Part shown: positions 1 to 64,000 of the stretch, piece after piece
Layout of the letters: each line of letters starts with the position of its first letter
Numbering within the stretch: the stretch's first letter is position 1
Assembly: GCF_011064595.1 (NCBI RefSeq)
Contig: NZ_JAALJI010000001.1
Span: forward strand, 620,001-684,000
Length of the DNA: 64,000 bases
Reading direction: 5' to 3'
DNA from: Paludisphaera soli
GTDB taxonomy: Bacteria > Planctomycetota > Planctomycetia > Isosphaerales > Isosphaeraceae
Position numbers and translations under genes: made by a program
The notes under the pieces: model-generated
What the model was told of the DNA's origin: nothing
The model's database searches: none
What the model saw: only the letters and a program-made list of their open reading frames with translations

Positions 1-248
1 AGGCCTCCCGCAGCCCCAGCCGGATCGGCTCGTACCGGCAGCAAGGCGACCTGATCAATAGCGTCGTCACGGCCTCGGCCCAGCCGGTGAACAACGACTA
101 CCGCCAGGGCGCCGTCTTCGGCGACGGGTCGATCACCGGCCACGTCACCGGCAAGGCTTACGACACCGACGGCCGCAACGCCCTCAGCCAGTTCGGCGCC
201 GGCGTCTTCGCCCGCCGCAAGGTCGGCCGCCTGCCCATCGCCCCCTGA
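1..248 (+). CDS. C-terminal end of an unidentified protein (cut by window edge)
   Basis: An open frame enters from the left edge and ends at TGA 246-248. It encodes about 81 visible residues, including the stretches VTASAQPVNNDYRQGAVFGD and SITGHVTGKAYDTDGRN, and ends in a basic patch (FARRKVGRLPIAP). The Gly/Asp/Asn-rich repeats look like an exported or surface protein, but I do not recognise a family. Codon use matches the neighbouring genes and a strong hairpin follows the stop, which supports a real gene end. The function is unknown because the N-terminus lies outside the window. Confidence 0.6.
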   Translation, partial: ASRSPSRIGSYRQQGDLINSVVTASAQPVNNDYRQGAVFGDGSITGHVTGKAYDTDGRNALSQFGAGVFARRKVGRLPIAP

Positions 249-279
249 TCGACCGGTCGAGCGAAAGCCCGAAACGCCC

Positions 280-319
280 GCGAGGCGTCCCCGCCGAACC
301 CTCGGCCGGGACGCCTCGC
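280..319 (+). terminator. Rho-independent-like hairpin after the partial gene
   Basis: A perfect 12-bp inverted repeat (arms 280-291 and 308-319, core GAGGCGTCCC/GGGACGCCTC) lies 31 bases after the stop of the first gene. A short run of T follows it (TCGTTT). It probably ends transcription of the partial gene, and possibly also that of the opposing gene that ends at 361. Confidence 0.65.
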
Positions 320-360
320 TCGTTTGGCCGCCTCGCGACAACGTGATCCCTATCGGGTCG

Positions 361-918
361 TCATCGCGACGGATGGAAATTGTCCCAAATACGGCCGAGC
401 CCGGCCGTGCGGTACGCCTCTCGGCGTCGATCGTCTCGAGCCTGATAGACTTCCACGGATGGCTTCCCGTCCAGTCCCTCGCGAACGCGATCCAGCAGGC
501 CGGGCTTGCGGGAGTAGATCTCCCAGCAGGACGAGTCGGTGTAGATCAGCCAGACCCGGGCATGTTCTCGGATGACATCGTCGCAGGTCTTCCACGAGGC
601 CTTATGGTAGAGCGAGGCGACTCGCAGGGGATCCTCCCGGGTCGGTTCGATGGCCCAGAGGCAGATGTCCTGCTCTACGAAACGGTCCGCGTAGCGAAAC
701 AGGCTGCCCGGTCGCCAAAGATAGGCGTTGTCGTCGCCGTCTTCGGGCCTCAGGAAGACGGAATAGTCGAATCCCGAGAGGGCCCCCATCCAGGGCGGCC
801 CCTCGAAGCACCACGCCAGCCGGTCGAGGTCCTGGCGGATCGGCCGGAACAGCTTCACGAACCAGAAGCCGGCGCGACCGGTGTGATCTTCGAGGAGCTT
901 GAGCAGGAGGCCGTCCAT
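361..918 (-). CDS. Hypothetical protein, 185 aa
   Basis: The 185-residue frame starts at ATG 918, with an AGGG-containing ribosome-binding sequence about 8 bases upstream on the minus strand. It lies 34 bases downstream of fabH on the same strand, so the two may be co-transcribed. The protein is soluble-looking, rich in Trp, Tyr and acidic residues, with no signal peptide or membrane segment. The pattern (WFVKLFRPIRQDLDRLAW, then GFDYSVFLRPEDGDDNAYLW) suggests a small globular domain, but I do not recognise the family and assign no function. Confidence 0.6.
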   Translation of the reverse strand: MDGLLLKLLEDHTGRAGFWFVKLFRPIRQDLDRLAWCFEGPPWMGALSGFDYSVFLRPEDGDDNAYLWRPGSLFRYADRFVEQDICLWAIEPTREDPLRVASLYHKASWKTCDDVIREHARVWLIYTDSSCWEIYSRKPGLLDRVREGLDGKPSVEVYQARDDRRREAYRTAGLGRIWDNFHPSR

Positions 919-952
919 CGGATCGCCCTCGCTTCCTCGATGGTCGAGCGAC

Positions 953-2038
953 TCACCAGCGGAAGAGCACGGTGCCCCAGTTCAGGCCCGAGCCGAATCC
1001 CGAGGTCAGCATCAGGTCGCCGCTCTGCAGGTTCCCGGCCCGGTTGATCTCGTCGAGGGCGATCGGGACGGAGCCGGCGGAGGTGTTTCCGTAGCGCTCC
1101 AGGTTCTTGAACACCGCATCGCGGTGGAAGCCCAGGACGTCGCTGGCGGAGTGGATGATCCGGACGTTGGCCTGGTGCGGGACGAACCAGCGGACGTCGC
1201 CCACGGTCTGGCCGGCGTGGCCCAGGACCGAGAGGGTGGAGTCCGCCAGGATGCGGACGGCCCACTTGAAGATCGCCCGGCCGTCCATCGTCAGGTAGTG
1301 CAGACCCTGCTCCACCGTCTCGGCGGTGGGGGGCATCCGGCTGCCGCCGGCGGGGCGGGTCAGCAGGTCCGAGCCCGAGCCGTCCGAGCCGATCTGGTAG
1401 GCGAGGAGCCCCTGCTCCTTCGTCCCGGGCCCGAGCAGCACCGCGCCGGCGCCGTCGCCGAACAGCGGGTAGCTCTTCTGGTCGCCGGGGTTGATGACCC
1501 GGCTGTTGCAGTCGCCGCCGACCACCAGGACGCGCTTGCCGGTCCCGGCGGCGACGAACTGCGAGCCGATCACCAGCGCGAAGACGAACCCGGCGCAGGC
1601 CGCCTGGATGTCGAACCCCGCGCAGTTGAGCTTGAGCCGGTCCTGGACGAGATTGGCCGTCGACGGAAACGCCATGTCGGGCGTGAAGGTGGCGAGCACC
1701 AAAAGGTCGACGTCGGCGGGGTCGCAGTCGGCGTTGCGGAGGCAGCGGGCGGCGGCCTCGGCGCAGAGGTCGCTGGTGGCCTGGTGGGGGAGGGCGAAGC
1801 GGCGCTCGTGGATGCCCGTCCGGTTGACGATCCACTCGGGATCGAAGCCCAGCGAATCCCGGAGGTCCAGGTTCGTGACCACGTTGTCCGGGACGTAGCT
1901 GCCGGTCCCCAGGATCTGCACGCCGGTCAGGGAGCGGGTCCGAGGCTGGATATGCGCCTGTCCGTTGCTCATGGTCGAGGGACGGGGCTCGGACGCCGCG
2001 ACTCGGACTCCGCCGATCTCACCATTAGTAACGGCCAT
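953..2038 (-). CDS. fabH: Beta-ketoacyl-ACP synthase III
   Basis: This is FabH, which condenses acetyl-CoA with malonyl-ACP to start type II fatty acid synthesis in the cytoplasm. The thiolase-fold motifs are in order: GTGSYVPDNVVTN near residues 44-56, the catalytic Cys148 in QAACAGF, the His in FVPHQANVRI and the Asn in GNTSAGSVP. The 361 residues exceed the usual 310-330 because of an N-terminal tail of about 36 residues. An internal ATG at residue 23 (position 1972) is a plausible alternative start. The start region faces a divergent gene at 2294. Confidence 0.93.
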   Translation of the reverse strand: MAVTNGEIGGVRVAASEPRPSTMSNGQAHIQPRTRSLTGVQILGTGSYVPDNVVTNLDLRDSLGFDPEWIVNRTGIHERRFALPHQATSDLCAEAAARCLRNADCDPADVDLLVLATFTPDMAFPSTANLVQDRLKLNCAGFDIQAACAGFVFALVIGSQFVAAGTGKRVLVVGGDCNSRVINPGDQKSYPLFGDGAGAVLLGPGTKEQGLLAYQIGSDGSGSDLLTRPAGGSRMPPTAETVEQGLHYLTMDGRAIFKWAVRILADSTLSVLGHAGQTVGDVRWFVPHQANVRIIHSASDVLGFHRDAVFKNLERYGNTSAGSVPIALDEINRAGNLQSGDLMLTSGFGSGLNWGTVLFRW

Positions 2039-2293
2039 GCTGCTTTGGTTCTCTCAAGGATCGAGGTGACGGGGCCTGACGGGCGGGGCCGCGGCCCGGT
2101 CGCGAGATGCCGCCGATCGACGTGCTGGCGCGCTCGTCGCAATCCCCCGGCGCATCGCGAGACGCCGATTATGACGAGGGTGGCACAGGGAAGAATCGGA
2201 ATATACTGTTTATCGACCTACGCGACCATAGCAATGCGAAATTTGGGGCCGTCGCCGACGCCCCCGAATCGGCCTCGAAGGAGGGCCCGCGAC

Positions 2294-2719
2294 GTGGCCG
2301 AACATGCCATCCGCCTCCGCGCCGCCTGGCAGGCGATCGACCCCGACGACCCCGACGGCGCACCCTTCCGCGTCGATCTCCCGGTCGACTGGGCGTCCTT
2401 CCCCTGGCCCTCGGGACGGGCCCCCCGCCGGTTGACGCTCTCGCGGCGATTCGGCAGGCCCGCGGCGCGAGGCGAGGGCCCGCTCCGCGCCTTCCTCGTG
2501 CTCGAGGCCGCCGACGGCGTGCGGTCGATCGCCCTCGACGGCGAGTCCCTGCCCTGTCGCCGGACGGCCCCCGGTCGCCTGGTCGTCGACCTACCTCCCC
2601 TGGAACCCCGGAATCTCCTGGTCGTCGAGGTCGAGCTTCCCGACCCGCCGCCGTCCGCCTGGGGAGAGGCCGGCCTGGTCTTCGGCCCGGCCGGGTCAGG
2701 TCCCGAGGAGGTCGCCTGA
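2294..2719 (+). CDS. Hypothetical protein, 141 aa (GTG start)
   Basis: This gene is divergent from fabH. I chose GTG 2294 because AAGGAGGG (2278-2285) sits 8 bases upstream, the best Shine-Dalgarno in this part of the window. An ATG at 2234 is in frame but lacks such a site. The product begins VAEHAIRLRAAWQAIDPDDP and contains a beta-rich region (LTLSRRFGRP, then LRAFLVLEAADGVRSIALDG and LVVEVELPDPP). That is reminiscent of the jelly-roll or carbohydrate-binding halves of glycoside hydrolases, but too short to assign. It is probably cytoplasmic, with no signal peptide. Function unknown. Confidence 0.65.
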   Translation: MAEHAIRLRAAWQAIDPDDPDGAPFRVDLPVDWASFPWPSGRAPRRLTLSRRFGRPAARGEGPLRAFLVLEAADGVRSIALDGESLPCRRTAPGRLVVDLPPLEPRNLLVVEVELPDPPPSAWGEAGLVFGPAGSGPEEVA

Positions 2720-2816
2720 AAGGCTTGGCGGGGCGGCCAGCCCCGGGGTACGATGGTCGCCACGTTCAACGATGACGACCCGCCGCCGGGACTCCGCGAG
2801 AGGGGCGAGCCGCCGT

Positions 2817-3614
2817 ATGATCGAACCGCGACACGACTTCGCCAAGACCTACCGGATCTGCCGCCTGGGCTTCTTCCTCCTGGCGGTCGGCCTCGTCCCG
2901 GCCTGCCTCGTCGACGTCCTCTGGCTCGTCGGCCGCTTCGGCGACCCCCGGCTGCTCATGCTCGTCGACCGCAGCGGCCTGATCTCGCTGGTGGCCACGG
3001 TCACACCGTGGGCCACGCTCGCCGGTTCCACCGTGCTCTGGGGTGCCTGGAGCAACCCGAGTTGGCAGCGTCGGGCGGGGCTGCTCCTCACCATGTGCCT
3101 GGTGGACGTGGGTAGCTGGTTCCTGGACCAGGGCGATCCGATGATGCGAGGCGAGCACGCCTGGTTCCGCCTCCAGCTCGGCACGGCGCTCGGCTGGGCC
3201 GAGTTCGCGCTCCTGGCGAGCCTGTCGGGCGCGTTCCTGGCGCATCTGGGGGTCGAGCCGGCCGAGGAATCGTCGAAGTCGACCCGATCCCTGGCCGCCA
3301 CCGGGGCCGTGGTCTGGCTGATGCTCTTCTGCGAGACCGCCAACCTCCAGGCGGGGTGGCCCGTGCAGCCGAACCCGCGGTTCACGCTGCACGCGCAACT
3401 CCTCTGGATGGGCAACACCATGATCCACACGATCTGCCTGATCCAGGTCACCGCGCTGGTGGTGTCGGCCGTGCGTCGCGGCCATCAGGAGGTAGGCCTG
3501 ACCGCCGCCGAAGATTCGGGCGAGCGGCAGGAGGAGGAGCGGCTCGGCGTCTTCCGCGACGCGACCGCCGCCGACGCCCTCGGGCCCGTCGGGGATCGCC
3601 CGGCCGTCCTGTAA
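2817..3614 (+). CDS. Multi-pass membrane protein of unknown function
   Basis: Translation from ATG 2817 (MIEPRHDFAKTY) gives 265 residues. An upstream in-frame ATG at 2772 would add 15 basic residues. Roughly six hydrophobic helices are visible (LGFFLLAVGLVPACLVDVLW, the segment around TLAGSTVLWGAW, AGLLLTMCLVDVGSWF, WAEFALLASLSGAF, AVVWLMLFCETANL and MIHTICLIQVTALVV). A charged, probably cytoplasmic tail follows. No known family was recognised. It converges with ispH, leaving only 34 bases between the stops. Confidence 0.65.
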   Translation: MIEPRHDFAKTYRICRLGFFLLAVGLVPACLVDVLWLVGRFGDPRLLMLVDRSGLISLVATVTPWATLAGSTVLWGAWSNPSWQRRAGLLLTMCLVDVGSWFLDQGDPMMRGEHAWFRLQLGTALGWAEFALLASLSGAFLAHLGVEPAEESSKSTRSLAATGAVVWLMLFCETANLQAGWPVQPNPRFTLHAQLLWMGNTMIHTICLIQVTALVVSAVRRGHQEVGLTAAEDSGERQEEERLGVFRDATAADALGPVGDRPAVL

Positions 3615-3648
3615 TTCGGCCGGGCGGGCCGTCGTCGAGATGTCACGT

Positions 3649-4611
3649 TCAGGTGCGGGCGGCGGCCGGCGGCTCGCCGGTGGCGAGCAGCTCGCGGAGC
3701 GAGCGCGGTAGCGGGAAGTGGACGTCCTCCTCGCGGACGACGGCCTCGTCGATTGTCGCCGCGAAGGTGGTCTGGAGGTAGTCGACGCACTCCTGGACCA
3801 CGTTCTCGGGCGCGCTGGCGCCGGCCGTAATGAGGACCGTTTCGACCCCTTCGAACCACTCGGGCTGAATCTCGGACACGCCGTCGATCAGGTGCGACGA
3901 GATGCCCATGGAGAGGGCGATCTCGGCGAGCCGGCGGCTGTTCGAGCTGTTCTGGCTGCCGAGGACCAGGACCACGTCGGCCCTCGCGGCCAGCTCGCGG
4001 ACGGCGACCTGGCGGTTCTGGGTCGCGTAGCAGATGTCGTCCTTGGGCGGGTTGTTGATCTTCGGGAATTTCTTGCGGAGCGCGGCGATCACGATGTTGG
4101 CGTCGTCAACGCTCAGGGTGGTCTGGGTCAGGTAGGCGACCTTCTCCGGGTCGGGCAGCTCCAGCCGTTCCACGTCCTCGGCGGTCTCGACCAGGACCAT
4201 CTGCTCGGGCGCCTCGCCCATCGTGCCGATCACCTCGTCGTGCCCCTCGTGGCCGATCAGGACGATCGTGTAGCCGGCCTTGGCGTACTTGATCGCCTCC
4301 AGGTGGACCTTGGTCACGAGCGGGCAGGTGGCGTCGATCGCCAGCAGGCGGCGGGCCTTGGCCTGGCTGCGGATCTCGGGCGAGACCCCGTGGGCGCTGT
4401 AGAGGAGCGGCGACCTTTCGGGCACCTCGTCGAGCGTCTCGACGAAGACGGTCCCCTGGCGGGAGAAGCGATCGACGACGTACTTGTTGTGCACGATCTC
4501 GTGGTAGACGTACACCGGCGGCCCGAAGAATTCGAGCGCGCGTTCCAGGCATTCGATCGCCATGTTGACCCCCGCGCAGAAGCCTCGGGGGTTGGCCAGG
4601 AGGATTTTCAT
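3649..4611 (-). CDS. ispH: 4-hydroxy-3-methylbut-2-enyl diphosphate reductase
   Basis: IspH (LytB) is the last enzyme of the MEP isoprenoid pathway. It reduces HMBPP to IPP and DMAPP using a [4Fe-4S] cluster. The three cluster cysteines are visible: Cys12 (NPRGFCAGV), Cys96 (DATCPLV) and Cys194 (DDICYATQNR). The conserved HEIVHNKYVV, GHEGHDEV and GSQNSSNS segments are also present. The 320 residues match the family length, and the start MKILLANPRGF is canonical. It stands alone on the minus strand. Confidence 0.96.
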   Translation of the reverse strand: MKILLANPRGFCAGVNMAIECLERALEFFGPPVYVYHEIVHNKYVVDRFSRQGTVFVETLDEVPERSPLLYSAHGVSPEIRSQAKARRLLAIDATCPLVTKVHLEAIKYAKAGYTIVLIGHEGHDEVIGTMGEAPEQMVLVETAEDVERLELPDPEKVAYLTQTTLSVDDANIVIAALRKKFPKINNPPKDDICYATQNRQVAVRELAARADVVLVLGSQNSSNSRRLAEIALSMGISSHLIDGVSEIQPEWFEGVETVLITAGASAPENVVQECVDYLQTTFAATIDEAVVREEDVHFPLPRSLRELLATGEPPAAART

Positions 4612-4699
4612 CGGCGCGGAGGCTCCTCGACAAGGGCGGATGTTCCGGCCTCATCCTAACGGACGACGGCGCTTTCCGGGAAGACGGAACGCGGCCCCC

Positions 4700-5506
4700 T
4701 CACTCCCCGCCGACCTCCTGAAAAAATCTCACGATCAACTCCGGTGCGACCTTCGGGAACTCATGCCCGCCCGGGTGGACGTACTCGACGAACGGCGCCC
4801 CGAGCTTCGAGGGGAACCGCGTCGCCACGCCTCCCGGGCCCCAGGGGCGGCCCTTCGCCTCGCAGGCGTTGTCCCGCTTGGCCCGATCCATGCCGGCCCG
4901 CTGGCCCTCGTACGGTGCGATGGCATCCCCCTCCCCGGCGATGTGCAGGCAAGGCTTCGGCTCCAGCCGTTCGACCCGCTCCAGCGCCTGGCTGGCGCAA
5001 GGGGCCACAGCAGCAACCCGATCCGGTCGCGCCGCCCAGAGCAGGTAACTGAACCGCCCGCCGTTCGAGTGCCCGGTCGAGTAGACCCGTTTCGCGTCCG
5101 CCCCGGACTCGCCGAACGTCGCCAGCATCGCGTCGAAGAATTTCAGGTCCCGATCGTCCTCCTGCCCGACCTCGAACTGCCAGCCCGCCTCCTTCCCCTC
5201 GGGGTCGGAGACCCGGCCCTTCGTCGCCAGCCCCTGGGGATAGACCACGACCGCCTCGGGCCAGAGCCGCTCGAATGCGCAGGCCGCCGCGAAATAACGC
5301 GCCCGGCCGCCGTGCCCGTGCCAGGCGAAGACGACCGGGGCCCCTTCCATCCTGACGGGCCTGTGCACGAAGGCCGTCCGCGACGCCCCCGCAACCTCCC
5401 ACTGAAGCGGCCTGAGCGGCCCGCCCGTCTGCACCTGCGCGAAGGCCGGGGCGTGCGCCGCGAGCAGCACCGCTATCAGACTCGCCGTCAGCGTTCTTCG
5501 CGTCAT
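4700..5506 (-). CDS. Secreted PHB-depolymerase-like alpha/beta-hydrolase
   Basis: A 268-residue exported esterase of the LpqC/PHB-depolymerase type. The N-terminus MTRRTLTASLIAVLLAAHAP is a signal peptide with probable cleavage after AFA-Q. The oxyanion-hole segment is AWHGHGGRARYF (about 61-72), the nucleophile elbow is GHSNGGRF (Ser147), a likely acid is Asp194 in GEGDAIAPY, and the catalytic His is in HPGGHEFP near the C-terminus. The family hydrolyses polyhydroxyalkanoates or feruloyl/acetyl esters. The substrate here is not decided by sequence. Confidence 0.82.
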   Translation of the reverse strand: MTRRTLTASLIAVLLAAHAPAFAQVQTGGPLRPLQWEVAGASRTAFVHRPVRMEGAPVVFAWHGHGGRARYFAAACAFERLWPEAVVVYPQGLATKGRVSDPEGKEAGWQFEVGQEDDRDLKFFDAMLATFGESGADAKRVYSTGHSNGGRFSYLLWAARPDRVAAVAPCASQALERVERLEPKPCLHIAGEGDAIAPYEGQRAGMDRAKRDNACEAKGRPWGPGGVATRFPSKLGAPFVEYVHPGGHEFPKVAPELIVRFFQEVGGE

Positions 5507-5563
5507 GTCGACCCCAGCTCGATTAGGCCTTTTTGTGCCGAAACCGCGTTCGACGGCCGTACC

Positions 5564-6079
5564 CTACTCGCTGCGCACCCCGCCGGTTATCCCGCGGATC
5601 AGGTCGATCAGGAACTCCCTGACGAGCTGCGTCTCCTGGGAATCATATCGCGAGACGCTGAACCGATAATGGGTCCGGGCCCGGCGTCCGCGATGCCTGG
5701 GCGCGTAGGCAAGGATCTCCTCCTCCTGCCCCGGCTCGAAGGTCAGGTCGTTGGACGGCTGTTCGAAGCAGGAGAGCGTGCAATGGGGGATCAAGAGCGG
5801 ACGACGGTAGTTGAGCAGACCTCGAATCGTATCCTCGTCCCCCGCTTCGAATGCCTGGTTCACATCCCGCGTCCGTTCAAGGTCGGTCGAGGGCCATGCC
5901 AGCACCGTCGTACAGATGATGTCGGAGAGCGGTAAGCCGGGAGGCGCAGTCGAGGATACGTCCCTGGCCGGCACCAGGTCGAGAAGACGGAGTTCGTGAC
6001 CCTCCCACTCCGCCTGACGCCTCAGGTCGAATGTGGTCAGGGCGGGCTTCGCCGAATAGACGAACAGTTCGCCGGACAT
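5564..6079 (-). CDS. Hypothetical protein, 171 aa
   Basis: I chose ATG 6079 (MSGELFVYSAKPALTTF) because GAGGAGG sits just upstream on the minus strand. A longer open frame continues to 6196 but lacks a comparable site and its extra residues look non-coding. The product is soluble, with a central WPSTDLERTRDVNQAFEAGD segment and a basic RHRGRRARTHYRF segment before a C-terminal helix (REFLIDLIRGI). No family recognised. It is the divergent neighbour of the pyr operon. Confidence 0.6.
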   Translation of the reverse strand: MSGELFVYSAKPALTTFDLRRQAEWEGHELRLLDLVPARDVSSTAPPGLPLSDIICTTVLAWPSTDLERTRDVNQAFEAGDEDTIRGLLNYRRPLLIPHCTLSCFEQPSNDLTFEPGQEEEILAYAPRHRGRRARTHYRFSVSRYDSQETQLVREFLIDLIRGITGGVRSE

Positions 6080-6312
6080 GTCGCCTCCTCGCTCGACGGC
6101 AGCGTTTCCACGGAGCCCCACTCCTCCAGCCTCGCGGCGATCCCTGCGGTTTGCAATCATCCCTCGGCCCGGCGGATCGACAAGATCATCCCTCACGACC
6201 GCACACGCCGGTAGCCGGGGGCCTCCGCGTCGCTTGTCCGGCCGCGCATCGGTCTGCTAGACTTCGCTCTGGCGGGAGACGACGCGCCCGAGGCGTGACA
6301 GGGGTGGTCTTG

Positions 6313-6876
6313 ATGAGCGAAGACGTTCGGGTTTGCGACGCCGGGGAGACCGGCCGGTTGATCCAGGCGATGGCCGGGCGGATCTGGGACGGCGCCACGC
6401 CCGAGACGCCCGTGCGGCTCGTCGGCGTCCGGTCCCGGGGCGTCCCCCTGGCGCAACGACTGGCCGCCGAGGCCGCCGCCAAGGGACACGGGCCGATCGT
6501 CGTCGGGGCCGTGGACATCACGCTCTACCGCGACGATCTCGACCAGGTCCGGCGCTGGCCGGTGCTCCATGGCACCGAGATCCCGTTCGACGTGGACGGC
6601 GCCGACGTCGTCCTGGTCGACGACGTGCTGTTCACCGGCCGGACGATCCGCGCCGCGATCAACGCCGTGTGCGACCTGGGGCGGCCTTCGCGGATCCGGC
6701 TGGCCGTGCTCGTCGACCGCGGCGGGCGCGAGCTGCCGATCCAGCCCGACGTGGTCGGCCTGAAGCTGGAAACCGACCTCCGCGACCGCGTGCAGGTCCG
6801 CCTCCGGCCCGTCGACCCGGTCGAGGAGATCGTCCGGACCCCCGCCGCCTCGCCCTCCCACCTCTCCCCCTCCTGA
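6313..6876 (+). CDS. pyrR: PyrR, pyr operon regulator / uracil phosphoribosyltransferase
   Basis: A 187-residue PRTase-fold protein starting at ATG 6313. The PRPP loop [16 protein letters not shown] is diagnostic, and the [17 protein letters not shown] and [13 protein letters not shown] segments are typical of PyrR. PyrR binds pyr mRNA in response to UMP and can also make UMP from uracil and PRPP. As first gene of pyrR-pyrB-pyrC, with 14 bases to pyrB, it is likely to control the operon, but I could not identify a convincing attenuator stem upstream. Confidence 0.9.
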
Positions 6877-6890
6877 GAGGAGCCTTTCCC

Positions 6891-7904
<1,014 letters not shown>

Positions 7905-7950
7905 CCGCGCCGCTCCGAACGAAGGCCGACGAACCCCAAGGACCCTCGCC

Positions 7951-9258
7951 TTGCCGACCATCCAGATCACCGGCGGAAGGATCATCGACCCCTCTCGGGA
8001 CCTCGACCAGGTCGGGGACCTCTGGATCGCCGACGGCAAGATCGCGGCCGACGGCGGAGGCGCGAAGCCCGACATCGTGGTCGACGCCCGGAACCTCATC
8101 GTCGCCCCCGGCCTGATCGACTGCCACGTCCACCTGCGCGAGCCGGGCCAGGAGGAGGACGAGACGATCGCCACGGGGGCGGCCTCGGCCCTGGCCGGCG
8201 GCGTGACCTCGGTCGCCTGCATGCCCAACACGCTCCCGCCGATCGACACCCAGGCCACGGCCGAGTTCGTCGTGCTGCAAGGGCGTCGCGCCCGTCAGGC
8301 GAACGTCTACCCGGTCGGCTGCGTGAGCAAGGGACGCAAGGGGGAGGAGCTGGCGGGGCTCGGCCAGCTCGTCGCCGGCGGCGCGGTCGCGTTCACCGAC
8401 GACGGCGCCCCGGTCTCCAACGCCGGCCTGATGCGCCGGGCCCTCGAATACTCGAAGATGTTCGACCTCGTCATCATGCAGCACTGCCAGGTCATGGAGC
8501 TGACCGTGGGCGGCGTCATGAACGAGGGGTTCGAGTCCATGCGGCTCGGCCTGGGGGGCATGCCCGCCGCGGCCGAGGACATTATGGTCGCCCGAGACAT
8601 CCGCCTGGCCGAGATCACCGGCGGTCGGCTCCACATCCAGCACATCTCGACCGCCCGCGCCGTGGAGCTGGTCCGCGAGGGCAAGAAGCGCGGCATCCGG
8701 GTCACGGCCGAGGCCTGCCCGCACCACTTCAGCCTGACCGACGAGAAGCTGCGCTCGTTCGACTCCAACTACAAGATGAACCCGCCACTCCGCACCGCGG
8801 AGGACGTCGCCGCCGTCATCGATGGGCTCAAGGACGGGGCGATCGAGGTCCTCTGCACCGACCACGCCCCCCACGCCCGCGAGAAGAAGATGCGCGAGCT
8901 GGACCAGGCCCCGTTCGGGATCGTCGGCCTGGAAACCTTGCTGCCGATCACCGTCACCCACCTGATCGAACCTGGCCACCTATCGTGGTCGCAGGCGATC
9001 CGCTACCTGACGATCAACCCGGCGAAGCTCCTGAACCTCCCAAAGGGGACGCTCGCCCCGGGCGTCGACGCCGACGTGACGATCATCGACCCGACCACGT
9101 CCTGGACCATCGACCCGGCCCAGTTCCGCAGCAAGAGCCGCAACACCCCCTACGCCGGCTGGGAAGTCCGCGGCCGCGCCCACACCGTGATCGTCGACGG
9201 CGAGATCCGCCACACCCTCGGCGGGATCGTGCGGGAATCCGACGTCCAATCCGCTTGA
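7951..9258 (+). CDS. pyrC: Dihydroorotase (TTG start)
   Basis: Cyclises carbamoyl aspartate to dihydroorotate. The start is TTG 7951, with AAGGA about 8 bases upstream. No ATG fits the conserved N-terminus. Metal ligands of the amidohydrolase fold are visible: HVHLREPGQEEDE, the Asp of FTDDGAPV in place of a carboxylated Lys segment, HHF in CPHHFSLTDEKL, and the catalytic Asp in CTDHAPHA. At 435 residues it is a class I (long) dihydroorotase. It closes the pyr operon 46 bases after pyrB and is followed by a hairpin. Confidence 0.94.
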   Translation: MPTIQITGGRIIDPSRDLDQVGDLWIADGKIAADGGGAKPDIVVDARNLIVAPGLIDCHVHLREPGQEEDETIATGAASALAGGVTSVACMPNTLPPIDTQATAEFVVLQGRRARQANVYPVGCVSKGRKGEELAGLGQLVAGGAVAFTDDGAPVSNAGLMRRALEYSKMFDLVIMQHCQVMELTVGGVMNEGFESMRLGLGGMPAAAEDIMVARDIRLAEITGGRLHIQHISTARAVELVREGKKRGIRVTAEACPHHFSLTDEKLRSFDSNYKMNPPLRTAEDVAAVIDGLKDGAIEVLCTDHAPHAREKKMRELDQAPFGIVGLETLLPITVTHLIEPGHLSWSQAIRYLTINPAKLLNLPKGTLAPGVDADVTIIDPTTSWTIDPAQFRSKSRNTPYAGWEVRGRAHTVIVDGEIRHTLGGIVRESDVQSA

Positions 9259-9270
9259 CCCGGTCGCTCC

Positions 9271-9299
9271 TCCAAGTCGCGGTCTCGCAGCGACTTGGA
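9271..9299 (+). terminator. Hairpin ending the pyr operon
   Basis: A perfect 10-bp inverted repeat (TCCAAGTCGC at 9271-9280, GCGACTTGGA at 9290-9299) with a 9-base loop starts 12 bases after the pyrC stop. No U-run follows, so it may be a strong pause, or RNA-stabilising hairpin, rather than a classical terminator. Confidence 0.55.
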
Positions 9300-9372
9300 A
9301 TCGAGCCGCCGCGCCCCTACACTTCATTCGGGTCCTTGTGAGCGAACGGCGAAGTCCCGGGTGTGCGTAGCG

Positions 9373-10098
9373 ATGCGCTGGCTGATCGACGGATACAACG
9401 TGATGCACGCCGCCGGGGTCGTCGACTCCAAGATGGGCCGGCACCGGTTCCGCGACGCCCGACAGCGGTTCCTCGACCACCTGGCGCGGTCGCTCGGCGA
9501 ATTGGCGGGCGAGACGACCGTCGTGTTCGACGCCAACCAGCCCCCGGCGGACTTCCCGGTCGAGTCGGTCTACCGGGGGATCACGGTGATCTTCGCCCTG
9601 GCCGACGCCAGCGCCGACGCCCGGATCGAGCGGATCCTCGCCCGCCACTCGACCCCCAAGGCCCTCACCGTCGTCTCCAACGACCGCGAGGTTCGCAAGG
9701 CCGCGACCAGCCGGAAGGCCCGCGCCGTGAAGGCCGACGACTTCCTGGACCGGATGCCCACCCTGGCCTACGAGAAGCGTCCGGCCATCGTCCCCGGGCC
9801 CGACCCGGAGGCCGTTCGCGACGCCCCCGTCCTCGACGAAGCCGAACGCGCCTACTGGCAGGAGGTCTTCGGCGCAATCGACGTCGAGCCGCCCGCCGTC
9901 TCCCGGCCGCCGAAGGCCGGCAAGGCCGCGGCGAGGCCCGGCAAGGCCGCCGCGAAGCCCCTGCCCCCCGCTCCGGACCGCCGTCACGTCGTCAGGCCCC
10001 CCGACCTGGCGCTCGACGAGGTGCCCAACCTCCGCCACGCGATGCTCACCGACGCCGACATCGCCGCCATCCAGCGCGAGATCGACCGGGAAGGCTGA
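9373..10098 (+). CDS. NYN (PIN-like) domain protein, YacP-type
   Basis: The N-terminal ~150 residues are a NYN/PIN-like nuclease fold: WLIDGYNVMHA, VVFDANQPP, ADARIERILARH and VVSNDREVRK supply the conserved acidic and Asn residues that bind metal. The family (YacP/Rae1) cleaves RNA in ribosome-linked decay in other bacteria. The C-terminal third is an Ala/Lys/Pro-rich linker followed by a short helix (DADIAAIQREIDR). GTG codons at 9361 and 9367 are possible slightly earlier starts. It stands alone between the pyr operon and sucC. Confidence 0.82.
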   Translation: MRWLIDGYNVMHAAGVVDSKMGRHRFRDARQRFLDHLARSLGELAGETTVVFDANQPPADFPVESVYRGITVIFALADASADARIERILARHSTPKALTVVSNDREVRKAATSRKARAVKADDFLDRMPTLAYEKRPAIVPGPDPEAVRDAPVLDEAERAYWQEVFGAIDVEPPAVSRPPKAGKAAARPGKAAAKPLPPAPDRRHVVRPPDLALDEVPNLRHAMLTDADIAAIQREIDREG

Positions 10099-10261
10099 TC
10101 GGCGTGCGGCGATCGCAGGGCCCGCATCCCCCGGGTTCCCGCCTGCGCCCCTTGGCGGGGACGTTCGCGGCGCGGTACAAACATGCCTATCATTCCCCGC
10201 CGGCGAACTCGGTCGATGCCGCCGTTCCCGCGCTGACTTCTTGGAATCAGGGCCGTTTTGA

Positions 10262-11515
10262 ATGAAGGTTCATGAGTATCAGGCCAAGGAACTTCTCGGC
10301 AAGGCCGGCGTGGCGGTGCCCGCCGGGATCGTCGTCACGACGGCCGGCGAGGCCGCGAAGGCGTACGAGGCGTTGGGCGGCGGCCTGGTCGTCGTGAAGG
10401 CCCAGGTCCACGCCGGCGGACGCGGCAAGGGCGTCGCCGTCGGCCCCGAGGTCGACCGCGCCGAGGCCCTGGCGATCGCCAGCGGCGAGAAGCCCCGGCC
10501 CGACGGCATGGCCAAGGGCGTGCAGCTCGTCAAGTCGGCCGCCGAGGCCGAGAAGGCCGCCGCAAGCATGCTCGGCAAGACGCTGGTCACCTACCAGACC
10601 GGCGCCGAGGGCCAGGCGATCAAGAAGGTGCTCATCACCGTCGGCCACGACATCGCCCGCGAGCTGTACCTGGGCGTCGCCATCGACCGCAACCTCAAGC
10701 GGCCGGTCGTCATGGCGACGACCGAAGGCGGCGTCGAAATCGAGAAGGTGGCCGAGGAGACCCCGGAGAAGATCCTCCGCGAGCCGGTCGACGTCGGGCT
10801 CGGCCTGATGGACTTCCAGGCCCGCCGGATCTGCAAGGGCCTGGGCCTCACCGGCGCGACGGCCAAGAAGGGCGTCGTCTTCCTCAAGAACTTCGTCAAG
10901 TTCGTCCTCGAATCCGACGCCTCGCTCGCCGAGATCAACCCCCTGATCGTCACCGACAAGGGGGACGTGCTGGCGCTCGACTGCAAGCTGAACTTCGACG
11001 ACAACGCCATGTTCCGCCACAAGGACCTGGCCGGGCTGGTCGACGAGGACGAGGAAGACCCGTCCGAACTCCGCGCCGCGCGCTCGGGCCTCTCGTTCGT
11101 CAGCCTCGACGGCGACATCGCCTGCCTCGTCAATGGCGCGGGCCTCGCCATGAGCACGATGGACCTGATCAAATACCACGGCGGCGAGCCGGCGAACTTC
11201 CTCGACGTCGGCGGCGGGGCCGACAAGGACCAGGTGCTCGAAGCCTTCCGCATCCTCCTCTCCTCCCCCAAGGTCAACGCCGTCCTCGTCAACATCTTCG
11301 GCGGCATCATGCAGTGCGACATCATCGCCAAGGCGCTGCTGGCCGCCTACGACGAGATCGACTTCCGCGTGCCGCTGGTCGTCCGCCTCGAAGGGACGAA
11401 CTCCGAGCTGGGCAAGGAACTGCTGGAGAAGAGCGGCCGCAAGATCATCACCGCCGTCGGCCTGACCGACGCGGCCCAGAAGGTCGTCGCCGCCGCCAAG
11501 CGGCACGTCGCCTGA
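10262..11515 (+). CDS. sucC: Succinyl-CoA ligase (ADP-forming) beta subunit
   Basis: The TCA-cycle enzyme that couples succinyl-CoA cleavage to NTP formation. [12 protein letters not shown] is the canonical start. The ATP-grasp domain shows [14 protein letters not shown] and AEINPLIV, and the ligase domain has [11 protein letters not shown] and [13 protein letters not shown]. The Gly-Gly-Gly segments fit the family. At 417 residues it is longer than the 388 of E. coli, with an Ala/Glu/Lys-rich stretch at about 68-110. SucD follows 84 bases later, so the pair forms an operon. Confidence 0.95.
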
Positions 11516-11599
11516 CCCCCACCCCCAAGACAGACCCCGGCCGTCGCGCGACGATCGCCGGGCCCATCCCGCACGAACGAATCCACGGAATCGAATCCC

Positions 11600-12481
11600 A
11601 TGAGCATCCTGGTCGGTAAAGACACGCGACTCATTTGCCAGGGCATCACCGGCAAGTCGGGCGCGTTCCACTCGGAGCAGTGCAAGGCCTACGGCACGAA
11701 CCTCGTCGGCGGCGTCACCCCCGGCCGCGGCGGCGAGACCGCCGTCGGCGTCCCGGTCTTCGACAGCTGCGAGGAGGCCGTCAAGAAGACCGGTGCCAAC
11801 GCCACCATGATCTTCGTCCCCGCCCCCGGCGCGGCCGACGCGGTGATGGAGGCGGCCGACGCCGGAATCGCGGTGATCATCGCCATCACCGAGGGGACCC
11901 CCGTCCTCGACATGGCCCGCGCCGTGGCCTATCTGAAGGCCTATCACCCCGAGGTCCGGCTGATCGGCCCCAACTGCCCCGGCGTCATCACCCCCGGCCA
12001 GTGCAAGATCGGCATCATGCCGGGTTACATCCACAAGCCGGGCCGCGTCGGCCTCGTCAGCCGGTCGGGCACCCTGACGTACGAAGGGGTCTGGCAGCTC
12101 ACCAACCTGGGAATCGGCCAGAGCACCTGCGTGGGGATCGGCGGCGACCCGGTCAACGGCACGAGCTTCGTCGACGTGCTGGAGATGTTCGAGAACGACC
12201 CCGACACCGACGCCGTGCTGATGATGGGCGAGATCGGCGGCAACGCCGAGGAGCAGGCCGCCGAATACAAGGCGTCCGGCAAGTTCACCAAGCCGATGGC
12301 CGCGTTCATCGCCGGCCAGACCGCCCCCCCGGGCAAGCGCATGGGCCACGCCGGCGCGATCATCTCCGGCGGCTCCGGCAAGGCGTCCGACAAGATCGCC
12401 GCCCTGGAAGCGGCGGGCATCCGCGTGGCCAAGAGCCCGGCCGACATGGGCCTGGCCCTCAAAGAGGCCATCGGCGCGTGA
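11600..12481 (+). CDS. sucD: Succinyl-CoA ligase alpha subunit
   Basis: Partner of SucC, it binds CoA and carries the phosphohistidine. The N-terminal Rossmann segment ([15 protein letters not shown]), the [12 protein letters not shown] motif and the active-site His250 in [11 protein letters not shown] are visible. The length of 293 is standard. Its stop codon overlaps the start of the following Nudix gene in GTGA, so the Nudix enzyme is translationally coupled to the TCA pair. Confidence 0.96.
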
Positions 12482-13035
12482 GCCAGCCCGAAAACCCCTG
12501 GAAGACCCTCGGCTCGCGGCTCATCTACGAGAACCCGTGGATCCGCGTCCGGGAAGACCAGGTCCTCCGTCCCGACGGAGAGCCCGGGATCTACGGGGTC
12601 GTCGAGTTCCGGAACCGGGCCGTGGGCGTCCTCCCCGTCGAGGACGACGGCTCGGTCTGGCTCGTCGGCCAGCATCGCTATCCGCTCGGCGATTACTCGT
12701 GGGAGATCCCCGAAGGGGGGGGCCCCGTGGACGAGTCGCCCGAGGCGACTGCGATCCGCGAGCTGAAGGAGGAGACCGGGCTCACCTGCGGCCGGCTCGA
12801 ACAGATCGGCACCAGCCACCTGTCGAACTCGGTGAGCGACGAGCTGGCCTATATCTTCCGGGCGACCGAACTCACGCCGGGTGAGAGCGAGCCCGAGGGG
12901 TCCGAACGGCTCGACGTCCGTCGCGTGCCGTGGGACGAGGCCTGGCGGATGCTCCAGGCGGGGGAGATCACCGACTCGATGTCGGTCATAGCCATCCTGT
13001 ACGAGGCGACCCGTCGCCTCGGCGGGAAGCCCTGA
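12478..13035 (+). CDS. Nudix hydrolase, ADP-ribose pyrophosphatase-like
   Basis: GTG 12478 overlaps the sucD stop by four bases (GTGA). Translation from there gives 185 residues beginning [16 protein letters not shown] complete Nudix box is present: G(5)E(7)REUxEExGU as [14 protein letters not shown] and RELKEETGL. The preceding WEIPEGG and the YPLGDYSWE context match the ADP-ribose/NDP-sugar pyrophosphatase branch. A role in turning over ADP-ribose or nucleotide sugars is inferred. The tight coupling to succinyl-CoA ligase is notable. Confidence 0.9.
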
Positions 13036-13053
13036 ACCCGCTTCCCTGCGGGT
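13036..13053. terminator. Small hairpin between convergent genes
   Basis: ACCCGC (13036-13041) and GCGGGT (13048-13053) form a 6-bp stem with a 6-base loop, between the stops of the Nudix gene (plus) and the amidase (minus). It could serve both transcripts. Weak by length. Confidence 0.35.
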
Positions 13054-13080
13054 CGGAGTCGGGGACGGCGGCCGCCGTCC

Positions 13081-14298
13081 TCAGCGGACCGGGGCCTCGG
13101 CGGCGGGCGTGGGGGCGGCCTCGCGGAGCCGCCAGGCGGTCGGGACGTGGCGACGGGTGGCGGTCGGGCTCGGCGAGGGCGTGGCGTCGGCCTGGGCCTG
13201 CGAGCGGCGGGCGGACGGGACTTCAGTGCCGTCGGTCGGGAAGTGCTTGCCGGGGCACACCGTCTCGGTCGCCGCGACGTGGGCGTGGGTCTCGACGCGG
13301 TCCTGCTCGATCCGATAGCGCTCGCTCAGGTGGGCCGTCAGCGCCTTGAGCGCGGCCATCTGGCGCGGGGTCGGCGCGGCCTTCTCGAAGTCGCCGATCA
13401 GGCAGACGCCGATGCCGTACTCGTCGATGTCCGCCCGGCGGGCGTTGCGGCAGTGGACGCCGTGCTTCTGGTTCACCCAGCGCTGGGCGACCTCGATCTG
13501 GCCGTCGCCGCTGCCGGTGCCGTTGCCGATCACGAAGTGGTAGCCGCAGCCGTCGAAGCCCAGCAGCTTGCGATGCTCGCCGTCGATCTGGTCATACGAG
13601 CCGGTCTCGGTCGCGCTGTGGTGGACGACGATGTACTTCCAGGGGCGGTCGGCCTTGTTCGGGAAGAACAGGTCGTCGGCCGCCTCGGGGGCGAAGAAGG
13701 CCTGCAAGGGGTCCTGGGCGCTCGCCCGCCGGACGACGCCCGAGGTCGACGCGGTGCGGAGCCGGTCGCCGCCGCTCGGGGTCATCGAGGTGGGGGCCGG
13801 GGCCGGGGCGGAGAGTTCCGGGGCCGCCTTGGGCGTGGACTCGATCGGAGGCCGGAGGCTGCGCGACCGGCTGGTGCTCGCGGCCGGCGCGAGGTCCAGG
13901 CCCGGCTCGTCGATCGTCGCCTTGGGCGGGACTTCGCTGCTCGACGGGGCCCGGCGGGTGCTCGACGCCGGGTCGAGCAGCGACGGCGAATCGAGGCGGG
14001 GGACGCTCGAATCGACCGCGCCTCCCGGCTGGTTGATGACGGGTTCGCCCGAGAGGCCGGGCGAGGACCCTTCGCGGATCACCGCCGCGCCGGGCTCGGT
14101 GACGACGGACGCGCCGCCGGGTCCGCAGTTGCTGCAGCCGGGGGCCGCCATGACGCGGGGCGCCGGCATCACCGGACGCAGGACGGAACGCCTGTGCTTG
14201 CAGCCGGCGGACGTCGTCAGCAGGGCGCCGACGACCGCAGCGGCGACCCACGCGCGTCGGGCGCGTACAACGATCGGGGCCGATTCTCTCGTGGCCAT
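13081..14298 (-). CDS. N-acetylmuramoyl-L-alanine amidase (PGRP/Amidase_2), exported
   Basis: The 405-residue protein has a basic, hydrophobic N-terminus (VAAAVVGALLTTSAGCKHRR) that resembles a lipoprotein signal with Cys33 as possible lipid anchor, though the lipobox is imperfect. A long Pro/Ser/Ala-rich low-complexity region follows (about 40-210), then an amidase_2 domain with zinc-ligand segments VHHSATETGSY and HAHVAATETVCPGKHFP. The family cleaves the stem peptide from muramic acid. The linker probably spans the periplasm. It is divergent from leuS across a 542-base gap. Confidence 0.85.
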   Translation of the reverse strand: MATRESAPIVVRARRAWVAAAVVGALLTTSAGCKHRRSVLRPVMPAPRVMAAPGCSNCGPGGASVVTEPGAAVIREGSSPGLSGEPVINQPGGAVDSSVPRLDSPSLLDPASSTRRAPSSSEVPPKATIDEPGLDLAPAASTSRSRSLRPPIESTPKAAPELSAPAPAPTSMTPSGGDRLRTASTSGVVRRASAQDPLQAFFAPEAADDLFFPNKADRPWKYIVVHHSATETGSYDQIDGEHRKLLGFDGCGYHFVIGNGTGSGDGQIEVAQRWVNQKHGVHCRNARRADIDEYGIGVCLIGDFEKAAPTPRQMAALKALTAHLSERYRIEQDRVETHAHVAATETVCPGKHFPTDGTEVPSARRSQAQADATPSPSPTATRRHVPTAWRLREAAPTPAAEAPVR

Positions 14299-14840
14299 TG
14301 TCCCATCTCCTGATCGGGCCGGTCATTCGCTCGACGTCCCGAGTCGAGCCTCGATTTCCCTCAATCGCAAGAGCGATGCCGAACCATCGGCCGAAGCGAT
14401 CGAGGCGAGGGCCGGAAATCCCGACTTCGATTGAAGTCTACAAGACGATCGGCCGACGTGCGGAAAACCCGCGAGTTTTTCGGGGAAATCCTCAAGTCCT
14501 GGACCTCGCGAGGCCGCGCGGCCCTTGTAAGAAATTCAAACGGTTGCAAGGTTCAGCATTCTTACACATGTCGAGCGGGCGGACGCGCGGGCTGGGCCGA
14601 CTGGGCGGATCGAGGCGGTTCTCCGGCGGCGAAGGGTCGGGCCGGTCGCGCGCGTCGCGACGTCCGGCGCCGCGCCGGCGGCGGGCAAGCTGGCGATCGC
14701 GATGAGGAATCGGTATGCTCGACTTTTCGATCGGTCCCCCGGCCCCCGGCGTCTCGGCGGGCCGTTTTCGATGGACCAGGCGACACGAGACGAGTCGAGA
14801 GGTCGAGGCGCGCCCCGCTTCGCGCCGGAGAGTCATCCTT
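14299..14840. other. 542-base divergent intergenic region
   Basis: No convincing gene is present. It should hold the promoters for the amidase and leuS. The visible structure is a perfect 8-bp inverted repeat, TGTAAGAA (14526-14533) and TTCTTACA (14559-14566), flanking an AT-richer stretch. No T-box specifier or antiterminator motif for leuS was seen. Open frames here carry no domain and have atypical codon use. Confidence 0.5.
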
Positions 14841-17726
14841 ATGCCCGCGTACCACCCTCAGCGGATCGAGCCCAAGTGGCAGGCCTACTGGGAGCAGAAG
14901 CAGACGTTCGCGACCCCCGACCTCGACCGCGAGCGGCCCAAGCTCTACGTCCTCGACATGTTCCCCTACCCCAGCGGCGCCGGCCTCCACGTGGGCCATC
15001 CCGAGGGCTACACGGCCACCGACATCGTCTGCCGCTACAAGCGGATGAAGGGCTACAACGTCCTGCACCCGATGGGCTGGGACGCCTTCGGCCTCCCCGC
15101 CGAGCAGTACGCCGTCCAGACCAACACCCACCCCCGCATCACCACCCAGGCGAACATCGACAACTTCCGGCGGCAGATCAAGTCGCTGGGGTTCTCCTAC
15201 GACTGGTCCCGCGAGGTCGACACCACGTCCCCCGACTATTATCGATGGACGCAGTGGATCTTCCTCAAGATCCACGACACCTGGTACGACCCGGAGTTCG
15301 CATGGACCGACGCCGACGGCCGCGCCCGCAAGGGCAAGGGCCGCCCCATCGCCGAGCTGCCCATCCCCGACAGCGTCGACGCCGCCGCCTACCGCGACTC
15401 GAAGCGCCTGGCCTACCGCGCCGAGGTCCCCGTCAACTGGTGCCCCGCCCTGGGGACCGTGCTTGCGAACGAGGAGGTCATCGACGGCAAGAGCGAGCGC
15501 GGCAACCACCCGGTCGTCCGCATGCCCCTGACCCAGTGGATGCTCCGCATCACCGCCTACGGCGACCGCCTGGTCGACGACATCGAGCACGTCGACTGGC
15601 CCAAGCCCATCAAGGACATGCAGCGCAACTGGGTCGGCCGCAGCGAGGGGGCCGAGGTCGACTTCGCCATCGTCCTGGGCGATGACCCCGCCCCCCGCGC
15701 CGCCGGCCCCTTCCCCGAGAAGCCCGCCGCCGACGTGATCCGGGTCTACACCACCCGGCCCGACACCCTGTTCGGCGCGACCTACATGGTGCTCGCCCCC
15801 GAGCACCCGCTGGTCGACCGCATCACCACGCCGGATCAGGCCGAGGCCGTCGCGAAGTACCGCGAACAGGCCCGTTTCAAGAGCGACCTCGACCGGACCG
15901 ACCTGGCGAAGACCAAGACCGGCGTCGCCACCGGAGGCTTCGCCGTGAACCCCGTCACCGGCGCGAAGATCCCCGTCTGGATCGCCGACTACGTTTTGAT
16001 GGGCTACGGTACCGGCGCCATCATGGCCGTCCCCGCCCACGACGAGCGCGACTTCGCCTTCGCGAAGACCTTCGGCCTGCCGATCGTCCCGGTCGTCGAG
16101 CCCCCCGCCGCCTGGCTCGCCGCCAACGCCCCGGCGCAGCTCAAGGAAGCCGAGCCCGCCGCCCTCCTCGAAGCCTTCAAGGCCGACCCCGGCGCGTTCG
16201 CCGACGTCTTCCACGACGAAGGGGTCGCGATCGGGTCGAGCAACGAATTGTTCGCGCTCGACGGCCTCCCCACGGCCGAGGCGAAGCCGGCGATCACCGC
16301 CCGGCTGGCCGAGCTGGGGATGGGCAAGAAGGCTGTGAACTACAAGCTCCGCGACTGGCTGTTCTCCCGCCAGCGGTACTGGGGCGAGCCCTTCCCGATC
16401 GTGCTGGACGAGTCCGACCGGGTCTTCGCCGTCGGCGAGGACGAGCTGCCGGTCCTGCTGCCGGAGCTGGACGACTTCAAGCCGACCGGCAACCCCGAGC
16501 CCCCGCTCAGCAAGGCGAAGGACTGGGTCCGCTACTCCGAGACGTATCGCCGCGAGACCAACACGATGCCTCAGTGGGCCGGCTCGTGCTGGTACTACCT
16601 CCGCTACATCGATCCCAGGAACACCGAGCGCCCCTGGGACCCCGAGAAGGAGAAGTACTGGCTGCCGGTCGACCTGTACGTCGGCGGGGCCGAGCACGCG
16701 GTGCTCCACCTGCTCTACAGCCGTTTCTGGCACAAGGTCCTCTTCGATCGCGGCCTGGTCAGCACGCCCGAGCCGTTCCAGCGGCTGGTCAACCAGGGGA
16801 TGATCCTCGGCGAGACCGAGTACACCGGCTTCCGCGACGCTTCGGGAGCGTGGGTCGCCGCGACGCAGGTCGAGCACGCCGACCACGGCGTCTTCCGCAA
16901 GGGGGAGGCCGCGACGGGGACGCCGCTCGAGGTCGTCAAGCTCTCGGACGATCAGGTCGTCAAGAAGGGCGAGGGCTTCGTCGTCAAGGAGGCCCCCGAG
17001 GTCCGGGTCGACGCCCGCGCCCACAAGATGTCGAAGGCGCGCGGCAACGTCATCAACCCGGACGTCGTGGTTTCCGAGTACGGCGCCGACAGCCTCCGGC
17101 TCTACGAGATGTTCATGGGCCCGCTCGAAGCGGTGAAGCCCTGGAGCATGAACGGCGTCGAGGGGGTCTACCGGTTCCTCGGCCGCGCCTGGCGGATGAT
17201 CGTGGACGCCGAGGCCGAGGAAGTGAGCCTCGACCCTCGCGTGAAGGACACGCCGCCGACCGCCGAGCAGGCCAAGCTGATCGCCCGGACGGTGGCCGCC
17301 GTGGGCGACGACTACGACGCCCTCCGGTTCAACACGGCGGTCAGCCGCCTGATGGAGTTCGTCAACGCCTTCACCGGCGCCGAAGTCCGGCCGATAGCCG
17401 CGATGGAGACGTTCACGCTCCTGCTCGCGCCGATGGCCCCGCACGCCGCCGAGGAACTCTGGGAGGTCCTCGGCCACGAGGGCACCCTCTCCTACGAGCC
17501 CTGGCCGACGTTCGATCCGGCGCTCCTCAAGGACGACGAGGTCGAGATCCCCGTCCAGATCCTCGGCAAGCTGCGTGGCAAGGTCGTCGTCCCCGCCGAC
17601 GCCGACGCCCAGGCCATCGAGGCGGTCGCCCGCGCCGACGAGCGGATCGCTGCCCTCCTCGCGGGAAAGACCGTCCGCAAGGTCGTCGTCGTCCCCGGCA
17701 AGCTGATCAACTTCGTGGCGAACTGA
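14841..17726 (+). CDS. leuS: Leucyl-tRNA synthetase
   Basis: Class I aminoacyl-tRNA synthetase. [17 protein letters not shown] is the normal N-terminus, with the HIGH-type motif HVGH at 50-53 in [13 protein letters not shown] and KMSKA at 729-733. The editing domain contains [19 protein letters not shown]. At 961 residues it is about 100 longer than the E. coli enzyme. One extra segment lies before the [15 protein letters not shown] block ([18 protein letters not shown] onward) and another just ahead of KMSKA, between roughly residues 660 and 725. GGAGAG precedes the ATG. Single gene. Confidence 0.96.
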
Positions 17727-18053
17727 GCCGCTGTCGCATGGCGGGCGTCGCTTCCCCCGATTGACGCGCATCCTCGACCCAGGGGATGCTACGCGCCGAG
17801 CGGTGCGTCATCGAGCTGAAACGGGAACCGGTTTGCCTCGGAACTCATCGACTGGGCGGATGCTTGGGATGTTGATTCTGGAACGACTATTGCGATCCCT
17901 CAGACAAGCCTACTCGTCGAGCTTCCCTCACTCCAAGGGGTCGTGCCGAGAACGGGCGTTTTTGCGACAGCCCGACGGACGCCCTTGAAAGTATCATGGC
18001 GTTCGCTCTACCGACGGGTTCGCTAGGCTGGAAAAGGTAGGCAAGGGAGCCTT
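17727..18053. other. Intergenic region opening the accessory patch
   Basis: 327 bases after leuS with a visible drop in GC and no codon structure that I trust. It contains one copy of a hairpin repeat (17768-17800) that recurs at 19062. A 75-codon open frame here (from 17761) has no ribosome-binding site and no protein-like character. No tRNA or terminator with a U-run could be recognised. Confidence 0.45.
17768..17800 (+). repeat. Hairpin repeat, copy 1
   Basis: GCATCCTC (17768-17775) and GGGGATGC (17782-17789) form an imperfect stem, followed by TACGCGCCGAG. The same arrangement occurs at 19062-19094, where the stem is perfect. A small dispersed repeat of unknown nature. Confidence 0.55.
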
Positions 18054-18326
18054 ATGGCGATGTCTGGCAAGTTTCTTCGACGTAATGCGATTCTCGATAC
18101 GGTTAAGAGTGAGCATCGCACGAACGCCTTCCAAAAAAGGGAGGGGCTGACACGCCACCCCGTGACGGTGACGTCTTGCGGCTGCCCCGACCCCAACTGT
18201 GGGTGCTGGCACACTATCCAAACCGAGCGGACCATACCGACGGCCGAAGAGGCGGATGCGCTGATGAGAGCGGAGAAGAAGGCCCGCAAGGTCGGCTCGC
18301 CTCGAGGGAAGAGCGGTCCCGTCTGA
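18054..18326 (+). CDS. Small hypothetical protein with a Cys/His cluster, 90 aa
   Basis: ATG 18054 is preceded by GGGAG about 6 bases upstream. The product has a compact Cys cluster, SCGCPDPNCGCWH (about residues 41-53), that could bind a metal. The N-terminus is basic (KFLRRNAILDTVKSEHRTN) and the C-terminus Lys/Arg-rich. No signal peptide. No family recognised. It sits in the patch between leuS and lptB with atypical codon use, so horizontal origin is plausible. Confidence 0.55.
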   Translation: MAMSGKFLRRNAILDTVKSEHRTNAFQKREGLTRHPVTVTSCGCPDPNCGCWHTIQTERTIPTAEEADALMRAEKKARKVGSPRGKSGPV

Positions 18327-18339
18327 CACTGCGAGGTAG

Positions 18340-18411
18340 AGTCCTATTGGGCGGGGACCGATCACCTCGGGTTTATGTGATGAGGTGGACTCTGCCTACC
18401 CTACGGGACTT
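18340..18411 (+). repeat. MITE-like inverted-repeat element, degenerate copy 1
   Basis: This matches the layout of the intact copies at 20084 and 20459. The left arm is decayed (GTCCTATTGGGCGGGGACC), the loop keeps TTTATGTGATGAGGTGGAC, and the right arm still ends CTACCCTACGGGACT. It is in the same orientation as the other copies. The start codon candidates of the next gene lie in or just after it. Confidence 0.55.
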
Positions 18412-18433
18412 GGCATTGGGTGGGAGGAGTGCC

Positions 18434-18964
18434 GTGATCCATACTGAGCGGGTCATCGAGTGGTCGGTCGGCATATGGTCCGAGTGGCTGGGCCGTCGGG
18501 TCATGAGCGTCGAGGCTGCCGCCCTCCGCGATGGTGGCGATGTCGAAGAGGTCCGGGTCGAGCTGTCGGCCGCTCGATGCCCTTATTTCATAAGTTGGCA
18601 GCAGGAGGACGGTGCGTCAGACGAGACCCTCTTTCATTGGCTGTCGGTGCAGCACACATCGCACTTCAAGGAAGCGGCCTTGGAGGGCTCGGCACCGCCG
18701 TCGGCTCTCGCTCGGCTACAGAGTTCGGTTGTTGAGCGGGTTGAGTTGTATGGCCATCAAGACCTTGATGCGGTTGTCGCGGCCATCGTCCTAAGTCACG
18801 GCACCGAGGTCGGAGTTGCAACAGCCCGCGAATTGGCGAGCAAGGGCCGGTTCTCGCGTTTTGGGGTCGCGGAATTGGCCCTGGTGGATGGGATTCGGCT
18901 TCGCCGCGAGTTATCACGCCAGGGCATAGAAAGGGTCGTCGAACTTCGTGTCGGGGTCGCCTAA
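18434..18964 (+). CDS. Hypothetical protein, 176 aa
   Basis: GTG 18434 is preferred because GGAGG sits 6 bases upstream (18423-18427). An in-frame ATG at 18380 exists but lies inside a degenerate repeat element and would add 18 residues encoded by it (MRWTLPTLRDLALGG...), probably not native. The body (VIEWSVGIWSEWLGRRVM, VEEVRVELSAARCPYFISWQ, VATARELASKGRFSRFGVAE) looks globular and cytoplasmic. No family recognised. Confidence 0.5.
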   Translation: MIHTERVIEWSVGIWSEWLGRRVMSVEAAALRDGGDVEEVRVELSAARCPYFISWQQEDGASDETLFHWLSVQHTSHFKEAALEGSAPPSALARLQSSVVERVELYGHQDLDAVVAAIVLSHGTEVGVATARELASKGRFSRFGVAELALVDGIRLRRELSRQGIERVVELRVGVA

Positions 18965-18992
18965 CCTCGTGACGCGCCGGGATCAGCGATCG

Positions 18993-19051
18993 AGTGGGAT
19001 CGGCACCACCCATCGCATGTTTATAGAACGTGGGCGGTGTCCAATCTACTG
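18993..19051 (+). repeat. MITE-like inverted-repeat element, degenerate copy 2
   Basis: The left arm GTGGGATCGGCACCACCCAT, the loop GCATGTTTATAGAACG and the right arm TGGGCGGTGTCCAATCTAC align with the intact elements at 20084 and 20459, with several substitutions in both arms. Same orientation. Directly followed by the second hairpin repeat at 19062. Confidence 0.55.
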
Positions 19052-19061
19052 GGCTTCGTGT

Positions 19062-19094
19062 GCATCCTCCAGCCGGAGGATGCTGCGCGCCGAG
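19062..19094 (+). repeat. Hairpin repeat, copy 2
   Basis: GCATCCTC (19062-19069) and GAGGATGC (19076-19083) form a perfect 8-bp stem, followed by TGCGCGCCGAG. This repeats the copy at 17768-17800, 1.3 kb away, with the same downstream tail. Confidence 0.55.
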
Positions 19095-19192
19095 GAGACC
19101 AAGATCGGAATGGGACGGTGGATCCTCGGGAGTCGTGGAAGATCGTCCATGACCTTCGGACTCTTGCGCAGGGATTGACGGAGGATGGTTCG

Positions 19193-19741
19193 ATGAGCAG
19201 ACGACTGCCCTATAAGATTGCCGGCACGGCTCCGAAGACCATCGAGTTTGTCCGGAATGACCTCACCATCTCGACCAGTCGCGTGCTGCTCGACGAAGTC
19301 CGCGTAGTCGGCCGATCACTGCGTGTGGCCGACCCAGCCTGGGTCGATGAGGTCGCTGAGTTGCGTATAAACATCGAGGACGGCCTTTATCCGGTCTACG
19401 CTTACGAGTGGTCGCATCGACTTGGGCCGATCACGGCTTGCGTCATCATCCCCTTCGTTCGCCCTCGCTGGACCACGACCTGCCGCCTGAGGATTTTCAA
19501 CGATATCCGCCCCGATCTCACGAAAGGCTTAATCGTCGATAGCGGCGAAATCGCCATCGCAAGCGGGAACCAGATCGTACTCCGATCCGGCCTCGGTGAC
19601 GGCTACTACCCAGTCTTCGAGAATCGCAATTTCGGAGTCCGGACTCAGTCCGTCGTTATCGATTTCAAACTCTATGAGTCGAGCAACTACGGTGTTGGGC
19701 ACGGCTTTGTTCTGGACGAGTACGGGATTCCCATTACTTAG
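19193..19741 (+). CDS. Hypothetical protein, 182 aa (possibly DUF4241-like)
   Basis: ATG 19193 has GGAGG 8 bases upstream (19180-19184). Two similar motifs, DGLYPVYAYEW near the middle and GDGYYPVFENRNFG near the end, plus DSGEIAIASGNQI, recall the DUF4241 group of proteins, which also carry paired YPVY-type motifs. This is a tentative resemblance from memory. Codon use is less biased to G/C in third positions than in core genes, suggesting acquired DNA. No signal peptide. Confidence 0.5.
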   Translation: MSRRLPYKIAGTAPKTIEFVRNDLTISTSRVLLDEVRVVGRSLRVADPAWVDEVAELRINIEDGLYPVYAYEWSHRLGPITACVIIPFVRPRWTTTCRLRIFNDIRPDLTKGLIVDSGEIAIASGNQIVLRSGLGDGYYPVFENRNFGVRTQSVVIDFKLYESSNYGVGHGFVLDEYGIPIT

Positions 19742-19811
19742 CTCCACCGACTGTGACAGTTCGCGTTCAGGCTAACGCGAACTTCCGGTAGCAGACCCCC
19801 GTCCCAAAATC

Positions 19812-20040
19812 GAGTGCTCTTGAGACTCGCCGGCTTAGCGTCGTTTTTTTCCCTCTGCTGCGGGAAGGCCAACTTGCAGCCCAGGTCATTTGTCGTAGAG
19901 GTCGTCGACGTTGAAGTCGGGGGGGATCTGGTTGACCTGGATCGAGTGCGACCCGCCGGAGATGTAGCCGCGGGACTCGTCGACGATCTCGGTCCGGACG
20001 GTCTCAGGATCGTTAGGCTCGACGACCGGCGGCTTCGGGA
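19812..20040. repeat. Direct repeat of the lptB 3' end (distal copy)
   Basis: This segment is a diverged direct duplicate of 21078 to about 21310. Homology starts outside the gene (GTGCTCTTGAGACTCG here, GTGTTCTCGAGACTCG there), passes through the lptB stop codon and continues into coding sequence. The two copies bracket about 1.27 kb carrying two orphan genes and two MITE-like elements. Confidence 0.75.
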
Positions 20041-20083
20041 CGGCGGGGGCCGATCGCTGGGTCGGCGGGGCCGGGGGAGCCTG
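19886..20083 (-). pseudogene. lptB' remnant (C-terminal ~65 codons only)
   Basis: On the minus strand, 65 codons in frame with a TGA at 19888-19886 encode a Pro-rich linker (QAPPAPPTQRSAPAVPKPP) and then a tail (DPETVRTEIVDESRGYI, QIPPDFNVDDLYDK). The tail is nearly identical to the C-terminus of LptB at 21153, which ends DLYEK. The ATPase domain is absent. The upstream breakpoint coincides exactly with the left end of a MITE-like element at 20084. The retained open frame and mostly silent differences suggest the fragment came from a related lptB rather than decaying in place for long. Confidence 0.75.
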
Positions 20084-20144
20084 GTAGGGTGGGCACCGCT
20101 CACGGCGAGTTTATCTATGTTGAGGTGGGCGGTGCCCACCCTAC
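20084..20144 (+). repeat. MITE-like inverted-repeat element, intact copy 3
   Basis: Perfect 16-bp terminal inverted repeats: GTAGGGTGGGCACCGC at 20084-20099 and its complement at 20129-20144, with a 29-base centre containing TTTAT. No coding capacity. It sits exactly at the break in the lptB remnant. The same core repeats at 20459 and, degenerately, at 18340 and 18993. Confidence 0.8.
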
Positions 20145-20223
20145 GAGACTCGGCAAGCTACGCTACGATTGAGAAGGTGGCATTCGACCTAGCTTACGTC
20201 AGGGCGGAGGTCAACTATCAGAT

Positions 20224-20544
20224 ATGGCACGGTCCCTTCCACGCCCTTGTCCTCGATGTGGCAGCCTCCGGCGAAGGGTCGAGCGATTCAAGTATCCGTG
20301 GGGTTACCAGCGGTGGGGGGCCGTCCATTTTGATGAGCTGTGGGTCCCTCTGTACGCCTCGCAGATCTGGCTCGCCTCCTGTCGGGACTGCGGGGCACGG
20401 GTTTGGTATGTGCCTCGCCCGCGTGGGGCACTTCGGGGACGGGTCATCCGATGGCTGGAGTCTCGTAGGGTGGGCACCGCCCACCGCGATTTTATGCATG
20501 ATGACGTGGACGGTGCCCACCCTACGAGACTTCGTTCTGAATGA
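20224..20544 (+). CDS. Zinc-ribbon-like small protein with a repeat-derived C-terminus, 106 aa
   Basis: The start MARSLPRPCPRCGSLRRRV is followed by GYQRWGAVHFDELWVPLYAS and then CRDCGARVWYVPRPRG. Two CxxC knuckles (CPRC, CRDC) about 45 residues apart make a zinc ribbon likely. From position 20459 the frame runs through a MITE-like element, so the last ~28 residues (SRRVGTAHRDFMHDDVDGAH...) are encoded by the repeat and are probably not native. GGAGG lies 13 bases upstream, rather far. No function assigned. Confidence 0.5.
   Translation: MARSLPRPCPRCGSLRRRVERFKYPWGYQRWGAVHFDELWVPLYASQIWLASCRDCGARVWYVPRPRGALRGRVIRWLESRRVGTAHRDFMHDDVDGAHPTRLRSE
20459..20531 (+). repeat. MITE-like inverted-repeat element, intact copy 4
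   Basis: Perfect 21-bp terminal inverted repeats (20459-20479 and 20511-20531), core GTAGGGTGGGCACCG with AGTCTC outside it, and a 31-base centre (contains TTTATGCATGATGACG). It lies across the 3' end of the zinc-ribbon gene and supplies its stop region. Confidence 0.8.
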
Positions 20545-20555
20545 GGCCGCTTCAA

Positions 20556-21017
20556 ATGGACTCGATCTTGGGTCACCCCGCAAACGCCGGCGTCGGCGCG
20601 TGGTTATGTAGAAAACGGGGCAGCAGCGCCTCAATAGTCGGTCTCGAAGCCTTCTGCGACCCTTACGATGCCTACATCGGATGCGGGAGCCACCCGGAGG
20701 TAGTCGAAAGGGTTTGGGACCAGTTAGGGCACGGTCTATCCGACGGCCGCCGCCGCGTCCTCTGCGGCACTCCGGTCCTGGTCCACCCGGAGACTGGGGT
20801 GGTCCTCGCCATGGGCTATGGGACCAGCTATGGCTTTCGGCTACCCGAGGTCTTCCTGCCGGAGGCGGTCCACGCCGGCTGCAAGACCTCGCATCGCTGG
20901 CACGACGGGAAGGTCACCGACCTGTCGACGGAGGTCGGCCCCGATTGGGTGTTCGGTTGCTGGGCCAAAGACGAGATGGCGTGGTGTCAAGCCGCAGCCT
21001 ACCCTCCGACCTCCTGA
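20556..21017 (+). CDS. Hypothetical protein, 153 aa
   Basis: ATG 20556 (MDSILGHPANAGVGAWLC) has GAGG about 9 bases upstream. An in-frame ATG at 20541 would add five residues and lies just after the repeat element. The protein is Cys/Trp-rich (CDPYDAYIGCGSHPEVVERV, VLCGTPVLVHPETGVVLAMG, GCKTSHRWHDGKV, WVFGCWAKDEMAWCQ), cytoplasmic-looking, with no recognised family. It lies inside the direct repeat of the lptB end, so it was probably brought in with that duplication. Confidence 0.5.
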   Translation: MDSILGHPANAGVGAWLCRKRGSSASIVGLEAFCDPYDAYIGCGSHPEVVERVWDQLGHGLSDGRRRVLCGTPVLVHPETGVVLAMGYGTSYGFRLPEVFLPEAVHAGCKTSHRWHDGKVTDLSTEVGPDWVFGCWAKDEMAWCQAAAYPPTS

Positions 21018-21077
21018 GGGCCCTTGATCGGTTCGCGGGCCATGAAGGGATCTCCTCGACAGGGCGTTCCAAGAACG

Positions 21078-21310
21078 TGTGTTCTCGAGACTCGGCCCGC
21101 TACGCGTTGTTTTTGTCCTTCTGCTACGGGAAGGCCCATTGGGCGGCCCCGGTCATTTCTCGTAGAGGTCGTCGACGTTGAAGTCGGGCGGGATCTGGTT
21201 GACCTGGATCGAGTGTGACCCGCCGGGAATGTAGCCGCGGGACTCGTCGACGATCTCGGTTCGGACGGTTTCCGGATCGTCCCGTTCGACGGCCGGGGGG
21301 GCGGGCTTGA
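21078..21310. repeat. Direct repeat of the lptB 3' end (resident copy)
   Basis: The partner of 19812-20040. It covers 75 bases downstream of the lptB stop and the last ~50 codons of the gene. Same orientation. See the lptB remnant. Confidence 0.75.
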
Positions 21311-22133
21311 CCTGCTGGGGCGGCGGAGGCGGCGGCGGCGTCGGCGGGAGCGAGGGCTGGGTGCGGGAGATCGACATGACCGGGCGCTGGGAGTCCATGA
21401 GATGGCCGCCGTCGAAGCGCTCGCCGATGTAGTAGCGGCGGACGTCGGCGTTGTTGAGGATCTCCTCGCGGTTGCCGTAGGCGAAGACTCGGCCCTCGCG
21501 GATGACGTAGCAGCGGTCGGTGACTTCCAGGGTCTCGCGGAACTGGTGGTCGGTCAGCAGGATCCCGATGTGGAAGGTGTCGACCAGGTCGCGGATCTGC
21601 TCCTGGATCTCGCCGACCGTCTTGGGGTCGATGCCGGCGAACGGCTCGTCGAGCATGATCAGCTTGGGGTCGGTGATCAGGGCGCGGGCGATCTCGGTCC
21701 GCCGACGTTCGCCGCCGGAGACCATGTGGGCCTTGGTCTTGCGGATCTTGCCCAGGCCGAAGCGGTCGACCAGGTCGTCGAGCCGCTCCCGGCGCTGCTT
21801 GCGGGTCATGTCGCGGCGGGTTTCGAGGATCGCCATCAGGTTCTGCTCGACCGTGAGCTGGCGGAAGACGCTCGAATCCTGGGCGAGGTAGCCCATCCCG
21901 GCGCGGGCCCGGAGGTACATCGGGAGCCTGGTGACGTCGCGGCCGTCGAACATGACGGTGCCGCCGTCGGCGTCGATGAGGCCGATGGTCATGCGGAAGC
22001 TGGTGGTCTTGCCGGCTCCGTTGGGCCCGAGGAGGCCCACGACCTCGCCCTGGTCGACGTCGAACTCGACCCCGTTCACCACCTGGCGACGGCCGTACCA
22101 CTTCTCCAGGGCGCGGACTTCCAGCAGGGCCAT
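21153..22133 (-). CDS. lptB: LPS-transport ABC ATPase LptB with a Pro-rich C-terminal extension
   Basis: Cytoplasmic ATPase of the Lpt lipopolysaccharide exporter. Walker A GPNGAGKTTSF, the Q-loop region YLAQDSSVFRQL, signature VSGGERRRTEIARAL, Walker B LIMLDEPFAGID and switch LLTDHQFRET are all LptB-like. The canonical protein ends near residue 240. This one has 326 residues because of an extension with a polyproline run (about 258-275) and a conserved tail ending in NVDDLYEK. The tail is also preserved in the remnant at 19886, which suggests it matters. The ABC core alone could also be another YhbG-type ATPase. Confidence 0.88.
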   Translation of the reverse strand: MALLEVRALEKWYGRRQVVNGVEFDVDQGEVVGLLGPNGAGKTTSFRMTIGLIDADGGTVMFDGRDVTRLPMYLRARAGMGYLAQDSSVFRQLTVEQNLMAILETRRDMTRKQRRERLDDLVDRFGLGKIRKTKAHMVSGGERRRTEIARALITDPKLIMLDEPFAGIDPKTVGEIQEQIRDLVDTFHIGILLTDHQFRETLEVTDRCYVIREGRVFAYGNREEILNNADVRRYYIGERFDGGHLMDSQRPVMSISRTQPSLPPTPPPPPPPQQVKPAPPAVERDDPETVRTEIVDESRGYIPGGSHSIQVNQIPPDFNVDDLYEK

Positions 22134-22200
22134 CGCTTCGATCCTCCGTGATCGCGGGACGCGGTTCGATTCGGTTCGGGTCAGCTCGGGATGCGGGGCG

Positions 22201-23961
22201 TCATCGGATCCACCGCATGCGCTCGAAGTAGGGGCGGAAGGGCACGCGGAAGTCGTGGCTCACCGGGATGCTCGGGCCGAACGGCACGCCGTGCGGCCAG
22301 TAGACGAAGAACGCCTTCCCTGTCACCAGGCTCCGGGGAACCTCCCAGGACTGGCGGTCGACCGTGTCCCAGCCCCGATCGAACGAATCCCAACCGCGGC
22401 TGTCCTTGCTCCGAGGGCTGTTGTCGCCCATCATCAGGAACCGATCGTCCCCCAGCTCGTACTCTTCGCTCCGGACACGCGCCAGGTTGGGGAACCGGGC
22501 GGGGTTGGAGAGGAAGTCGAACAGTTCGGACGGCCGTCGGGGCTCCCGATCTTCCCAGACCGGGCCGTAGTCGGTGTACCCCGGCGTCTGGGTATAGTAG
22601 ATATCGCGTTTCAGGACAAGGTCGCTCGCCGAAACGATCCCGCCCCGGACTGCGACGGCCGCGGGCGCGAGGTCCTCCTCGGTCGGGATCGGGGCCTCTT
22701 CCCCCGTCTCGTAAGTCACGCCGTCGCCGTCGACCGACTTGCCGTCGACCAGCAGCGTCAATCGGTCATCGACGTTGCCGAACTCCAGGCGTCGGCGTCC
22801 CGGCCCGATCATCGGGGAATCGAACTCGGCCAGGATGTGCTTGCCTCGACAGAATCGACCCTTGCCGGTGGCGAGGTCGATGAAGGCTCGATACGGGGCC
22901 CCCGCCTTCACCAGCTCCAGACGGATCTCGCCCTTGTCGGACTGCACGTCCAGGTCGACGGCCAGGGTCAGGTCGCCCACCCAGTGGGGCTGGAGCCAGG
23001 CGTTGCGGGTGTCCCCGCGAGGCGAGAGCAGGTCGGAGTTCTCGGCCGAGAGATTCGTGTTGTACGAGTAGAAGTCGGTGATCAGGGTCGCCCGGGGGCC
23101 TCGCGACGGCGTCCGATCGTTCAGGAGCGACTCCCACTGCTCGGGCTCGGGGACGAGGTGGTGGTAGCGGAGTTCGGCCCAGTCGTCGGTCGGCTTCTCG
23201 ACGCGATACAGGCTCACACCCGACTCGCCGACCTGCCAGCCGGAGTCGGCCGGCTCGGGCCGCCAGCGCCGCCACTCGGCCCGATCGCGGAGCGCGCGGG
23301 GCTGGTGGCGGTCGTCGTAGACGGCGATCTGCATCCCCGTCAGGTGATCGAGCGGCTTGCGCTGGAGGCGGAAGTCGGACGCCCCGCGGGGCTTGATGTA
23401 GATGTCGCCGTGGTGGACCCGGACGGTCTCGCCGGGGAGGCCGATGAGCCGCTTGATGTAGCTGACCTCGGGCTCCTCGGGATAGCGGAAGACGACGACG
23501 TCGTAACGCTCCGGCGGCGAGGCCCCCGGCAGGCTGGGCAGGTCGTAGGGGAACATCGAGACCAGGATCCGGTCCCCTTTGAAGCTCGGGGCCTCGTCGA
23601 GCTTGGTGGCCTGGTGTCGGCAGTTCACGCAGACGCCGGAGTAGACGGGGCGTCGCGGCGGGCTCCCCTCGACTTCCTCGGAGGCGTTGACGGCGAAGAC
23701 GAAGCCGCACTGCGGGCAGGCGACCTCCTTGTGCCGTCCCATCAGCGTCGGGGCCATCGACCCGGTGGGGATGACGAAGGCCTGGGCCTCGAAGCCCCGG
23801 ACGACCAGCGCGGCGACCGCCGCGACGACGAGCGCCTCCAGGGTCTCGCGGAAGCCGTCGCCGGATCGGGCCTCGGCCCCCTGCTTGCGGCGGGGGTCGG
23901 TCGCGGCCCCGGTCGTCCTCGAGGCGGGGCTGGCGGCGTTCGAGGCGGCGGTCCGTCCCAT
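22201..23961 (-). CDS. lepB: Signal peptidase I with zinc ribbon and large inserted domain (586 aa)
   Basis: Cleaves signal peptides at the outer face of the inner membrane. After a basic leader there is one TM helix (LVVAAVAALVVRGF, about 43-56), the Ser68 nucleophile in PTGSMAPTL, the general-base Lys170 in YIKRLIGLPGE and the MMGDNSPRSKDSRGW box near the C-terminus. Unlike ordinary LepB (about 250-320 aa) it has a four-Cys ribbon after the Ser box (Cys82, 85, 111, 114) and a ~250-residue insert between the Lys box and the GDNS box. The insert contains a LamG/concanavalin-like stretch (LTLAVDLDVQSDKGEIRLEL, RRLEFGNVDDRLTLLVDGK). ATG 23961 is preferred. Confidence 0.87.
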   Translation of the reverse strand: MGRTAASNAASPASRTTGAATDPRRKQGAEARSGDGFRETLEALVVAAVAALVVRGFEAQAFVIPTGSMAPTLMGRHKEVACPQCGFVFAVNASEEVEGSPPRRPVYSGVCVNCRHQATKLDEAPSFKGDRILVSMFPYDLPSLPGASPPERYDVVVFRYPEEPEVSYIKRLIGLPGETVRVHHGDIYIKPRGASDFRLQRKPLDHLTGMQIAVYDDRHQPRALRDRAEWRRWRPEPADSGWQVGESGVSLYRVEKPTDDWAELRYHHLVPEPEQWESLLNDRTPSRGPRATLITDFYSYNTNLSAENSDLLSPRGDTRNAWLQPHWVGDLTLAVDLDVQSDKGEIRLELVKAGAPYRAFIDLATGKGRFCRGKHILAEFDSPMIGPGRRRLEFGNVDDRLTLLVDGKSVDGDGVTYETGEEAPIPTEEDLAPAAVAVRGGIVSASDLVLKRDIYYTQTPGYTDYGPVWEDREPRRPSELFDFLSNPARFPNLARVRSEEYELGDDRFLMMGDNSPRSKDSRGWDSFDRGWDTVDRQSWEVPRSLVTGKAFFVYWPHGVPFGPSIPVSHDFRVPFRPYFERMRWIR

Positions 23962-24029
23962 GATGGTTGGGTCTCTCAGCCGAGTGCGGCGGGGTTCGGG
24001 GGGCCGGAGGCGGGTTCCGGGCGGGCCAT

Positions 24030-25496
24030 TCAGTGAATGTAACGAATTCGCCTCGGGTCGGGAATCCAGTACAGCGACCTCCCGAAGACCTCCAGGGCCA
24101 CCACCTTGCCGGGCAGGTGCACCAAGAACGGCTTGCCCAGGAAGAGCGAGCGCGGCACGACCGGCCCCTGGGTCCAGAAGCGGGAATCGTTCGAGACCGG
24201 GCTGTTGTCCCCGAGCACGAAGTACTCCCCCGACTTGAGCCGGTAGGGCTCCAGGACGCCGTGCGGTCGGCGGTGCGCCGCCCCCAGCGAGCCGGTGTAA
24301 TGGACGTCGCGGTAGATCCGCACCTCGGGGACGTGGGCCGAGCCGCCGCGCACGCCGATCGCCGCCGGAGACTCGTCGTTCCAGCGGGCCTCGGACGGGT
24401 CGTCGTAATCCAGGGGCTCGAACAGGGGCGATCCGTCGACGGCGACCATCAGCCGGTCGTCGAACAGCGAGGCCTCGACGGTGTGCATCCCGCCGGCCTC
24501 GGCCGCGGCCAGCGGGTTGGCCAGGGCGAAGACCTTCCGGGCCGCCCCGTTGCGCGTGACCTCGACGGGTTCGTCGGCGCGGGTGGGGACGCGGACGACG
24601 AAGCGGTCGCCGGCCGACCGGAGGCTGAGGACCAGCGAATCCACGCCTTCGCCCAGGGCCACCCGGGCTTCCAGGCCGACGTCGGCCACGGGGTTGTCGG
24701 AGCGGACGTCGCCGCCGTTGTAACCGTAGTAGTCGCGGATCGGGGCGTAGCGGCCGAGCCCGGGGTCCCAGTTGCGGTAGACGATCCAGTCGTCGCCGTC
24801 GCCGGGGGGATTGGTCGGCTCGCGACGGAACCCGTCCGGCCCCTGGGACCATCCGGTCGGGTCGCCCTGGAGCGAGGCCCCTCGGCGAAACGACCAGCGC
24901 GGGTAGCGGTCGGAGTCGGCGGGGGTGAACCGGCTGTCGTGCACGAGCATCCTCATGGCGCGGACGTCTTCCGGCCCCTTGCGGGCCACCACGCCGTCGA
25001 CCCAGACGTCGCCGCCGGCGATCCGGATCGACTCGCCGGGGAGGCCCACCACGCGCTTCACATACGCCTGGGTGGGGTCGCCCGGATAGTGGAACACGGC
25101 GACCTCCCAGCGCTCGGGGGCCCGGAAGTCGTACAGGAACTTCTGGACCAGCACGCGGTCGCCGTTCGAGGTGACGACGGGCTCGCGGTCGAACCCGGAT
25201 CGCCCGCAGTTGGGGCAGACGGGGCGGGCCGGCGGGGCCTCGTCGTCCAGCCCCACGTCGAACGGGAACTTGCAGTTGGGGCAGGTCAGCTCGCGGTGAT
25301 GGCCCAGGAGCGTCGGGGCCATCGAGCCGGTGGGGACGACGTACGCCTCGGCCGAGAAGGTGCGGAAGAGGAGGACCCCCAGGCAGAGGGCGACCAGCAG
25401 GTCGACCGTCTGGCGCGGCACCCCGGCCGTCGAGGGCTCCTCGACGAGCTGCGGTGCGGGTGTATCGGGGGTCGCGTCCATGAAGGGATCGTCCAC
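24030..25496 (-). CDS. Second signal peptidase I with zinc ribbon and insert (488 aa)
   Basis: A paralogue of the downstream gene: one TM helix (LLVALCLGVLLFRTF), Ser58 in PTGSMAPTL, Cys72/75/94/97 ribbon (CPNC twice), Lys147 in YVKRVVGLPGE and the box VLGDNSPVSNDSRFW. The insert between Lys and GDNS boxes is shorter but again beta-rich (VALGEGVDSLVLSLRSAGDR, VEASLFDDRLMVAVDGSP). The start is taken as GTG 25496. ATG 25481 (MDATPDTPAP) is an equal alternative. It lies 68 bases upstream of the other lepB and 76 bases downstream of lepA, one likely transcription unit. Confidence 0.86.
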   Translation of the reverse strand: MDDPFMDATPDTPAPQLVEEPSTAGVPRQTVDLLVALCLGVLLFRTFSAEAYVVPTGSMAPTLLGHHRELTCPNCKFPFDVGLDDEAPPARPVCPNCGRSGFDREPVVTSNGDRVLVQKFLYDFRAPERWEVAVFHYPGDPTQAYVKRVVGLPGESIRIAGGDVWVDGVVARKGPEDVRAMRMLVHDSRFTPADSDRYPRWSFRRGASLQGDPTGWSQGPDGFRREPTNPPGDGDDWIVYRNWDPGLGRYAPIRDYYGYNGGDVRSDNPVADVGLEARVALGEGVDSLVLSLRSAGDRFVVRVPTRADEPVEVTRNGAARKVFALANPLAAAEAGGMHTVEASLFDDRLMVAVDGSPLFEPLDYDDPSEARWNDESPAAIGVRGGSAHVPEVRIYRDVHYTGSLGAAHRRPHGVLEPYRLKSGEYFVLGDNSPVSNDSRFWTQGPVVPRSLFLGKPFLVHLPGKVVALEVFGRSLYWIPDPRRIRYIH

Positions 25497-25572
25497 TCTC
25501 GGGTTGAGGCGACGCCGGGCCCGCGCGCCGGGTCCGGGAGGCCCGGCGACGCGGGCCCTCGACCATCCCCGC

Positions 25573-27378
25573 TCAATCCTCGCTGTCGTCGAGGACGGAC
25601 AGGAACGCGTCCTGGGAGATTTCCACGTTGCCCACCTGCTTCATACGCTTCTTGCCCTCCTTCTGCTTCTCCAGGAGCTTGCGCTTCCGGGAGATGTCGC
25701 CGCCGTAGCACTTGGCGGTGACGTTCTTGCGGAGGGCCGAGATGCTCTCGCGGGCGATCACCCGGCTGCCGATGGCGGCCTGGATGGCCACCTCGAACTG
25801 GTGGCGGTCGATCTCCGCCTTGAGCTTCTTGACGAGCTTCCGGCCGCGGCGGTCGGCCTGGGCCCGGTGCACCACGATCGACAGGGCGTCGACCTTCTGG
25901 CCGGCGACGAGGATGTCGAGCCGGCAGAGGTCGTCGGCTCGGTAGCCCATCACCTCGTAGTCCATCGTCCCGTAGCCGCGGGTCGCGCTCTTCAGCTTGT
26001 CGTACAGGTCGTAGATCATCTCGGCCATCGGCAGCTCATACGTGAGGATGGCGCGCGTGGTCGAGAGGTACTCGGTCTTGATGTACGTGCCGCGGCGGTC
26101 CTCGCACAGCTGCATGATCGCGCCGATGTTCTCGGTCGGCAGGATGAAGTTGATCTTGGCGATCGGCTCGCGGAACTCCTCGATCTCGCCCGGGTCGGGG
26201 ATCCTCGTGGGGTTGGAGATGTGCAGCGTCTCCCCCCGGTTCGTCAGGATCTCGTAGGTGACGTTGGGCGCGGTCTGGACGAGCGCGAGGTTGCTCTCGC
26301 GCTCCAGACGCTGCTGGACGATCTCCATGTGGAGCATGCCCAGGAAGCCGCAGCGGAAGCCGAAGCCCAGGGCGTCGGACGACTCGGGCTCGAACGTGAA
26401 GCTGCAGTCGTTCAGGGCGAGCTTCTGGAGCGCCGTGCGGAGGTCGTCGAACTGGTTGTGCGAGGCCGGGAAGAGGCCGCAGTAGACGACCTGGACCGGC
26501 TCCTGGTAGCCCGGCAGGATCTCGGTCGCCGGGTTCGGGACCTGGGTGACGGTGTCGCCGATCCGCACGTCGGACAGCTTCTTGATGTTGGCGTTGATGT
26601 AGCCGACCTGGCCGACCCCCAGCTCGTCGCAGGCGACTTCGCGGGGGCGGAACCGGCCCAGGCCGATGACCTCGTAGTCGGAGTCGCCGGCCATCAGGCG
26701 GATCTTCTGGCCGACCTTGAGCAGGCCGTCGACGACCCGGACGTACACGACGACGCCCTGGTAGTCGTCGAACTTGGAGTCGAAGATCAGGGCGCGCAGG
26801 GGCTTGTTCGGGTCGCCGGCCGGCGGCGGGACCCGTTCGATGATGGCGCGGAACAGGTCGGGGACGCCGATGCCGGTCTTGCCGCTGACCGAGAGGACCT
26901 CGCTCGGGTCGATGCCCAGCGTGGTCATGATCTCTTCCTTGATCTCGTCCGGGCGGGCCGCTTGCATGTCGATCTTGTTGAGGGCCGGGACGATCGCCAG
27001 GTCGCCGGCCACGGCGAGGTAGGCGTTGGCGACGGTCTGGGCCTGGACCCCCTGGGTGGCGTCGACGAGGAGGATGGCGCCCTCGCACGCGGCGAGGCTG
27101 CGGGAGACCTCGTAGTGGAAGTCGACGTGGCCGGGGGTGTCGATCAGGTTCAGTTCGTAGTTCCGGCCTTCGTGGACGTAGTTGATCGCCACGGCCCGGG
27201 CCTTGATGGTGATCCCCCGCTCCCGCTCGAGGTCCATGTCGTCGAGCAGCTGCTCGCGGAACTCGCGCTGGCTGATCGCGCCCGACTGGAGCAGGAGCTG
27301 GTCGGCCAGGGTGCTCTTGCCGTGGTCAATGTGGGCGACGATCGAGAAGTTGCGGATGTACTTGGGGTCGAAGGCCAT
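25573..27378 (-). CDS. lepA: Elongation factor 4 (LepA)
   Basis: The back-translocating ribosomal GTPase, 601 residues. G1 is AHIDHGKSTLADQ, G2/G3 are in RERGITIKARAV and DTPGHVDFHYEV, G4 is NKID (in ALNKIDMQAARPD), and the C-terminal LepA domain has the diagnostic KCYGGDISRKRKLLEKQKEG block. MAFDPKYIRNFSIVAH is the usual start. It heads a minus-strand lepA-lepB-lepB-lptB run, recalling the lepA-lepB operon of many bacteria. Confidence 0.97.
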   Translation of the reverse strand: MAFDPKYIRNFSIVAHIDHGKSTLADQLLLQSGAISQREFREQLLDDMDLERERGITIKARAVAINYVHEGRNYELNLIDTPGHVDFHYEVSRSLAACEGAILLVDATQGVQAQTVANAYLAVAGDLAIVPALNKIDMQAARPDEIKEEIMTTLGIDPSEVLSVSGKTGIGVPDLFRAIIERVPPPAGDPNKPLRALIFDSKFDDYQGVVVYVRVVDGLLKVGQKIRLMAGDSDYEVIGLGRFRPREVACDELGVGQVGYINANIKKLSDVRIGDTVTQVPNPATEILPGYQEPVQVVYCGLFPASHNQFDDLRTALQKLALNDCSFTFEPESSDALGFGFRCGFLGMLHMEIVQQRLERESNLALVQTAPNVTYEILTNRGETLHISNPTRIPDPGEIEEFREPIAKINFILPTENIGAIMQLCEDRRGTYIKTEYLSTTRAILTYELPMAEMIYDLYDKLKSATRGYGTMDYEVMGYRADDLCRLDILVAGQKVDALSIVVHRAQADRRGRKLVKKLKAEIDRHQFEVAIQAAIGSRVIARESISALRKNVTAKCYGGDISRKRKLLEKQKEGKKRMKQVGNVEISQDAFLSVLDDSED

Positions 27379-27721
27379 GTATCAGGTCCGATGACGTGGA
27401 TCGGTCGTCCCGAACGCGACGTGCGTCGGTCCTCGGCGTCCAGGCGGAGCGGTCGGGTCGGGATGGGGGTCACGTTGGCGGCACGCCCTCGCGGGGCCGG
27501 CGTCGAGGGGGAGCGGGGGGTGGCCTCTGGGCCTCGACGCCTCGGCGGCGATTGTTCCGGTGGAGGGTCCGCCCCCTAATGATTATATTGGGTGGACGGC
27601 GTCGCGAGAAGTCGGCTTATGCGGACTCCCAGGATCGTCGTCCCGGCTCTACCCCCGCCGCGCCGGCCGTTTCGCGGGGCGGACGTGGTCGTCGGGGCCC
27701 TCACTCCAGGCAGGTGCGGCC
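27379..27721. other. 343-base divergent intergenic region
   Basis: Between lepA (minus) and the FIST gene (plus). Expected to hold both promoters. An AT-rich spot CTAATGATTATATTGGG (27576-27592) is the best promoter-like sequence, but no well-spaced -35 element was found. No gene seen. Confidence 0.4.
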
Positions 27722-28885
27722 ATGAAATGCGTCTCGGCCCTCTCCACGGCCCGGAGCGCCAGCACGGCGTTCCACCAGATCCTCGAGCGCCTGGAAGCCG
27801 ACCCGGACGGGACCCCGGCCGACCTCACCGTGATCTTCAGCTCCCGCCATCACGCAAGCGTGCTGGGCAAGCTCTCGCAGGCGTTCCTGGAGCAAGGTCG
27901 CACCCGGCACGTCCTCGGCTGCACCGGCGAGGGGGTGGCGGGGGACGACCAGGAGGTCGAGGGGAAGCCGGCGCTGGCCGTCTGGTCGCTGACCAGCCCC
28001 GGGGTGGAGATCCAGGCCGTGCGGTTCGACCCCGGCGGCGGCTCGCTCCGACATTCGCTCGACGCGCTGGAGAATCCCTCCGAATCGACCCTGATCCTGC
28101 TGGCCGACCCGTTCAGCTTCGGGATCAACGACCTGCTCAAGCTGGCGAACGAGCACCATCCCGGGCTCCGGATCGTCGGCGGGATGGCCAGCGGCGGGGC
28201 CGAGCCGGGGGCGAACCGGCTCCTGCTCGACGGGGAGGCCTACACCGACGGCGCAGTCGCCATGCGGCTTTCCGGGCCGATCGCGATCCGGACGGTGGTG
28301 AGCCAGGGCTGCCGGCCGATCGGCCGCACCATGCTCGTCACCAAGGCCGAGCAGAACGTCATCCGCGAGTTGGGCCGCCGCCCGGCGCTCGAATCGCTCC
28401 GCGAGGTCTTCCTGACGCTCCCCCAGGAGGACGTGGAGAAGGTCCAGGAGGGGTTGCACATCGGCCGGGTGATCAACGAGTACCAGGAGTCGTTCCACCG
28501 GGGGGACTTCCTGGTCAGCAACGTGGTCGGCGCCGACGAGTCGGGCTCGATGCAGATCAGCGACCTGATCCGCGTGGGGCAGACGGTCCAGTTCCACGTC
28601 CGCGACGCCGAGACGGCCGACGAGGACCTGCGGGAGAGCCTGGCCCGCGTGCCCCGGGGGGGCGGAGCGGGGGTCCCGGCGGGGGCGCTGCTGTTCACCT
28701 GCAACGGCCGGGGGAGCCGCCTGTTCGGGGCCCCGAACCACGACGTCACGGTGATCCGCGAGATCCTGGGGCCGATCCCGGTCGCGGGTTTCTTCGCGAT
28801 GGGCGAGCTGGGCCCGGTCGGCGGCCAGAACTTCATCCACGGCTACACCGCGAGCGTCGCCGTGTTTGAGCGCCCCGAGGCCTGA
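27722..28885 (+). CDS. FIST domain sensor protein
   Basis: 387 residues from ATG 27722 (MKCVSALSTARSASTAF). An N-terminal FIST_N segment (LTVIFSSRHHASVLGKL, VLGCTGEGVAGDDQE, LRIVGGMASGGAE, GAVAMRLSGPIAIRTVVSQG) is followed by FIST_C (FLVSNVVGADESGSMQISDL, ALLFTCNGRGSRLFG, VAGFFAMGELGPVGGQNFIH). FIST domains bind small ligands, suggested to be amino acids, and usually feed signal-transduction proteins. Here there is no fused or adjacent kinase or cyclase domain, so the output partner is unknown. The frame stays open upstream to 27560 but lacks protein character there. Confidence 0.88.
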   Translation: MKCVSALSTARSASTAFHQILERLEADPDGTPADLTVIFSSRHHASVLGKLSQAFLEQGRTRHVLGCTGEGVAGDDQEVEGKPALAVWSLTSPGVEIQAVRFDPGGGSLRHSLDALENPSESTLILLADPFSFGINDLLKLANEHHPGLRIVGGMASGGAEPGANRLLLDGEAYTDGAVAMRLSGPIAIRTVVSQGCRPIGRTMLVTKAEQNVIRELGRRPALESLREVFLTLPQEDVEKVQEGLHIGRVINEYQESFHRGDFLVSNVVGADESGSMQISDLIRVGQTVQFHVRDAETADEDLRESLARVPRGGGAGVPAGALLFTCNGRGSRLFGAPNHDVTVIREILGPIPVAGFFAMGELGPVGGQNFIHGYTASVAVFERPEA

Positions 28886-29071
28886 CGCCCCCGCCCTTGC
28901 CGCCTCTCGGCGATTCTGCCATGATCGACCGGCCGGATGGGCCGCGACGGCCCCGTCCCCGTTCGCCGCGCGCGGGCCCCACGGCCCCCGGCGGAGCGCG
29001 ATGAGTCGAGACGCGCGCAAGCGTCGCCGCGTCCGACGGTCCTCAACGAGAACGAGTCAGGAGAGAGTTTC

Positions 29072-30370
29072 ATGGCGAGCCCGAAAGCCGAGGCTCCGGC
29101 GGGTGGGGAGAAGATCACGATCCAGGGTGGCAGGCTGACCGTCCCGGACCACCCGATCATCCCCTTCATCGAGGGCGACGGCACCGGCCCCGACATCTGG
29201 CGCGCCAGCGTCCGCGTCCTCGACGCGGCCGTCGAGAAGGCGTACGGCGGCAAGAAGCAGATCAAGTGGATGGAGGTCTACGCCGGCGGCAAGGCCCACT
29301 CCCTGCTGAACACCTGGCTGCCCGACGAGACCGTCGACGCCTTCCGCGACTACCTCGTCGGCATCAAGGGGCCGCTGACCACGCCGATCGGCGGCGGCAT
29401 CCGCTCGCTGAACGTGGCCCTCCGCCAGATGCTCGACCTCTACGTCTGCCTCCGCCCGGTGCGCTGGTTCAAGGGCGTCCCCTCGCCCGTGAAGCACCCC
29501 GAGAAGGTCGACATGGTGATCTTTCGGGAGAACACCGAGGACGTCTATGCAGGCATCGAGTTCGAGGCCGGCAGCGACGACGCCAAGAAGCTGATCGGCT
29601 TCATCAAGGACAACTTCCCGGGCTCTTACAAGAAGATCCGCTTCCCCGAGACCTCGGGCGTCGGCGTCAAGCCGATCTCCAGCGAGGGGAGCGAGCGGCT
29701 GATCCGGTCGGCCATCGAGTACGCCCTGGCCAACGGCCGCAAGAGCCTGACGCTCGTCCACAAGGGGAACATCATGAAGTTCACCGAGGGGGCGTTCCGC
29801 AACTACGGCTACGCGCTGGCCGAGCGCGAGTTCGGCGACAAGACCTACACCTGGGACCAGTGGGAGCACACCAAGGCCGCCAAGGGCGAGGCCGCCGCCA
29901 ACGCCGAGCAGAAGGCCGCGCTCGACGCCGGCAAACTGCTCGTCAAGGACGCCATCGCCGACATCACGCTCCAGCAGATCCTCACCCGGCCGACCGACTT
30001 CGACGTCATCGCCACGATGAACCTCAACGGCGACTACCTCTCGGACGCCCTGGCCGCGCAGGTCGGCGGCATCGGCATCGCCCCGGGCGGCAACATCAAC
30101 TACCTGACCGGCCACGCCGTCTTCGAAGCCACCCACGGCACGGCCCCCAAGTACGCCGACCTCGACCAGGTCAACCCCGGCTCGGTCATCCTCTCCGGCG
30201 AGATGATGCTCCGCTACATGGGCTGGAACGAGGCCGCCGACCTGATCATCAAGGGCATGGACGGGGCCATCGAGCAGAAGACCGTCACCTACGACTTCGC
30301 CCGCCTGATGGAAGGCGCGAAGCAGGTCAAGTGCAGCGAGTTCGCCACGGCCGTCATCTCCAAGATGTGA
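29072..30370 (+). CDS. icd: Isocitrate dehydrogenase (NADP-type)
   Basis: Oxidative decarboxylation of isocitrate to 2-oxoglutarate. ATG 29072 follows AGGAGAG. Motifs: [12 protein letters not shown], the substrate loop [35 protein letters not shown], the [11 protein letters not shown] block and the NADP-site [17 protein letters not shown]. The length of 432 fits the E. coli-type homodimer. The Arg/Tyr/Lys pattern needed to prove NADP preference was not examined in detail. A strong hairpin follows the stop. Confidence 0.95.
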
Positions 30371-30394
30371 GCCGATCGGCATCGGATCGATCGC

Positions 30395-30421
30395 GCCGGG
30401 GGCGTCCCTCGCGCCCCCGGC
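30395..30421 (+). terminator. Hairpin after icd
   Basis: GCCGGGGGCG (30395-30404) pairs with CGCCCCCGGC (30412-30421), a perfect 10-bp GC stem with a 7-base loop, 25 bases after the icd stop. CTCCTTCT follows, with only a partial T-run. A likely transcription terminator separating icd from the glycosyltransferase. Confidence 0.65.
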
Positions 30422-30450
30422 ACTCCTTCTCGACGATGAGAGATCGACCG

Positions 30451-31611
30451 ATGCGAGTGACCCTCGTCACCGACACCTTCCCCCCCCAGGTGAACGGCGT
30501 CTCGCGCACCCTGGGGGAGCTGGTCCGCCGCCTCGGCGAGCACGGCGACGCCGTGCAGATCGTCTATCCCGACTACGGCGACCGCCCCGACCGGCCCGAC
30601 GCCTGCCGGGTCTGGTCGATCAGCATGCCCTTCTACAAGGAGCTGCGGCTCCCCCTGCCCCCCTTCGGCCGGGCGCATCGCGCGATCGACGCCTTCGAGC
30701 CCGACGTCATTCACGTCGCGACCGAGGCGTTCCTGGGCCTCAGCGTCCTCCGCCTCGCCGGCCGGCGGTCGATCCCGATCGTCTCCAGCTTCCACACCAA
30801 CTTCGACCAGTACAGCGCCCACTACGGCGTCGGCTGGGCGCGCTCCCTGATCTGGCGCTACCTGCGATGGTTCCACAACCGGACGCGCGAAACCTACGTC
30901 CCCTCGAGAACGACCATCGCCCAGCTTGAGGGCCGGGGCTTCGAGCGCCTGGTCCTCTGGCCCCGGGGGGTCGACGCCTCGTTCTTCCGCCCCGACCGCC
31001 CGGGCCGCGACGCGGTCCGCCGGGCGTTCGGCTGGAAGCCCGACGACGTGGTCCTGACCTACGTCAGTCGGATCGCGCCCGAGAAGAACGTCGAGTACCT
31101 GGCCGACGCCCTCGCGATCGTCGCCGAGAGGCGGCCCAGGGTCCGCATCCTGTTCGTCGGCGACGGACCCTCGCGCGAGGGGCTGGAAGCACGGATGAAG
31201 GGCTCGGCGCGGTTCGCGGGCTATCGCGTGGGGGACGACCTGGCCGACCACTACGCCGCGGGCGACGTCTTCGCGTTCACGAGCACGACGGAGACGTTCG
31301 GCAACGTCGTGCTCGAAGCGATGGCGTCCGGCCTGCCGGTCGTCGCCCTCCGCGCCGGGGGCGTGGGCGAGATCGTCCGCGACGGCGAGACCGGCCTCCT
31401 CGTCGACCCCGACGCCCCGGCCGACGCCTTCGCCGCCGCTCTCCTCCGCCTCGTCGACCACGCCGACCTGCGTCTCCGACTCGCGGCGGCCGCGCGGGCC
31501 TACGCCGAATCTCAGAGCTGGGACGCCATCATGGACGGGCTCCGCGACCGCTACGCCCAGGTCATCGACCCGGCCCGGGGCCTCCCCCAGCCGGCCCCGC
31601 AAGCGCCTTGA
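30451..31611 (+). CDS. GT4-family glycosyltransferase (MgtA/PimB-like)
   Basis: 386 residues from ATG 30451 (MRVTLVTDTFPPQVNGVSRT). ATG 30436 would add five residues. The GT-B fold signature is clear: N-terminal FPPQVNGVSRTLGELV, VSSFHTNFDQYSAHYG, then GVDASFFRP, YVSRIAPEKNVEYL and the E(7)E motif TETFGNVVLEAMASGLPVV. The closest resemblance is to GDP-mannose-dependent mannosyltransferases that act on glycolipids, but the sugar cannot be read off. Its last 50 bases overlap the convergent gene at 31562. Confidence 0.88.
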   Translation: MRVTLVTDTFPPQVNGVSRTLGELVRRLGEHGDAVQIVYPDYGDRPDRPDACRVWSISMPFYKELRLPLPPFGRAHRAIDAFEPDVIHVATEAFLGLSVLRLAGRRSIPIVSSFHTNFDQYSAHYGVGWARSLIWRYLRWFHNRTRETYVPSRTTIAQLEGRGFERLVLWPRGVDASFFRPDRPGRDAVRRAFGWKPDDVVLTYVSRIAPEKNVEYLADALAIVAERRPRVRILFVGDGPSREGLEARMKGSARFAGYRVGDDLADHYAAGDVFAFTSTTETFGNVVLEAMASGLPVVALRAGGVGEIVRDGETGLLVDPDAPADAFAAALLRLVDHADLRLRLAAAARAYAESQSWDAIMDGLRDRYAQVIDPARGLPQPAPQAP

Positions 31612-33259
31612 GCGGGCCCGCCGTGCCGGGGCCGTCGAAGTTCTCGAACGCGGCGTAATGGTCCTTCGCAACCCACAGCCCCAGGCCGTTACCGGTCGGC
31701 ACCAGTCGCGACGGAAGGTAGCCCTCGATCAGGAACGACCGGAGCGCGGGGAACGGCGGATACCCGACGAAGATCAGCGGGGGCCGCTTCGCCTTCAGGT
31801 CTTCGAGGATCTCGGCCACGCGAGGCGTGATCAGCGGGTGCGGCTTGTCCGCGTAGTCGCGCAGGAGGTTGTCGGTGAAGAGGTGCCGGCTGGCCTGGTC
31901 GAGCCTGCCGTAGAAGAACAAGGGGCTCTGCCAGCCCCAGACGAACAGGCCGGGATTCTCGAACACGACCTTGCGACGATCCAGCTCGCGGCCCAGCTCG
32001 CGCAGCACCACCCACTGCCCTCCCCCCTTGTAGCGGGTGGTCAGCTCCTGCGGCGGGCAGAGCAGATAGTCGCGAGTCTGGAGGTACAGTGTGCCGAGGG
32101 TCGCCAGCACGACCACGCCCGCGCCGGCGAGGTCCGACGGCCTGACCTTCGCCCGCAGCCCGGCCAGGCAGTCGGCCCCGGTGATCGCCATCGCCAGCGC
32201 CAGGCCGGGCGTCGCCAGCAGATAGTAATGGGGCCAGTACATGCCGGGGAGGACGACCTCGGCCATCGTCGCCGCCGTCCAGGCCGCGAGCAGCCGCCGC
32301 GTCGCCGAGGTCGTCGGGGCGAACGCGACGTGGGCTAGGCAGGGGAACAACGCCACCCAGGCGGGCCAGCTCCCGCCCGCCCACCAGACGAGATAGGCCG
32401 TCTTCCCGAAGGGCCAGGGCAAGGCCCCCTGGGGATCGGCGTTTCCCGTCAGCCAGCGGACCCACCCGGACGGCGCGCCCGGCTCCGGCGGCAGGTCGGT
32501 GGCCATCGCCCGACCGAACCGGACGATGTCGTCATAAGCCGAGACACCCGCCCCCTGCGCGACCAGGACCAGGGCCGCAGCCCCGAGCGTCCCCAAGAGG
32601 CCCAGGCTGATCGCCCCCAGCGATTTCCATCGCGAGCCCATCGGCCTCAGCACCAACGCCGCCAGGTAGACGCCGAAGGGCAGGATGGCGACCTGTTTCA
32701 CCAGCGTCGCCGCCCCGATCGTGACCCCGGCCAGGACGAAGGGCCAGGTCCCGCCGCGTTCCCAGCCCCGGATCATCAGCCCGAGCGAGGCGATGGCGAA
32801 GAAGTTCATGAGATGTTCGAGGTTCGACCCATTACCGAACAGGTAGGGATCGGTGCTCAGGACGGCGAACAGGAACGCCGCCAGGCCCCCCGCCAGAGGC
32901 CCCGAAAGCCGCACGCCGATCCACCAGACGATCGCGATGGTCGCCAGGACGTAGGGGATCGGGAACAGCCGGATCGCCGTCTCGTTGTAGCCGAGGATCG
33001 CGATCGGCGTGGCGTAGAGCCAGTAGCCAAGCGGCGGCTTGTTCTCGGTCAGGTCCCGATACAGCACGTCCCCTGCCAGGATCCGCCGCCCCATGTGCGC
33101 GTAGATCGCCTCGTCGCAGTCCAGCGGCTCCGACGGCCCGACCGCCGCCGGCCACAATCGCATTCCGGTGGCGTCGACGACCGTCGGCCCGAAGGTGTGC
33201 GAGCGGTACCAGACGTCGAAGGCCAGGATGGCGAGCAGGATCAAAATCGACTTGCGCAT
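31562..33259 (-). CDS. Polytopic membrane glycosyltransferase (GT39/ArnT-like)
   Basis: 565 residues with about ten TM helices. The extracytoplasmic loop after the first helix has the acidic motif PLDCDEAIYAHMGRRI and the KPPLGYWLY block, both typical of the PMT/ArnT superfamily, which uses polyprenyl-phosphate sugars as donors. The acceptor is unknown. The C-terminal globular region includes GGQWVVLRELGREL and LIFVGYPPFPALRSF, and the tail is Gly/Pro-rich. It converges with and overlaps the 3' end of the GT4 gene by 50 bases. Confidence 0.82.
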   Translation of the reverse strand: MRKSILILLAILAFDVWYRSHTFGPTVVDATGMRLWPAAVGPSEPLDCDEAIYAHMGRRILAGDVLYRDLTENKPPLGYWLYATPIAILGYNETAIRLFPIPYVLATIAIVWWIGVRLSGPLAGGLAAFLFAVLSTDPYLFGNGSNLEHLMNFFAIASLGLMIRGWERGGTWPFVLAGVTIGAATLVKQVAILPFGVYLAALVLRPMGSRWKSLGAISLGLLGTLGAAALVLVAQGAGVSAYDDIVRFGRAMATDLPPEPGAPSGWVRWLTGNADPQGALPWPFGKTAYLVWWAGGSWPAWVALFPCLAHVAFAPTTSATRRLLAAWTAATMAEVVLPGMYWPHYYLLATPGLALAMAITGADCLAGLRAKVRPSDLAGAGVVVLATLGTLYLQTRDYLLCPPQELTTRYKGGGQWVVLRELGRELDRRKVVFENPGLFVWGWQSPLFFYGRLDQASRHLFTDNLLRDYADKPHPLITPRVAEILEDLKAKRPPLIFVGYPPFPALRSFLIEGYLPSRLVPTGNGLGLWVAKDHYAAFENFDGPGTAGPLKALAGPAGGGPGPGR

Positions 33260-33306
33260 ATCGCGGAGAGCCCCGGGGCTTGCGGCTCGTAAAGATCAGC
33301 CCGACC

Positions 33307-33750
33307 TCAGTCGACGTCGAGCCTCGGCAGTTCGATCCCGCCTGCCGAGGAGAAGCCCGACTCCCAGGGGAATCGACCCCTTGCGTCCGGCCAGCACATC
33401 TGGATGGCCTCGAACGCTTCGCCCTGAATACGGATCCCGAACCCGAAGTACTCATCATAGTGCCGACGCGCGACGGCCTGAAATGCGACCTCGCACGTCT
33501 CGAGGACTTCGGAACAGCGATCCCCCGGCCCGAATCGCGCGCCGGCCCTCAGCTCGAATCCGAGGTTGTTGATCATTCGGTGCATGATGTCCAGATCGAG
33601 GCCGAAGACGATGACCTCCGGATGGTCGAACGTCATATGAAATCCGATGTTGTAAGCGAAGCCAGGCCCTTCGGCGTCATCCGGCACCTTGATGACGTGC
33701 CAGCCGTGACGGGCGATCGATTCGCGTGTCGTGCGCTCGACCTCGGACAT
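33307..33750 (-). CDS. DUF4262 protein
   Basis: 147 residues. The layout matches DUF4262: HGWHVIKVPDDAEGPGFAYN, IGFHMTFDHPEVIVFGL, MHRMINNLGFELRAGARF and a C-terminal FGFGIRIQGEAFEAIQMCWP, DARGRFPW. The family's biochemical role is unknown. Small and cytoplasmic. It lies between two membrane glycosyltransferases, 47 bases upstream of the first, on the same strand. Confidence 0.8.
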   Translation of the reverse strand: MSEVERTTRESIARHGWHVIKVPDDAEGPGFAYNIGFHMTFDHPEVIVFGLDLDIMHRMINNLGFELRAGARFGPGDRCSEVLETCEVAFQAVARRHYDEYFGFGIRIQGEAFEAIQMCWPDARGRFPWESGFSSAGGIELPRLDVD

Positions 33751-33798
33751 CTCGCGGCTCCAGGGGTAGAGACCTATCGTCCATCGACGACGATTCGC

Positions 33799-35670
33799 CT
33801 ATCGAATTCGATAAAGCCGGACCGGGTACATCGACCCTCGCGACGACCGGAATAACTCCTTCGCCGGGGTCACACCGAGCGACGTCCGCACCTGATCGAG
33901 GTAGGGGCCCCAGGTCTCGGGGTCGACGTGCTCGGGGGGCTCGAACGAACCCCAGAGGATGTGCGTGACGCCGTACTGGCGAGCCACTTCCTCGATTCGC
34001 ACCGCGCTGTAGTTGCGGGGCATGAGGACGGTCGGCCGGTCGGCCGCGACTCGCATCTCCCAGGGAAACCAGGTCATGACTCGGGCCTCGGGCGGGACGG
34101 CTTCGGGATGCTCCTTGATCCAGTCGCCGGCCTCCCTTAAGGCGGGCCAGTGGAGCTGATAAGGCTTGGAGAACCACGAGGCGTCGTAGGCCCAGGTCGG
34201 GTCGGCCCAGAGGAGCGCGACGTAGGTCGCGCCCAGCCAGGCGAAGGCGCGACGATCGACCTTGAGCTGCTCGACCCAGCGGACGACTCCCGCCGCGGCC
34301 GTCGGGATCATCACCAGGTAGACCGGCAGGTAGTACCGGGCGAGCTGCGCGACCTGCGTGACGTCGGCGATGCTCTTGACCGTCGCCGCGACGAACACGG
34401 CGAAGATCGTCGCCGACAGCCAGTCCACGTCGCGACCCGGTTCTTCGCGTCCCGCCTTCCGGAGACGGTACAGGTACGACGCCGCGAACGGCAGCCCGAC
34501 GATCATCGTCGAGTAGAAGCCGATGATGATCAGCGACTTCACTTTCACCCGGACGATCTCGGGGGCGTTGGCCCAGGTGTAGAACTGCGAGGGCTTCGTG
34601 TTCCCCTGCTCGTAGTGGTGCACGGTCCACGAGAAGTTGTACTCGAACAAGTTCGTATACGAGTAGAAGGGCCGCCCGTACTCGTTCAGAGTCGCCAGCG
34701 CCCACGGCGCGATCATCAGCGCGATCAGGCCCGCCCAGAGCAGGATCAAGAGCGGCCGGCGTCGCATCCGGAGGAGCGCGTGCAGCCCCGAAGCGGCGAC
34801 GAGCGCCAGCCCCGTGTTTCGCGCCAGGATCGCCAGCCCGCCGCAGACGCCCGCCGCGAGCGTCCAGGCCAGGGCCGTGCGCCCTCGCGACGCGTTCCAG
34901 GCCTCGACGATCGTCCAGACGGCCAGGATCGCCGTCAGGGCGACGAGGCTCTCGCGCAGCACGAAGCCCGCGTAGATCGCGTGGACGGGGAGCACGGCGA
35001 GGATCGCCAGCGAGACGAGCGCGACCCTCGGCCCGAACCGGCGCCGGGCCAGGCCGTAGAGCGCGGGGAGGGCCAGCAAGTTGATGACGAAGCTCGTCCC
35101 CTTCCCCACGGCCACGGTCGCCTCGAACGACTCGCCGGGGACCACGCCGACCAGCCTGTAGACCGCCGCGCGGACGTAGGCGTCGAGCGGGGTGGCCCAG
35201 TCGTCGAGCACCCCCTGGTTGGCGCGGATGCGCGGGTAGTCGTTGAAGAAGCTCTCGACGTAGTGCTTGACCGGCCCCTCGCCTCGATAGACCGAGGTCG
35301 CGACCTCCAGGTAGTGGCTGCTGTCGCCCGGGACGAGCGGCACGTTCCCCCCGCAGATCCAGGCCCCGGCGCGGATCGCGTAGGCGACGAGGAAGATCGC
35401 CGTCGCGAGCCTCGCCTCGCGACCGAGCCGGGGTGAAGCGATCAGCGCGACGGCCGCCAGCGTCGCGCCGATCGCCAGGTGCCAGCGCACCAGGACGAGC
35501 TGCGACGGCCGGCGGACGCGCGCCAGCATCGGCACCTCGTAGAACTGGTGGGCGACGAAGTCGAACGCGGGCGTGATCCAGCCGAACGCGTGATCGGCCC
35601 AGGCGCCGACGAGGATCAGGGCCAGGGCACCGCACCCCGCGGCGACCCGGCGGGTGTTGGAACCGTCCAT
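33799..35670 (-). CDS. Polytopic membrane protein, GT39-like glycosyltransferase
   Basis: The ATG at 35670 overlaps the stop of the upstream M28 peptidase gene (TGATG), indicating coupled translation. The product has 623 residues and about ten TM helices with long periplasmic loops (VPLVPGDSSHYLEVATSVYR early, with an acidic residue near the expected catalytic site). The C-terminal soluble domain contains WFPWEMRVAADRPTVLMPRN and YGVTHILWGSFEPPEH. Its architecture matches the PMT_2 glycosyltransferase group. Donor and acceptor are unknown. Confidence 0.78.
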   Translation of the reverse strand: MDGSNTRRVAAGCGALALILVGAWADHAFGWITPAFDFVAHQFYEVPMLARVRRPSQLVLVRWHLAIGATLAAVALIASPRLGREARLATAIFLVAYAIRAGAWICGGNVPLVPGDSSHYLEVATSVYRGEGPVKHYVESFFNDYPRIRANQGVLDDWATPLDAYVRAAVYRLVGVVPGESFEATVAVGKGTSFVINLLALPALYGLARRRFGPRVALVSLAILAVLPVHAIYAGFVLRESLVALTAILAVWTIVEAWNASRGRTALAWTLAAGVCGGLAILARNTGLALVAASGLHALLRMRRRPLLILLWAGLIALMIAPWALATLNEYGRPFYSYTNLFEYNFSWTVHHYEQGNTKPSQFYTWANAPEIVRVKVKSLIIIGFYSTMIVGLPFAASYLYRLRKAGREEPGRDVDWLSATIFAVFVAATVKSIADVTQVAQLARYYLPVYLVMIPTAAAGVVRWVEQLKVDRRAFAWLGATYVALLWADPTWAYDASWFSKPYQLHWPALREAGDWIKEHPEAVPPEARVMTWFPWEMRVAADRPTVLMPRNYSAVRIEEVARQYGVTHILWGSFEPPEHVDPETWGPYLDQVRTSLGVTPAKELFRSSRGSMYPVRLYRIR

Positions 35671-37367
35671 CAGGGCTTGGTCGCCTTGAGCATGGCCTCG
35701 CGACGGGCCCGGAACTCGCTGTCGGCCCGCCACTCGGGCCAGCGATCGCCGTCGCCGACGCGGACGCCGACCTCGAAGATCAGCCGAGCGTCCTGCACCG
35801 CGCCCGAGAGGTCCCAGTCGGGTTTGACCTGGTCGCTGGGCTTGTGATAGTCCTTCTCGGTGTACTCGTCCTGCTTCTGCTTGCCGTATTCCGGCGGCTT
35901 GCCGATGAACTCGCGACCCCCTTCGGGATCGAGCGCCGGGACCCCCTTCTTGGCGAACTCGAAGTGGTCGGATCGGTAGTACGCCCCCTTCTCCGGCTCG
36001 GCGTCGGGCTTCACCACGCGGCCCTGCCCCTTGGCGGCCTCGATCAGCCGGTCATCCAGGTCGGACTGGCCCATGCCGATGCTGATGACGTCCGACGTCG
36101 GGCCCCAGGCGTTGATGCCGTCGATGTTGATGTTCGCCAGGGTCTTCTCCAGCGGGTAGAGCGGGTGGCTGGCGTAGTACTTGGAGCCCAGCAGGCCCTT
36201 CTCCTCGGCGGTGACGAACAGAAAGAGGGCGGACCGCCTCGTCGGCGGCCGGAGCTTGGTGTAGGCCCGGGCGATCTCCAGCACGGTGGCCACGCCCGAG
36301 GCGTTGTCGATCGCGCCGTTGTAGATCTGGTCCCCTTCCGCCTTGGCGTCGCGGCCGAGGTGATCCCAATGCGCGGTGTAGACGACCATCTCGTCCTTGA
36401 CGAACGGATCGGCCCCGTCGACCCGGGCGACGAGGTTGCGAGAGCGGACCTTGCGGAGGTCGGTCTTGATGGCGAACTCGGCCTTGGCGTTGAGCGGGAC
36501 GGGCTGGAAGTCGCGGGCTAGGGCCGCCTTCTTGAGCGCCGCGAGGTCCTGGCCGCAGGCCTGCATCAGCTTGCCGGCGGTGTCGACGTCGATCCAGCCC
36601 TCAACGGCCGGGCGTGGCGGGACGCCTTCCTGCTCGGGCTCGTCGATCCCGAAGTTCTCGCGGCTCCAGCTCCCCTGGACGACGGCGAACGGGTAGCCGG
36701 CCGGGCCTTCCTCGTGGATCAGGATGGCGGCGGCGGCCCCCTTCTCGGCGGCGATCTCGTACTTGTAGGTCCAGCGCCCGTAGTAGGTCATCGCCTTCCC
36801 CTTGAACATCGCCGGGTCGAGCCCGTTCGGGTCCTTGGGGTCGGGGATTGCCGGGTCGTTGACGAGCATGATGAGGGTCTTGCCCCGGACGTCGACCCCC
36901 TTGAAGTCGTCCCAGCCGTACTCCGGCGCGACGACCCCGTAGCCGACGAACACGGCGTCCGAGTTCTCCACCTTGACCTCGGGCGCCAGCCGCCGCGAGA
37001 CCGCGACGAACGTCCTGGGGAACTCCAACGCCAGCTCCCCGTTCGGAGCCTGGAAGGCCCCCTTGACCTCGGTCGCCTGGAAGCCGACCAGCGGGACGGC
37101 CTGCTCATATGTGCCGTCGGGATTCCCCGGCTTGAGCCCCATCGCCTTGAACTGGTCGATGAGATAAGCCGCGGTCTTCTCCTCGCCCGGCGTGCCGGGG
37201 CCGCGGCCCTCGAACTCGTCGGACGCAAGCACCTGGATCTGCTTCAGCAGGCCATCCGCCTGGATCGCCTCCAACCCCGGCTTCAGCCGATCGTCGGCCG
37301 CCCCGGAGACAGTGACCGAAACGGCGAACGCCGCCGTCGCGAGCGATCCCCCGACGTGATATCTCAT
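35670..37367 (-). CDS. Exported M28 family zinc aminopeptidase
   Basis: 565 residues with a signal peptide ([20 protein letters not shown], probable cut after SGA). A PA-domain insert sits in the middle ([20 protein letters not shown]). The M28 metal ligands are visible in order: [37 protein letters not shown] and the His of YHKPSDQ. A protease of the periplasm or outside, probably removing N-terminal residues from peptides. Its stop overlaps the next gene's start. Confidence 0.9.
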
Positions 37368-37938
37368 CCGCTGACCCCCTCGCCCAAACCCGTTTCGTCC
37401 CGTTCATCGCCGCGGCGCAGGTGTTCCATCATACGCCGCAGAAGCTTCGGCTGCGACCGTCTCTCAGCCGGCGGCCACTCGACCCGGATCCCCCATTCTC
37501 GACAGGTCGTTCGCCGCCCGAAACGCGATCCCGCCCGCTTGAAGCGTCCGTCCGCTGGGACCTCGGTCGACATGCCGCGCCGGGCGTCGGAGTATCTTGG
37601 AGAAACGCGAGATGTGACATGGGGGATCTTGCAGGACATCGGCCAGCCTTCGCAACGCTTCTCGTCGCGGAATCCTGAGGCCCCTGCAGCCCGGTTCGGA
37701 TCTCGATTCGCGAGACGGTTCCCAGGCGCAAGCAGCTCATCTCGTGTCGAAGTTTGGAAACATTCCGATCGCGACCCTTACCCGACAATTCGAATGGCTC
37801 GATACTGCGTCCTGCAGCGTGCTGGACCGCAGGAAAAAGGGGCGGTTTCACACCATGAAAGATCCCGAGTGCGAACTAAGGCCAAGGACCTCGCGTTCCG
37901 TGACGGCGGTTGAAGCCGATTCCTGGGCACAGGACTGA
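37368..37938. other. 571-base gap before the glycosyltransferase pseudogene
   Basis: No gene supported. Base use is less GC-biased than in flanking genes. A 64-codon frame (37744-37938) ends with a TGA in frame with the pseudogene that follows (from 37939), but its sequence is not glycosyltransferase-like, so the native N-terminus of the pseudogene appears lost. Confidence 0.45.
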
Positions 37939-38775
37939 GCATTTCGTGTCCTATCGGACCTGCCCGACCTGCCGACGCGCTCACGAGGGGCCGAGCTCCA
38001 GATCGTTCCGTTCGACTCCCGGCCCCGCGGCCCCCTGCGCGTCCTTGCGGGGGCTTTGCGGCTCTATCGCGAAGGCTTCCGGAGCGATGCGATCTTCTTC
38101 AACCAGTCCACGGGGCTGTTGTTCTTGCTTTGCGCGCTACGGACGCTCGCCCCGTCCGGCCGGGCTCGGCTCGTGGCGTTCGACATAGGCCGGGGCTTTC
38201 GCTCAGGTCTCGGGCCGTCGCCGCGGTCAAGCGGCGTCTGCTGCGGCAGGTGGGACTGTTCATCCTCCATCTCAAGGAACCGGGAGCCCTGGAAGTCCAC
38301 TACGGGATCGCTCGATCGAAATCGGTCTTCGTCCCCTTCAAGGTCAACGGCGTGGAACGCGGACTCCCGCTCGATGCGGCCGACGGCGGCTACATCCTGG
38401 CGCCCGGAAGGTCGTGGCGGGATTACCCCACCTTCTGTCGGGCGATGGCGAGGCTAACCCTTCCCCGCCAAGATCCTGATGCCCGACGCGACGGACGCGT
38501 CGGGCCACGGAACGCTCCTGTTCGCCGGACAGTCCGCGCCGCCCAGCGTGGAGCTGGTCCGCGACGACGGGTCGAGCGAATCCTGGAACCGATTCCACTC
38601 CGGCCCACGGCTGGTCGTCCTGCCGATCAGCGCCGACGCGATCTCGGCGGCCGGCAACGGCCCCAAGCTGGCCCTGGTGAATATCGACGAGGCGACGCCA
38701 GAAAGCTTGAGCGTCAAGTTGCGAGGCTTGCTCGCGGAGGCGGAGCTTGGGAGGGTCGCCTTGGGCACCGTCTAG
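37939..38775 (+). pseudogene. Glycosyltransferase pseudogene, two frameshifts and truncated ends
   Basis: Three adjacent frames join into one GT-like protein. Frame A (37939 to about 38185) reads VLSDLPDLPTRSRGAELQIV, then LRVLAGALRLYREGF and FFNQSTGLLFLLCALRTL. Frame B (about 38187 to 38461) reads LRQVGLFILHLKEPGALEVH, FVPFKVNGVERGLPLDAADG and GYILAPGRSWRDYPTFCRAM. Frame A resumes (about 38462-38775) with AKILMPDATDASGHGTLLFA and RLVVLPISADAISAAGNG. These blocks follow the order of a GT4-type enzyme. No start codon fits upstream (a TGA lies at 37936) and the C-terminal donor-binding part after AAGNG is lost. Two compensating shifts could be sequencing errors, but the missing ends argue for true decay. 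Confidence 0.7.
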
Positions 38776-38811
38776 CAGGGAAGCGGCGGGGCCGCCGCGA
38801 TCCTGGGTCGC

Positions 38812-38937
38812 TCACCCCCGGAACAGCGGCAGCGACTTCATCACGCTCTGCACCACGCCCCAGCCCAGAGGGACCAGGACGACGAGCCACGAGAGGGCGA
38901 CGCGGAGCGGCGAGGACGGCTTCGGGGTCGGTTCCAT
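38812..38937 (-). CDS. MFS transporter small subunit, 41 aa
   Basis: A 42-codon frame starting ATG 38937 and ending TGA 38814-38812. The peptide starts MEPTPKPSSPLRVALSWLVV, continues LVPLGWGVVQSVMKSLPLFR and ends in G: a cytoplasmic Pro-rich start, one TM helix and a short amphipathic end. It matches the pattern of the tiny proteins annotated in RefSeq, as I recall, as MFS transporter small subunit, encoded next to OFA-type MFS transporters. Here it lies 33 bases downstream of such a gene on the same strand. Confidence 0.75.
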   Translation of the reverse strand: MEPTPKPSSPLRVALSWLVVLVPLGWGVVQSVMKSLPLFRG

Positions 38938-38970
38938 GGTTCGTTCCCGAGTCGAGGATGGGGCGGTCGA

Positions 38971-40380
38971 TCAGGACGTGGGGTTCGTCGCGTCGTGGTG
39001 GAATCGCTCGTCGACCGGCCGGATGAGGAGGTTGCAGGCCAGGCCGACGAGGAGCAGGCCGGACATCAGGTACATGGTGGCGTTGTACGCCTCGGCCCTC
39101 GGGACGCCGCGCTCGATGCGGTACGTCGAGATGTAGTTGACGAGCTGCGGGCCGACCACCGCCGCCATCGACCAGGCCGTGATCAACCGGCCGTGGATGG
39201 CGCCCAGGTGCATCGAGCCGAACAGGTCGCGGAGGTATGCGGGGGTCGTGGCGAACCCGCCGCCGTACATCGAGATGATCAGGGCCGTCGCCATGACGAA
39301 CAGGGCCACGCTCTGCTGGCGCTGGATCGTCGGCAAGAGGGCGTAGAGCACGGCCCCGAGCAGGAAGAAGACGACGTAGACGCCCTTCCGGCCCAGGTAG
39401 TCCGAGGCCGACGACCAGAGGAACCTTCCCCCCATGTTCGACAGGCTGAGCAGGCCCGCGAACCCGCCCCCCACCGCCGCCGAGACGCCGAACATGTCCT
39501 GGCAGATCAGCGAGGCCTGGCCCAGGATCCCGATCCCCGCCGTGACGTTCAGGCAGAGCACCATCCAGAGCAGCCAGAACTGGGGCGTCCGCCAGGCGTG
39601 GTCCAGCGACACGTCGGCGTGAGTGACCAGCCGCTTCGGCCTCGCGGTCGGGACGTAACCTTCCGGCCGCCACCCCGGCGCCGGGACCCGGATCGTGAAC
39701 GCCCCGAACAGCATGAAGGCCAGGTAGGCGAGGGCCATCACCAGGAAGGTTTCCATCACGCCCGTCGAGGAGGCCGATTTGAACCGGCTCATCAGCTCCA
39801 CGCCGAGCGGGGCCCCGACGAGCGCGCCGCCGCCGAAGCCCATGATCGCCAGGCCGGTCGCCATGCCGGGCCGGTCGGGGAACCACTTCACCAGCGTGGA
39901 GACGGGTGCGATGTAGCCGAGCCCCAGCCCCACCCCGCCGACGATCCCGTATCCCACGTAGAGCAGCGGCAGGCTGTGCAGCTTCACCGCCAGTCCGGAG
40001 ATCGCCAGGCCCCCGCAGAAGCACACCGCGCTCGCGACGATCGTCCGCCTCGGCCCCGCCCGCTCCACCCATCGGCCCAGGACCGCCGCCGACAGCCCCA
40101 GCATGATCAGGGCGATCGAGTAGCACCAACCGACCTGGGGGATCGTCCAATCCCGCCCCTCGACGGACGACTCGATCCCGATTAGACGGGTCAGCGGCAC
40201 GTTGAAGACGCTGAACCCGTAGACCTCGCCGATGCACAGGTGGACGGCCATCGCGGCCGGCGGGATCAGCCAGCGATTGAAGCCCGGCGGGGCGATCGTG
40301 CGTTCGCGGTCGAGGATCGAAGGCTTGCGGCGGGCCGGGGCGTCGGCGGGCTTCCCGCCGGCGGATTCATCGAGAGGCAT
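38971..40380 (-). CDS. OFA-family MFS transporter (oxalate/formate antiporter-like)
   Basis: 469 residues from ATG 40380 (MPLDESAGGK), which has AGGA about 10 bases upstream. An in-frame start at 40431 adds 17 residues without a clear site. Twelve TM helices are discernible, starting with the typical RWLIPPAAMAVHLCIGEVYG and FSVFNVPLTRLIG. GLGLGYIAPVSTLVKWFPDR in helix 4-5 and GMATGLAIMGFGGGALVGAP are OFA-family hallmarks. The family exchanges small carboxylates. The substrate is unknown here. Paired with the 41-residue small subunit just downstream. Confidence 0.87.
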   Translation of the reverse strand: MPLDESAGGKPADAPARRKPSILDRERTIAPPGFNRWLIPPAAMAVHLCIGEVYGFSVFNVPLTRLIGIESSVEGRDWTIPQVGWCYSIALIMLGLSAAVLGRWVERAGPRRTIVASAVCFCGGLAISGLAVKLHSLPLLYVGYGIVGGVGLGLGYIAPVSTLVKWFPDRPGMATGLAIMGFGGGALVGAPLGVELMSRFKSASSTGVMETFLVMALAYLAFMLFGAFTIRVPAPGWRPEGYVPTARPKRLVTHADVSLDHAWRTPQFWLLWMVLCLNVTAGIGILGQASLICQDMFGVSAAVGGGFAGLLSLSNMGGRFLWSSASDYLGRKGVYVVFFLLGAVLYALLPTIQRQQSVALFVMATALIISMYGGGFATTPAYLRDLFGSMHLGAIHGRLITAWSMAAVVGPQLVNYISTYRIERGVPRAEAYNATMYLMSGLLLVGLACNLLIRPVDERFHHDATNPTS

Positions 40381-40486
40381 GAGGCTGCTTCCTGGGACCC
40401 GGAATCGCCCGAATCGGTCGCGAGGGACCACGGACGGGGACCCAAAGGATAATCCGAAGGCCGCGGCGAGTTCAATGCGCAGGCGA

Positions 40487-40518
40487 GAGCCCCGCCGGTC
40501 GGTTGACGGGCGAGGCTC
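40487..40518 (-). terminator. Hairpin after the CHRD protein gene
   Basis: GAGCCCCGCC (40487-40496) and GGCGAGGCTC (40509-40518) pair with a single wobble, 28 bases past the stop of the minus-strand CHRD gene. Probably its terminator. It also separates it from the MFS gene. Confidence 0.5.
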
Positions 40519-40545
40519 CGTGAGAGTTCCCCGGGCGTGGCGCCG

Positions 40546-41187
40546 TCAGGAGGCGCTTCGACGGCGGACGGCGAGGCCGCCGAGGCCCGCGAGCCCGATG
40601 CCCATCAAGGCCAGGCTCGTGGGCTCCGGAACCGCCAGGATCTGGCCCCGGATCTCACCGCCCGGGAACTGGACCGTGTGGAAGTTGAGGTACGAGAGCC
40701 CGTCCAGGATCGCGGGCAGATTGGAAGTCAGCGTCGTGCCCGCGTTCCCTTCGGGCAGGTTCCAGACGCTGGTGAAGGTCCCGCCGACCCCGGAGACGAA
40801 CGGGCTGACCACCAGGTCGTCCGGGTTGACGTCGTTGTCGGGCGCGCCGAAGAATCCCCAGCGGACCGGCGCGTTGGAGCCGGGCCCAGCCCCGACGTGG
40901 ATGTGGGCGGCGAGGAGGTTGTCGTTCGAGTCGGCGGTCTGCGACCCGGTGACGTCGATATTGAAGATCGTCACGCTGAGCGACAGCTCCGTCCGGGCGT
41001 CGTTCAGGACGAGCGTGGCCGTGCCGTAGGAGAGCGGCCTCGGATCGCCGGTGGACGTCACGAGCGTCCCCTGGGTCGTCTCCTGGTCGTGGGTGAGGGT
41101 CGCGGTGAAGATCATGGCCGCCCGCCCGGGCGATCCGGCGGCCAGAAGGAGTAGAGGCGCGAAGAGGGCGATGCGGAGCGGCGTCAT
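40546..41187 (-). CDS. CHRD-domain PEP-CTERM protein
   Basis: 213 residues. Signal peptide MTPLRIALFAPLLLLAAGSP with cleavage near GRAA. A CHRD domain follows (ATLTHDQETT, YGTATLVLNDARTELSLSVT, LLAAHIHVGAGPGSNAPVRW, YLNFHTVQFPGGEIRGQIL). A PEP-CTERM sorting tail ends the protein (VPEPTSLALMGIGLAGLGGL, then AVRRR). It should be exported and processed by an exosortase-type system. Role probably in extracellular matrix or surface, by family only. ATG 41187 has AAGGGA upstream. Confidence 0.87.
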   Translation of the reverse strand: MTPLRIALFAPLLLLAAGSPGRAAMIFTATLTHDQETTQGTLVTSTGDPRPLSYGTATLVLNDARTELSLSVTIFNIDVTGSQTADSNDNLLAAHIHVGAGPGSNAPVRWGFFGAPDNDVNPDDLVVSPFVSGVGGTFTSVWNLPEGNAGTTLTSNLPAILDGLSYLNFHTVQFPGGEIRGQILAVPEPTSLALMGIGLAGLGGLAVRRRSAS

Positions 41188-41420
41188 GGCCGACCGTCCC
41201 TTCAAAATTTCAAGGCCTGCCGATTCGAATGATGTGACGACGTGCGGCAGGCTACCGCGCACAGATGTTCGGCGGCAACGTGTTCCCGACGCCCGGCGTC
41301 GTTTTCCGTACCGGAGCGATCGATCCGACGAATGGGTCCGGCTGGACTGGGAGGAAAAAGAAACGCCCATCCCTCCCAGAACCCAGCGGGCTCTCGCCCG
41401 CTGAGGCCGCCGACGCCGCG

Positions 41421-42419
41421 TCAGCCGAGGACGATCCGGTCGATCTCGATCAGGGGGAGACTGCTGGGCTGGGGGTCGCCCACGGCGTGGAAGAGGACCG
41501 TGTCGGCCGGGTCGAGAGCCAGTCCGCGACGCCCGGGCAGGTCGACTTTCCCGAGCTTCCCCAGCCCTGTGAGCGCCTTGAAGAGGCCGAGCCACCGGTT
41601 GCGCGTCCAGCGGACCCGGATCGTCGTCCGACGGCCGAGGTCGTCGCCGCGGTATTCCTCGCCCCCCACGCGGAGGGCGAGCAGGTCGCCGTTGAGGACC
41701 TTCGTCCCCAGGAAGCCGAGCGAGTCCCAGGTGGCCAGCTCGTCCACCGCCTCGGTGATCGCGCGGACCTTCTCGGGCGGCAGCCGTCCCAGTCGCCCCT
41801 CGATGAACGCCCCGGAGCCTTCGGCGCCCAGGCACCATTCGGCCACGGACGCCAGCACGGCCTGGCCGAAGGTCGAGCGCTTCTGGGCCTTCAGGTAGGA
41901 TTGGAGCCGGGCGTACTCCAGCACGTCGGGATTCTCGCGGATCGCCGGGGTCGCGATGGTCAGCCTCGGGTTCATGAAGACGACCTTGTTCGCCAGGTAG
42001 GTCCCGGCCTGGCGGGGGTCGAGACCGGCGCCCTTTGCGTTCAGGTAGTCGACGAGGGCGAGGTTCTTGTCGCGGTTGTCGGCGACGAGGTCGGGGTGCT
42101 CGATGCGCCGGCCGCTCCGGTTCGTCTGCACCCATCGGTCGCCTTCGCGGGCGAGCGTACCGGACCAGTTCTTGACCTCGATGACGTGGATCCGCGTCGG
42201 CGTGACGACGATCAGGTCGATCTCGCGGCGGCGACGCCCGGCCGGCACCCGCTTGTTCGGGTACAGGTCCGCGTCCTTGAAGTGGAAATGGGACCCCACC
42301 AGCGCGTCGAGGAAGCGCTCCGCCTGGCGCCCCCCGACGTCCTCGGGGTCCTCATTACGCGGCCGGGCCTTGCCCAGCTTCCGCCACGCTTGCAGCCGGC
42401 TCCAGAGCGAATTCGACAT
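41421..42419 (-). CDS. NERD-domain nuclease-related protein
   Basis: 332 residues from ATG 42419 (MSNSLWSRLQAWRKLG), which has GGGAGG just upstream. An in-frame ATG at 42449 adds ten residues. The NERD domain occupies about 28-150: VGGRQAERFLDAL, REIDLIVVTPTRIHVIEVKN with the catalytic-type Asp and E-x-K of the restriction-endonuclease-like fold, then WSGTL. The rest has no recognised domain. NERD proteins are suspected DNA-processing nucleases. No helicase or kinase is fused here. Confidence 0.84.
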   Translation of the reverse strand: MSNSLWSRLQAWRKLGKARPRNEDPEDVGGRQAERFLDALVGSHFHFKDADLYPNKRVPAGRRRREIDLIVVTPTRIHVIEVKNWSGTLAREGDRWVQTNRSGRRIEHPDLVADNRDKNLALVDYLNAKGAGLDPRQAGTYLANKVVFMNPRLTIATPAIRENPDVLEYARLQSYLKAQKRSTFGQAVLASVAEWCLGAEGSGAFIEGRLGRLPPEKVRAITEAVDELATWDSLGFLGTKVLNGDLLALRVGGEEYRGDDLGRRTTIRVRWTRNRWLGLFKALTGLGKLGKVDLPGRRGLALDPADTVLFHAVGDPQPSSLPLIEIDRIVLG

Positions 42420-42516
42420 CGATCCTCCCACCTCGCCCGTTTCGTTCATCCCGCGCTCGTCCGCAGGAGGGGGAGCGAATGCGGTGCCGTCCGGCCGCCG
42501 CCGTCTCGCGGCCCGT

Positions 42517-44721
42517 TCAGGGCATGGAGACGATCGGCGAGGGCTCGGGCTCGTTGATCTCCAGCTCGGGGAGGGTGACCTTGACCCCTTCCCTGCTGAA
42601 GACGACCGGGATGATCTCCTTGGAGACCCCGGCGTCGTAGCCCAGCCCGAGGAACTTGTGGGCCGGCGTGGACAGGCGGAGGATGAACCGGAAGAAGTGG
42701 ATCCGGAGCATCCGGAACAGGGGCAGGTCGTCGCCCGTGATGATCTCCTCCTCGCCGGACTCGATGATCCAGCGATCGGAGGGGATGTTGATCTCGCCCC
42801 GGACCTGCAGCTCGCGGAGCGCGCCGCGGATGTCGGGCTGCTCCATGTAGCCGTAGGTCGCGGAGATGGAGACGATGTTCCGGCCCAGGTCGTACACCTG
42901 GAACCGGTTGGCGCCCTTCTCGCCCTCGGCCACGGTCAGTTGCTTGACGTGGAAGAGCGTGATGTGGGCGGGGAGCACGCCGTACTTCTTGAGGAAGACG
43001 CGGAGCGAGACCGGCACGTACTCGTTCAGGTCGTGGATCGGCCGCGAGCAGAGGAAGACGAACGCGCGATCGGTCTCCACCAGCCGCCGGCGGCCCTGCA
43101 CGAGGGTCCTCGCCAGCGGCAGGTTCTCCTGGATCGAGAGCTGGATCTCGTCGACCTTCTCGCGGAGGGCGACGAGCCAGCCCATCTTCTTGCCCCCCTG
43201 CACGCCGAAGGCGTAGAACGCCCGCGCCAGCTCGCCCCGGCCCCACTGCCAGGTCAGCATGACCGCGACGAGCGCGGCGGCGATGGCGACCGGGTAGTAG
43301 CCGCCGTGGGTGAACTTCATCAGGTTGCTGACGAAGAACAGCAGGTCCACCGCTAGGATCGGCGCACAGATCGCCGTCGCCTTGGCGACGCTCCATCCCC
43401 ATCGGTAGTGGGCGACGTAGCCGAAGGTGAGCGTGGTGATCCCCATCGTCCCGGTGACCGCGATGCCGTAGGCCGCCGCCAGGTTCCCCGACGTCCGGAA
43501 GATCAGCGTGATCGCGACGCAGCCGACGAACATCGCCCAGTTGATCGCCGGGATGTACACCTGACCTTCCGCCTCGCGGCTCGTGAAGAAGACGGCGAAC
43601 CGGGGGCAGAACCCCATCGCGATCGCCTGCTTCACGATCGAGAACATCCCCGTGATCAGGGCCTGCGAGGCGATGAACGCTGCGATGGCCGAGATCACCA
43701 TGTCCACGCCCAGGATGAGGGCGTCCATGTCGCCGTCGCCGGTCTTCGGGGTCAGGGCGTAGAAGGTGTTCGCACGCGGCGGCACCCCCCTGGACAGCAG
43801 ATAGCCCGCCTGCCCCGCGTAGTTGAGGATCAGGCAGGGGAAGACGAGGACCAGCCACGAGTACATGACGGGGCGTCGGCCGGAGTCGCGCGGGTCGACG
43901 CTCTGACCCTCGCCGACCTGGCTCTCCCCCCGCCTGGCGAAGTGGCCGATGTCCGCGTACTTGGCCTCGCCCCCCGTGATCGCCAGCACCACCACGCCGA
44001 GGATGACCAGGAACCCGACGCCCGGGAAGTCGGCCAGGAATCGGATCGCGTACAACGGGTTGAACGCGAGGAAGACCTCGGGCCGCTCCAGGATCCAGGG
44101 CGCCCCCTTCACGGCGATCCAGGGGAACCAGACGAGCACCATGAACCAGCCGAAAAGGCCCCCGACCTGGCTGGTCCCGCGCCATTGCGGCTTGAACAGG
44201 ACGAAAAGGCTGACGATCGTCGCGGCGACCGCCAGGCTCTCGCCGAGCGGCTCGTAGGCGCCCAGCATGCTGATCGGCGGGGTGATCACGCCGTCGGCCG
44301 CCAGCAGTCCGGCGGCCGCGACGACGAGGTAGCCGATGAAGCCGAGGCCCACGACCTTCGCGGCGGCTCCCTTGAGCAGGCCCCAGAGGGCGAAGGTCCC
44401 CCCCTCGCCGTGGTTGTCGGCCTTCATGATGATCAGGTCGTACTTGATCGTCAGGAAGATGAGCGCCCAGAAGACCAGGCTGAGCCCGCCCAGGACCTCG
44501 CCCGCCGAGACGAGGTCGCCCCCGGGTTCGAGCAGCTTCGTCAGCTCCTCGCCGTGCGCGTGGTGCTTCAGCGAGACCGTCTCGCGGGTGATCTCCATCA
44601 GGGTGTAGAGGACGGACGTGCCGATGTCCCCGTAGACCGTGCCCGTCGCCTCGCGCATCCGGGTGAAGAAGCCCGCCCCCGAGTGCGAATGGCCGGACCC
44701 GTCCTGTTCAGCCGAAACCAC
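42517..44721 (-). CDS. kup: Kup-type potassium uptake transporter
   Basis: A 734-residue KUP/HAK transporter. GTG 44721 is chosen because GGAGG lies 7 bases upstream. The longer frame to 44859 has no such site. Diagnostic: GTVYGDIGTSVLYTLMEI, the KADNHGEGGTFAL block, LLAADGVITPPISMLGAYE and FLVSRG/YLLSRG context. About twelve TM helices, then a ~200-residue cytoplasmic domain (RAFVFLCSRPIHDLNEYVPV). Compared with E. coli Kup (622 aa) the N-terminus is similar and the C-terminal domain longer. Single gene. Confidence 0.94.
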   Translation of the reverse strand: MVSAEQDGSGHSHSGAGFFTRMREATGTVYGDIGTSVLYTLMEITRETVSLKHHAHGEELTKLLEPGGDLVSAGEVLGGLSLVFWALIFLTIKYDLIIMKADNHGEGGTFALWGLLKGAAAKVVGLGFIGYLVVAAAGLLAADGVITPPISMLGAYEPLGESLAVAATIVSLFVLFKPQWRGTSQVGGLFGWFMVLVWFPWIAVKGAPWILERPEVFLAFNPLYAIRFLADFPGVGFLVILGVVVLAITGGEAKYADIGHFARRGESQVGEGQSVDPRDSGRRPVMYSWLVLVFPCLILNYAGQAGYLLSRGVPPRANTFYALTPKTGDGDMDALILGVDMVISAIAAFIASQALITGMFSIVKQAIAMGFCPRFAVFFTSREAEGQVYIPAINWAMFVGCVAITLIFRTSGNLAAAYGIAVTGTMGITTLTFGYVAHYRWGWSVAKATAICAPILAVDLLFFVSNLMKFTHGGYYPVAIAAALVAVMLTWQWGRGELARAFYAFGVQGGKKMGWLVALREKVDEIQLSIQENLPLARTLVQGRRRLVETDRAFVFLCSRPIHDLNEYVPVSLRVFLKKYGVLPAHITLFHVKQLTVAEGEKGANRFQVYDLGRNIVSISATYGYMEQPDIRGALRELQVRGEINIPSDRWIIESGEEEIITGDDLPLFRMLRIHFFRFILRLSTPAHKFLGLGYDAGVSKEIIPVVFSREGVKVTLPELEINEPEPSPIVSMP

Positions 44722-44941
44722 GACCCGTCCTCCGCTCGCGTCTCCGATCCGACCGGCCGCCTCGCCTCCCGCCCAGATCAGGGAGGAGTCCGAGGCTCGG
44801 GGCGGATCGACCAGCCTTCCCCTCGCCGCCCGGCTTCGATCCCGGACGACGAGGTCCAAGGCACCAAGGATGCGGAGACCGTCGCCTCCCGGTCAAGAGG
44901 CGATCGCCGGCCGACCCGCCCTCAAGACGTGCGTCGACGGG

Positions 44942-45946
44942 TCACTTCGCCTCCGACGCGGGGCGGACGGGGATCTGCACCTCGTAAAGTTGACGAGCGT
45001 TCGGCGTCATGGGGCCGTGGTAGCCCAGGAGCCTCGGGGGACCCGCCTCGACCCACTCGGCCTTGTGCTCGCCCAGCCAGGCGCGGAGGCTGGCGATCCC
45101 CTCGCGGAACCGGGCGTCGTTCGTCCGACCCTGGAGGCCCAGGCTGACCACGGTCGTCTCGGGCCGATCCTCCACCTCCACCGGGCCCAGGCCCTTGCCG
45201 GCCTCGCCCTGCGTCGGGCTGCGGTAGAGGAATTCCATCGCGGCCTCGCCCTTCGCGCCCCTGCCGTCGGCGTCGGCCCCGGCCGCCTCGGGGTCGTAGG
45301 TCATGACCACCGGCGCGGTCATGGCGATCTTCCGCTGGGTGATGTGGAAGAACAGGGGCATGAACAGCCGATCCATCCCCTCCTTCGACCGGTTCACGGC
45401 GCTCCGGTAGGCCGGATACCGCTTGACCTCGATCGCCCCGGGTTTGGTCGCGTCGGGCCAGCCTTCGGGGAGCGGGGCGTCGGCGTCCTTCGGCTCGAGG
45501 GCCTTCGGCTCCTCGGCCTTCGGCTTGCGCTTCAGGACGGTGAGGAATTGCTCGAATCCCACCTGCTCGAACTTGGCGGGACGATCGCCCTGGGGCCGGA
45601 AACAGAACACCAGCGTGTCGTCGCCCTCGAACTTGTAGATGCCCGGCGAGGTCTTCCCCTTGGCGTCTTCCGGACCCTCGACGATCTTGAAGTCCAGGGT
45701 CTTCTCGGGTTTGGCGGCGGGGTCGAGGGCGATCTCCATGGTGTACGACCGGGACGGGGCCTCGATCTTGAGCGTCTTGCCTTCGAAGGAGTAGGTCGTC
45801 TCCACCCCTTCGGGCGAGGTGCGCGTCCAGGTCCCTTGCAGGGCCTTCAGGTCGCGATCGGTCTCGTCGTCGGCCGCGAGGGTCGCGGTCGGGGCCGACG
45901 CGAGGGCCAGGGCGAGGACCACGATTCGGGCGCGGTCGATCTTCAT
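44942..45946 (-). CDS. Exported TIGR03067-SOUL fusion protein
   Basis: 334 residues. Signal peptide MKIDRARIVVLALALASAPT with a cut near LAA. Residues about 28-140 form the planctomycete TIGR03067 lipocalin-like domain (DLKALQGTWTRTSPEGVETT, YTMEIALDPAAKPEKTLDFK, GIYKFEGDDTLVFCF). Residues about 165-330 are a SOUL haem-binding domain (IEVKRYPAYRSAV, MPLFFHITQRKIAMTAPVVM, PRLLGYHGPMTPNARQLYEV). SOUL proteins bind haem or tetrapyrroles. The fusion and its secretion suggest a periplasmic tetrapyrrole-handling role, an inference. Confidence 0.84.
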   Translation of the reverse strand: MKIDRARIVVLALALASAPTATLAADDETDRDLKALQGTWTRTSPEGVETTYSFEGKTLKIEAPSRSYTMEIALDPAAKPEKTLDFKIVEGPEDAKGKTSPGIYKFEGDDTLVFCFRPQGDRPAKFEQVGFEQFLTVLKRKPKAEEPKALEPKDADAPLPEGWPDATKPGAIEVKRYPAYRSAVNRSKEGMDRLFMPLFFHITQRKIAMTAPVVMTYDPEAAGADADGRGAKGEAAMEFLYRSPTQGEAGKGLGPVEVEDRPETTVVSLGLQGRTNDARFREGIASLRAWLGEHKAEWVEAGPPRLLGYHGPMTPNARQLYEVQIPVRPASEAK

Positions 45947-46292
45947 CGGCGTCTCCTGGTGGCCGATCGGACCCGAGGATCATTTCCACGAGCGGGTCCG
46001 CTTCGGCCCTGGAGACGGCCGCGAACCGACGCCCGCCGCGACCCTCGGTTTCGAGCCCGGCGACGGCCCTGCTCGGGCCTCCGGACCGTCCGACCTCGCT
46101 CCCATCGTAGGTCGCCCCCCGCCGCGGTCAAGGGGCCCGCCGGGGTCGGGGACATCTCCGTATTTCCTCATCGGCGGGACGTTCACGAGCCGCCTCCCGA
46201 TCCCGCCGCGGCTCGGGCCGCTTGATTTCGACGGCCCGTCGGGCTGTAATCGCGCCGTCCGCTCCCGCAGCCCCCAACCCAGGGATCTCCCG
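45947..46292. other. 346-base divergent intergenic region
   Basis: Between the SOUL fusion gene (minus) and the glycoside-hydrolase-like gene (plus). It should hold promoters for both. No motif was convincing. A coding-like open frame crosses it from 45819 but its residues before 46293 show no protein character. Confidence 0.45.
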
Positions 46293-48467
46293 ATGCGAAC
46301 CCGCGACCTTCGGACGGCGGCCCTCGCCTTCTTCGTCTCCACCGGCGCGGCGGCGATCGGCGGCGAGCCCTCGCCCTGGTATCGGCGGACGCTCCTCGGG
46401 ATCGAGGTGGGACCCACCGGCTCGCAGTTCGGCTCGGACCCGTCCGACGTGGGCTACGCGGCGCGGTTCAACGGCCGCGAGGTCGTCCGCCGCTGCGTGG
46501 AGGCGGACGCCGAATACGTGGTCATCTGGGCGCGCGACGGCGAGTACGCCTACTACGACTCCAAGGTGGTCGCCAAGTGCCCCGGCCTCGACAACCGCGA
46601 CGTGCTCCGCGAGACCGTCGACGAGGCGGCTCGCCACGGCCTGCCCGTGATCGCCTACTGCGTCGTCCAGCAGGGTGGACGTTACCTGGCCGAGCATCCC
46701 GAGTTCGCGATGCGCGCCGCCGACGGCGCCGCGATCCCCGGCCGCTTCTGCCTCAACTCGGGCTACCTGGAGACGCTCAAGGCCCTGACCGGCGAGATGC
46801 TCGCCTACGGGATCGACGGCTTCCACGTCGACATGCTCGACCAGGGCTTCGGCACCCCCTACGGCTGCTGGTGCGACGCCTGCCGCAAGCTCTTCGAAGC
46901 CGAGTACGGCTCCGCCCCCCCCTCCGGCCCGACCTGGGACGAGTCCTGGGATCGCATGCTCGCCTTTCGATACGAGACCAGCCGGCGGTTTGAACGCGAA
47001 CTCTACCGCCACGTCAAGGACCTCAAGCCCGAGGCGACGGTGGACTTCAACTACCACGGCAACCCGCCCTTCTCCTTCGAAGTCGGCCAGCGTCCGGTGC
47101 AGCACGGCGGCAACGGCGACTTCCTGACCGGGGAGACCGGCGTCTGGGGGTTCAGCACGCTGGGCGTGGGCCTCAACGCCGAGTTCTACCGCGCCGCGAC
47201 GCCGGGTCGGCCTTTCCAGGTCGCCATCCAGCGCGGGGTGAGGATGTACCACGACCAGACGACCCGGCCGCTGAACGACATCCGCTGGGAGCTTTCCACG
47301 CTCCTGGCCCACGGCGCGTTCGTGACGATGGTGGACAAGACGGGCTACGACGGCGCGCTCGACCCGGTCGCTTACCGCCGCATCGGCGAGGCCTTCCGCG
47401 AGGCCCGGGCCGGCCAGGCCGACCTGGCGGGCACGCCGGTGCGGGACGTCGGGATCTACTTCTCCTCGCGCACCCGCGACTGGTACGGGCGCGAGAAGCC
47501 GGCCCGCGCCTTCCGCGCGTTCCAGGGCGCGCATCGGGCGCTGGTACTGGAGCACATCCCCTGGGGCGTCGCCCTCGACGAGAACGCGACGGCCGAGTCG
47601 CTGGCGGCTTTCCCCGTGGTGATCCTCCCCAACGTCGCGGTCCTGTCGGACGAGGAGGTCGCGCGGTTCCGGGCCTACGTCGAGGCCGGCGGTCGGCTGA
47701 TCGTCACCGGATGGACCGGGGTCCTGGGCTGGCGCGGGGAGCCTCGCGAGGATTCGTCGATGGAAGGCCTGATCGGCGGCCGGCTCGTCCGCCGGCTCGA
47801 CGAGGAAGACGTCCACATGCGGTTCCCCGGCGACGCGACCCCGCCGATGATCGACGGCCTCGAACCGGACTGGCCGTTCCTCGTCGAGGGGCCGGCCGTC
47901 GTCTACGAGGCCACGACGGCGGTGCCCGTCGGCAGGCTCCACGCGCCGCACCGAACGGTCCGCCAGAAGCAGGGGAAGGAAGGGACCTTGTGGCCGATGA
48001 GCGCGGGGGAGGCCGTGGGCCCGGCCGTCCTGATCCACGACGTGGGACGAGGACGGGTGTTGACCTTCGCGGGCTCGCCCGACGCCGCCACGGCAGGCGA
48101 ACACCCGATCGTCGAGGCGCGGAAGCTGCTGGCCAACGCCGTCCGGCTGCTCCATCCGAGCCCGCGCGTCCGCGTGTCGGCGCCGACCTTCGTGGAATTG
48201 GTCGTCACCGACGAGCCAAGCTCCCGGACCCTCCGCGTCCACCTCATCGCCGGCGCGCCGTCGCCGACGACCACGCCCCCCGCGAACCGGCCCTTCGTCA
48301 TCCCCGGCCTCATCGAGGACGCCCCGACGTACCGCGCCCGGATCGTCCTGGACGCCCCGCCCCGGCTGGCTCGGGCGGGCAAGCCCGCCTCGATCGTGAC
48401 CCTCGACGCCGCCGGCGTGTCGGCCGTCGTGGACGACATCCACGACGTGATCGTGATCGAGTATTGA
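46293..48467 (+). CDS. Secreted glycoside-hydrolase-like protein
   Basis: 724 residues from ATG 46293, with a weak signal peptide (MRTRDLRTAALAFFVSTGAA). The N-terminal half is a TIM-barrel in the style of GH29/GH42 relatives: EYVVIWARDGEYAYYDSKVV, PVIAYCVVQQGGRYLAEHPE, YGIDGFHVDMLDQGFGTPYG and DLKPEATVDFNYHGNPP. A beta-galactosidase trimerisation-like segment follows (GVALDENATAESLAAFPVVI, RFRAYVEAGGRLIVTGWTG) and a beta-rich C-terminus. Activity on a polysaccharide is likely, but the bond and sugar are not identifiable. Confidence 0.75.
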   Translation: MRTRDLRTAALAFFVSTGAAAIGGEPSPWYRRTLLGIEVGPTGSQFGSDPSDVGYAARFNGREVVRRCVEADAEYVVIWARDGEYAYYDSKVVAKCPGLDNRDVLRETVDEAARHGLPVIAYCVVQQGGRYLAEHPEFAMRAADGAAIPGRFCLNSGYLETLKALTGEMLAYGIDGFHVDMLDQGFGTPYGCWCDACRKLFEAEYGSAPPSGPTWDESWDRMLAFRYETSRRFERELYRHVKDLKPEATVDFNYHGNPPFSFEVGQRPVQHGGNGDFLTGETGVWGFSTLGVGLNAEFYRAATPGRPFQVAIQRGVRMYHDQTTRPLNDIRWELSTLLAHGAFVTMVDKTGYDGALDPVAYRRIGEAFREARAGQADLAGTPVRDVGIYFSSRTRDWYGREKPARAFRAFQGAHRALVLEHIPWGVALDENATAESLAAFPVVILPNVAVLSDEEVARFRAYVEAGGRLIVTGWTGVLGWRGEPREDSSMEGLIGGRLVRRLDEEDVHMRFPGDATPPMIDGLEPDWPFLVEGPAVVYEATTAVPVGRLHAPHRTVRQKQGKEGTLWPMSAGEAVGPAVLIHDVGRGRVLTFAGSPDAATAGEHPIVEARKLLANAVRLLHPSPRVRVSAPTFVELVVTDEPSSRTLRVHLIAGAPSPTTTPPANRPFVIPGLIEDAPTYRARIVLDAPPRLARAGKPASIVTLDAAGVSAVVDDIHDVIVIEY

Positions 48468-49059
48468 TCGTCGCGACGGATCGGAGCGCCGGGCGCGTCA
48501 AGCCTCCCCATCTCGCGATCCCGGTCCATGGTAAAGGCTGGGGCATCGTGCGCCACGGCCCGGAGAAAACCGCCGCATCCCTCACCGATCCGACGCGGCG
48601 ATATGTGGCTTTTTCGCCGAACGAACCCAATCTCCGGGTGCATCATCACACCCGCAAGCACCAACCACAAAACACCTTACAATTGCAAGAAGCCAAATCG
48701 GCATCGAACGAACGAACCCAATCGAAGCCAGTTCGGAGGGCCTTCGCTAGATCGCAGGCGCCGGGCGTTCGACGGGCCGTCGGGTTAGAATCCTCCTTCG
48801 CTCGGCCGGAAACCGCATACAAAAAAGCGACACTCCTCACCCGACTCCACCGAAACCAGAACTTCGAGAGGGCCGAACCGGGGTCCCCGGGTTCTGCGAA
48901 TCCGTGGATCGGCGTCGGGCCGCTCCCGCGCCGTCGCCGAGATCCCCGGGCGGTCCATGCGGTCTCCGAACCCGTGGCCCCCGAAGATCTTCCCTCGCAT
49001 CTGGGTGGAGTTGCGTGAGGAGCGTCAAAAGGTCCTATCCAGCGAGGCGGAAGATCGTG
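48468..49059. other. 592-base intergenic region with AT-rich core
   Basis: No gene supported. Positions 48600-48730 are visibly AT-richer than the surroundings, with a 15-bp direct repeat (CGAACGAACCCAATC at 48618-48632 and 48709-48723) around CACAAAACACCTTACAATTG. The last part (48800-48860) has an A-run (ACAAAAAAGCG). This looks like a non-coding remnant or repeat unit. No promoter was assigned. Confidence 0.45.
48618..48723 (+). repeat. Pair of 15-bp direct repeats flanking an AT-rich segment
   Basis: CGAACGAACCCAATC occurs exactly at 48618-48632 and 48709-48723, 91 bases apart. The spacer is rich in CA and AA steps and unlike the flanking genes. It may be the footprint of a small mobile element or a repeat unit found elsewhere in the genome. 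Confidence 0.45.
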
Positions 49060-51015
49060 ATGAGACGGACAGCGATCGTGGCGGGTTGGGCGTGGGCCCT
49101 GGTCGTGGCCGGGACAGCCTGGGGTTGGCAGGCGACGAAGGAGCCCGGGCCGATCCGGCCGACGGAGGCCGAGCGTGAGGCGATCGCGGCCAGGACCGCC
49201 GAGCTGGGGGAAGCGCTGGGCTCTCTGGCGGACCGCAACGCCGACATGGTGGCCGACGTCGAAATCGCGCGGAAGGCGGCCGAGTGGGCCCTGCGCCACG
49301 ACGAGTTCTTCGACCTCCGCGACCCGGCCCGGACGCTGAAGATGCTGGACAAGGGGCTGGAACGGGCGAAGTCCCTCTCCGAGGGCCGGGCTCCCTGGGC
49401 CGAGGCGGCGGGCGGCGTGGTCCGAGGCTATCGCTCACGACTCGACGGTTCCGTCCAGCCTTATGCGGTCCTCGTGCCTCCGGCCGCGGCGGGCGCGGGC
49501 CCGCATCGGCTCGACGTGGTCCTGCACGGCCGCGACGGTCGGATCAGCGAAGTCCGATTCTTCGACGCCCACGACGGCAAGCCCGCGCCGGAGGGGCAGA
49601 CCGGCCTCGTGCTCCACGTCTACGGGCGAGGCAACAACGCCTATCGCTGGGCCGGCGAGGCGGACGTCTTCGAGGCCGTCGAGGCCGTCCGGCGGAACTA
49701 CCGGGTCGACGAACGCCGCGTCGTGTTACGAGGCTTCTCCATGGGGGGCGCGGGTGCCTGGCACCTGGGCTTGCACCACCCGAGTCGGTGGTCGTCCGTC
49801 GAGGCCGGCGCGGGGTTCACCGAGACGATCCGCTACGCCAAGCTGCGGGATCCTTCCGAGACCACCCGCAAGCTCCTGCGGATCTATGACGCGGTCGATT
49901 ACGCCCGCAACGCCTTCAACGTCCCCATCGCCGGCTACGGCGGCGAGAAGGACTCGCAGGCCCAGGCCTCGCTGAACATCCTGGGGGCGCTGCAGGCCCA
50001 GGGCGTCGTCATGAAGACCGAGGGACTGGTGACGACCGCCGAGGGCCTCGACTTCCGCCGGATCGTCGGCAAGGACATGGGCCACGCGATCGACAAGGCG
50101 AGCGCGAGCCTGCTGAGGGCCTTCCACGACGAGCGGGCCGCGAAGGGGACCGACCCGCTCCCCTCGCGCATCAGGTTCGTCACCTACACCCTGAAATACC
50201 CCGAGTCCGGCTGGCTCAAGATCCAGCGCCTCGGCGAGCACTACGCCCGGACCACGCTCGACGCCGACCTGGCGGGCGACGTGGCGGACGTCGCGACGAG
50301 CAATGTCGCCGTCCTGACCGTGTCCCGAAGCGCGGCGGCGAAGGTCCACCTCGACGGCCGCGAGTTCCCACTCCGGGATTCGCCCGGCGAGGCCCCCGAG
50401 GTCGCCTTCCGGAAAGGGGGCCAAGGCTGGGAGAGGCTCGACGCCGGCCAGGCCCGCGCGATCGAGGCGAACGCGGATCGCGCGAAGCACCCGGGCGTCC
50501 AGGGGCCGATCGACGACGCCTTCACCGGCCCGTTCCTGTGCGTCCGGGGGAGCGGAACGCCGAACGACCCGCGCGTCCAGAAGTGGGCGGAGGCCCGGCT
50601 TGGGCGGTTCGCCGAGGAATGGGAGCGCTGGATGCGAGGGCGGCTGATCGTGAAGGACGACGTCGAGGTCACCGAGCGGGACATCGAGACCCACAACCTG
50701 ATCCTGTTCGGCGACCCCGGCTCGAACGCCTGGATCCGGAAGCTGGCGCCCGCGATCGGCGTCTCGTGGACCGCCTCGGAATTGATACTCCGAGGTGCCA
50801 CCTATCCCGCGGGCCACGCCCCCGCCCTGATCCAGGCCAACCCCCGCAACCCGCTGCGATACGTCGTCTTCAACTCGGGCCACACGTTCGGGGAGAAGGA
50901 GTATCGCGGGACGAACGCCCTGCTCTACCCCCACCTCGCCGATTTCGCCGTGTTCCGCATCGACCCCGATGAGGAGGTCGTCGCGGATGGGTTCTTCGAC
51001 GAGTCGTGGGAGTGA
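49060..51015 (+). CDS. Secreted prolyl-oligopeptidase-like alpha/beta-hydrolase
   Basis: 651 residues from ATG 49060 with a signal peptide (MRRTAIVAGWAWALVVAGTA). An N-terminal helical region (about 30-110) precedes an alpha/beta-hydrolase with nucleophile elbow VLRGFSMGGAGAWHLGLHH, and the conserved VVLHGRDGRISEVRFFDAHD block at the oxyanion side. The His is probably in IVGKDMGHAIDKA. A C-terminal ~300-residue region (WLKIQRLGEHYART, then NLILFGDPGSNAWI) is family-specific. Peptidase S9-like or esterase. The substrate is unknown. Confidence 0.8.
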   Translation: MRRTAIVAGWAWALVVAGTAWGWQATKEPGPIRPTEAEREAIAARTAELGEALGSLADRNADMVADVEIARKAAEWALRHDEFFDLRDPARTLKMLDKGLERAKSLSEGRAPWAEAAGGVVRGYRSRLDGSVQPYAVLVPPAAAGAGPHRLDVVLHGRDGRISEVRFFDAHDGKPAPEGQTGLVLHVYGRGNNAYRWAGEADVFEAVEAVRRNYRVDERRVVLRGFSMGGAGAWHLGLHHPSRWSSVEAGAGFTETIRYAKLRDPSETTRKLLRIYDAVDYARNAFNVPIAGYGGEKDSQAQASLNILGALQAQGVVMKTEGLVTTAEGLDFRRIVGKDMGHAIDKASASLLRAFHDERAAKGTDPLPSRIRFVTYTLKYPESGWLKIQRLGEHYARTTLDADLAGDVADVATSNVAVLTVSRSAAAKVHLDGREFPLRDSPGEAPEVAFRKGGQGWERLDAGQARAIEANADRAKHPGVQGPIDDAFTGPFLCVRGSGTPNDPRVQKWAEARLGRFAEEWERWMRGRLIVKDDVEVTERDIETHNLILFGDPGSNAWIRKLAPAIGVSWTASELILRGATYPAGHAPALIQANPRNPLRYVVFNSGHTFGEKEYRGTNALLYPHLADFAVFRIDPDEEVVADGFFDESWE

Positions 51016-51037
51016 GCATCGGGGCGAACGGTCGGCG

Positions 51038-51340
51038 TCATCCCCGGAACTTGGTCTTCGGGGCGGCGTCGAGCAGGCTGTGGAAGGTGTGCATGATGTT
51101 GTAGGCGGACAGCTCGCAGAGCAGCCGGGTCACGTCTTCGTGGAGGTCCGGGTCGAGCTGGGGCTCGATCTTCTTCATCAGCTCGACAACCCGGGCCTCC
51201 TGGGACTGAAGTTCGTGCTTCTCGACCTTGCCGTCGGCCATGGCGTCCATGAAACCGCCCAGCTGGGCGGCGTACTCGTGGACCATCGTGGAGTCGCCCT
51301 CGTCGTCGAGCCAGGGCGTGCGGGTCTTGGATTTGGACAT
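51038..51340 (-). CDS. Small hypothetical protein at the end of the PspA/AAA+ cluster, 100 aa
   Basis: 100 residues, ATG 51340. All-helical and highly charged: MVHEYAAQLGGFMDAMADGK, VEKHELQSQEARVVELMKKI and RLLCELSAYNIMHTFHSLLD. No TM segment. It starts 24 bases downstream of the AAA+ gene on the same strand, so it is the last member of the cluster. Small, acidic and helical, it could be an adaptor or regulator of the ATPase, but this is a guess from position only. Confidence 0.65.
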   Translation of the reverse strand: MSKSKTRTPWLDDEGDSTMVHEYAAQLGGFMDAMADGKVEKHELQSQEARVVELMKKIEPQLDPDLHEDVTRLLCELSAYNIMHTFHSLLDAAPKTKFRG

Positions 51341-51364
51341 CGAGTCTCGCTCCGTTCCGTTCTG

Positions 51365-53170
51365 TTATTCCTCGATGACGCGCCGGATGGCGGCCATGCG
51401 TTCCTGGAGTTCGGCCCGCGCGTCGGGCTTTTCCAACCGCTTCCTCCACGCCTCGGGGAGGAATGATTTGGAAGTGCATTCGAGCACGGCGGCCAGCTCC
51501 TGCTTCTCCTTCTCCAGCCCCTGGGCGGAGGGGACGAAGTCGTCGAGCGCCCGCTTCAGGTCCTCGGCCGTCGCCTGCTCGCGATCCTGGGTGAGGGCGA
51601 ATCGCTTGGCCGAGAGGACGATGCCCTCGATGTCGGCCCCGCTGTAGCCGCGCTTGGACAAGCCCTCGGGCAGGAGCGAGGGCTCCATCCGGAACTTGTT
51701 CTTGCGGGCCATGGCGAGGAACATCTCGCGGACCTCGTCGTCGTCGGGCGGGTTGAACAGCGGGAGGTGGACCTCCGCCCTCCCCTGTCGTTTGAGGTCG
51801 ATGGGGAGCAGGTCGGGGCGGCTCGTGAGGAGCATCCAGATGAGCTTGCCGCGATAGCGGGTGTCCCCCATCTGGCTGGCGATCATCGAGAAGACCCGGC
51901 TCGACGTGCCCGAATCGCCGCCACCCTCGCGGTTGCCGAGCGCCGCGTCGGCCTCATCGATCACCACCACGACCGGGCCCATCGCGCGGAGCACCGAGAG
52001 GAGCTGTTCCAGGTTCCCCTCGGTCTCGCCGACGTATTTGGAGCGGAAGTTCCGGAGCTTGACGCACGGGACGCCGACCGAGCCGGCGAAGCACTCGGCC
52101 AGGTAGGTCTTGCCGGTCCCCACCGGCCCGCAGATCAGGTAGCCCATCGGCGCGGCGTCGAGGCGGCCCTTGGCCAGCAGCTTGGCGTCCTCGATGAGCC
52201 GCTCCTTGACGCCGTCGTTGCCGACGAAGTCGTCCATCGTGTGCGGCGGCTCGACGAACTCCACCAGCCCGCGAGCCTGGCGTTCGATGAGCCCCTTCTT
52301 GAGCTTCTTGAGGCTGTCGGCGTCGAGCTTCGCGTGGGCCCTCTCGGCGAGGACCAGCAGGCGTTCCAGGCTGACGAGGTTGAGGCCGCTGGTGAGGTCG
52401 GCTAACTGCTCCGGGCTGAAGTCGGTGAGGTTCCCGAGCTTGCCGTCGCGGCCGTCGAACCACTCGGCGAACGCCCGCCGCTGCGGGGCGTCGGGCATCG
52501 GGACGTTCAGGGCGGCGACGTGCGGGCTGCCCACCAGCCGCTCGTTCACCTCGGCGAGCTGGTCCGACATCAGGCAGAAGGCCATGTTGTTGCGCTTGAT
52601 GTACGGGTTCTGGGCCCACGAGAGGAGCCGGACCAGCCGCGAGCCCAGCGGCCCCGAGAGCTGCGCCAGCTCGCTCGACGGAGCGAGGTACTGGGCGTGG
52701 TCGAACACCACGGCTAGGCTCAGCCGCTTGGCCGGGTCGTCCTGCATCAGGTTCGATTGGATGAGCCGGTCCAGAAGGTCGAGGATCGCGTCCGGGTCGC
52801 GGGGCCAAGTCTTGGGCTCGCCGATCCGCTCGGAGAGGCGGCCGATCATCTTCCGCAGGCGCTCGCCGTCGGCCCCGGCGAAGACCCGGAGGCCGTGGCT
52901 GAGGTCGTGCCGGAGGACGACGTCCCAGTTCCCGAAGAGCTGGGACGTGAGGAAGTCGGCGACGCTCCCGTACGTCGTCGGGGCGTCGCCGGACTGGGGG
53001 ACGAGGTCGTGGACGTTGCCGTGGAGCACGAACAGGCAGCTCGCCCCGGCATAGAACTGCTCGGCCAGCTCCCGCGCCCAGTTGGGGAACCACGCGGGGA
53101 CCACGGCCGCCTTCTCCGGATTCAGCAGGGCCGGCGCGACGGTCTCGACGGCCGAGGGATCGGTGCTCAC
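51365..53170 (-). CDS. Two-module AAA+ ATPase
   Basis: 601 residues. The C-terminal module is a complete AAA+ domain: Walker A GPVGTGKT (348-355), the pore-loop-like KYVGETEGNL (about 379-388), Walker B VVVIDEADAAL (401-411), sensor 1 LLTSRP and sensor-2 region RGYSGADIEGIVLSAK with a C-terminal helical lid. The N-terminal module (about 30-270) looks like a degenerate AAA fold: AVVFDHAQYLAP resembles Walker B, but no Walker A is seen. It sits just upstream of the small gene and 54 bases downstream of PspA, suggesting it remodels PspA assemblies. Confidence 0.85.
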   Translation of the reverse strand: MSTDPSAVETVAPALLNPEKAAVVPAWFPNWARELAEQFYAGASCLFVLHGNVHDLVPQSGDAPTTYGSVADFLTSQLFGNWDVVLRHDLSHGLRVFAGADGERLRKMIGRLSERIGEPKTWPRDPDAILDLLDRLIQSNLMQDDPAKRLSLAVVFDHAQYLAPSSELAQLSGPLGSRLVRLLSWAQNPYIKRNNMAFCLMSDQLAEVNERLVGSPHVAALNVPMPDAPQRRAFAEWFDGRDGKLGNLTDFSPEQLADLTSGLNLVSLERLLVLAERAHAKLDADSLKKLKKGLIERQARGLVEFVEPPHTMDDFVGNDGVKERLIEDAKLLAKGRLDAAPMGYLICGPVGTGKTYLAECFAGSVGVPCVKLRNFRSKYVGETEGNLEQLLSVLRAMGPVVVVIDEADAALGNREGGGDSGTSSRVFSMIASQMGDTRYRGKLIWMLLTSRPDLLPIDLKRQGRAEVHLPLFNPPDDDEVREMFLAMARKNKFRMEPSLLPEGLSKRGYSGADIEGIVLSAKRFALTQDREQATAEDLKRALDDFVPSAQGLEKEKQELAAVLECTSKSFLPEAWRKRLEKPDARAELQERMAAIRRVIEE

Positions 53171-53224
53171 GGGTTCGTGCCTCGATGGGGGAGGAATTTC
53201 GGGGCCGGGCCGGGTCCGATCGGC

Positions 53225-53992
53225 TCAGGGAAGCTCGGGGAGCGGCTCGAGCTGCTTGGTCCGGGCCGCGGGGCCCAGCTGCTTGTCGGCCGGGCCGGCG
53301 CCCACGGTCTCGGGGGTCGCCAGGCCGTTCTCCTTCTCGAAATCGCGAAGCGCGTCCTCGGCGAGGTTCTTCTCGATCGCCATCTCGTGCTTGATGTCCT
53401 CGACCCCTTCGCCCGACAGGTCGGCCGCCACGCGGACCCGGCCCCGATTGCGGTCGATCTGGTCCTGGATGATCTGCTCGGCCTGGCCGAAATCGGTGGT
53501 GACGTTGAAGTTGAACTGGGTGGCGATCTGCGACAGCTCGGCCTCGGCCCGGCTCATCTTGAGGTCGGCGTCGTACTTGGTGATCTTGTGCTTGACCGAC
53601 TCCAGCTTCTCGACGGCGTGCTTGATCTTCAGCAAATTGTTCTGATACGCCTGCTCATGGAGGCCGAGCTGCTTCTCGTTCTCGGACATGTCCTCCTTGG
53701 CGCGGCGGAGGTCCAGGGCGAACTTGGCGGCCCCCTCGCGGTCGCCGGCGTTGAGGAACGCCTTGACCTTGGCCTCCAGGGTGGCGACCACCTTGGAGTG
53801 GTTGTCGACCTGGCGCTGCACCCGCTCGACCAGGGCGCGATACTGGGCCAGGCCCTCCCGACCCTCCTTGAGCTGCTCCACCGAACGGTCGTATTCCAGC
53901 TGCATCTCGGCGATCGGGTCGTAGCCCCGGACCGCGTTGGCGAGCTTGTTGAACTGGGCGGCGATGGCGTTCCAGAGCTTTCCGAGGATCAT
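53225..53992 (-). CDS. pspA: PspA/IM30 family protein
   Basis: 255 residues, start ATG 53992. The N-terminus MILGKLWNAIAAQFNKLANA forms the amphipathic helix that binds membranes. The body is a long coiled coil (DPIAEMQLEYDRSVEQLKEG, LERVQRQVDNHSKVVATLE, QAYQNNLLKIKHAVEKLESV). It is slightly longer than E. coli PspA (222) because of a Pro-rich tail. The family forms ESCRT-III-like rods and rings that repair membranes under stress. Here it lies between the AAA+ ATPase and the giant TPM protein. Confidence 0.9.
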   Translation of the reverse strand: MILGKLWNAIAAQFNKLANAVRGYDPIAEMQLEYDRSVEQLKEGREGLAQYRALVERVQRQVDNHSKVVATLEAKVKAFLNAGDREGAAKFALDLRRAKEDMSENEKQLGLHEQAYQNNLLKIKHAVEKLESVKHKITKYDADLKMSRAEAELSQIATQFNFNVTTDFGQAEQIIQDQIDRNRGRVRVAADLSGEGVEDIKHEMAIEKNLAEDALRDFEKENGLATPETVGAGPADKQLGPAARTKQLEPLPELP

Positions 53993-54086
53993 GGCGTCAC
54001 CCGTGCTTCGTCGTGGAGTGAAGGGAAACCCGTCCGTCCCGTATCGTCTTCGATGGTCGATCCCGAATGTTGGGCCGGTCTGTTGT

Positions 54087-57005
54087 TCACCAGGTGGACT
54101 CGCTGGCCTCGGCCGACCAGGAGCCGGCGGAAGCCTCCGGACTGGGCGGGGGGGAATCGCCCTCGCGTCCGTCCGCGAGGTTGCGGGACGGCTCGACGGC
54201 CTCCTCGGCGGAGGCGAAGCCGCCGAGGGAGGCCCCCGCCGCACCTATCGCAGCTCCCATGCCAAAGTTCCGCATCGCGACCGCCCGCCGCCGCTGCTCG
54301 GCCTCGACCTGCATCTGGCGGACGTAGGACTGCTGGACGGCCGCCTGGTGGGCCTGCCGCACCTGCTGGAGCGAGGCCCCGGCGGCGCGGATCGCCTGCT
54401 CGTAGTCCTGCGCGTGGTAGAGCGACTGGGCCTGGTCCAGCAGCCCCTCGGCCGGCCTGGTGTCGAGCCCCACCCCCATCGAGAGGAACGTCCGCCCCTC
54501 GCGGAGCGCCCGCGCGGCCTCGGCGATCTCGGACTCCGCCCGGCGCGCGAGCCGGAGGTCCTCCTGCGCGAGCCGCTCGGAGTAATCCAGGTCGCGACGG
54601 GCGCCCCGGACCTGGTCGAGCAGCTTGGGCCACTCGTTCCCCACGCGGGTGCTGTCGCTGCCCACCAGGTTGAGGATCTCCTCGGCGCGTCGGAAATGCT
54701 GGTTGGCCGCCGGCCGGTCCTCGCCGTGCCCGGCGAGGAAGGCCTCCACGCGGGCGGCGTGCTCGCGGGCCTCGTCGTATTCCTTGGTCAGGACCTGGTA
54801 GACGTCCAGGTCCGACTGGGCCTGGGAGCGGGCGATGCCGAACTCCTCGCGGGCCTGGGCCAGCGCCTTGCGCGCGGCGGGCCAGTCGGGGAGGGAAGTC
54901 GAGGTCGCCCGGAGGGCCGTGGCACCGGCGTCGACGGCAGCCGCCAGGCTCGCCCGGGCCTGCGGGCCGACGACGTGGTCGTACTGCTTGAAGAAGCGGC
55001 GGACCTCGCGGTCCCGGGCGGCCACCTCCTCCGCCAGGCCCTTCGCCTCTTCTCGGACCCCCTTGAGCCCGACGAGCTGTTCGCCGACGGCGTTCATCAG
55101 CTGGAAGGCCGCCTTCTGCTCCTGGTTGAGTCGGCCGAGCAGGCGGGCGGCGAGCAGATACTTCTGCGCCTTCGAATCGGCGGCCTGTTCGACCTCGTCG
55201 GCCTTGCCGTCGAACGTCTCCAGCAGGGCCTTCGCCTGGGTCAGGTGCCCCTCGACGGCCCGCCACGAGGCCGGGGCGAACTCGCGCCGCAGCTCCTGCT
55301 CGAAGGCGGCGTATTGCGTCATGGCCTCGCGCAGCCGTTTCGTCTCGCGACGGGATTCGGGCAGGCCCCGCTCGACGCCCGCCCGGGCGCGGAGCACCGC
55401 GTCGAGCACGCCCCGGGCCTGATCGAGCCGCTCCCGGGCGGCTTTCAGCTCGGCCGCCGCCAGCTCCGGGTCGCCGGCCTGCAGGGCCGCTCGCAGCCGA
55501 TCCAGGGCTAGGTCGGCCTGGGCCTCGGTCGGGTCGGGGTCGCCCCCTTCCTCGGCCAGCGTCAGTCCGCCCCGGCGATGCTCGGCGATCTCGGCCCGGA
55601 GCTTCTCAAGGCCCTGCTCGACCTCCCGGCCGTCGGCCAGCCGCGCGGCCACGTCCGACGCCCGCCGGCCCAGCGCCTCGGCGTCGGCCCGGGCCTGGTC
55701 CAGGACGGCCTTCGAGCCGATGGGGTCGGGGACGATCAGGGCTTCGGCCCGACCCGACTGGGCGGCGAGGCGGTCGATCTCGGGTTGGTAGGGGACGATC
55801 GGCAGGCCGGCGGACCGCACGGCCTCCACGGCCTCGCTCGCGCGGGCACGGCCCTCCGAAAGCGCCCGCGCGGCCGCCCGGGCCTCCTCGTGCGAGGCGT
55901 TGAGCCGGTCCATGACGACGGCGCACGCCTGCGCGCCCTGCTCGACCTCGTCGAAGACCTTCGCGTCCGAGACCAACTTGTCGGCCTCGGCCACCGCGGA
56001 GGACCCGCGAGCGGCCTGCTTCTCCGCCTTGTCGACGACGTCCATGACCTCCAGCCAGCGGTCCCAGAGCCGTCGCAGGTCTTCCTGGACCTTCTCGTAG
56101 AGGCTGAGCGTGTCCCCGGTCATCGGCTCGGTGAAGTCCGGGTCCTCCACGGGGAGCGACCCGATCCGGGCCTTCAGCCCATCGAGCCGATCCATCATCG
56201 CGACGGCCTTCCCCTTGTAATCCTTGAGCTTCGAGCGGAACGCCCCCCGGGCCCGACGCCTCCCCGCCCAGACCAGGCCCGCCGCGATCAGCGCGATGGC
56301 GACGAACGACCCGACGACGGCCCAGGCCGCATCCCGACCCGACGTCGAGGGCGAAGGCAAGGGAGCCTCGACCGCCCTGCTCGCGGTCGTCGAGGTTGGA
56401 GCCGCGACCTCGCTCGGGGCCGCCGGGACGAGCGCGACGGGGGCCTGCTCGGCGGTCCGCGCCGCGACGAACTCGTCGATGCCGGTCAGGAGCGCGACCA
56501 GCGCCTCCGGATACTCCCCCTGCCGGGCGAGCGGGATGAACTTCGGCCTGACGATCTCGGCGTCGATCGCCGCCCCCGTCAGCCCGTACCGCCCGGCGAG
56601 CGTCGCGCCGGGCAGGGTGACCACCTGGCGATTGTCCAGCGCCGTCACCACGATCGTCGCCCGCTCGGGGTCGAGGGACAGGTCCTGGCCCTTCGCCTCG
56701 GCGCGCCAGGCGTCGCGGAGCCGCTCGGCGTAGTCGAGCGTCGCGTGCTCCCCGTCGCCGGCGGACTTCACCACGGCGACGTAATAAGTCCGATCCGACC
56801 GCGCTTCGAGGGCCTGGATCGCCTTCGCCACCGGCTCGTAACGGTCGGGGACGCCGGCGACGTAGAGCCGCTCGCCCGTGAACCGGGGCAAGGGCGTCGG
56901 CTCGGCGGCGAGGCCGAAGGTCGCGACGAGGACCATCGGCCCGAAAAGGACCGGCGAGAGACGAGGCGTCCGGCGCGTCGTCGGAGCGTTCGAGCCCATG
57001 AGCAT
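54087..57005 (-). CDS. Giant membrane protein: TPM domain + TM + ~650-residue coiled coil
   Basis: 972 residues from ATG 57005 (MLMGSNAPTT). ATG 56999 is nearly equal. A signal-anchor precedes a TPM (YgcG-type) domain at about 50-182, recognisable by DYAERLRDAWRAEAKG, ATIVVTALDNRQVVTLPGA, RYGLTGAAIDAEIV and EALVALLTGIDEFVA. Then comes an Ala/Pro/Thr-rich linker, one TM helix (about 227-248) and ~650 residues of charged coiled coil (for example AEALGRRASDVAARLADGRE). A Gly-rich hydrophobic patch (GMGAAIGAAGASLGGFASAE) lies near the end. TPM outside, coiled coil inside, next to PspA, suggests a transmembrane stress sensor or scaffold. Confidence 0.8.
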   Translation of the reverse strand: MLMGSNAPTTRRTPRLSPVLFGPMVLVATFGLAAEPTPLPRFTGERLYVAGVPDRYEPVAKAIQALEARSDRTYYVAVVKSAGDGEHATLDYAERLRDAWRAEAKGQDLSLDPERATIVVTALDNRQVVTLPGATLAGRYGLTGAAIDAEIVRPKFIPLARQGEYPEALVALLTGIDEFVAARTAEQAPVALVPAAPSEVAAPTSTTASRAVEAPLPSPSTSGRDAAWAVVGSFVAIALIAAGLVWAGRRRARGAFRSKLKDYKGKAVAMMDRLDGLKARIGSLPVEDPDFTEPMTGDTLSLYEKVQEDLRRLWDRWLEVMDVVDKAEKQAARGSSAVAEADKLVSDAKVFDEVEQGAQACAVVMDRLNASHEEARAAARALSEGRARASEAVEAVRSAGLPIVPYQPEIDRLAAQSGRAEALIVPDPIGSKAVLDQARADAEALGRRASDVAARLADGREVEQGLEKLRAEIAEHRRGGLTLAEEGGDPDPTEAQADLALDRLRAALQAGDPELAAAELKAARERLDQARGVLDAVLRARAGVERGLPESRRETKRLREAMTQYAAFEQELRREFAPASWRAVEGHLTQAKALLETFDGKADEVEQAADSKAQKYLLAARLLGRLNQEQKAAFQLMNAVGEQLVGLKGVREEAKGLAEEVAARDREVRRFFKQYDHVVGPQARASLAAAVDAGATALRATSTSLPDWPAARKALAQAREEFGIARSQAQSDLDVYQVLTKEYDEAREHAARVEAFLAGHGEDRPAANQHFRRAEEILNLVGSDSTRVGNEWPKLLDQVRGARRDLDYSERLAQEDLRLARRAESEIAEAARALREGRTFLSMGVGLDTRPAEGLLDQAQSLYHAQDYEQAIRAAGASLQQVRQAHQAAVQQSYVRQMQVEAEQRRRAVAMRNFGMGAAIGAAGASLGGFASAEEAVEPSRNLADGREGDSPPPSPEASAGSWSAEASESTW

Positions 57006-57381
57006 CGGCCCACCTGACCTAACCTGACCTGACGAAAGGGCCCGGAGCGGGCGCGAGTCGGTCCTCGGGCCCGGTTCCGAGATGAGGACCCAGCCAGAGT
57101 ATCCCCGCCGCATGCGTTCTTCAACCTGGCAGGTGTCCCCGATTCGATCCCGAAACGTCTCGCGGAGCCGACGCCGAAGTGCATGAAATCACCACGCGGC
57201 CGTCGAGGCCCCTTCTCCGAGTTGTTTCGGATCACCGTCCCTTGAAGTCGGCGGGGGGCGGGCCATTGATTGGTATGCATCCATGCGACCCCGGGGTCGC
57301 GGCGACGCGGCTCGACTCTACGTCGTGTGGACGCCGGGCCGTCTCGGCCCCGAGCCATGAACTGAATCTCCTGGAGTCTCC
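57006..57381. other. 376-base divergent intergenic region
   Basis: Between the TPM gene (minus) and the first choice-of-anchor-A gene (plus), likely containing both promoters. A TTGAAG at 57242 is followed by AT-rich ATTGATTGGTATGCAT, but spacing does not fit a sigma-70 promoter cleanly. No gene seen. Confidence 0.4.
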
Positions 57382-58428
57382 ATGAAGAAGTTCGCGAAGC
57401 ATGTGTTGGGCCTCTGCATCCTGGGCGCCGTCTCCTCTCCGATGACGGCCAGAGCCGACCTCCTCACCACCTGGAACTTGATCACGACCGGCAACCTGTA
57501 CGCCGCGAACGACGCCCAGGGGGGCGTCCGGGTCGGCGGGAACATGTACGTCCAGAACACCTTCGAGGCCGCGGCCAACCTGGGAGTCCCCTCGGGACCC
57601 GCGCTCGTGGTCGGCGGCAGCATCTACACCGCCCAGCAGAACCCCAACCCCGGGACCGTGAAGGTCAACAACGGCGGCGCGGTGATCGGCGGCACGGTCA
57701 ACGGCGGGACCACGAACAAGAACCAGAACGGCCAGGCCATCGTCGTCTCCCAGTCGCAGGGCGGGACGGTCGGCTTCGACTCGTCGGTCGCGGGAATCGG
57801 GGCGGCCGACTACGCCGAGTTGAAGGCGAACTCGGCCGGATTCCTGGCGATGGCGTCCACCGGCGGGACGGTCGTGATCCCGTCCCCCGCCGGCCAGGAC
57901 GGGCCGGCCTCGTTCACCCTGACGAGCGCGAACTTCGACGCCCTCGGCAACGCCGTGTTCAACCTCGACGGCGAGTCGCTCTTCGAGAACGCGAAGGTCC
58001 AGCAGGTCTCGCTCTACCTGAACGGCCACACGTTCCAGGACGGCGAGTCGGTGATCTTCAACGTCAGCGGCGTGAACATCGACTTCGCCAAGTCCTACAA
58101 TTTCACCGACGGCTTCGTCGGCTCGGTCGCGAACATCATCTGGAACTTCTACGAAGCCGAGACGATCAACCTCAACAACAGCAACTTCCACGGCGCCCTG
58201 CTCGCGCCCGACGCGACGCTCACGAACATGAACACCACCCAGGGCTCCGTCTTCGTCAAGAACCTGGGCACCCAGTACGGCAACGGCATGCGGGCCGAGG
58301 TCCACACCCCGTACTACCGCGGCTACGTCCCCGGGACGACCGCAGTCCCCGAGCCCTCCAGCCTGGCGATGGCCGGCCTGGCCGTCCTCGCGGGCGCGGC
58401 CTGGAAGGGCCGCCGCCGATCGGCCTGA
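57382..58428 (+). CDS. Choice-of-anchor-A PEP-CTERM protein, copy 1
   Basis: 348 residues. Signal peptide MKKFAKHVLGLCILGAVSSP with cleavage near ARA. A choice-of-anchor-A domain follows (DLLTTWNLITTGNLYAAND, VRVGGNMYVQNTFEAA, IIWNFYEAETINLNNSNFHG and ALLAPDATLTNMN). The PEP-CTERM tail is AVPEPSSLAMAGLAVLAGA followed by AAWKGRRR. It is predicted to be exported and exosortase-processed. Its tandem partner at 58680 shares the same domain order and many blocks, so the pair is a duplication. Confidence 0.87.
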   Translation: MKKFAKHVLGLCILGAVSSPMTARADLLTTWNLITTGNLYAANDAQGGVRVGGNMYVQNTFEAAANLGVPSGPALVVGGSIYTAQQNPNPGTVKVNNGGAVIGGTVNGGTTNKNQNGQAIVVSQSQGGTVGFDSSVAGIGAADYAELKANSAGFLAMASTGGTVVIPSPAGQDGPASFTLTSANFDALGNAVFNLDGESLFENAKVQQVSLYLNGHTFQDGESVIFNVSGVNIDFAKSYNFTDGFVGSVANIIWNFYEAETINLNNSNFHGALLAPDATLTNMNTTQGSVFVKNLGTQYGNGMRAEVHTPYYRGYVPGTTAVPEPSSLAMAGLAVLAGAAWKGRRRSA

Positions 58429-58460
58429 GCGACGCTCGACGACGGCCGATCGACCACGAG

Positions 58461-58486
58461 GCCCTCGCGACCACGCGGGGGCTTTT
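58461..58486 (+). terminator. Terminator after CAA copy 1
   Basis: GCCCTCGCG (58461-58469), ACCA loop, CGCGGGGGC (58474-58482; one G-T wobble), then TTTT. A classic intrinsic terminator 32 bases after the stop. The stem resembles the one after copy 2 (59758), so the terminator was probably duplicated with the gene. Confidence 0.75.
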
Positions 58487-58679
58487 CGCTGCGCGGCGGC
58501 GCCTGGCGTCTCGCCGCGCCGTCGCCGGCTCGCGATCTGGCGGGAATTCTTGCCATCCTTTCATCCGCGGCCTAATGGTTGAGGAGACGATGACGTCGCG
58601 GGCGAGGAAAGACCGGCCACCCTTCGGAGCCGAAGGGGCCCTCCTCCGTGATCGCCGTCGCGGGCCTACGGAGAGTCGT

Positions 58680-59723
58680 ATGACGAAGCGTGCGAAGGTC
58701 GGTTTGATCCTCTCCCTGACGACCATGGCTTCGACGGTCGCCGCCACGCCGTCGCGGGCGGACCTGCTGACGAACTGGAGCCTGGTCACCACCGGCGACC
58801 TCTACGCGGGCCACAACGTCCAGGGGACCGTGCGGGTCGGGGGCGGCCTGTACGTCCAGAATTCGTTCGAGGTCGCCTCGAAGCCGAGTTCCCCCGAGCT
58901 GAAGTATCCGTCCCTGCTGGTGGGCGGCGACGTGAAGGCGGGCAAGAACCCGGAGACCGTCAAGATCCTCCGGGGCGACGGCGTGATCGGCGGCACGATC
59001 AACGGGGCGTCCGACAACAAGGCCAGGATCGTCTCGGCCCGCGACGGGGGGGTCGTCAAGGTCGATCCCGGGGCGGCCGGGTTCGCGGCCTCGGACGACA
59101 AGGAGCTGAAAGCCTCCTCGCAGGCCTTCAAGGAGATGAAAGACGAAGGCCAGTCGGTCGTCCTGTCGACGAAGCAGGTCGACACCGCGCGGTTCACCGT
59201 GATGACGGTGGACTCGAACGGCAACGCGGTCTTCCACGTCGACGGCGAGCGGCTGTTCGAGAACAACAAGGTCCGGGGCTTCTCGCTGGACCTCAACGGC
59301 TACAAGTTCGGCGAGGGCCAGTCGGTCGTCTTCAACGTGAGCGGCGTGGACCTCGATTTCCGCAACGGCCTGAATTTCGACGGCGCGTTCCGCACCTCGT
59401 TCTCGAACATCCTCTGGAACTTCTACGAGGCCGGGGAGATCGACCTCAACCGCAACAACTTCGCCGGCACGCTCCTCGCCCCCGACGCCCTGCTGACCGA
59501 CAACAACACCATCGACGGATCGGTCTTCGTCAAATCGTTCGGCACCAGTTACAAGGATGGGATGGGGGCCGGGATCCGAGGGCCGCTGTACGCCGGGTAC
59601 GACCCCTCGACGGTGCGGATCGAATCCGTCCCGATCCCGAGCACCCCCGAGCCCTCCGGCCTGGCGATGGCCGGCCTGGCCGTCCTCTGCGGGGCGGCCT
59701 GGCGGATCAGGCGACGAGTCTGA
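58680..59723 (+). CDS. Choice-of-anchor-A PEP-CTERM protein, copy 2
   Basis: 347 residues from ATG 58680 (MTKRAKVGLILSL), GGAG about 6 bases upstream. Earlier in-frame ATGs (58575, 58590) would prefix a basic stretch and no signal peptide. Blocks shared with copy 1: ADLLTNWSLVTTGDLYAG, VRVGGGLYVQNSFEV, NILWNFYEAGEIDLNRNNF, TLLAPDALLTDNNT and the tail EPSGLAMAGLAVLCGAAW with RIRRR. The middle third is more charged than copy 1 (KELKASSQAFKEMKDEGQ). A tandem paralogue, probably co-expressed or independently terminated. Confidence 0.86.
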   Translation: MTKRAKVGLILSLTTMASTVAATPSRADLLTNWSLVTTGDLYAGHNVQGTVRVGGGLYVQNSFEVASKPSSPELKYPSLLVGGDVKAGKNPETVKILRGDGVIGGTINGASDNKARIVSARDGGVVKVDPGAAGFAASDDKELKASSQAFKEMKDEGQSVVLSTKQVDTARFTVMTVDSNGNAVFHVDGERLFENNKVRGFSLDLNGYKFGEGQSVVFNVSGVDLDFRNGLNFDGAFRTSFSNILWNFYEAGEIDLNRNNFAGTLLAPDALLTDNNTIDGSVFVKSFGTSYKDGMGAGIRGPLYAGYDPSTVRIESVPIPSTPEPSGLAMAGLAVLCGAAWRIRRRV

Positions 59724-59757
59724 AGTCAGGACGACCCGTCCCGGCCGTTCCGATGGC

Positions 59758-59787
59758 GAGGCCCTCGCGAAACGTCGCGAGGGCCTC
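59758..59787 (+). terminator. Terminator after CAA copy 2
   Basis: GAGGCCCTCGCGA (59758-59770), AACG loop, TCGCGAGGGCCTC (59775-59787), a perfect 13-bp stem 34 bases past the stop. No U-run follows. Its sequence resembles the terminator of copy 1 at 58461. Confidence 0.65.
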
Positions 59788-59795
59788 GCCGCGCG

Positions 59796-59834
59796 CCGAC
59801 GGTCGAGACCTCGAGTCGAGGTCTCGACCGTCGG
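59796..59834. repeat. Perfect 39-base palindrome
   Basis: Arms of 19 bases (59796-59814 and 59816-59834; core GGTCGAGACCTCGA) surround a single central G. It is immediately downstream of the terminator of CAA copy 2. As RNA it would fold only with a larger loop. As DNA it is a large symmetric site. It may be a second terminator, an operator or a cruciform-prone sequence. Confidence 0.7.
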
Positions 59835-60092
59835 CAGGCCCTTGGCCGGGCGATCCCGTCGGTGTAGCCTGAAATGACTGGACAGGGCTCGAGCCTCGGC
59901 CCGACTCTCCCCAGGAGGGGCCGGGCGACGTCGCCCCCCCGCGATCGCCTTCCGCAAGGCGAGGCGTCAAACTTCAGGTCCCCGATCGTGCGAGCGCCCC
60001 CCCTTTCACCGGCCGGGGCGAGGCCGGGGGCTCGTCGGCGGACCCGTCCACTTCGTCGACGCACCGAGATAGGGACCAGCCGGGAGACGACC

Positions 60093-61433
60093 ATGTCGTT
60101 CCGCGGATTGTTCATCGCCGTCATGCTCAGCACGGCGCTCATCGTGTCGGCCTTCATGCTGCAATCCCGGAGGCCGAGGCAAGAGATCGCGAGGCCTACG
60201 GCCGACCTCGTGAAGGCCACCGGCAAGTGCGCCGACTGCCACCGCCACGAGACCTCGGCCGTGGTGCACGAGTATGAGATGAGCCGGCACAGCAAGGCCG
60301 GCGTCAACTGCCTGGACTGCCACCAGCCGAGCAAGGGCCAGGAGCCGTATGACCACAAGGGCTTCACGATCACCAAGAAGCTGACCTCGGCCAACTGCCA
60401 GGGCTGCCACCCCAAGCAGTTCGACGAGTACCTGAAGAGCCGGCACGCCGCGCCGGCGTGGGCCGCCGTCTCTGGCACGGCCGACTTCACGCCCGAGCAG
60501 ATCGCCTTCAGCGAGGCCGTCCACAAGGGGGCCGTGGACCGCCCCGCGCACCCGCTGACGGCCGTCGAGGGGGTCGCGGCCGTCAACAAGGGCTGCCGCC
60601 AGTGCCACGACGTCGGCCGGCCCAACCCCGACGGCTCCATCGGCTCCTGCACGGCCTGCCACGCTCGACACGTCGCTTCGGTCGAGCTGGCCCGCCTCCC
60701 CGAGACCTGCGGCCAGTGCCACATGGGGCCGGACCACTCGCAGCTGGAGATCTATCACGAGTCGAAGCACGGCGTGCTGTTCAACTCCCAGCGGCAGGTC
60801 ATGAATCTGGCCGCCCGCCCCGAGAAGCTCAACACCGCCGACATGCCCGTTCCCACCTGCGCCACCTGCCACATGAGCGGGCTGGAGGGGGAGAAGTTCA
60901 CCCACGACGTGACCGAACGGCTGTCGTACTTCCTCTTCGCCCCGGTATCCGACCGCCGCCCCAAGTTCGAGGAAGGGCGTCGGAACATGAAGGCGATCTG
61001 CCTGAAGTGCCACACCAACCCCAAGATCGCCCAGTTCTACGGCGAGGCCGAAGGGGTCGTCCGCTCGACCAACAAGCTCGTCAAGGAGGCCGACACGATC
61101 ATCGCCGGCCTCCGGAAGGAGGGGTTGCTCACCGACGAGCCGTTCGACGAGCCGATCGAGTACATCCACTTCGACCTGTGGCACTACGGCGGCCGGACCG
61201 CCAAGCACGGCGCCTACATGGGCGGTGCCGACTTCGTCCAGTGGCACGGCTACTACGAGATCGTCAGCAAGATGACCGAGCTGAAGAAGTCCGCCGAGGA
61301 GATCCGGGAGCGGGCCGCGAAGCACCAGCCGGCCGAGGCCCCGAAGGCCGCCGACCTGCCGGACGACGTCTTCAAGTCGGGAGCCGCCGACGAGCCGGGA
61401 GGCGAGACCCATGCTTCGGCAGCTTCGCGATAA
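60093..61433 (+). CDS. Octaheme cytochrome c, HAO-like
   Basis: 446 residues from ATG 60093 (GGGAG about 7 bases upstream). One N-terminal TM anchor (LFIAVMLSTALIVSAFML), then eight CxxCH haem sites at 46-50, 73-77, 102-106, 168-172, 186-190, 206-210, 256-260 and 303-307. Spacing and blocks such as HSKAGVNCLDCHQPSKG, HESKHGVLFNSQ and RNMKAICLKCHTN match the hydroxylamine oxidoreductase/octaheme nitrite reductase family. Substrate unresolved: hydroxylamine, nitrite or another N-compound. Periplasmic, membrane-anchored. It overlaps the next gene by 23 bases. Confidence 0.85.
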   Translation: MSFRGLFIAVMLSTALIVSAFMLQSRRPRQEIARPTADLVKATGKCADCHRHETSAVVHEYEMSRHSKAGVNCLDCHQPSKGQEPYDHKGFTITKKLTSANCQGCHPKQFDEYLKSRHAAPAWAAVSGTADFTPEQIAFSEAVHKGAVDRPAHPLTAVEGVAAVNKGCRQCHDVGRPNPDGSIGSCTACHARHVASVELARLPETCGQCHMGPDHSQLEIYHESKHGVLFNSQRQVMNLAARPEKLNTADMPVPTCATCHMSGLEGEKFTHDVTERLSYFLFAPVSDRRPKFEEGRRNMKAICLKCHTNPKIAQFYGEAEGVVRSTNKLVKEADTIIAGLRKEGLLTDEPFDEPIEYIHFDLWHYGGRTAKHGAYMGGADFVQWHGYYEIVSKMTELKKSAEEIRERAAKHQPAEAPKAADLPDDVFKSGAADEPGGETHASAASR

Positions 61434-62283
61434 AGGATGGCCGGCCCGCCCGCCGTTCTGGGTCGAGCTGTTCGCGATCGGAAACATCGGCTTCCTGGCC
61501 GTCGACGTGGCCGTGGCGCACGCGATCAACGCGTTCGAGCACCCGGCCGAGTACATTCCGGTCGCCTTCTCGCTGGCCTGCGCGCCCTTGCTCCTGCTCG
61601 CCATGCTGATCGGCGGCCCCGAGCCGGCGACCCGGCGACGACCTCCGGCCGGCGTGGCCCGGTGGCGGTCGGCCCTCGCTCGCTCGATCGGCTTGCTTGT
61701 GGGCGGGGGGTCGCTGATCGTCGGCGTGGCCGGCCTGATCCTCCACCTCCGGGGCGACTTCTTCGAGGAGATGACGCTCAAGAACCTCGTCTACACGGCC
61801 CCCTTCGCCGCGCCGCTGGCCTATGCGGGGCTGGGCCTCCTGGTCCTGCTCGGCCGGATGGTCGACGTCCGGTCGGAGGAATGGGCCGGCTGGGTCGTCG
61901 TCCTGGCGGCCGGCGGCTGGGCGGGGAACTTCGTCCTCAGCCTGGCCGACCACGCCCAGAACGGCTTCTTCCGGCCGAGCGAATGGGCCGGCGTAGTCTC
62001 GGCGGCGGTCGCGTTCGGGTTCCTCGTCGGCGTCCTCGCCGCGCCTCGGAACGCCCCCCTGCGACGGCTCGCGGCCGGGGTGATGGTCGCTCAGATCCTG
62101 GTCGGAGTGGTCGGGTTCTACCTGCACGTCGAGGCGAACCTCGCGAGGTCGTCGGGGACGATCTGGGGGTCGTTCCTGTACGGAGCGCCGGCGTTCGCCC
62201 CGCTGCTGTTCGCGGACCTGGCGATCCTCGGCCTGCTGGGCCTCTGGGGGCTGGCCGCGGCCCCCGAGGCCGAGGCCGGTTGA
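61411..62283 (+). CDS. Polytopic membrane partner of the octaheme cytochrome
   Basis: 290 residues with about seven to eight TM helices (GFLAVDVAVAHAINAF, VAFSLACAPLLLLAMLIGG, LVGGGSLIVGVAGLILH, AFAAPLAYAGLGLLVLLG, GFLVGVLAAP and a C-terminal LLFADLAILGLLGLWGLA). Several His in or near helices (VAHAINAFEH, LILHLRGDF, SLADHAQN and GFYLHVEANL) could ligate haem b. The start codon lies 23 bases inside the cytochrome gene, so translation is coupled. Probably it anchors the cytochrome to the quinone pool. No named family was recognised. Confidence 0.7.
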   Translation: MLRQLRDKGWPARPPFWVELFAIGNIGFLAVDVAVAHAINAFEHPAEYIPVAFSLACAPLLLLAMLIGGPEPATRRRPPAGVARWRSALARSIGLLVGGGSLIVGVAGLILHLRGDFFEEMTLKNLVYTAPFAAPLAYAGLGLLVLLGRMVDVRSEEWAGWVVVLAAGGWAGNFVLSLADHAQNGFFRPSEWAGVVSAAVAFGFLVGVLAAPRNAPLRRLAAGVMVAQILVGVVGFYLHVEANLARSSGTIWGSFLYGAPAFAPLLFADLAILGLLGLWGLAAAPEAEAG

Positions 62284-62389
62284 GCCCCTCGCGGCCCCGT
62301 TTCGACCCGCCGCCGTTGCAGGATCGCGGCGAAGGGCGATAATGGAGTCTGCGAGAATCCCGCCGGCCTCGAGATCGTGAGCGAGCACC

Positions 62390-63748
62390 TTGAGCGTCCC
62401 AATCCGCCGAATCGACTGCGCCCGCGACGACGCCCGGGAGGCCGTCGCCTCCCTCCGACGCGAGCTGAGTCCGAAGGGGAACGTCGTCAGCCCGGAAGGC
62501 CGGGCGCGGACCGTCGCCGTGTTCGGCGAGCCCCTCTCCCCGCCCCAGGTCGTCGAGCGGATCTGCGACCACGTCGCGAGCCGGGGCCTCGAAGCCGTCC
62601 TCGACTACACCCGCAAGCTCGACAAGGTCGACCTGAAGCCCCACGAGGTCCGCGTCTCCGAGGCCGAGCTGGACGAGGCCCATCGCCAGGCCGACCCCGA
62701 ATACCTGGCGACGATCGCCCGGATTCGCGAGAACGTGCTGGCCTACCAGCGGGCGATCCTCAGCAAGGACGTCCACATCGAGCCGAAGCCGGGCCTGAAG
62801 CTTGGGCTGAGGTACACGCCGCTCCGCCGCGTCGGCGTCTGCGTCCCCGGCGGTGCGGCGGCCTATCCGTCGACCCTCCTGATGACCGTGGTCCCGGCGC
62901 AGGCGGCGGGGGTCGCCGAGATCGCGGTGGTGGTCCCCCCCACGAAGTTCGGCGGCTACAACGCCGAGCTGCTGGCCGCCTGCCGCGAACTCGGCGTGAC
63001 CGAGGTGCACCGCGTCGGCGGCGCGCAGGCCGTGGCGGCGCTGGCGTACGGCGTCGAGGGGATCGCCCCGGTCGACAAGATCGTCGGCCCCGGCAACCTG
63101 TTCGTCGCCCTGGCCAAGAAGTACGTCTTTGGCGAGGTCGACATCGACAGCATCGCCGGCCCCAGCGAGGTCGTCCTGATCGCCGACGAGACGGCCGACC
63201 CCGAATTCATCGCCGCCGACCTCCTCAGCCAGGCCGAGCACTCCCCGGGCGCGAGCATCCTCCTGACGTGGGCCCCGGGCCTCGCCGACAGGGTGCAGGC
63301 CGCCCTCGACGCCCAGCTCGCCCGCCTCAGCCGGGGCGACCTGGCGCGCGACAGCCTGGAGCGGTTCGGCGCCCTGATCGAATGCCGCGACGAGGCCGAG
63401 GCTGTCGCGCTCTCGAACCTGTTCGCCCCCGAGCACCTCCACGTCTCGACGGCCGACCCGGAGCGTCTGGCCCCGGCGCTGGACATCGCCGGGGCGATGT
63501 TCCTCGGCCACCTGACGCCGGTCGCCCTCGGCGACTACGCCGCGGGCCCTTCGCACGTCCTGCCGACGAGCGGCACGGCGCGATGGGCCTCCGGCCTCTC
63601 GGCCAACGACTTCCTGCGGCGGACGAGCCTGATCGGCGTCGACCGCCGGGGCCTCGCCGCCCTCGCGCCCGACGTCCGACGGCTGGCCGACGTCGAGGGC
63701 CTGACCGCGCACCGATCCAGCGTCGACGTCCGGCTCGATCGGGACTGA
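62390..63748 (+). CDS. hisD: Histidinol dehydrogenase (TTG start)
   Basis: Catalyses the last two oxidation steps of histidine synthesis. The start is TTG 62390 ([14 protein letters not shown]). No ATG or GTG lies in frame nearby. Motifs: [40 protein letters not shown], the [10 protein letters not shown] zinc/active-site block, FAPEHLHV and [14 protein letters not shown]. At 452 residues it is a little longer than E. coli HisD (434). It stands apart from other his genes. Confidence 0.95.
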
Positions 63749-63781
63749 CGCCAAACGCCCCGCCTGCAGGAGCCGACGACC

Positions 63782-64000
63782 GTGAGCCAGCCCGACCCCA
63801 CCCCCGTCACGCCCCGTAAGCGGCCGCCGTTCACGATCCGCCCGGCCGTCCCGGACGACTCGGCGACGATCGCGAACCTGATCCGCGAGCTGGCGATCTA
63901 CGAGAAGCTCGACCAGTTCGCCAAGGCGACCGCCGAGGACTTCCGGAAGCACCTGTTCGGCCCCCGCCCTTACGCCGAGGTTTTGATCGCCGAGATCGAG
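63782..64000 (+). CDS. GNAT acetyltransferase, N-terminal part (cut by window edge)
   Basis: GTG 63782 has AGGAG about 9 bases upstream. Seventy-three codons are visible: a Pro-rich lead, then the GNAT start FTIRPAVPDDSATIANLI and RELAIYEKLDQFAKATAEDF, followed by LFGPRPYAEVLIAE. This opening resembles the SAT/thialysine acetyltransferase branch, which acts on small amines. The acetyl-CoA-binding motif lies beyond the window. 33 bases downstream of hisD on the same strand. Confidence 0.75.
   Translation, partial: MSQPDPTPVTPRKRPPFTIRPAVPDDSATIANLIRELAIYEKLDQFAKATAEDFRKHLFGPRPYAEVLIAEIE

Follow-up and report, generated by a model that had tools for sequence, protein, structure and literature searches.

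A PspA–AAA+ operon of Paludisphaera soli encoding a TPM protein with an EzrA-like array: a candidate membrane-remodelling module

Vps4 takes apart or remodels ESCRT-III. How bacterial PspA polymers get disassembled, and by what, is a question that arises at a locus in a 64,000-nucleotide stretch of Paludisphaera soli DNA (hereafter the window), where genes for PspA, an AAA+ ATPase, a large TPM-domain membrane protein and a small helical protein lie together. The initial annotation had proposed that the four form a sense–scaffold–polymer–remodel module. We asked how far their conservation, sequence profiles and predicted folds bear this out.

Gene order and its conservation

The four open reading frames lie on the minus strand between 51038 and 57005 (Table 1). 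In transcription order (TPM gene, PspA, AAA+, small gene) the gaps are 94, 54 and 24 bases, and the coordinates confirm the one-strand cluster as first described. No sigma-70-like promoter site was found, and a single terminator-like site, below the shuffle mean of 2.4, lies on the opposite strand.

Table 1. Features of the four-gene locus (window coordinates)
Feature	Position	Strand	Basis or remark
TPM–TM–EzrA-like spectrin-repeat protein, 972 aa	57005-54087	minus	candidate membrane anchor/scaffold, sensor
TPM domain, residues 45-187, predicted outside the cytoplasmic membrane	56445..56873	minus	Pfam PF04536 and fold match
Single strong transmembrane helix, residues 229-247, then GRRRAR	56265..56321	minus	hydropathy
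Cytoplasmic spectrin-type helical array, residues 252-909	54279..56252	minus	predicted model, EzrA fold matches
C-terminal tail, residues 910-972, low-confidence, probably disordered, W at end	54090..54278	minus	pLDDT <50
PspA (PspA_IM30), 255 aa, amphipathic N-terminal helix	53992-53225	minus	Pfam, hydrophobic moment
PspA C-terminal tail, residues 221-255, TPET...KQLG and LEPLPELP	53228..53332	minus	candidate recognition motifs
AAA+ ATPase, 601 aa, GTG start	53170-51365	minus	N part without Walker A; C part active-looking, Cdc48-like
N-terminal module, residues 26-285, no P-loop; proposed degenerate AAA+	52316..53095	minus	
C-terminal AAA+ module, residues 300-556	51503..52273	minus	Walker A GxxGxGK, Walker B DE, R461/R464
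100-aa helical protein ending KTKFRG, conserved family; proposed PspA/AAA+ adaptor	51340-51038	minus	

Of 40 related genomes, 12 (in 7 of 33 genera) have the TPM protein, and the same 12 have this type of PspA, which is more than chance. All four genes adjoin in nine of these 12, one of the nine being split across two contig ends. Two patterns had been named beforehand as speaking against the module, namely rare retention of the four genes together and a TPM protein conserved without PspA. Neither was seen in the relatives searched, where PspA is present in 12 of 12 TPM-protein genomes. G017 has the TPM protein, PspA and the small protein and lacks an AAA+ ortholog; in G010 the TPM gene is ∼ 6 kb off on the opposite strand, and the small protein was not found within the 20-kb stretch examined. 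The genes of G016 are spread over three contigs.

A TPM protein was met in 20 genomes, and 13 of them have the identical four-gene order, with the TPM frame broken in one of these (G003). In three genomes (families f33, f63 and f25) a TPM-protein relative and the AAA+ gene are on different contigs, which speaks against the module. Across a 294-genome sample of the phylum, four genomes have a TPM-protein relative and eight the small protein, the latter after exclusion of matches in four genomes (family f22, genus g55; E 5.6e-5 to 1.1e-4). The AAA+ and TPM-protein counts may be low, because scoring was limited to the top candidates of a permissive first pass (four per genome for the AAA+, two for the TPM protein), and the AAA+ flank count omits 2 of the 55 AAA+ places (G294 and G309). 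The excluded match that was examined, in G081, is ribosome recycling factor. Since the TPM protein is so patchy (12/40 relatives), a general essential role for it is unlikely.

The neighbourhood could simply have been kept through general synteny of the genus, with the TPM protein having a role of its own. Some flanking genes are likewise conserved inside the genus. In G065 the TPM relative follows NfeD and SPFH genes, and no PspA match turned up within the 18.9 kb examined. However, G009 and G018, which are outside the genus, keep the four-gene order while the flanking genes of the window were not found in the stretches examined; L157-L160, also outside the genus, show the same order, and the TPM protein and PspA share their 12 genomes. 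We consider this explanation very improbable.

Named relatives of the AAA+ number 550, and the best 80 of them show the wider setting. Among these 80 loci, PspA lies at most 1.5 kb upstream of the AAA+ gene in 74 and the small gene just downstream in 71; PspA is missing despite at least 1 kb of room in three (L172, L198 and L203). G098, too, has the AAA+ and the small protein without PspA. A PBP-OmpA protein, usually with an ABC transporter, is present in 46 of the 80 and the TPM protein in nine, all of one clade; no locus has both. Among these relatives the TPM partner is thus the exception and PBP-OmpA the commoner one. In a quick tree the TPM-bearing AAA+ genes fall into one group with a single change (SH-aLRT 98), so the partner exchange, together with the LPE ending of PspA described below, may be a single event passed on by shared descent. 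The proposed four-part module is partly supported. The initial annotation had missed the commoner PBP-OmpA partner, how widely the small protein is conserved, and the resemblance of the TPM protein's cytoplasmic part to EzrA.

The TPM protein and its EzrA-like array

The TPM domain scores above its Pfam cut-off (26.8 bits; cut-off 22.1), and its predicted structure matches 5anp (Z 16.6, 134 residues aligned, rmsd 2.6) and 7tbr (Z 15.6, 134 aligned, rmsd 2.7). Other fold matches include Psb32 (8c7i) and the TPM subunits of the mycobacterial respiratory supercomplex (8hcr, 6adq). By hydropathy there is an N-terminal hydrophobic stretch at residues 16-34. A TPM domain outside and helices inside would fit the membrane helix and the GRRRAR that follows it. 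The first reading of this protein (TPM outside, one membrane helix, a huge coiled coil inside) holds for the TPM domain and the helix, but the predicted model replaces the coiled coil by an EzrA-like spectrin-type array.

In this model the EzrA fold match spans residues 252-809, beginning just past the membrane helix. The array aligns with 4uy3 at Z 14.6 (190 of 194 residues, rmsd 2.7) and with 4uxv at Z 14.0 (502 of 522 residues, rmsd 10.9); Foldseek gave E 2.7 and 0.016, respectively, and the TPM match was the sole one to reach E 0.001. The Pfam EzrA model matches the window protein below its cut-off (36.4 bits, E 2.6e-9; cut-off 39.6) and exceeds it in one of the 40 genomes (G017), and its top eight matches across these genomes are all TPM proteins. 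EzrA was absent among PDB-chain matches up to E 10 in profile and single-sequence searches with the TPM protein. NCBIfam returned EzrA for one of nine TPM-protein members (E 0.0093) and SMC_prok_B for four (best E 0.0024), the latter being what any long helical protein might give. It is therefore the Pfam model and the structural aligner that carry the EzrA kinship. The terminal W is present in 19 of 19 TPM-protein C-termini examined. Distant relatives from G117 and G065 had no match to any Pfam family at E 0.001, TPM and EzrA included, and were detected solely with a custom profile built here.

EzrA is an FtsZ-binding protein (PMC11790237). Like it, the window protein passes from a membrane helix into a cytoplasmic array of spectrin type, and the predicted fold covers nearly all of 4uxv and 4uy3. 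It differs in its outside TPM domain, its longer array, its Pfam score and its genome, in which FtsZ_C was not found. FtsZ_C was indeed found in none of the 40 related genomes and in 13 of 14 controls. The fold match, the Pfam match and the rank of the TPM proteins among EzrA-model matches, taken with the lack of FtsZ_C, could suggest that an EzrA-like scaffold, an ESCRT-III-like polymer and an AAA+ help to constrict or cut membranes in FtsZ-less bacteria, be it in division, budding or inner-membrane folds. We regard this as improbable. The known ligand of EzrA was not found in these genomes, and a protein whose relatives occur in 12 of the 40 related genomes and in 4 of the 294 from the phylum cannot be the general division machine; the search for division-gene links covered the scanned neighbouring genes. 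There is likewise only a slim chance that, in FtsZ-less planctomycetes, an EzrA-like membrane scaffold that senses the outside has joined with an ESCRT-III-like PspA polymer, an AAA+ of Cdc48 type and a novel adaptor to make up an ESCRT-like membrane-shaping or -cutting machine, parallel to the CdvA/B/C division system of archaea.

PspA, the AAA+ ATPase and the small protein

PspA scores above the PspA_IM30 cut-off (37.9 bits; cut-off 33.9), and three orthologs fall below it (G009, G018 and the AAA-linked copy of G011). The hydrophobic moment of its first helix is 0.613; shuffled versions average 0.22, and a fraction of 0.0006 of 5000 shuffles reached the observed value. A TPxT...KxLG-like pattern, with variants, is carried by 72 of the 74 AAA-linked PspA tails in the best 80 of 550 loci, and the full motif is missing in three PspAs with no adjoining AAA+ gene (G016, G017 and the second copy of G011). 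The LPE[VIL] ending occurs in nine of nine TPM loci and in none of the 65 others of the same set. However, since the TPM loci form one tree group, this association is not independent evidence, and we dropped the idea that the ending is a TPM-binding motif or resembles MIM2. PADLOC gave weak JetC, AbiZ and LmuB matches for PspA, and IetA, TRIP13 and mad8 matches for the AAA+.

The AAA+ is well above its Pfam cut-off (85.8 bits; cut-off 21.2), and the catalytic residues of its C-terminal module are invariant across an 81-row alignment. The N-terminal part has HGNVHD where a P-loop might be expected. Of the two AAA+ modules first annotated, the C-terminal one stands, while the N-terminal part has no profile match to it (hhalign E 0.58), and we do not maintain that the two are duplicates. 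The nearest PDB relatives by profile are Cdc48/p97 and Afg2. No MIT or Vps4_C domain was found by Pfam up to E 1, a search that a very divergent copy could escape.

The small protein has no Pfam family and no convincing PDB match (Foldseek E 1.5 at best; profile search of PDB chains, E 0.08 at best). A TerB-like or EF-hand-like identity, an idea prompted by the ADGK motif, was rejected: only a single match each to TerB and DUF533 turned up in 55 members (E about 0.01-0.03). An F-x-G C-terminus is found in 58 of 67 complete small proteins from the best 80 of 550 loci and in neither of two copies that lack an AAA+ neighbour (G016 and G017); it is missing despite an adjoining AAA+ in G098, G164, G286 and G296. 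With its gene next after that of the AAA+ in 71 of the best 80 of 550 loci, the small protein is a conserved partner.

Alternatively, the AAA+ and the small protein may act not on PspA but on the membrane partner, TPM-EzrA-like or PBP/OmpA-ABC, unfolding or assembling it in a chaperone-like assembly of envelope complexes, with PspA as a membrane platform. The fold matches to Psb32 and supercomplex subunits would fit, the invariant W ending looks as a cytosolic tag might, and the commoner partner is a transporter. However, the tail motif associated with the AAA+ is located on PspA, and in the best 80 of 550 loci the AAA+ keeps PspA while the envelope partner varies. We find this alternative doubtful and prefer PspA as the substrate.

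Known systems and the proposed module

PspA adjoining a two-part AAA+ with an inactive N copy has been described by Ravi et al. (2024; PMC11237479), who interpret such operons as ATP-dependent, Vps4-like remodelling, so that the Vps4 analogy drawn in the initial annotation is in print. The window shares with them PspA and the AAA+ with a P-loop-less N part. Sister loci also carry ABC ATPase, permease and PBP-OmpA genes, an optional feature of the described operon (PMC11237479); here this part is missing and the TPM-EzrA-like protein stands in its place, and at E 1e-30 PBP-OmpA had no match in G000 or five other genus members. The small protein is found in both versions and is not named in the consulted part of the main text of Ravi et al. 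(2024). The four-gene combination may already be listed in Text S2.2 or Table S3 of that paper.

The TPM partner, which had been thought undescribed, is less unfamiliar than that. In B. subtilis the TPM membrane protein YdjH interacts with PspA in a two-hybrid assay and, as judged by localisation, is required for PspA at the membrane (PMC8581546). As in pspA-ydjGHI, a gene for a TPM protein with a membrane helix lies beside that for PspA, and YdjH ends in SRGSF (deduced from a printed primer), an aromatic C-terminus like the W here. In contrast, the window adds the AAA+ and the small protein, its TPM protein has a long EzrA-like cytoplasmic array, YdjG is not among the four genes, and no SPFH (YdjI-type) protein was found among these or the eight flanking genes scanned. 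Compared with ESCRT-III/Vps4, the locus likewise sets a polymer protein of the ESCRT-III superfamily, with a conserved C-terminal tail, beside an AAA+, but this AAA+ is nearest Cdc48/p97 and Afg2.

With moderate confidence, we infer that the operon is a PspA-based membrane-protection and -remodelling module. The TPM protein would anchor and scaffold PspA and may relay an outside signal inward. PspA would polymerize on the inner leaflet via its amphipathic first helix. The AAA+, with an inactive-looking N and an active-looking Cdc48-type C module, would engage the PspA tail and disassemble or remodel the polymer in the manner of Vps4, with the small protein as a putative PspA/AAA+ adaptor. The module is probably a lineage variant of the planctomycete pspA-AAA-small-PBP/OmpA-ABC transporter operon, in which a TPM-EzrA-like scaffold would have replaced PBP/OmpA-ABC.

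The PspA/AAA+ pair and the anchoring of PspA by a TPM protein are already known; added here are the EzrA-like array, the small-protein partner, the partner exchange and the tail motif. Together with its many relatives, the operon provides a defined set of polymer, AAA+, conserved tail, candidate small adaptor and membrane scaffold, and the PspA tail motifs are open to direct testing by deletion. The presence of an EzrA-like array in FtsZ-less bacteria suggests that arrays of this kind may work with polymers besides FtsZ, and the exchange of envelope partners, PBP/OmpA-ABC or TPM-EzrA-like, on a constant PspA-AAA-small core suggests a modular remodelling engine.

Domains and predicted fold of the four proteins

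The initial annotation described four genes, for PspA, an AAA+ ATPase, a TPM protein with a coiled coil and a small protein, and an open reading frame check in the window bore out their strand, sizes and intergenic gaps. TPM, PspA_IM30 and AAA each exceed their own Pfam cut-off; the Pfam scan found no family for the small protein, whose helical model (pLDDT 83.5) gave no confident structural match. The operon's PspA is the only PspA_IM30 match in a profile search of its genome. The TPM protein has a hydrophobic stretch at its N-terminus and, further on, a single strong membrane helix with positive residues behind it, which predicts the TPM domain outside and the helical part inside, in agreement with the topology first proposed.

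The TPM protein was modelled from 9 sequences (mean pLDDT 80.5, pTM 0.45). Its TPM domain superimposes on 5anp (Z 16.6, 134 residues aligned, rmsd 2.6) and 7tbr (Z 15.6, 134, 2.7). A helical array begins right behind the membrane helix, and residues 252-809 match the EzrA structures 4uy3 (Z 14.6, 190 aligned, rmsd 2.7) and 4uxv (Z 14.0, 502 aligned, rmsd 10.9). Since unrelated helical arrays may score Z near 13 with this aligner, and the Foldseek E-values for EzrA structures were 0.016 and 2.7, we take the match as support for an EzrA-like fold, not as proof. Pfam EzrA matches the window's TPM protein under its cut-off (E 2.6e-9) and five of nine members of the family. Its eight best hits in 40 related genomes are all TPM proteins, only that of G017 passing the cut-off; no hit was obtained in four of the 12 TPM genomes, and three other genomes gave weaker partial ones. 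EzrA was not listed when PDB sequences were searched by profile with the TPM protein. FtsZ_C was found in none of the 40 genomes (controls positive in 13 of 14), consistent with the available part of PMC6952346. In three TPM proteins (G010, G016 and G017; L041, L047 and L046) about 280 extra residues separate the TPM domain from the membrane helix, perhaps as a longer outside stalk. A 343-residue paralog of the membrane helix and first helical repeat, with no Pfam match, is encoded elsewhere in the genome, and the five other genus genomes and G011 contain matches to this helix-and-repeat part.

In an 81-row alignment, the Walker A core, the Walker B DE and two arginines of the C-terminal AAA+ module are invariant, and the N-terminal part has HGNVxD where a P-loop would stand. 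Cdc48/p97 and Afg2 come first among the PDB kin of the AAA+ protein by profile. The Pfam scan gave no MIT match, so the AAA+ protein may act like Vps4, yet is not classed as Vps4.

Coordinates of the operon, its neighbours and features of compared loci (G, genomes, G000 being that of the window; L, extracted loci)
Feature	Stretch	Position	Strand	Remark
TPM protein gene	window	57005-54087	-	972 aa
pspA	window	53992-53225	-	255 aa
AAA+ gene	window	53170-51365	-	601 aa
Small protein gene	window	51340-51038	-	100 aa
PEP-CTERM protein, ice-binding-like adhesive domain (pAdhesive_15)	window	57382-58428	+	divergent from operon
Second such protein, in tandem	window	58575-59723	+	divergent from operon
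Multihaem CXXCH cytochrome gene	window	59874-61433	+	downstream of adhesive-domain genes
343-aa paralog	L050	9048-10079	-	G000:C117:78392-79000
G003 TPM gene	L036	4504-7742	+	TPM frame broken
G011 second PspA with PBP–OmpA gene	L049	6863-12730	+
G065 NfeD, SPFH and TPM-relative genes	L152	5297-11059	+	another family
PspA-like coiled protein	L045	2443-3252	-

Co-occurrence of the four genes

The TPM protein occurs in 12 of the 40 related genomes (7 of 33 genera) and operon-type PspA in the identical 12; by count alone, kinship ignored, the probability of this coincidence is about 2e-7 over all genera and 1e-5 within the family's 20 genera. The general PspA_IM30 profile matches in 17 genomes, so five more (G025, G030, G033, G034 and G038) carry another PspA-type sequence without a TPM protein. 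All TPM genomes but G017, 11 of 12, have an AAA+ ortholog of full or nearly full length, and 11 have the small protein, which was not found within the 20-kb stretch searched in G010. All four genes lie together in nine of the 12, counting G009, where the set is divided between two contig ends, and G011, whose contig begins within the TPM gene. The exceptions are G016 (operon genes on three contigs), G017 (TPM gene adjoining pspA–small, AAA+ absent) and G010 (TPM gene about 6 kb off on the opposite strand). Among genus members part of the flanking genes is syntenic as well, and relatives of the PEP-CTERM/pAdhesive_15 proteins lie close to the operon in four of five; no flanking gene of the window was found in the stretches compared from G009, G010 and G018. 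In G003 the frame changes just past the TPM domain, and the other three genes follow as usual.

A sample of 294 genomes from the phylum, in which few candidates were scored per genome so that counts are lower bounds, yielded the AAA+ protein (E up to 1e-60) in at least 53 genomes, the small protein in at least eight and the TPM protein (E up to 1e-6) in at least four, including one truncated at a contig end. Four weak small-protein matches were excluded; the one examined is a ribosome recycling factor. A PspA match lies in the flanking stretch at 29 of 53 AAA+ places (of 55, 53 were compared). TPM relatives from other families (G065, G117 and G183) are in all three cases on a different contig from the AAA+ gene, and for those of G065 and G117 Pfam gave nothing at E 0.001. 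The G065 gene stands directly behind NfeD and SPFH genes, reminiscent of the SPFH partner YdjI of Bacillus subtilis.

Exchange of the envelope partner and conserved tails

An AAA+ profile scan of the named genome collection gave 550 relatives, of which the best 80 were analysed (78 labelled planctomycete, one 'bacterium' and one Deltaproteobacteria; at least eight are contigs of genomes already compared). Among these 80 loci, PspA lies within 1.5 kb upstream of AAA+ in 74 and the small protein directly downstream in 71; counting just the loci with room of 1 kb or more for PspA and of 500 bases or more for the small protein, the figures are 71 of 74 and 65 of 73. A PBP–OmpA protein is encoded at 46, the TPM protein at nine and both at none. 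In examples of the sister loci, Pfam confirmed OmpA with an NMT1-type binding protein, together with the permease and ATPase of an ABC transporter. A common operon is therefore pspA–AAA–small–PBP/OmpA–permease–ATPase, which is of the type of Ravi et al. (2024; PMC11237479, available part) with the small protein additional; the TPM version represents an alternative to it. A quick AAA+ tree places the TPM loci in a single group (SH-aLRT 98, one change). PBP–OmpA was found at E 1e-30 in none of six genus members, G006 gave a weak match, and G011 carries both versions. Its second PspA, elsewhere than the TPM-type operon, adjoins the PBP–OmpA gene and lacks the full AAA-linked tail. At L045 a coiled protein judged PspA-like by eye (Pfam, only a weak DUF4795 match) lies no more than about 6 kb from a distant AAA+ relative that has ABC and OmpA-type genes in its neighbourhood.

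Among the same best 80 of 550, a TPxT…KxLG-like pattern, variants allowed, ends PspA at 72 of 74 AAA-adjacent loci (not L163 and L164); three PspAs without an AAA+ neighbour lack the full motif. The ending LPE[VIL] is found at 9/9 TPM-type loci, which are one tree group, versus 0/65 others. F-x-G forms the C-terminus of 58 of the 67 small proteins that are complete in the 80 loci and of neither of two copies without an AAA+ neighbour; in a set of 15 copies compared, the ending is missing also in four that are AAA-linked (G098, G164, G286 and G296). All 19 TPM-protein C-termini examined end in W.

A possible scaffold for PspA

No description of the TPM–EzrA-like protein was found in the available parts of the literature surveyed, including PMC11237479, PMC8581546, PMC10936438, PMC9239133, PMC11790237 and PMC6952346, nor any mention of the small protein, which bears no searchable name. 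The PspA–AAA+ core is the known part, and the putative TPM–EzrA-like scaffold and the conserved small protein are apparently undescribed. According to the available part of PMC8581546, two-hybrid tests showed an interaction of the B. subtilis TPM protein YdjH with both PspA and YdjI, and loss of YdjH delocalises PspA; this analogy supports the putative anchoring of PspA by the TPM protein. Remodelling by AAA+ has already been proposed for PspA–AAA+ pairs (PMC11237479, available part). In the reading preferred here, judging from sequence, the TPM–EzrA-like protein would serve as membrane anchor and scaffold for a PspA polymer, which the AAA+ protein may remodel via the PspA tail, with the small protein as a putative adaptor.
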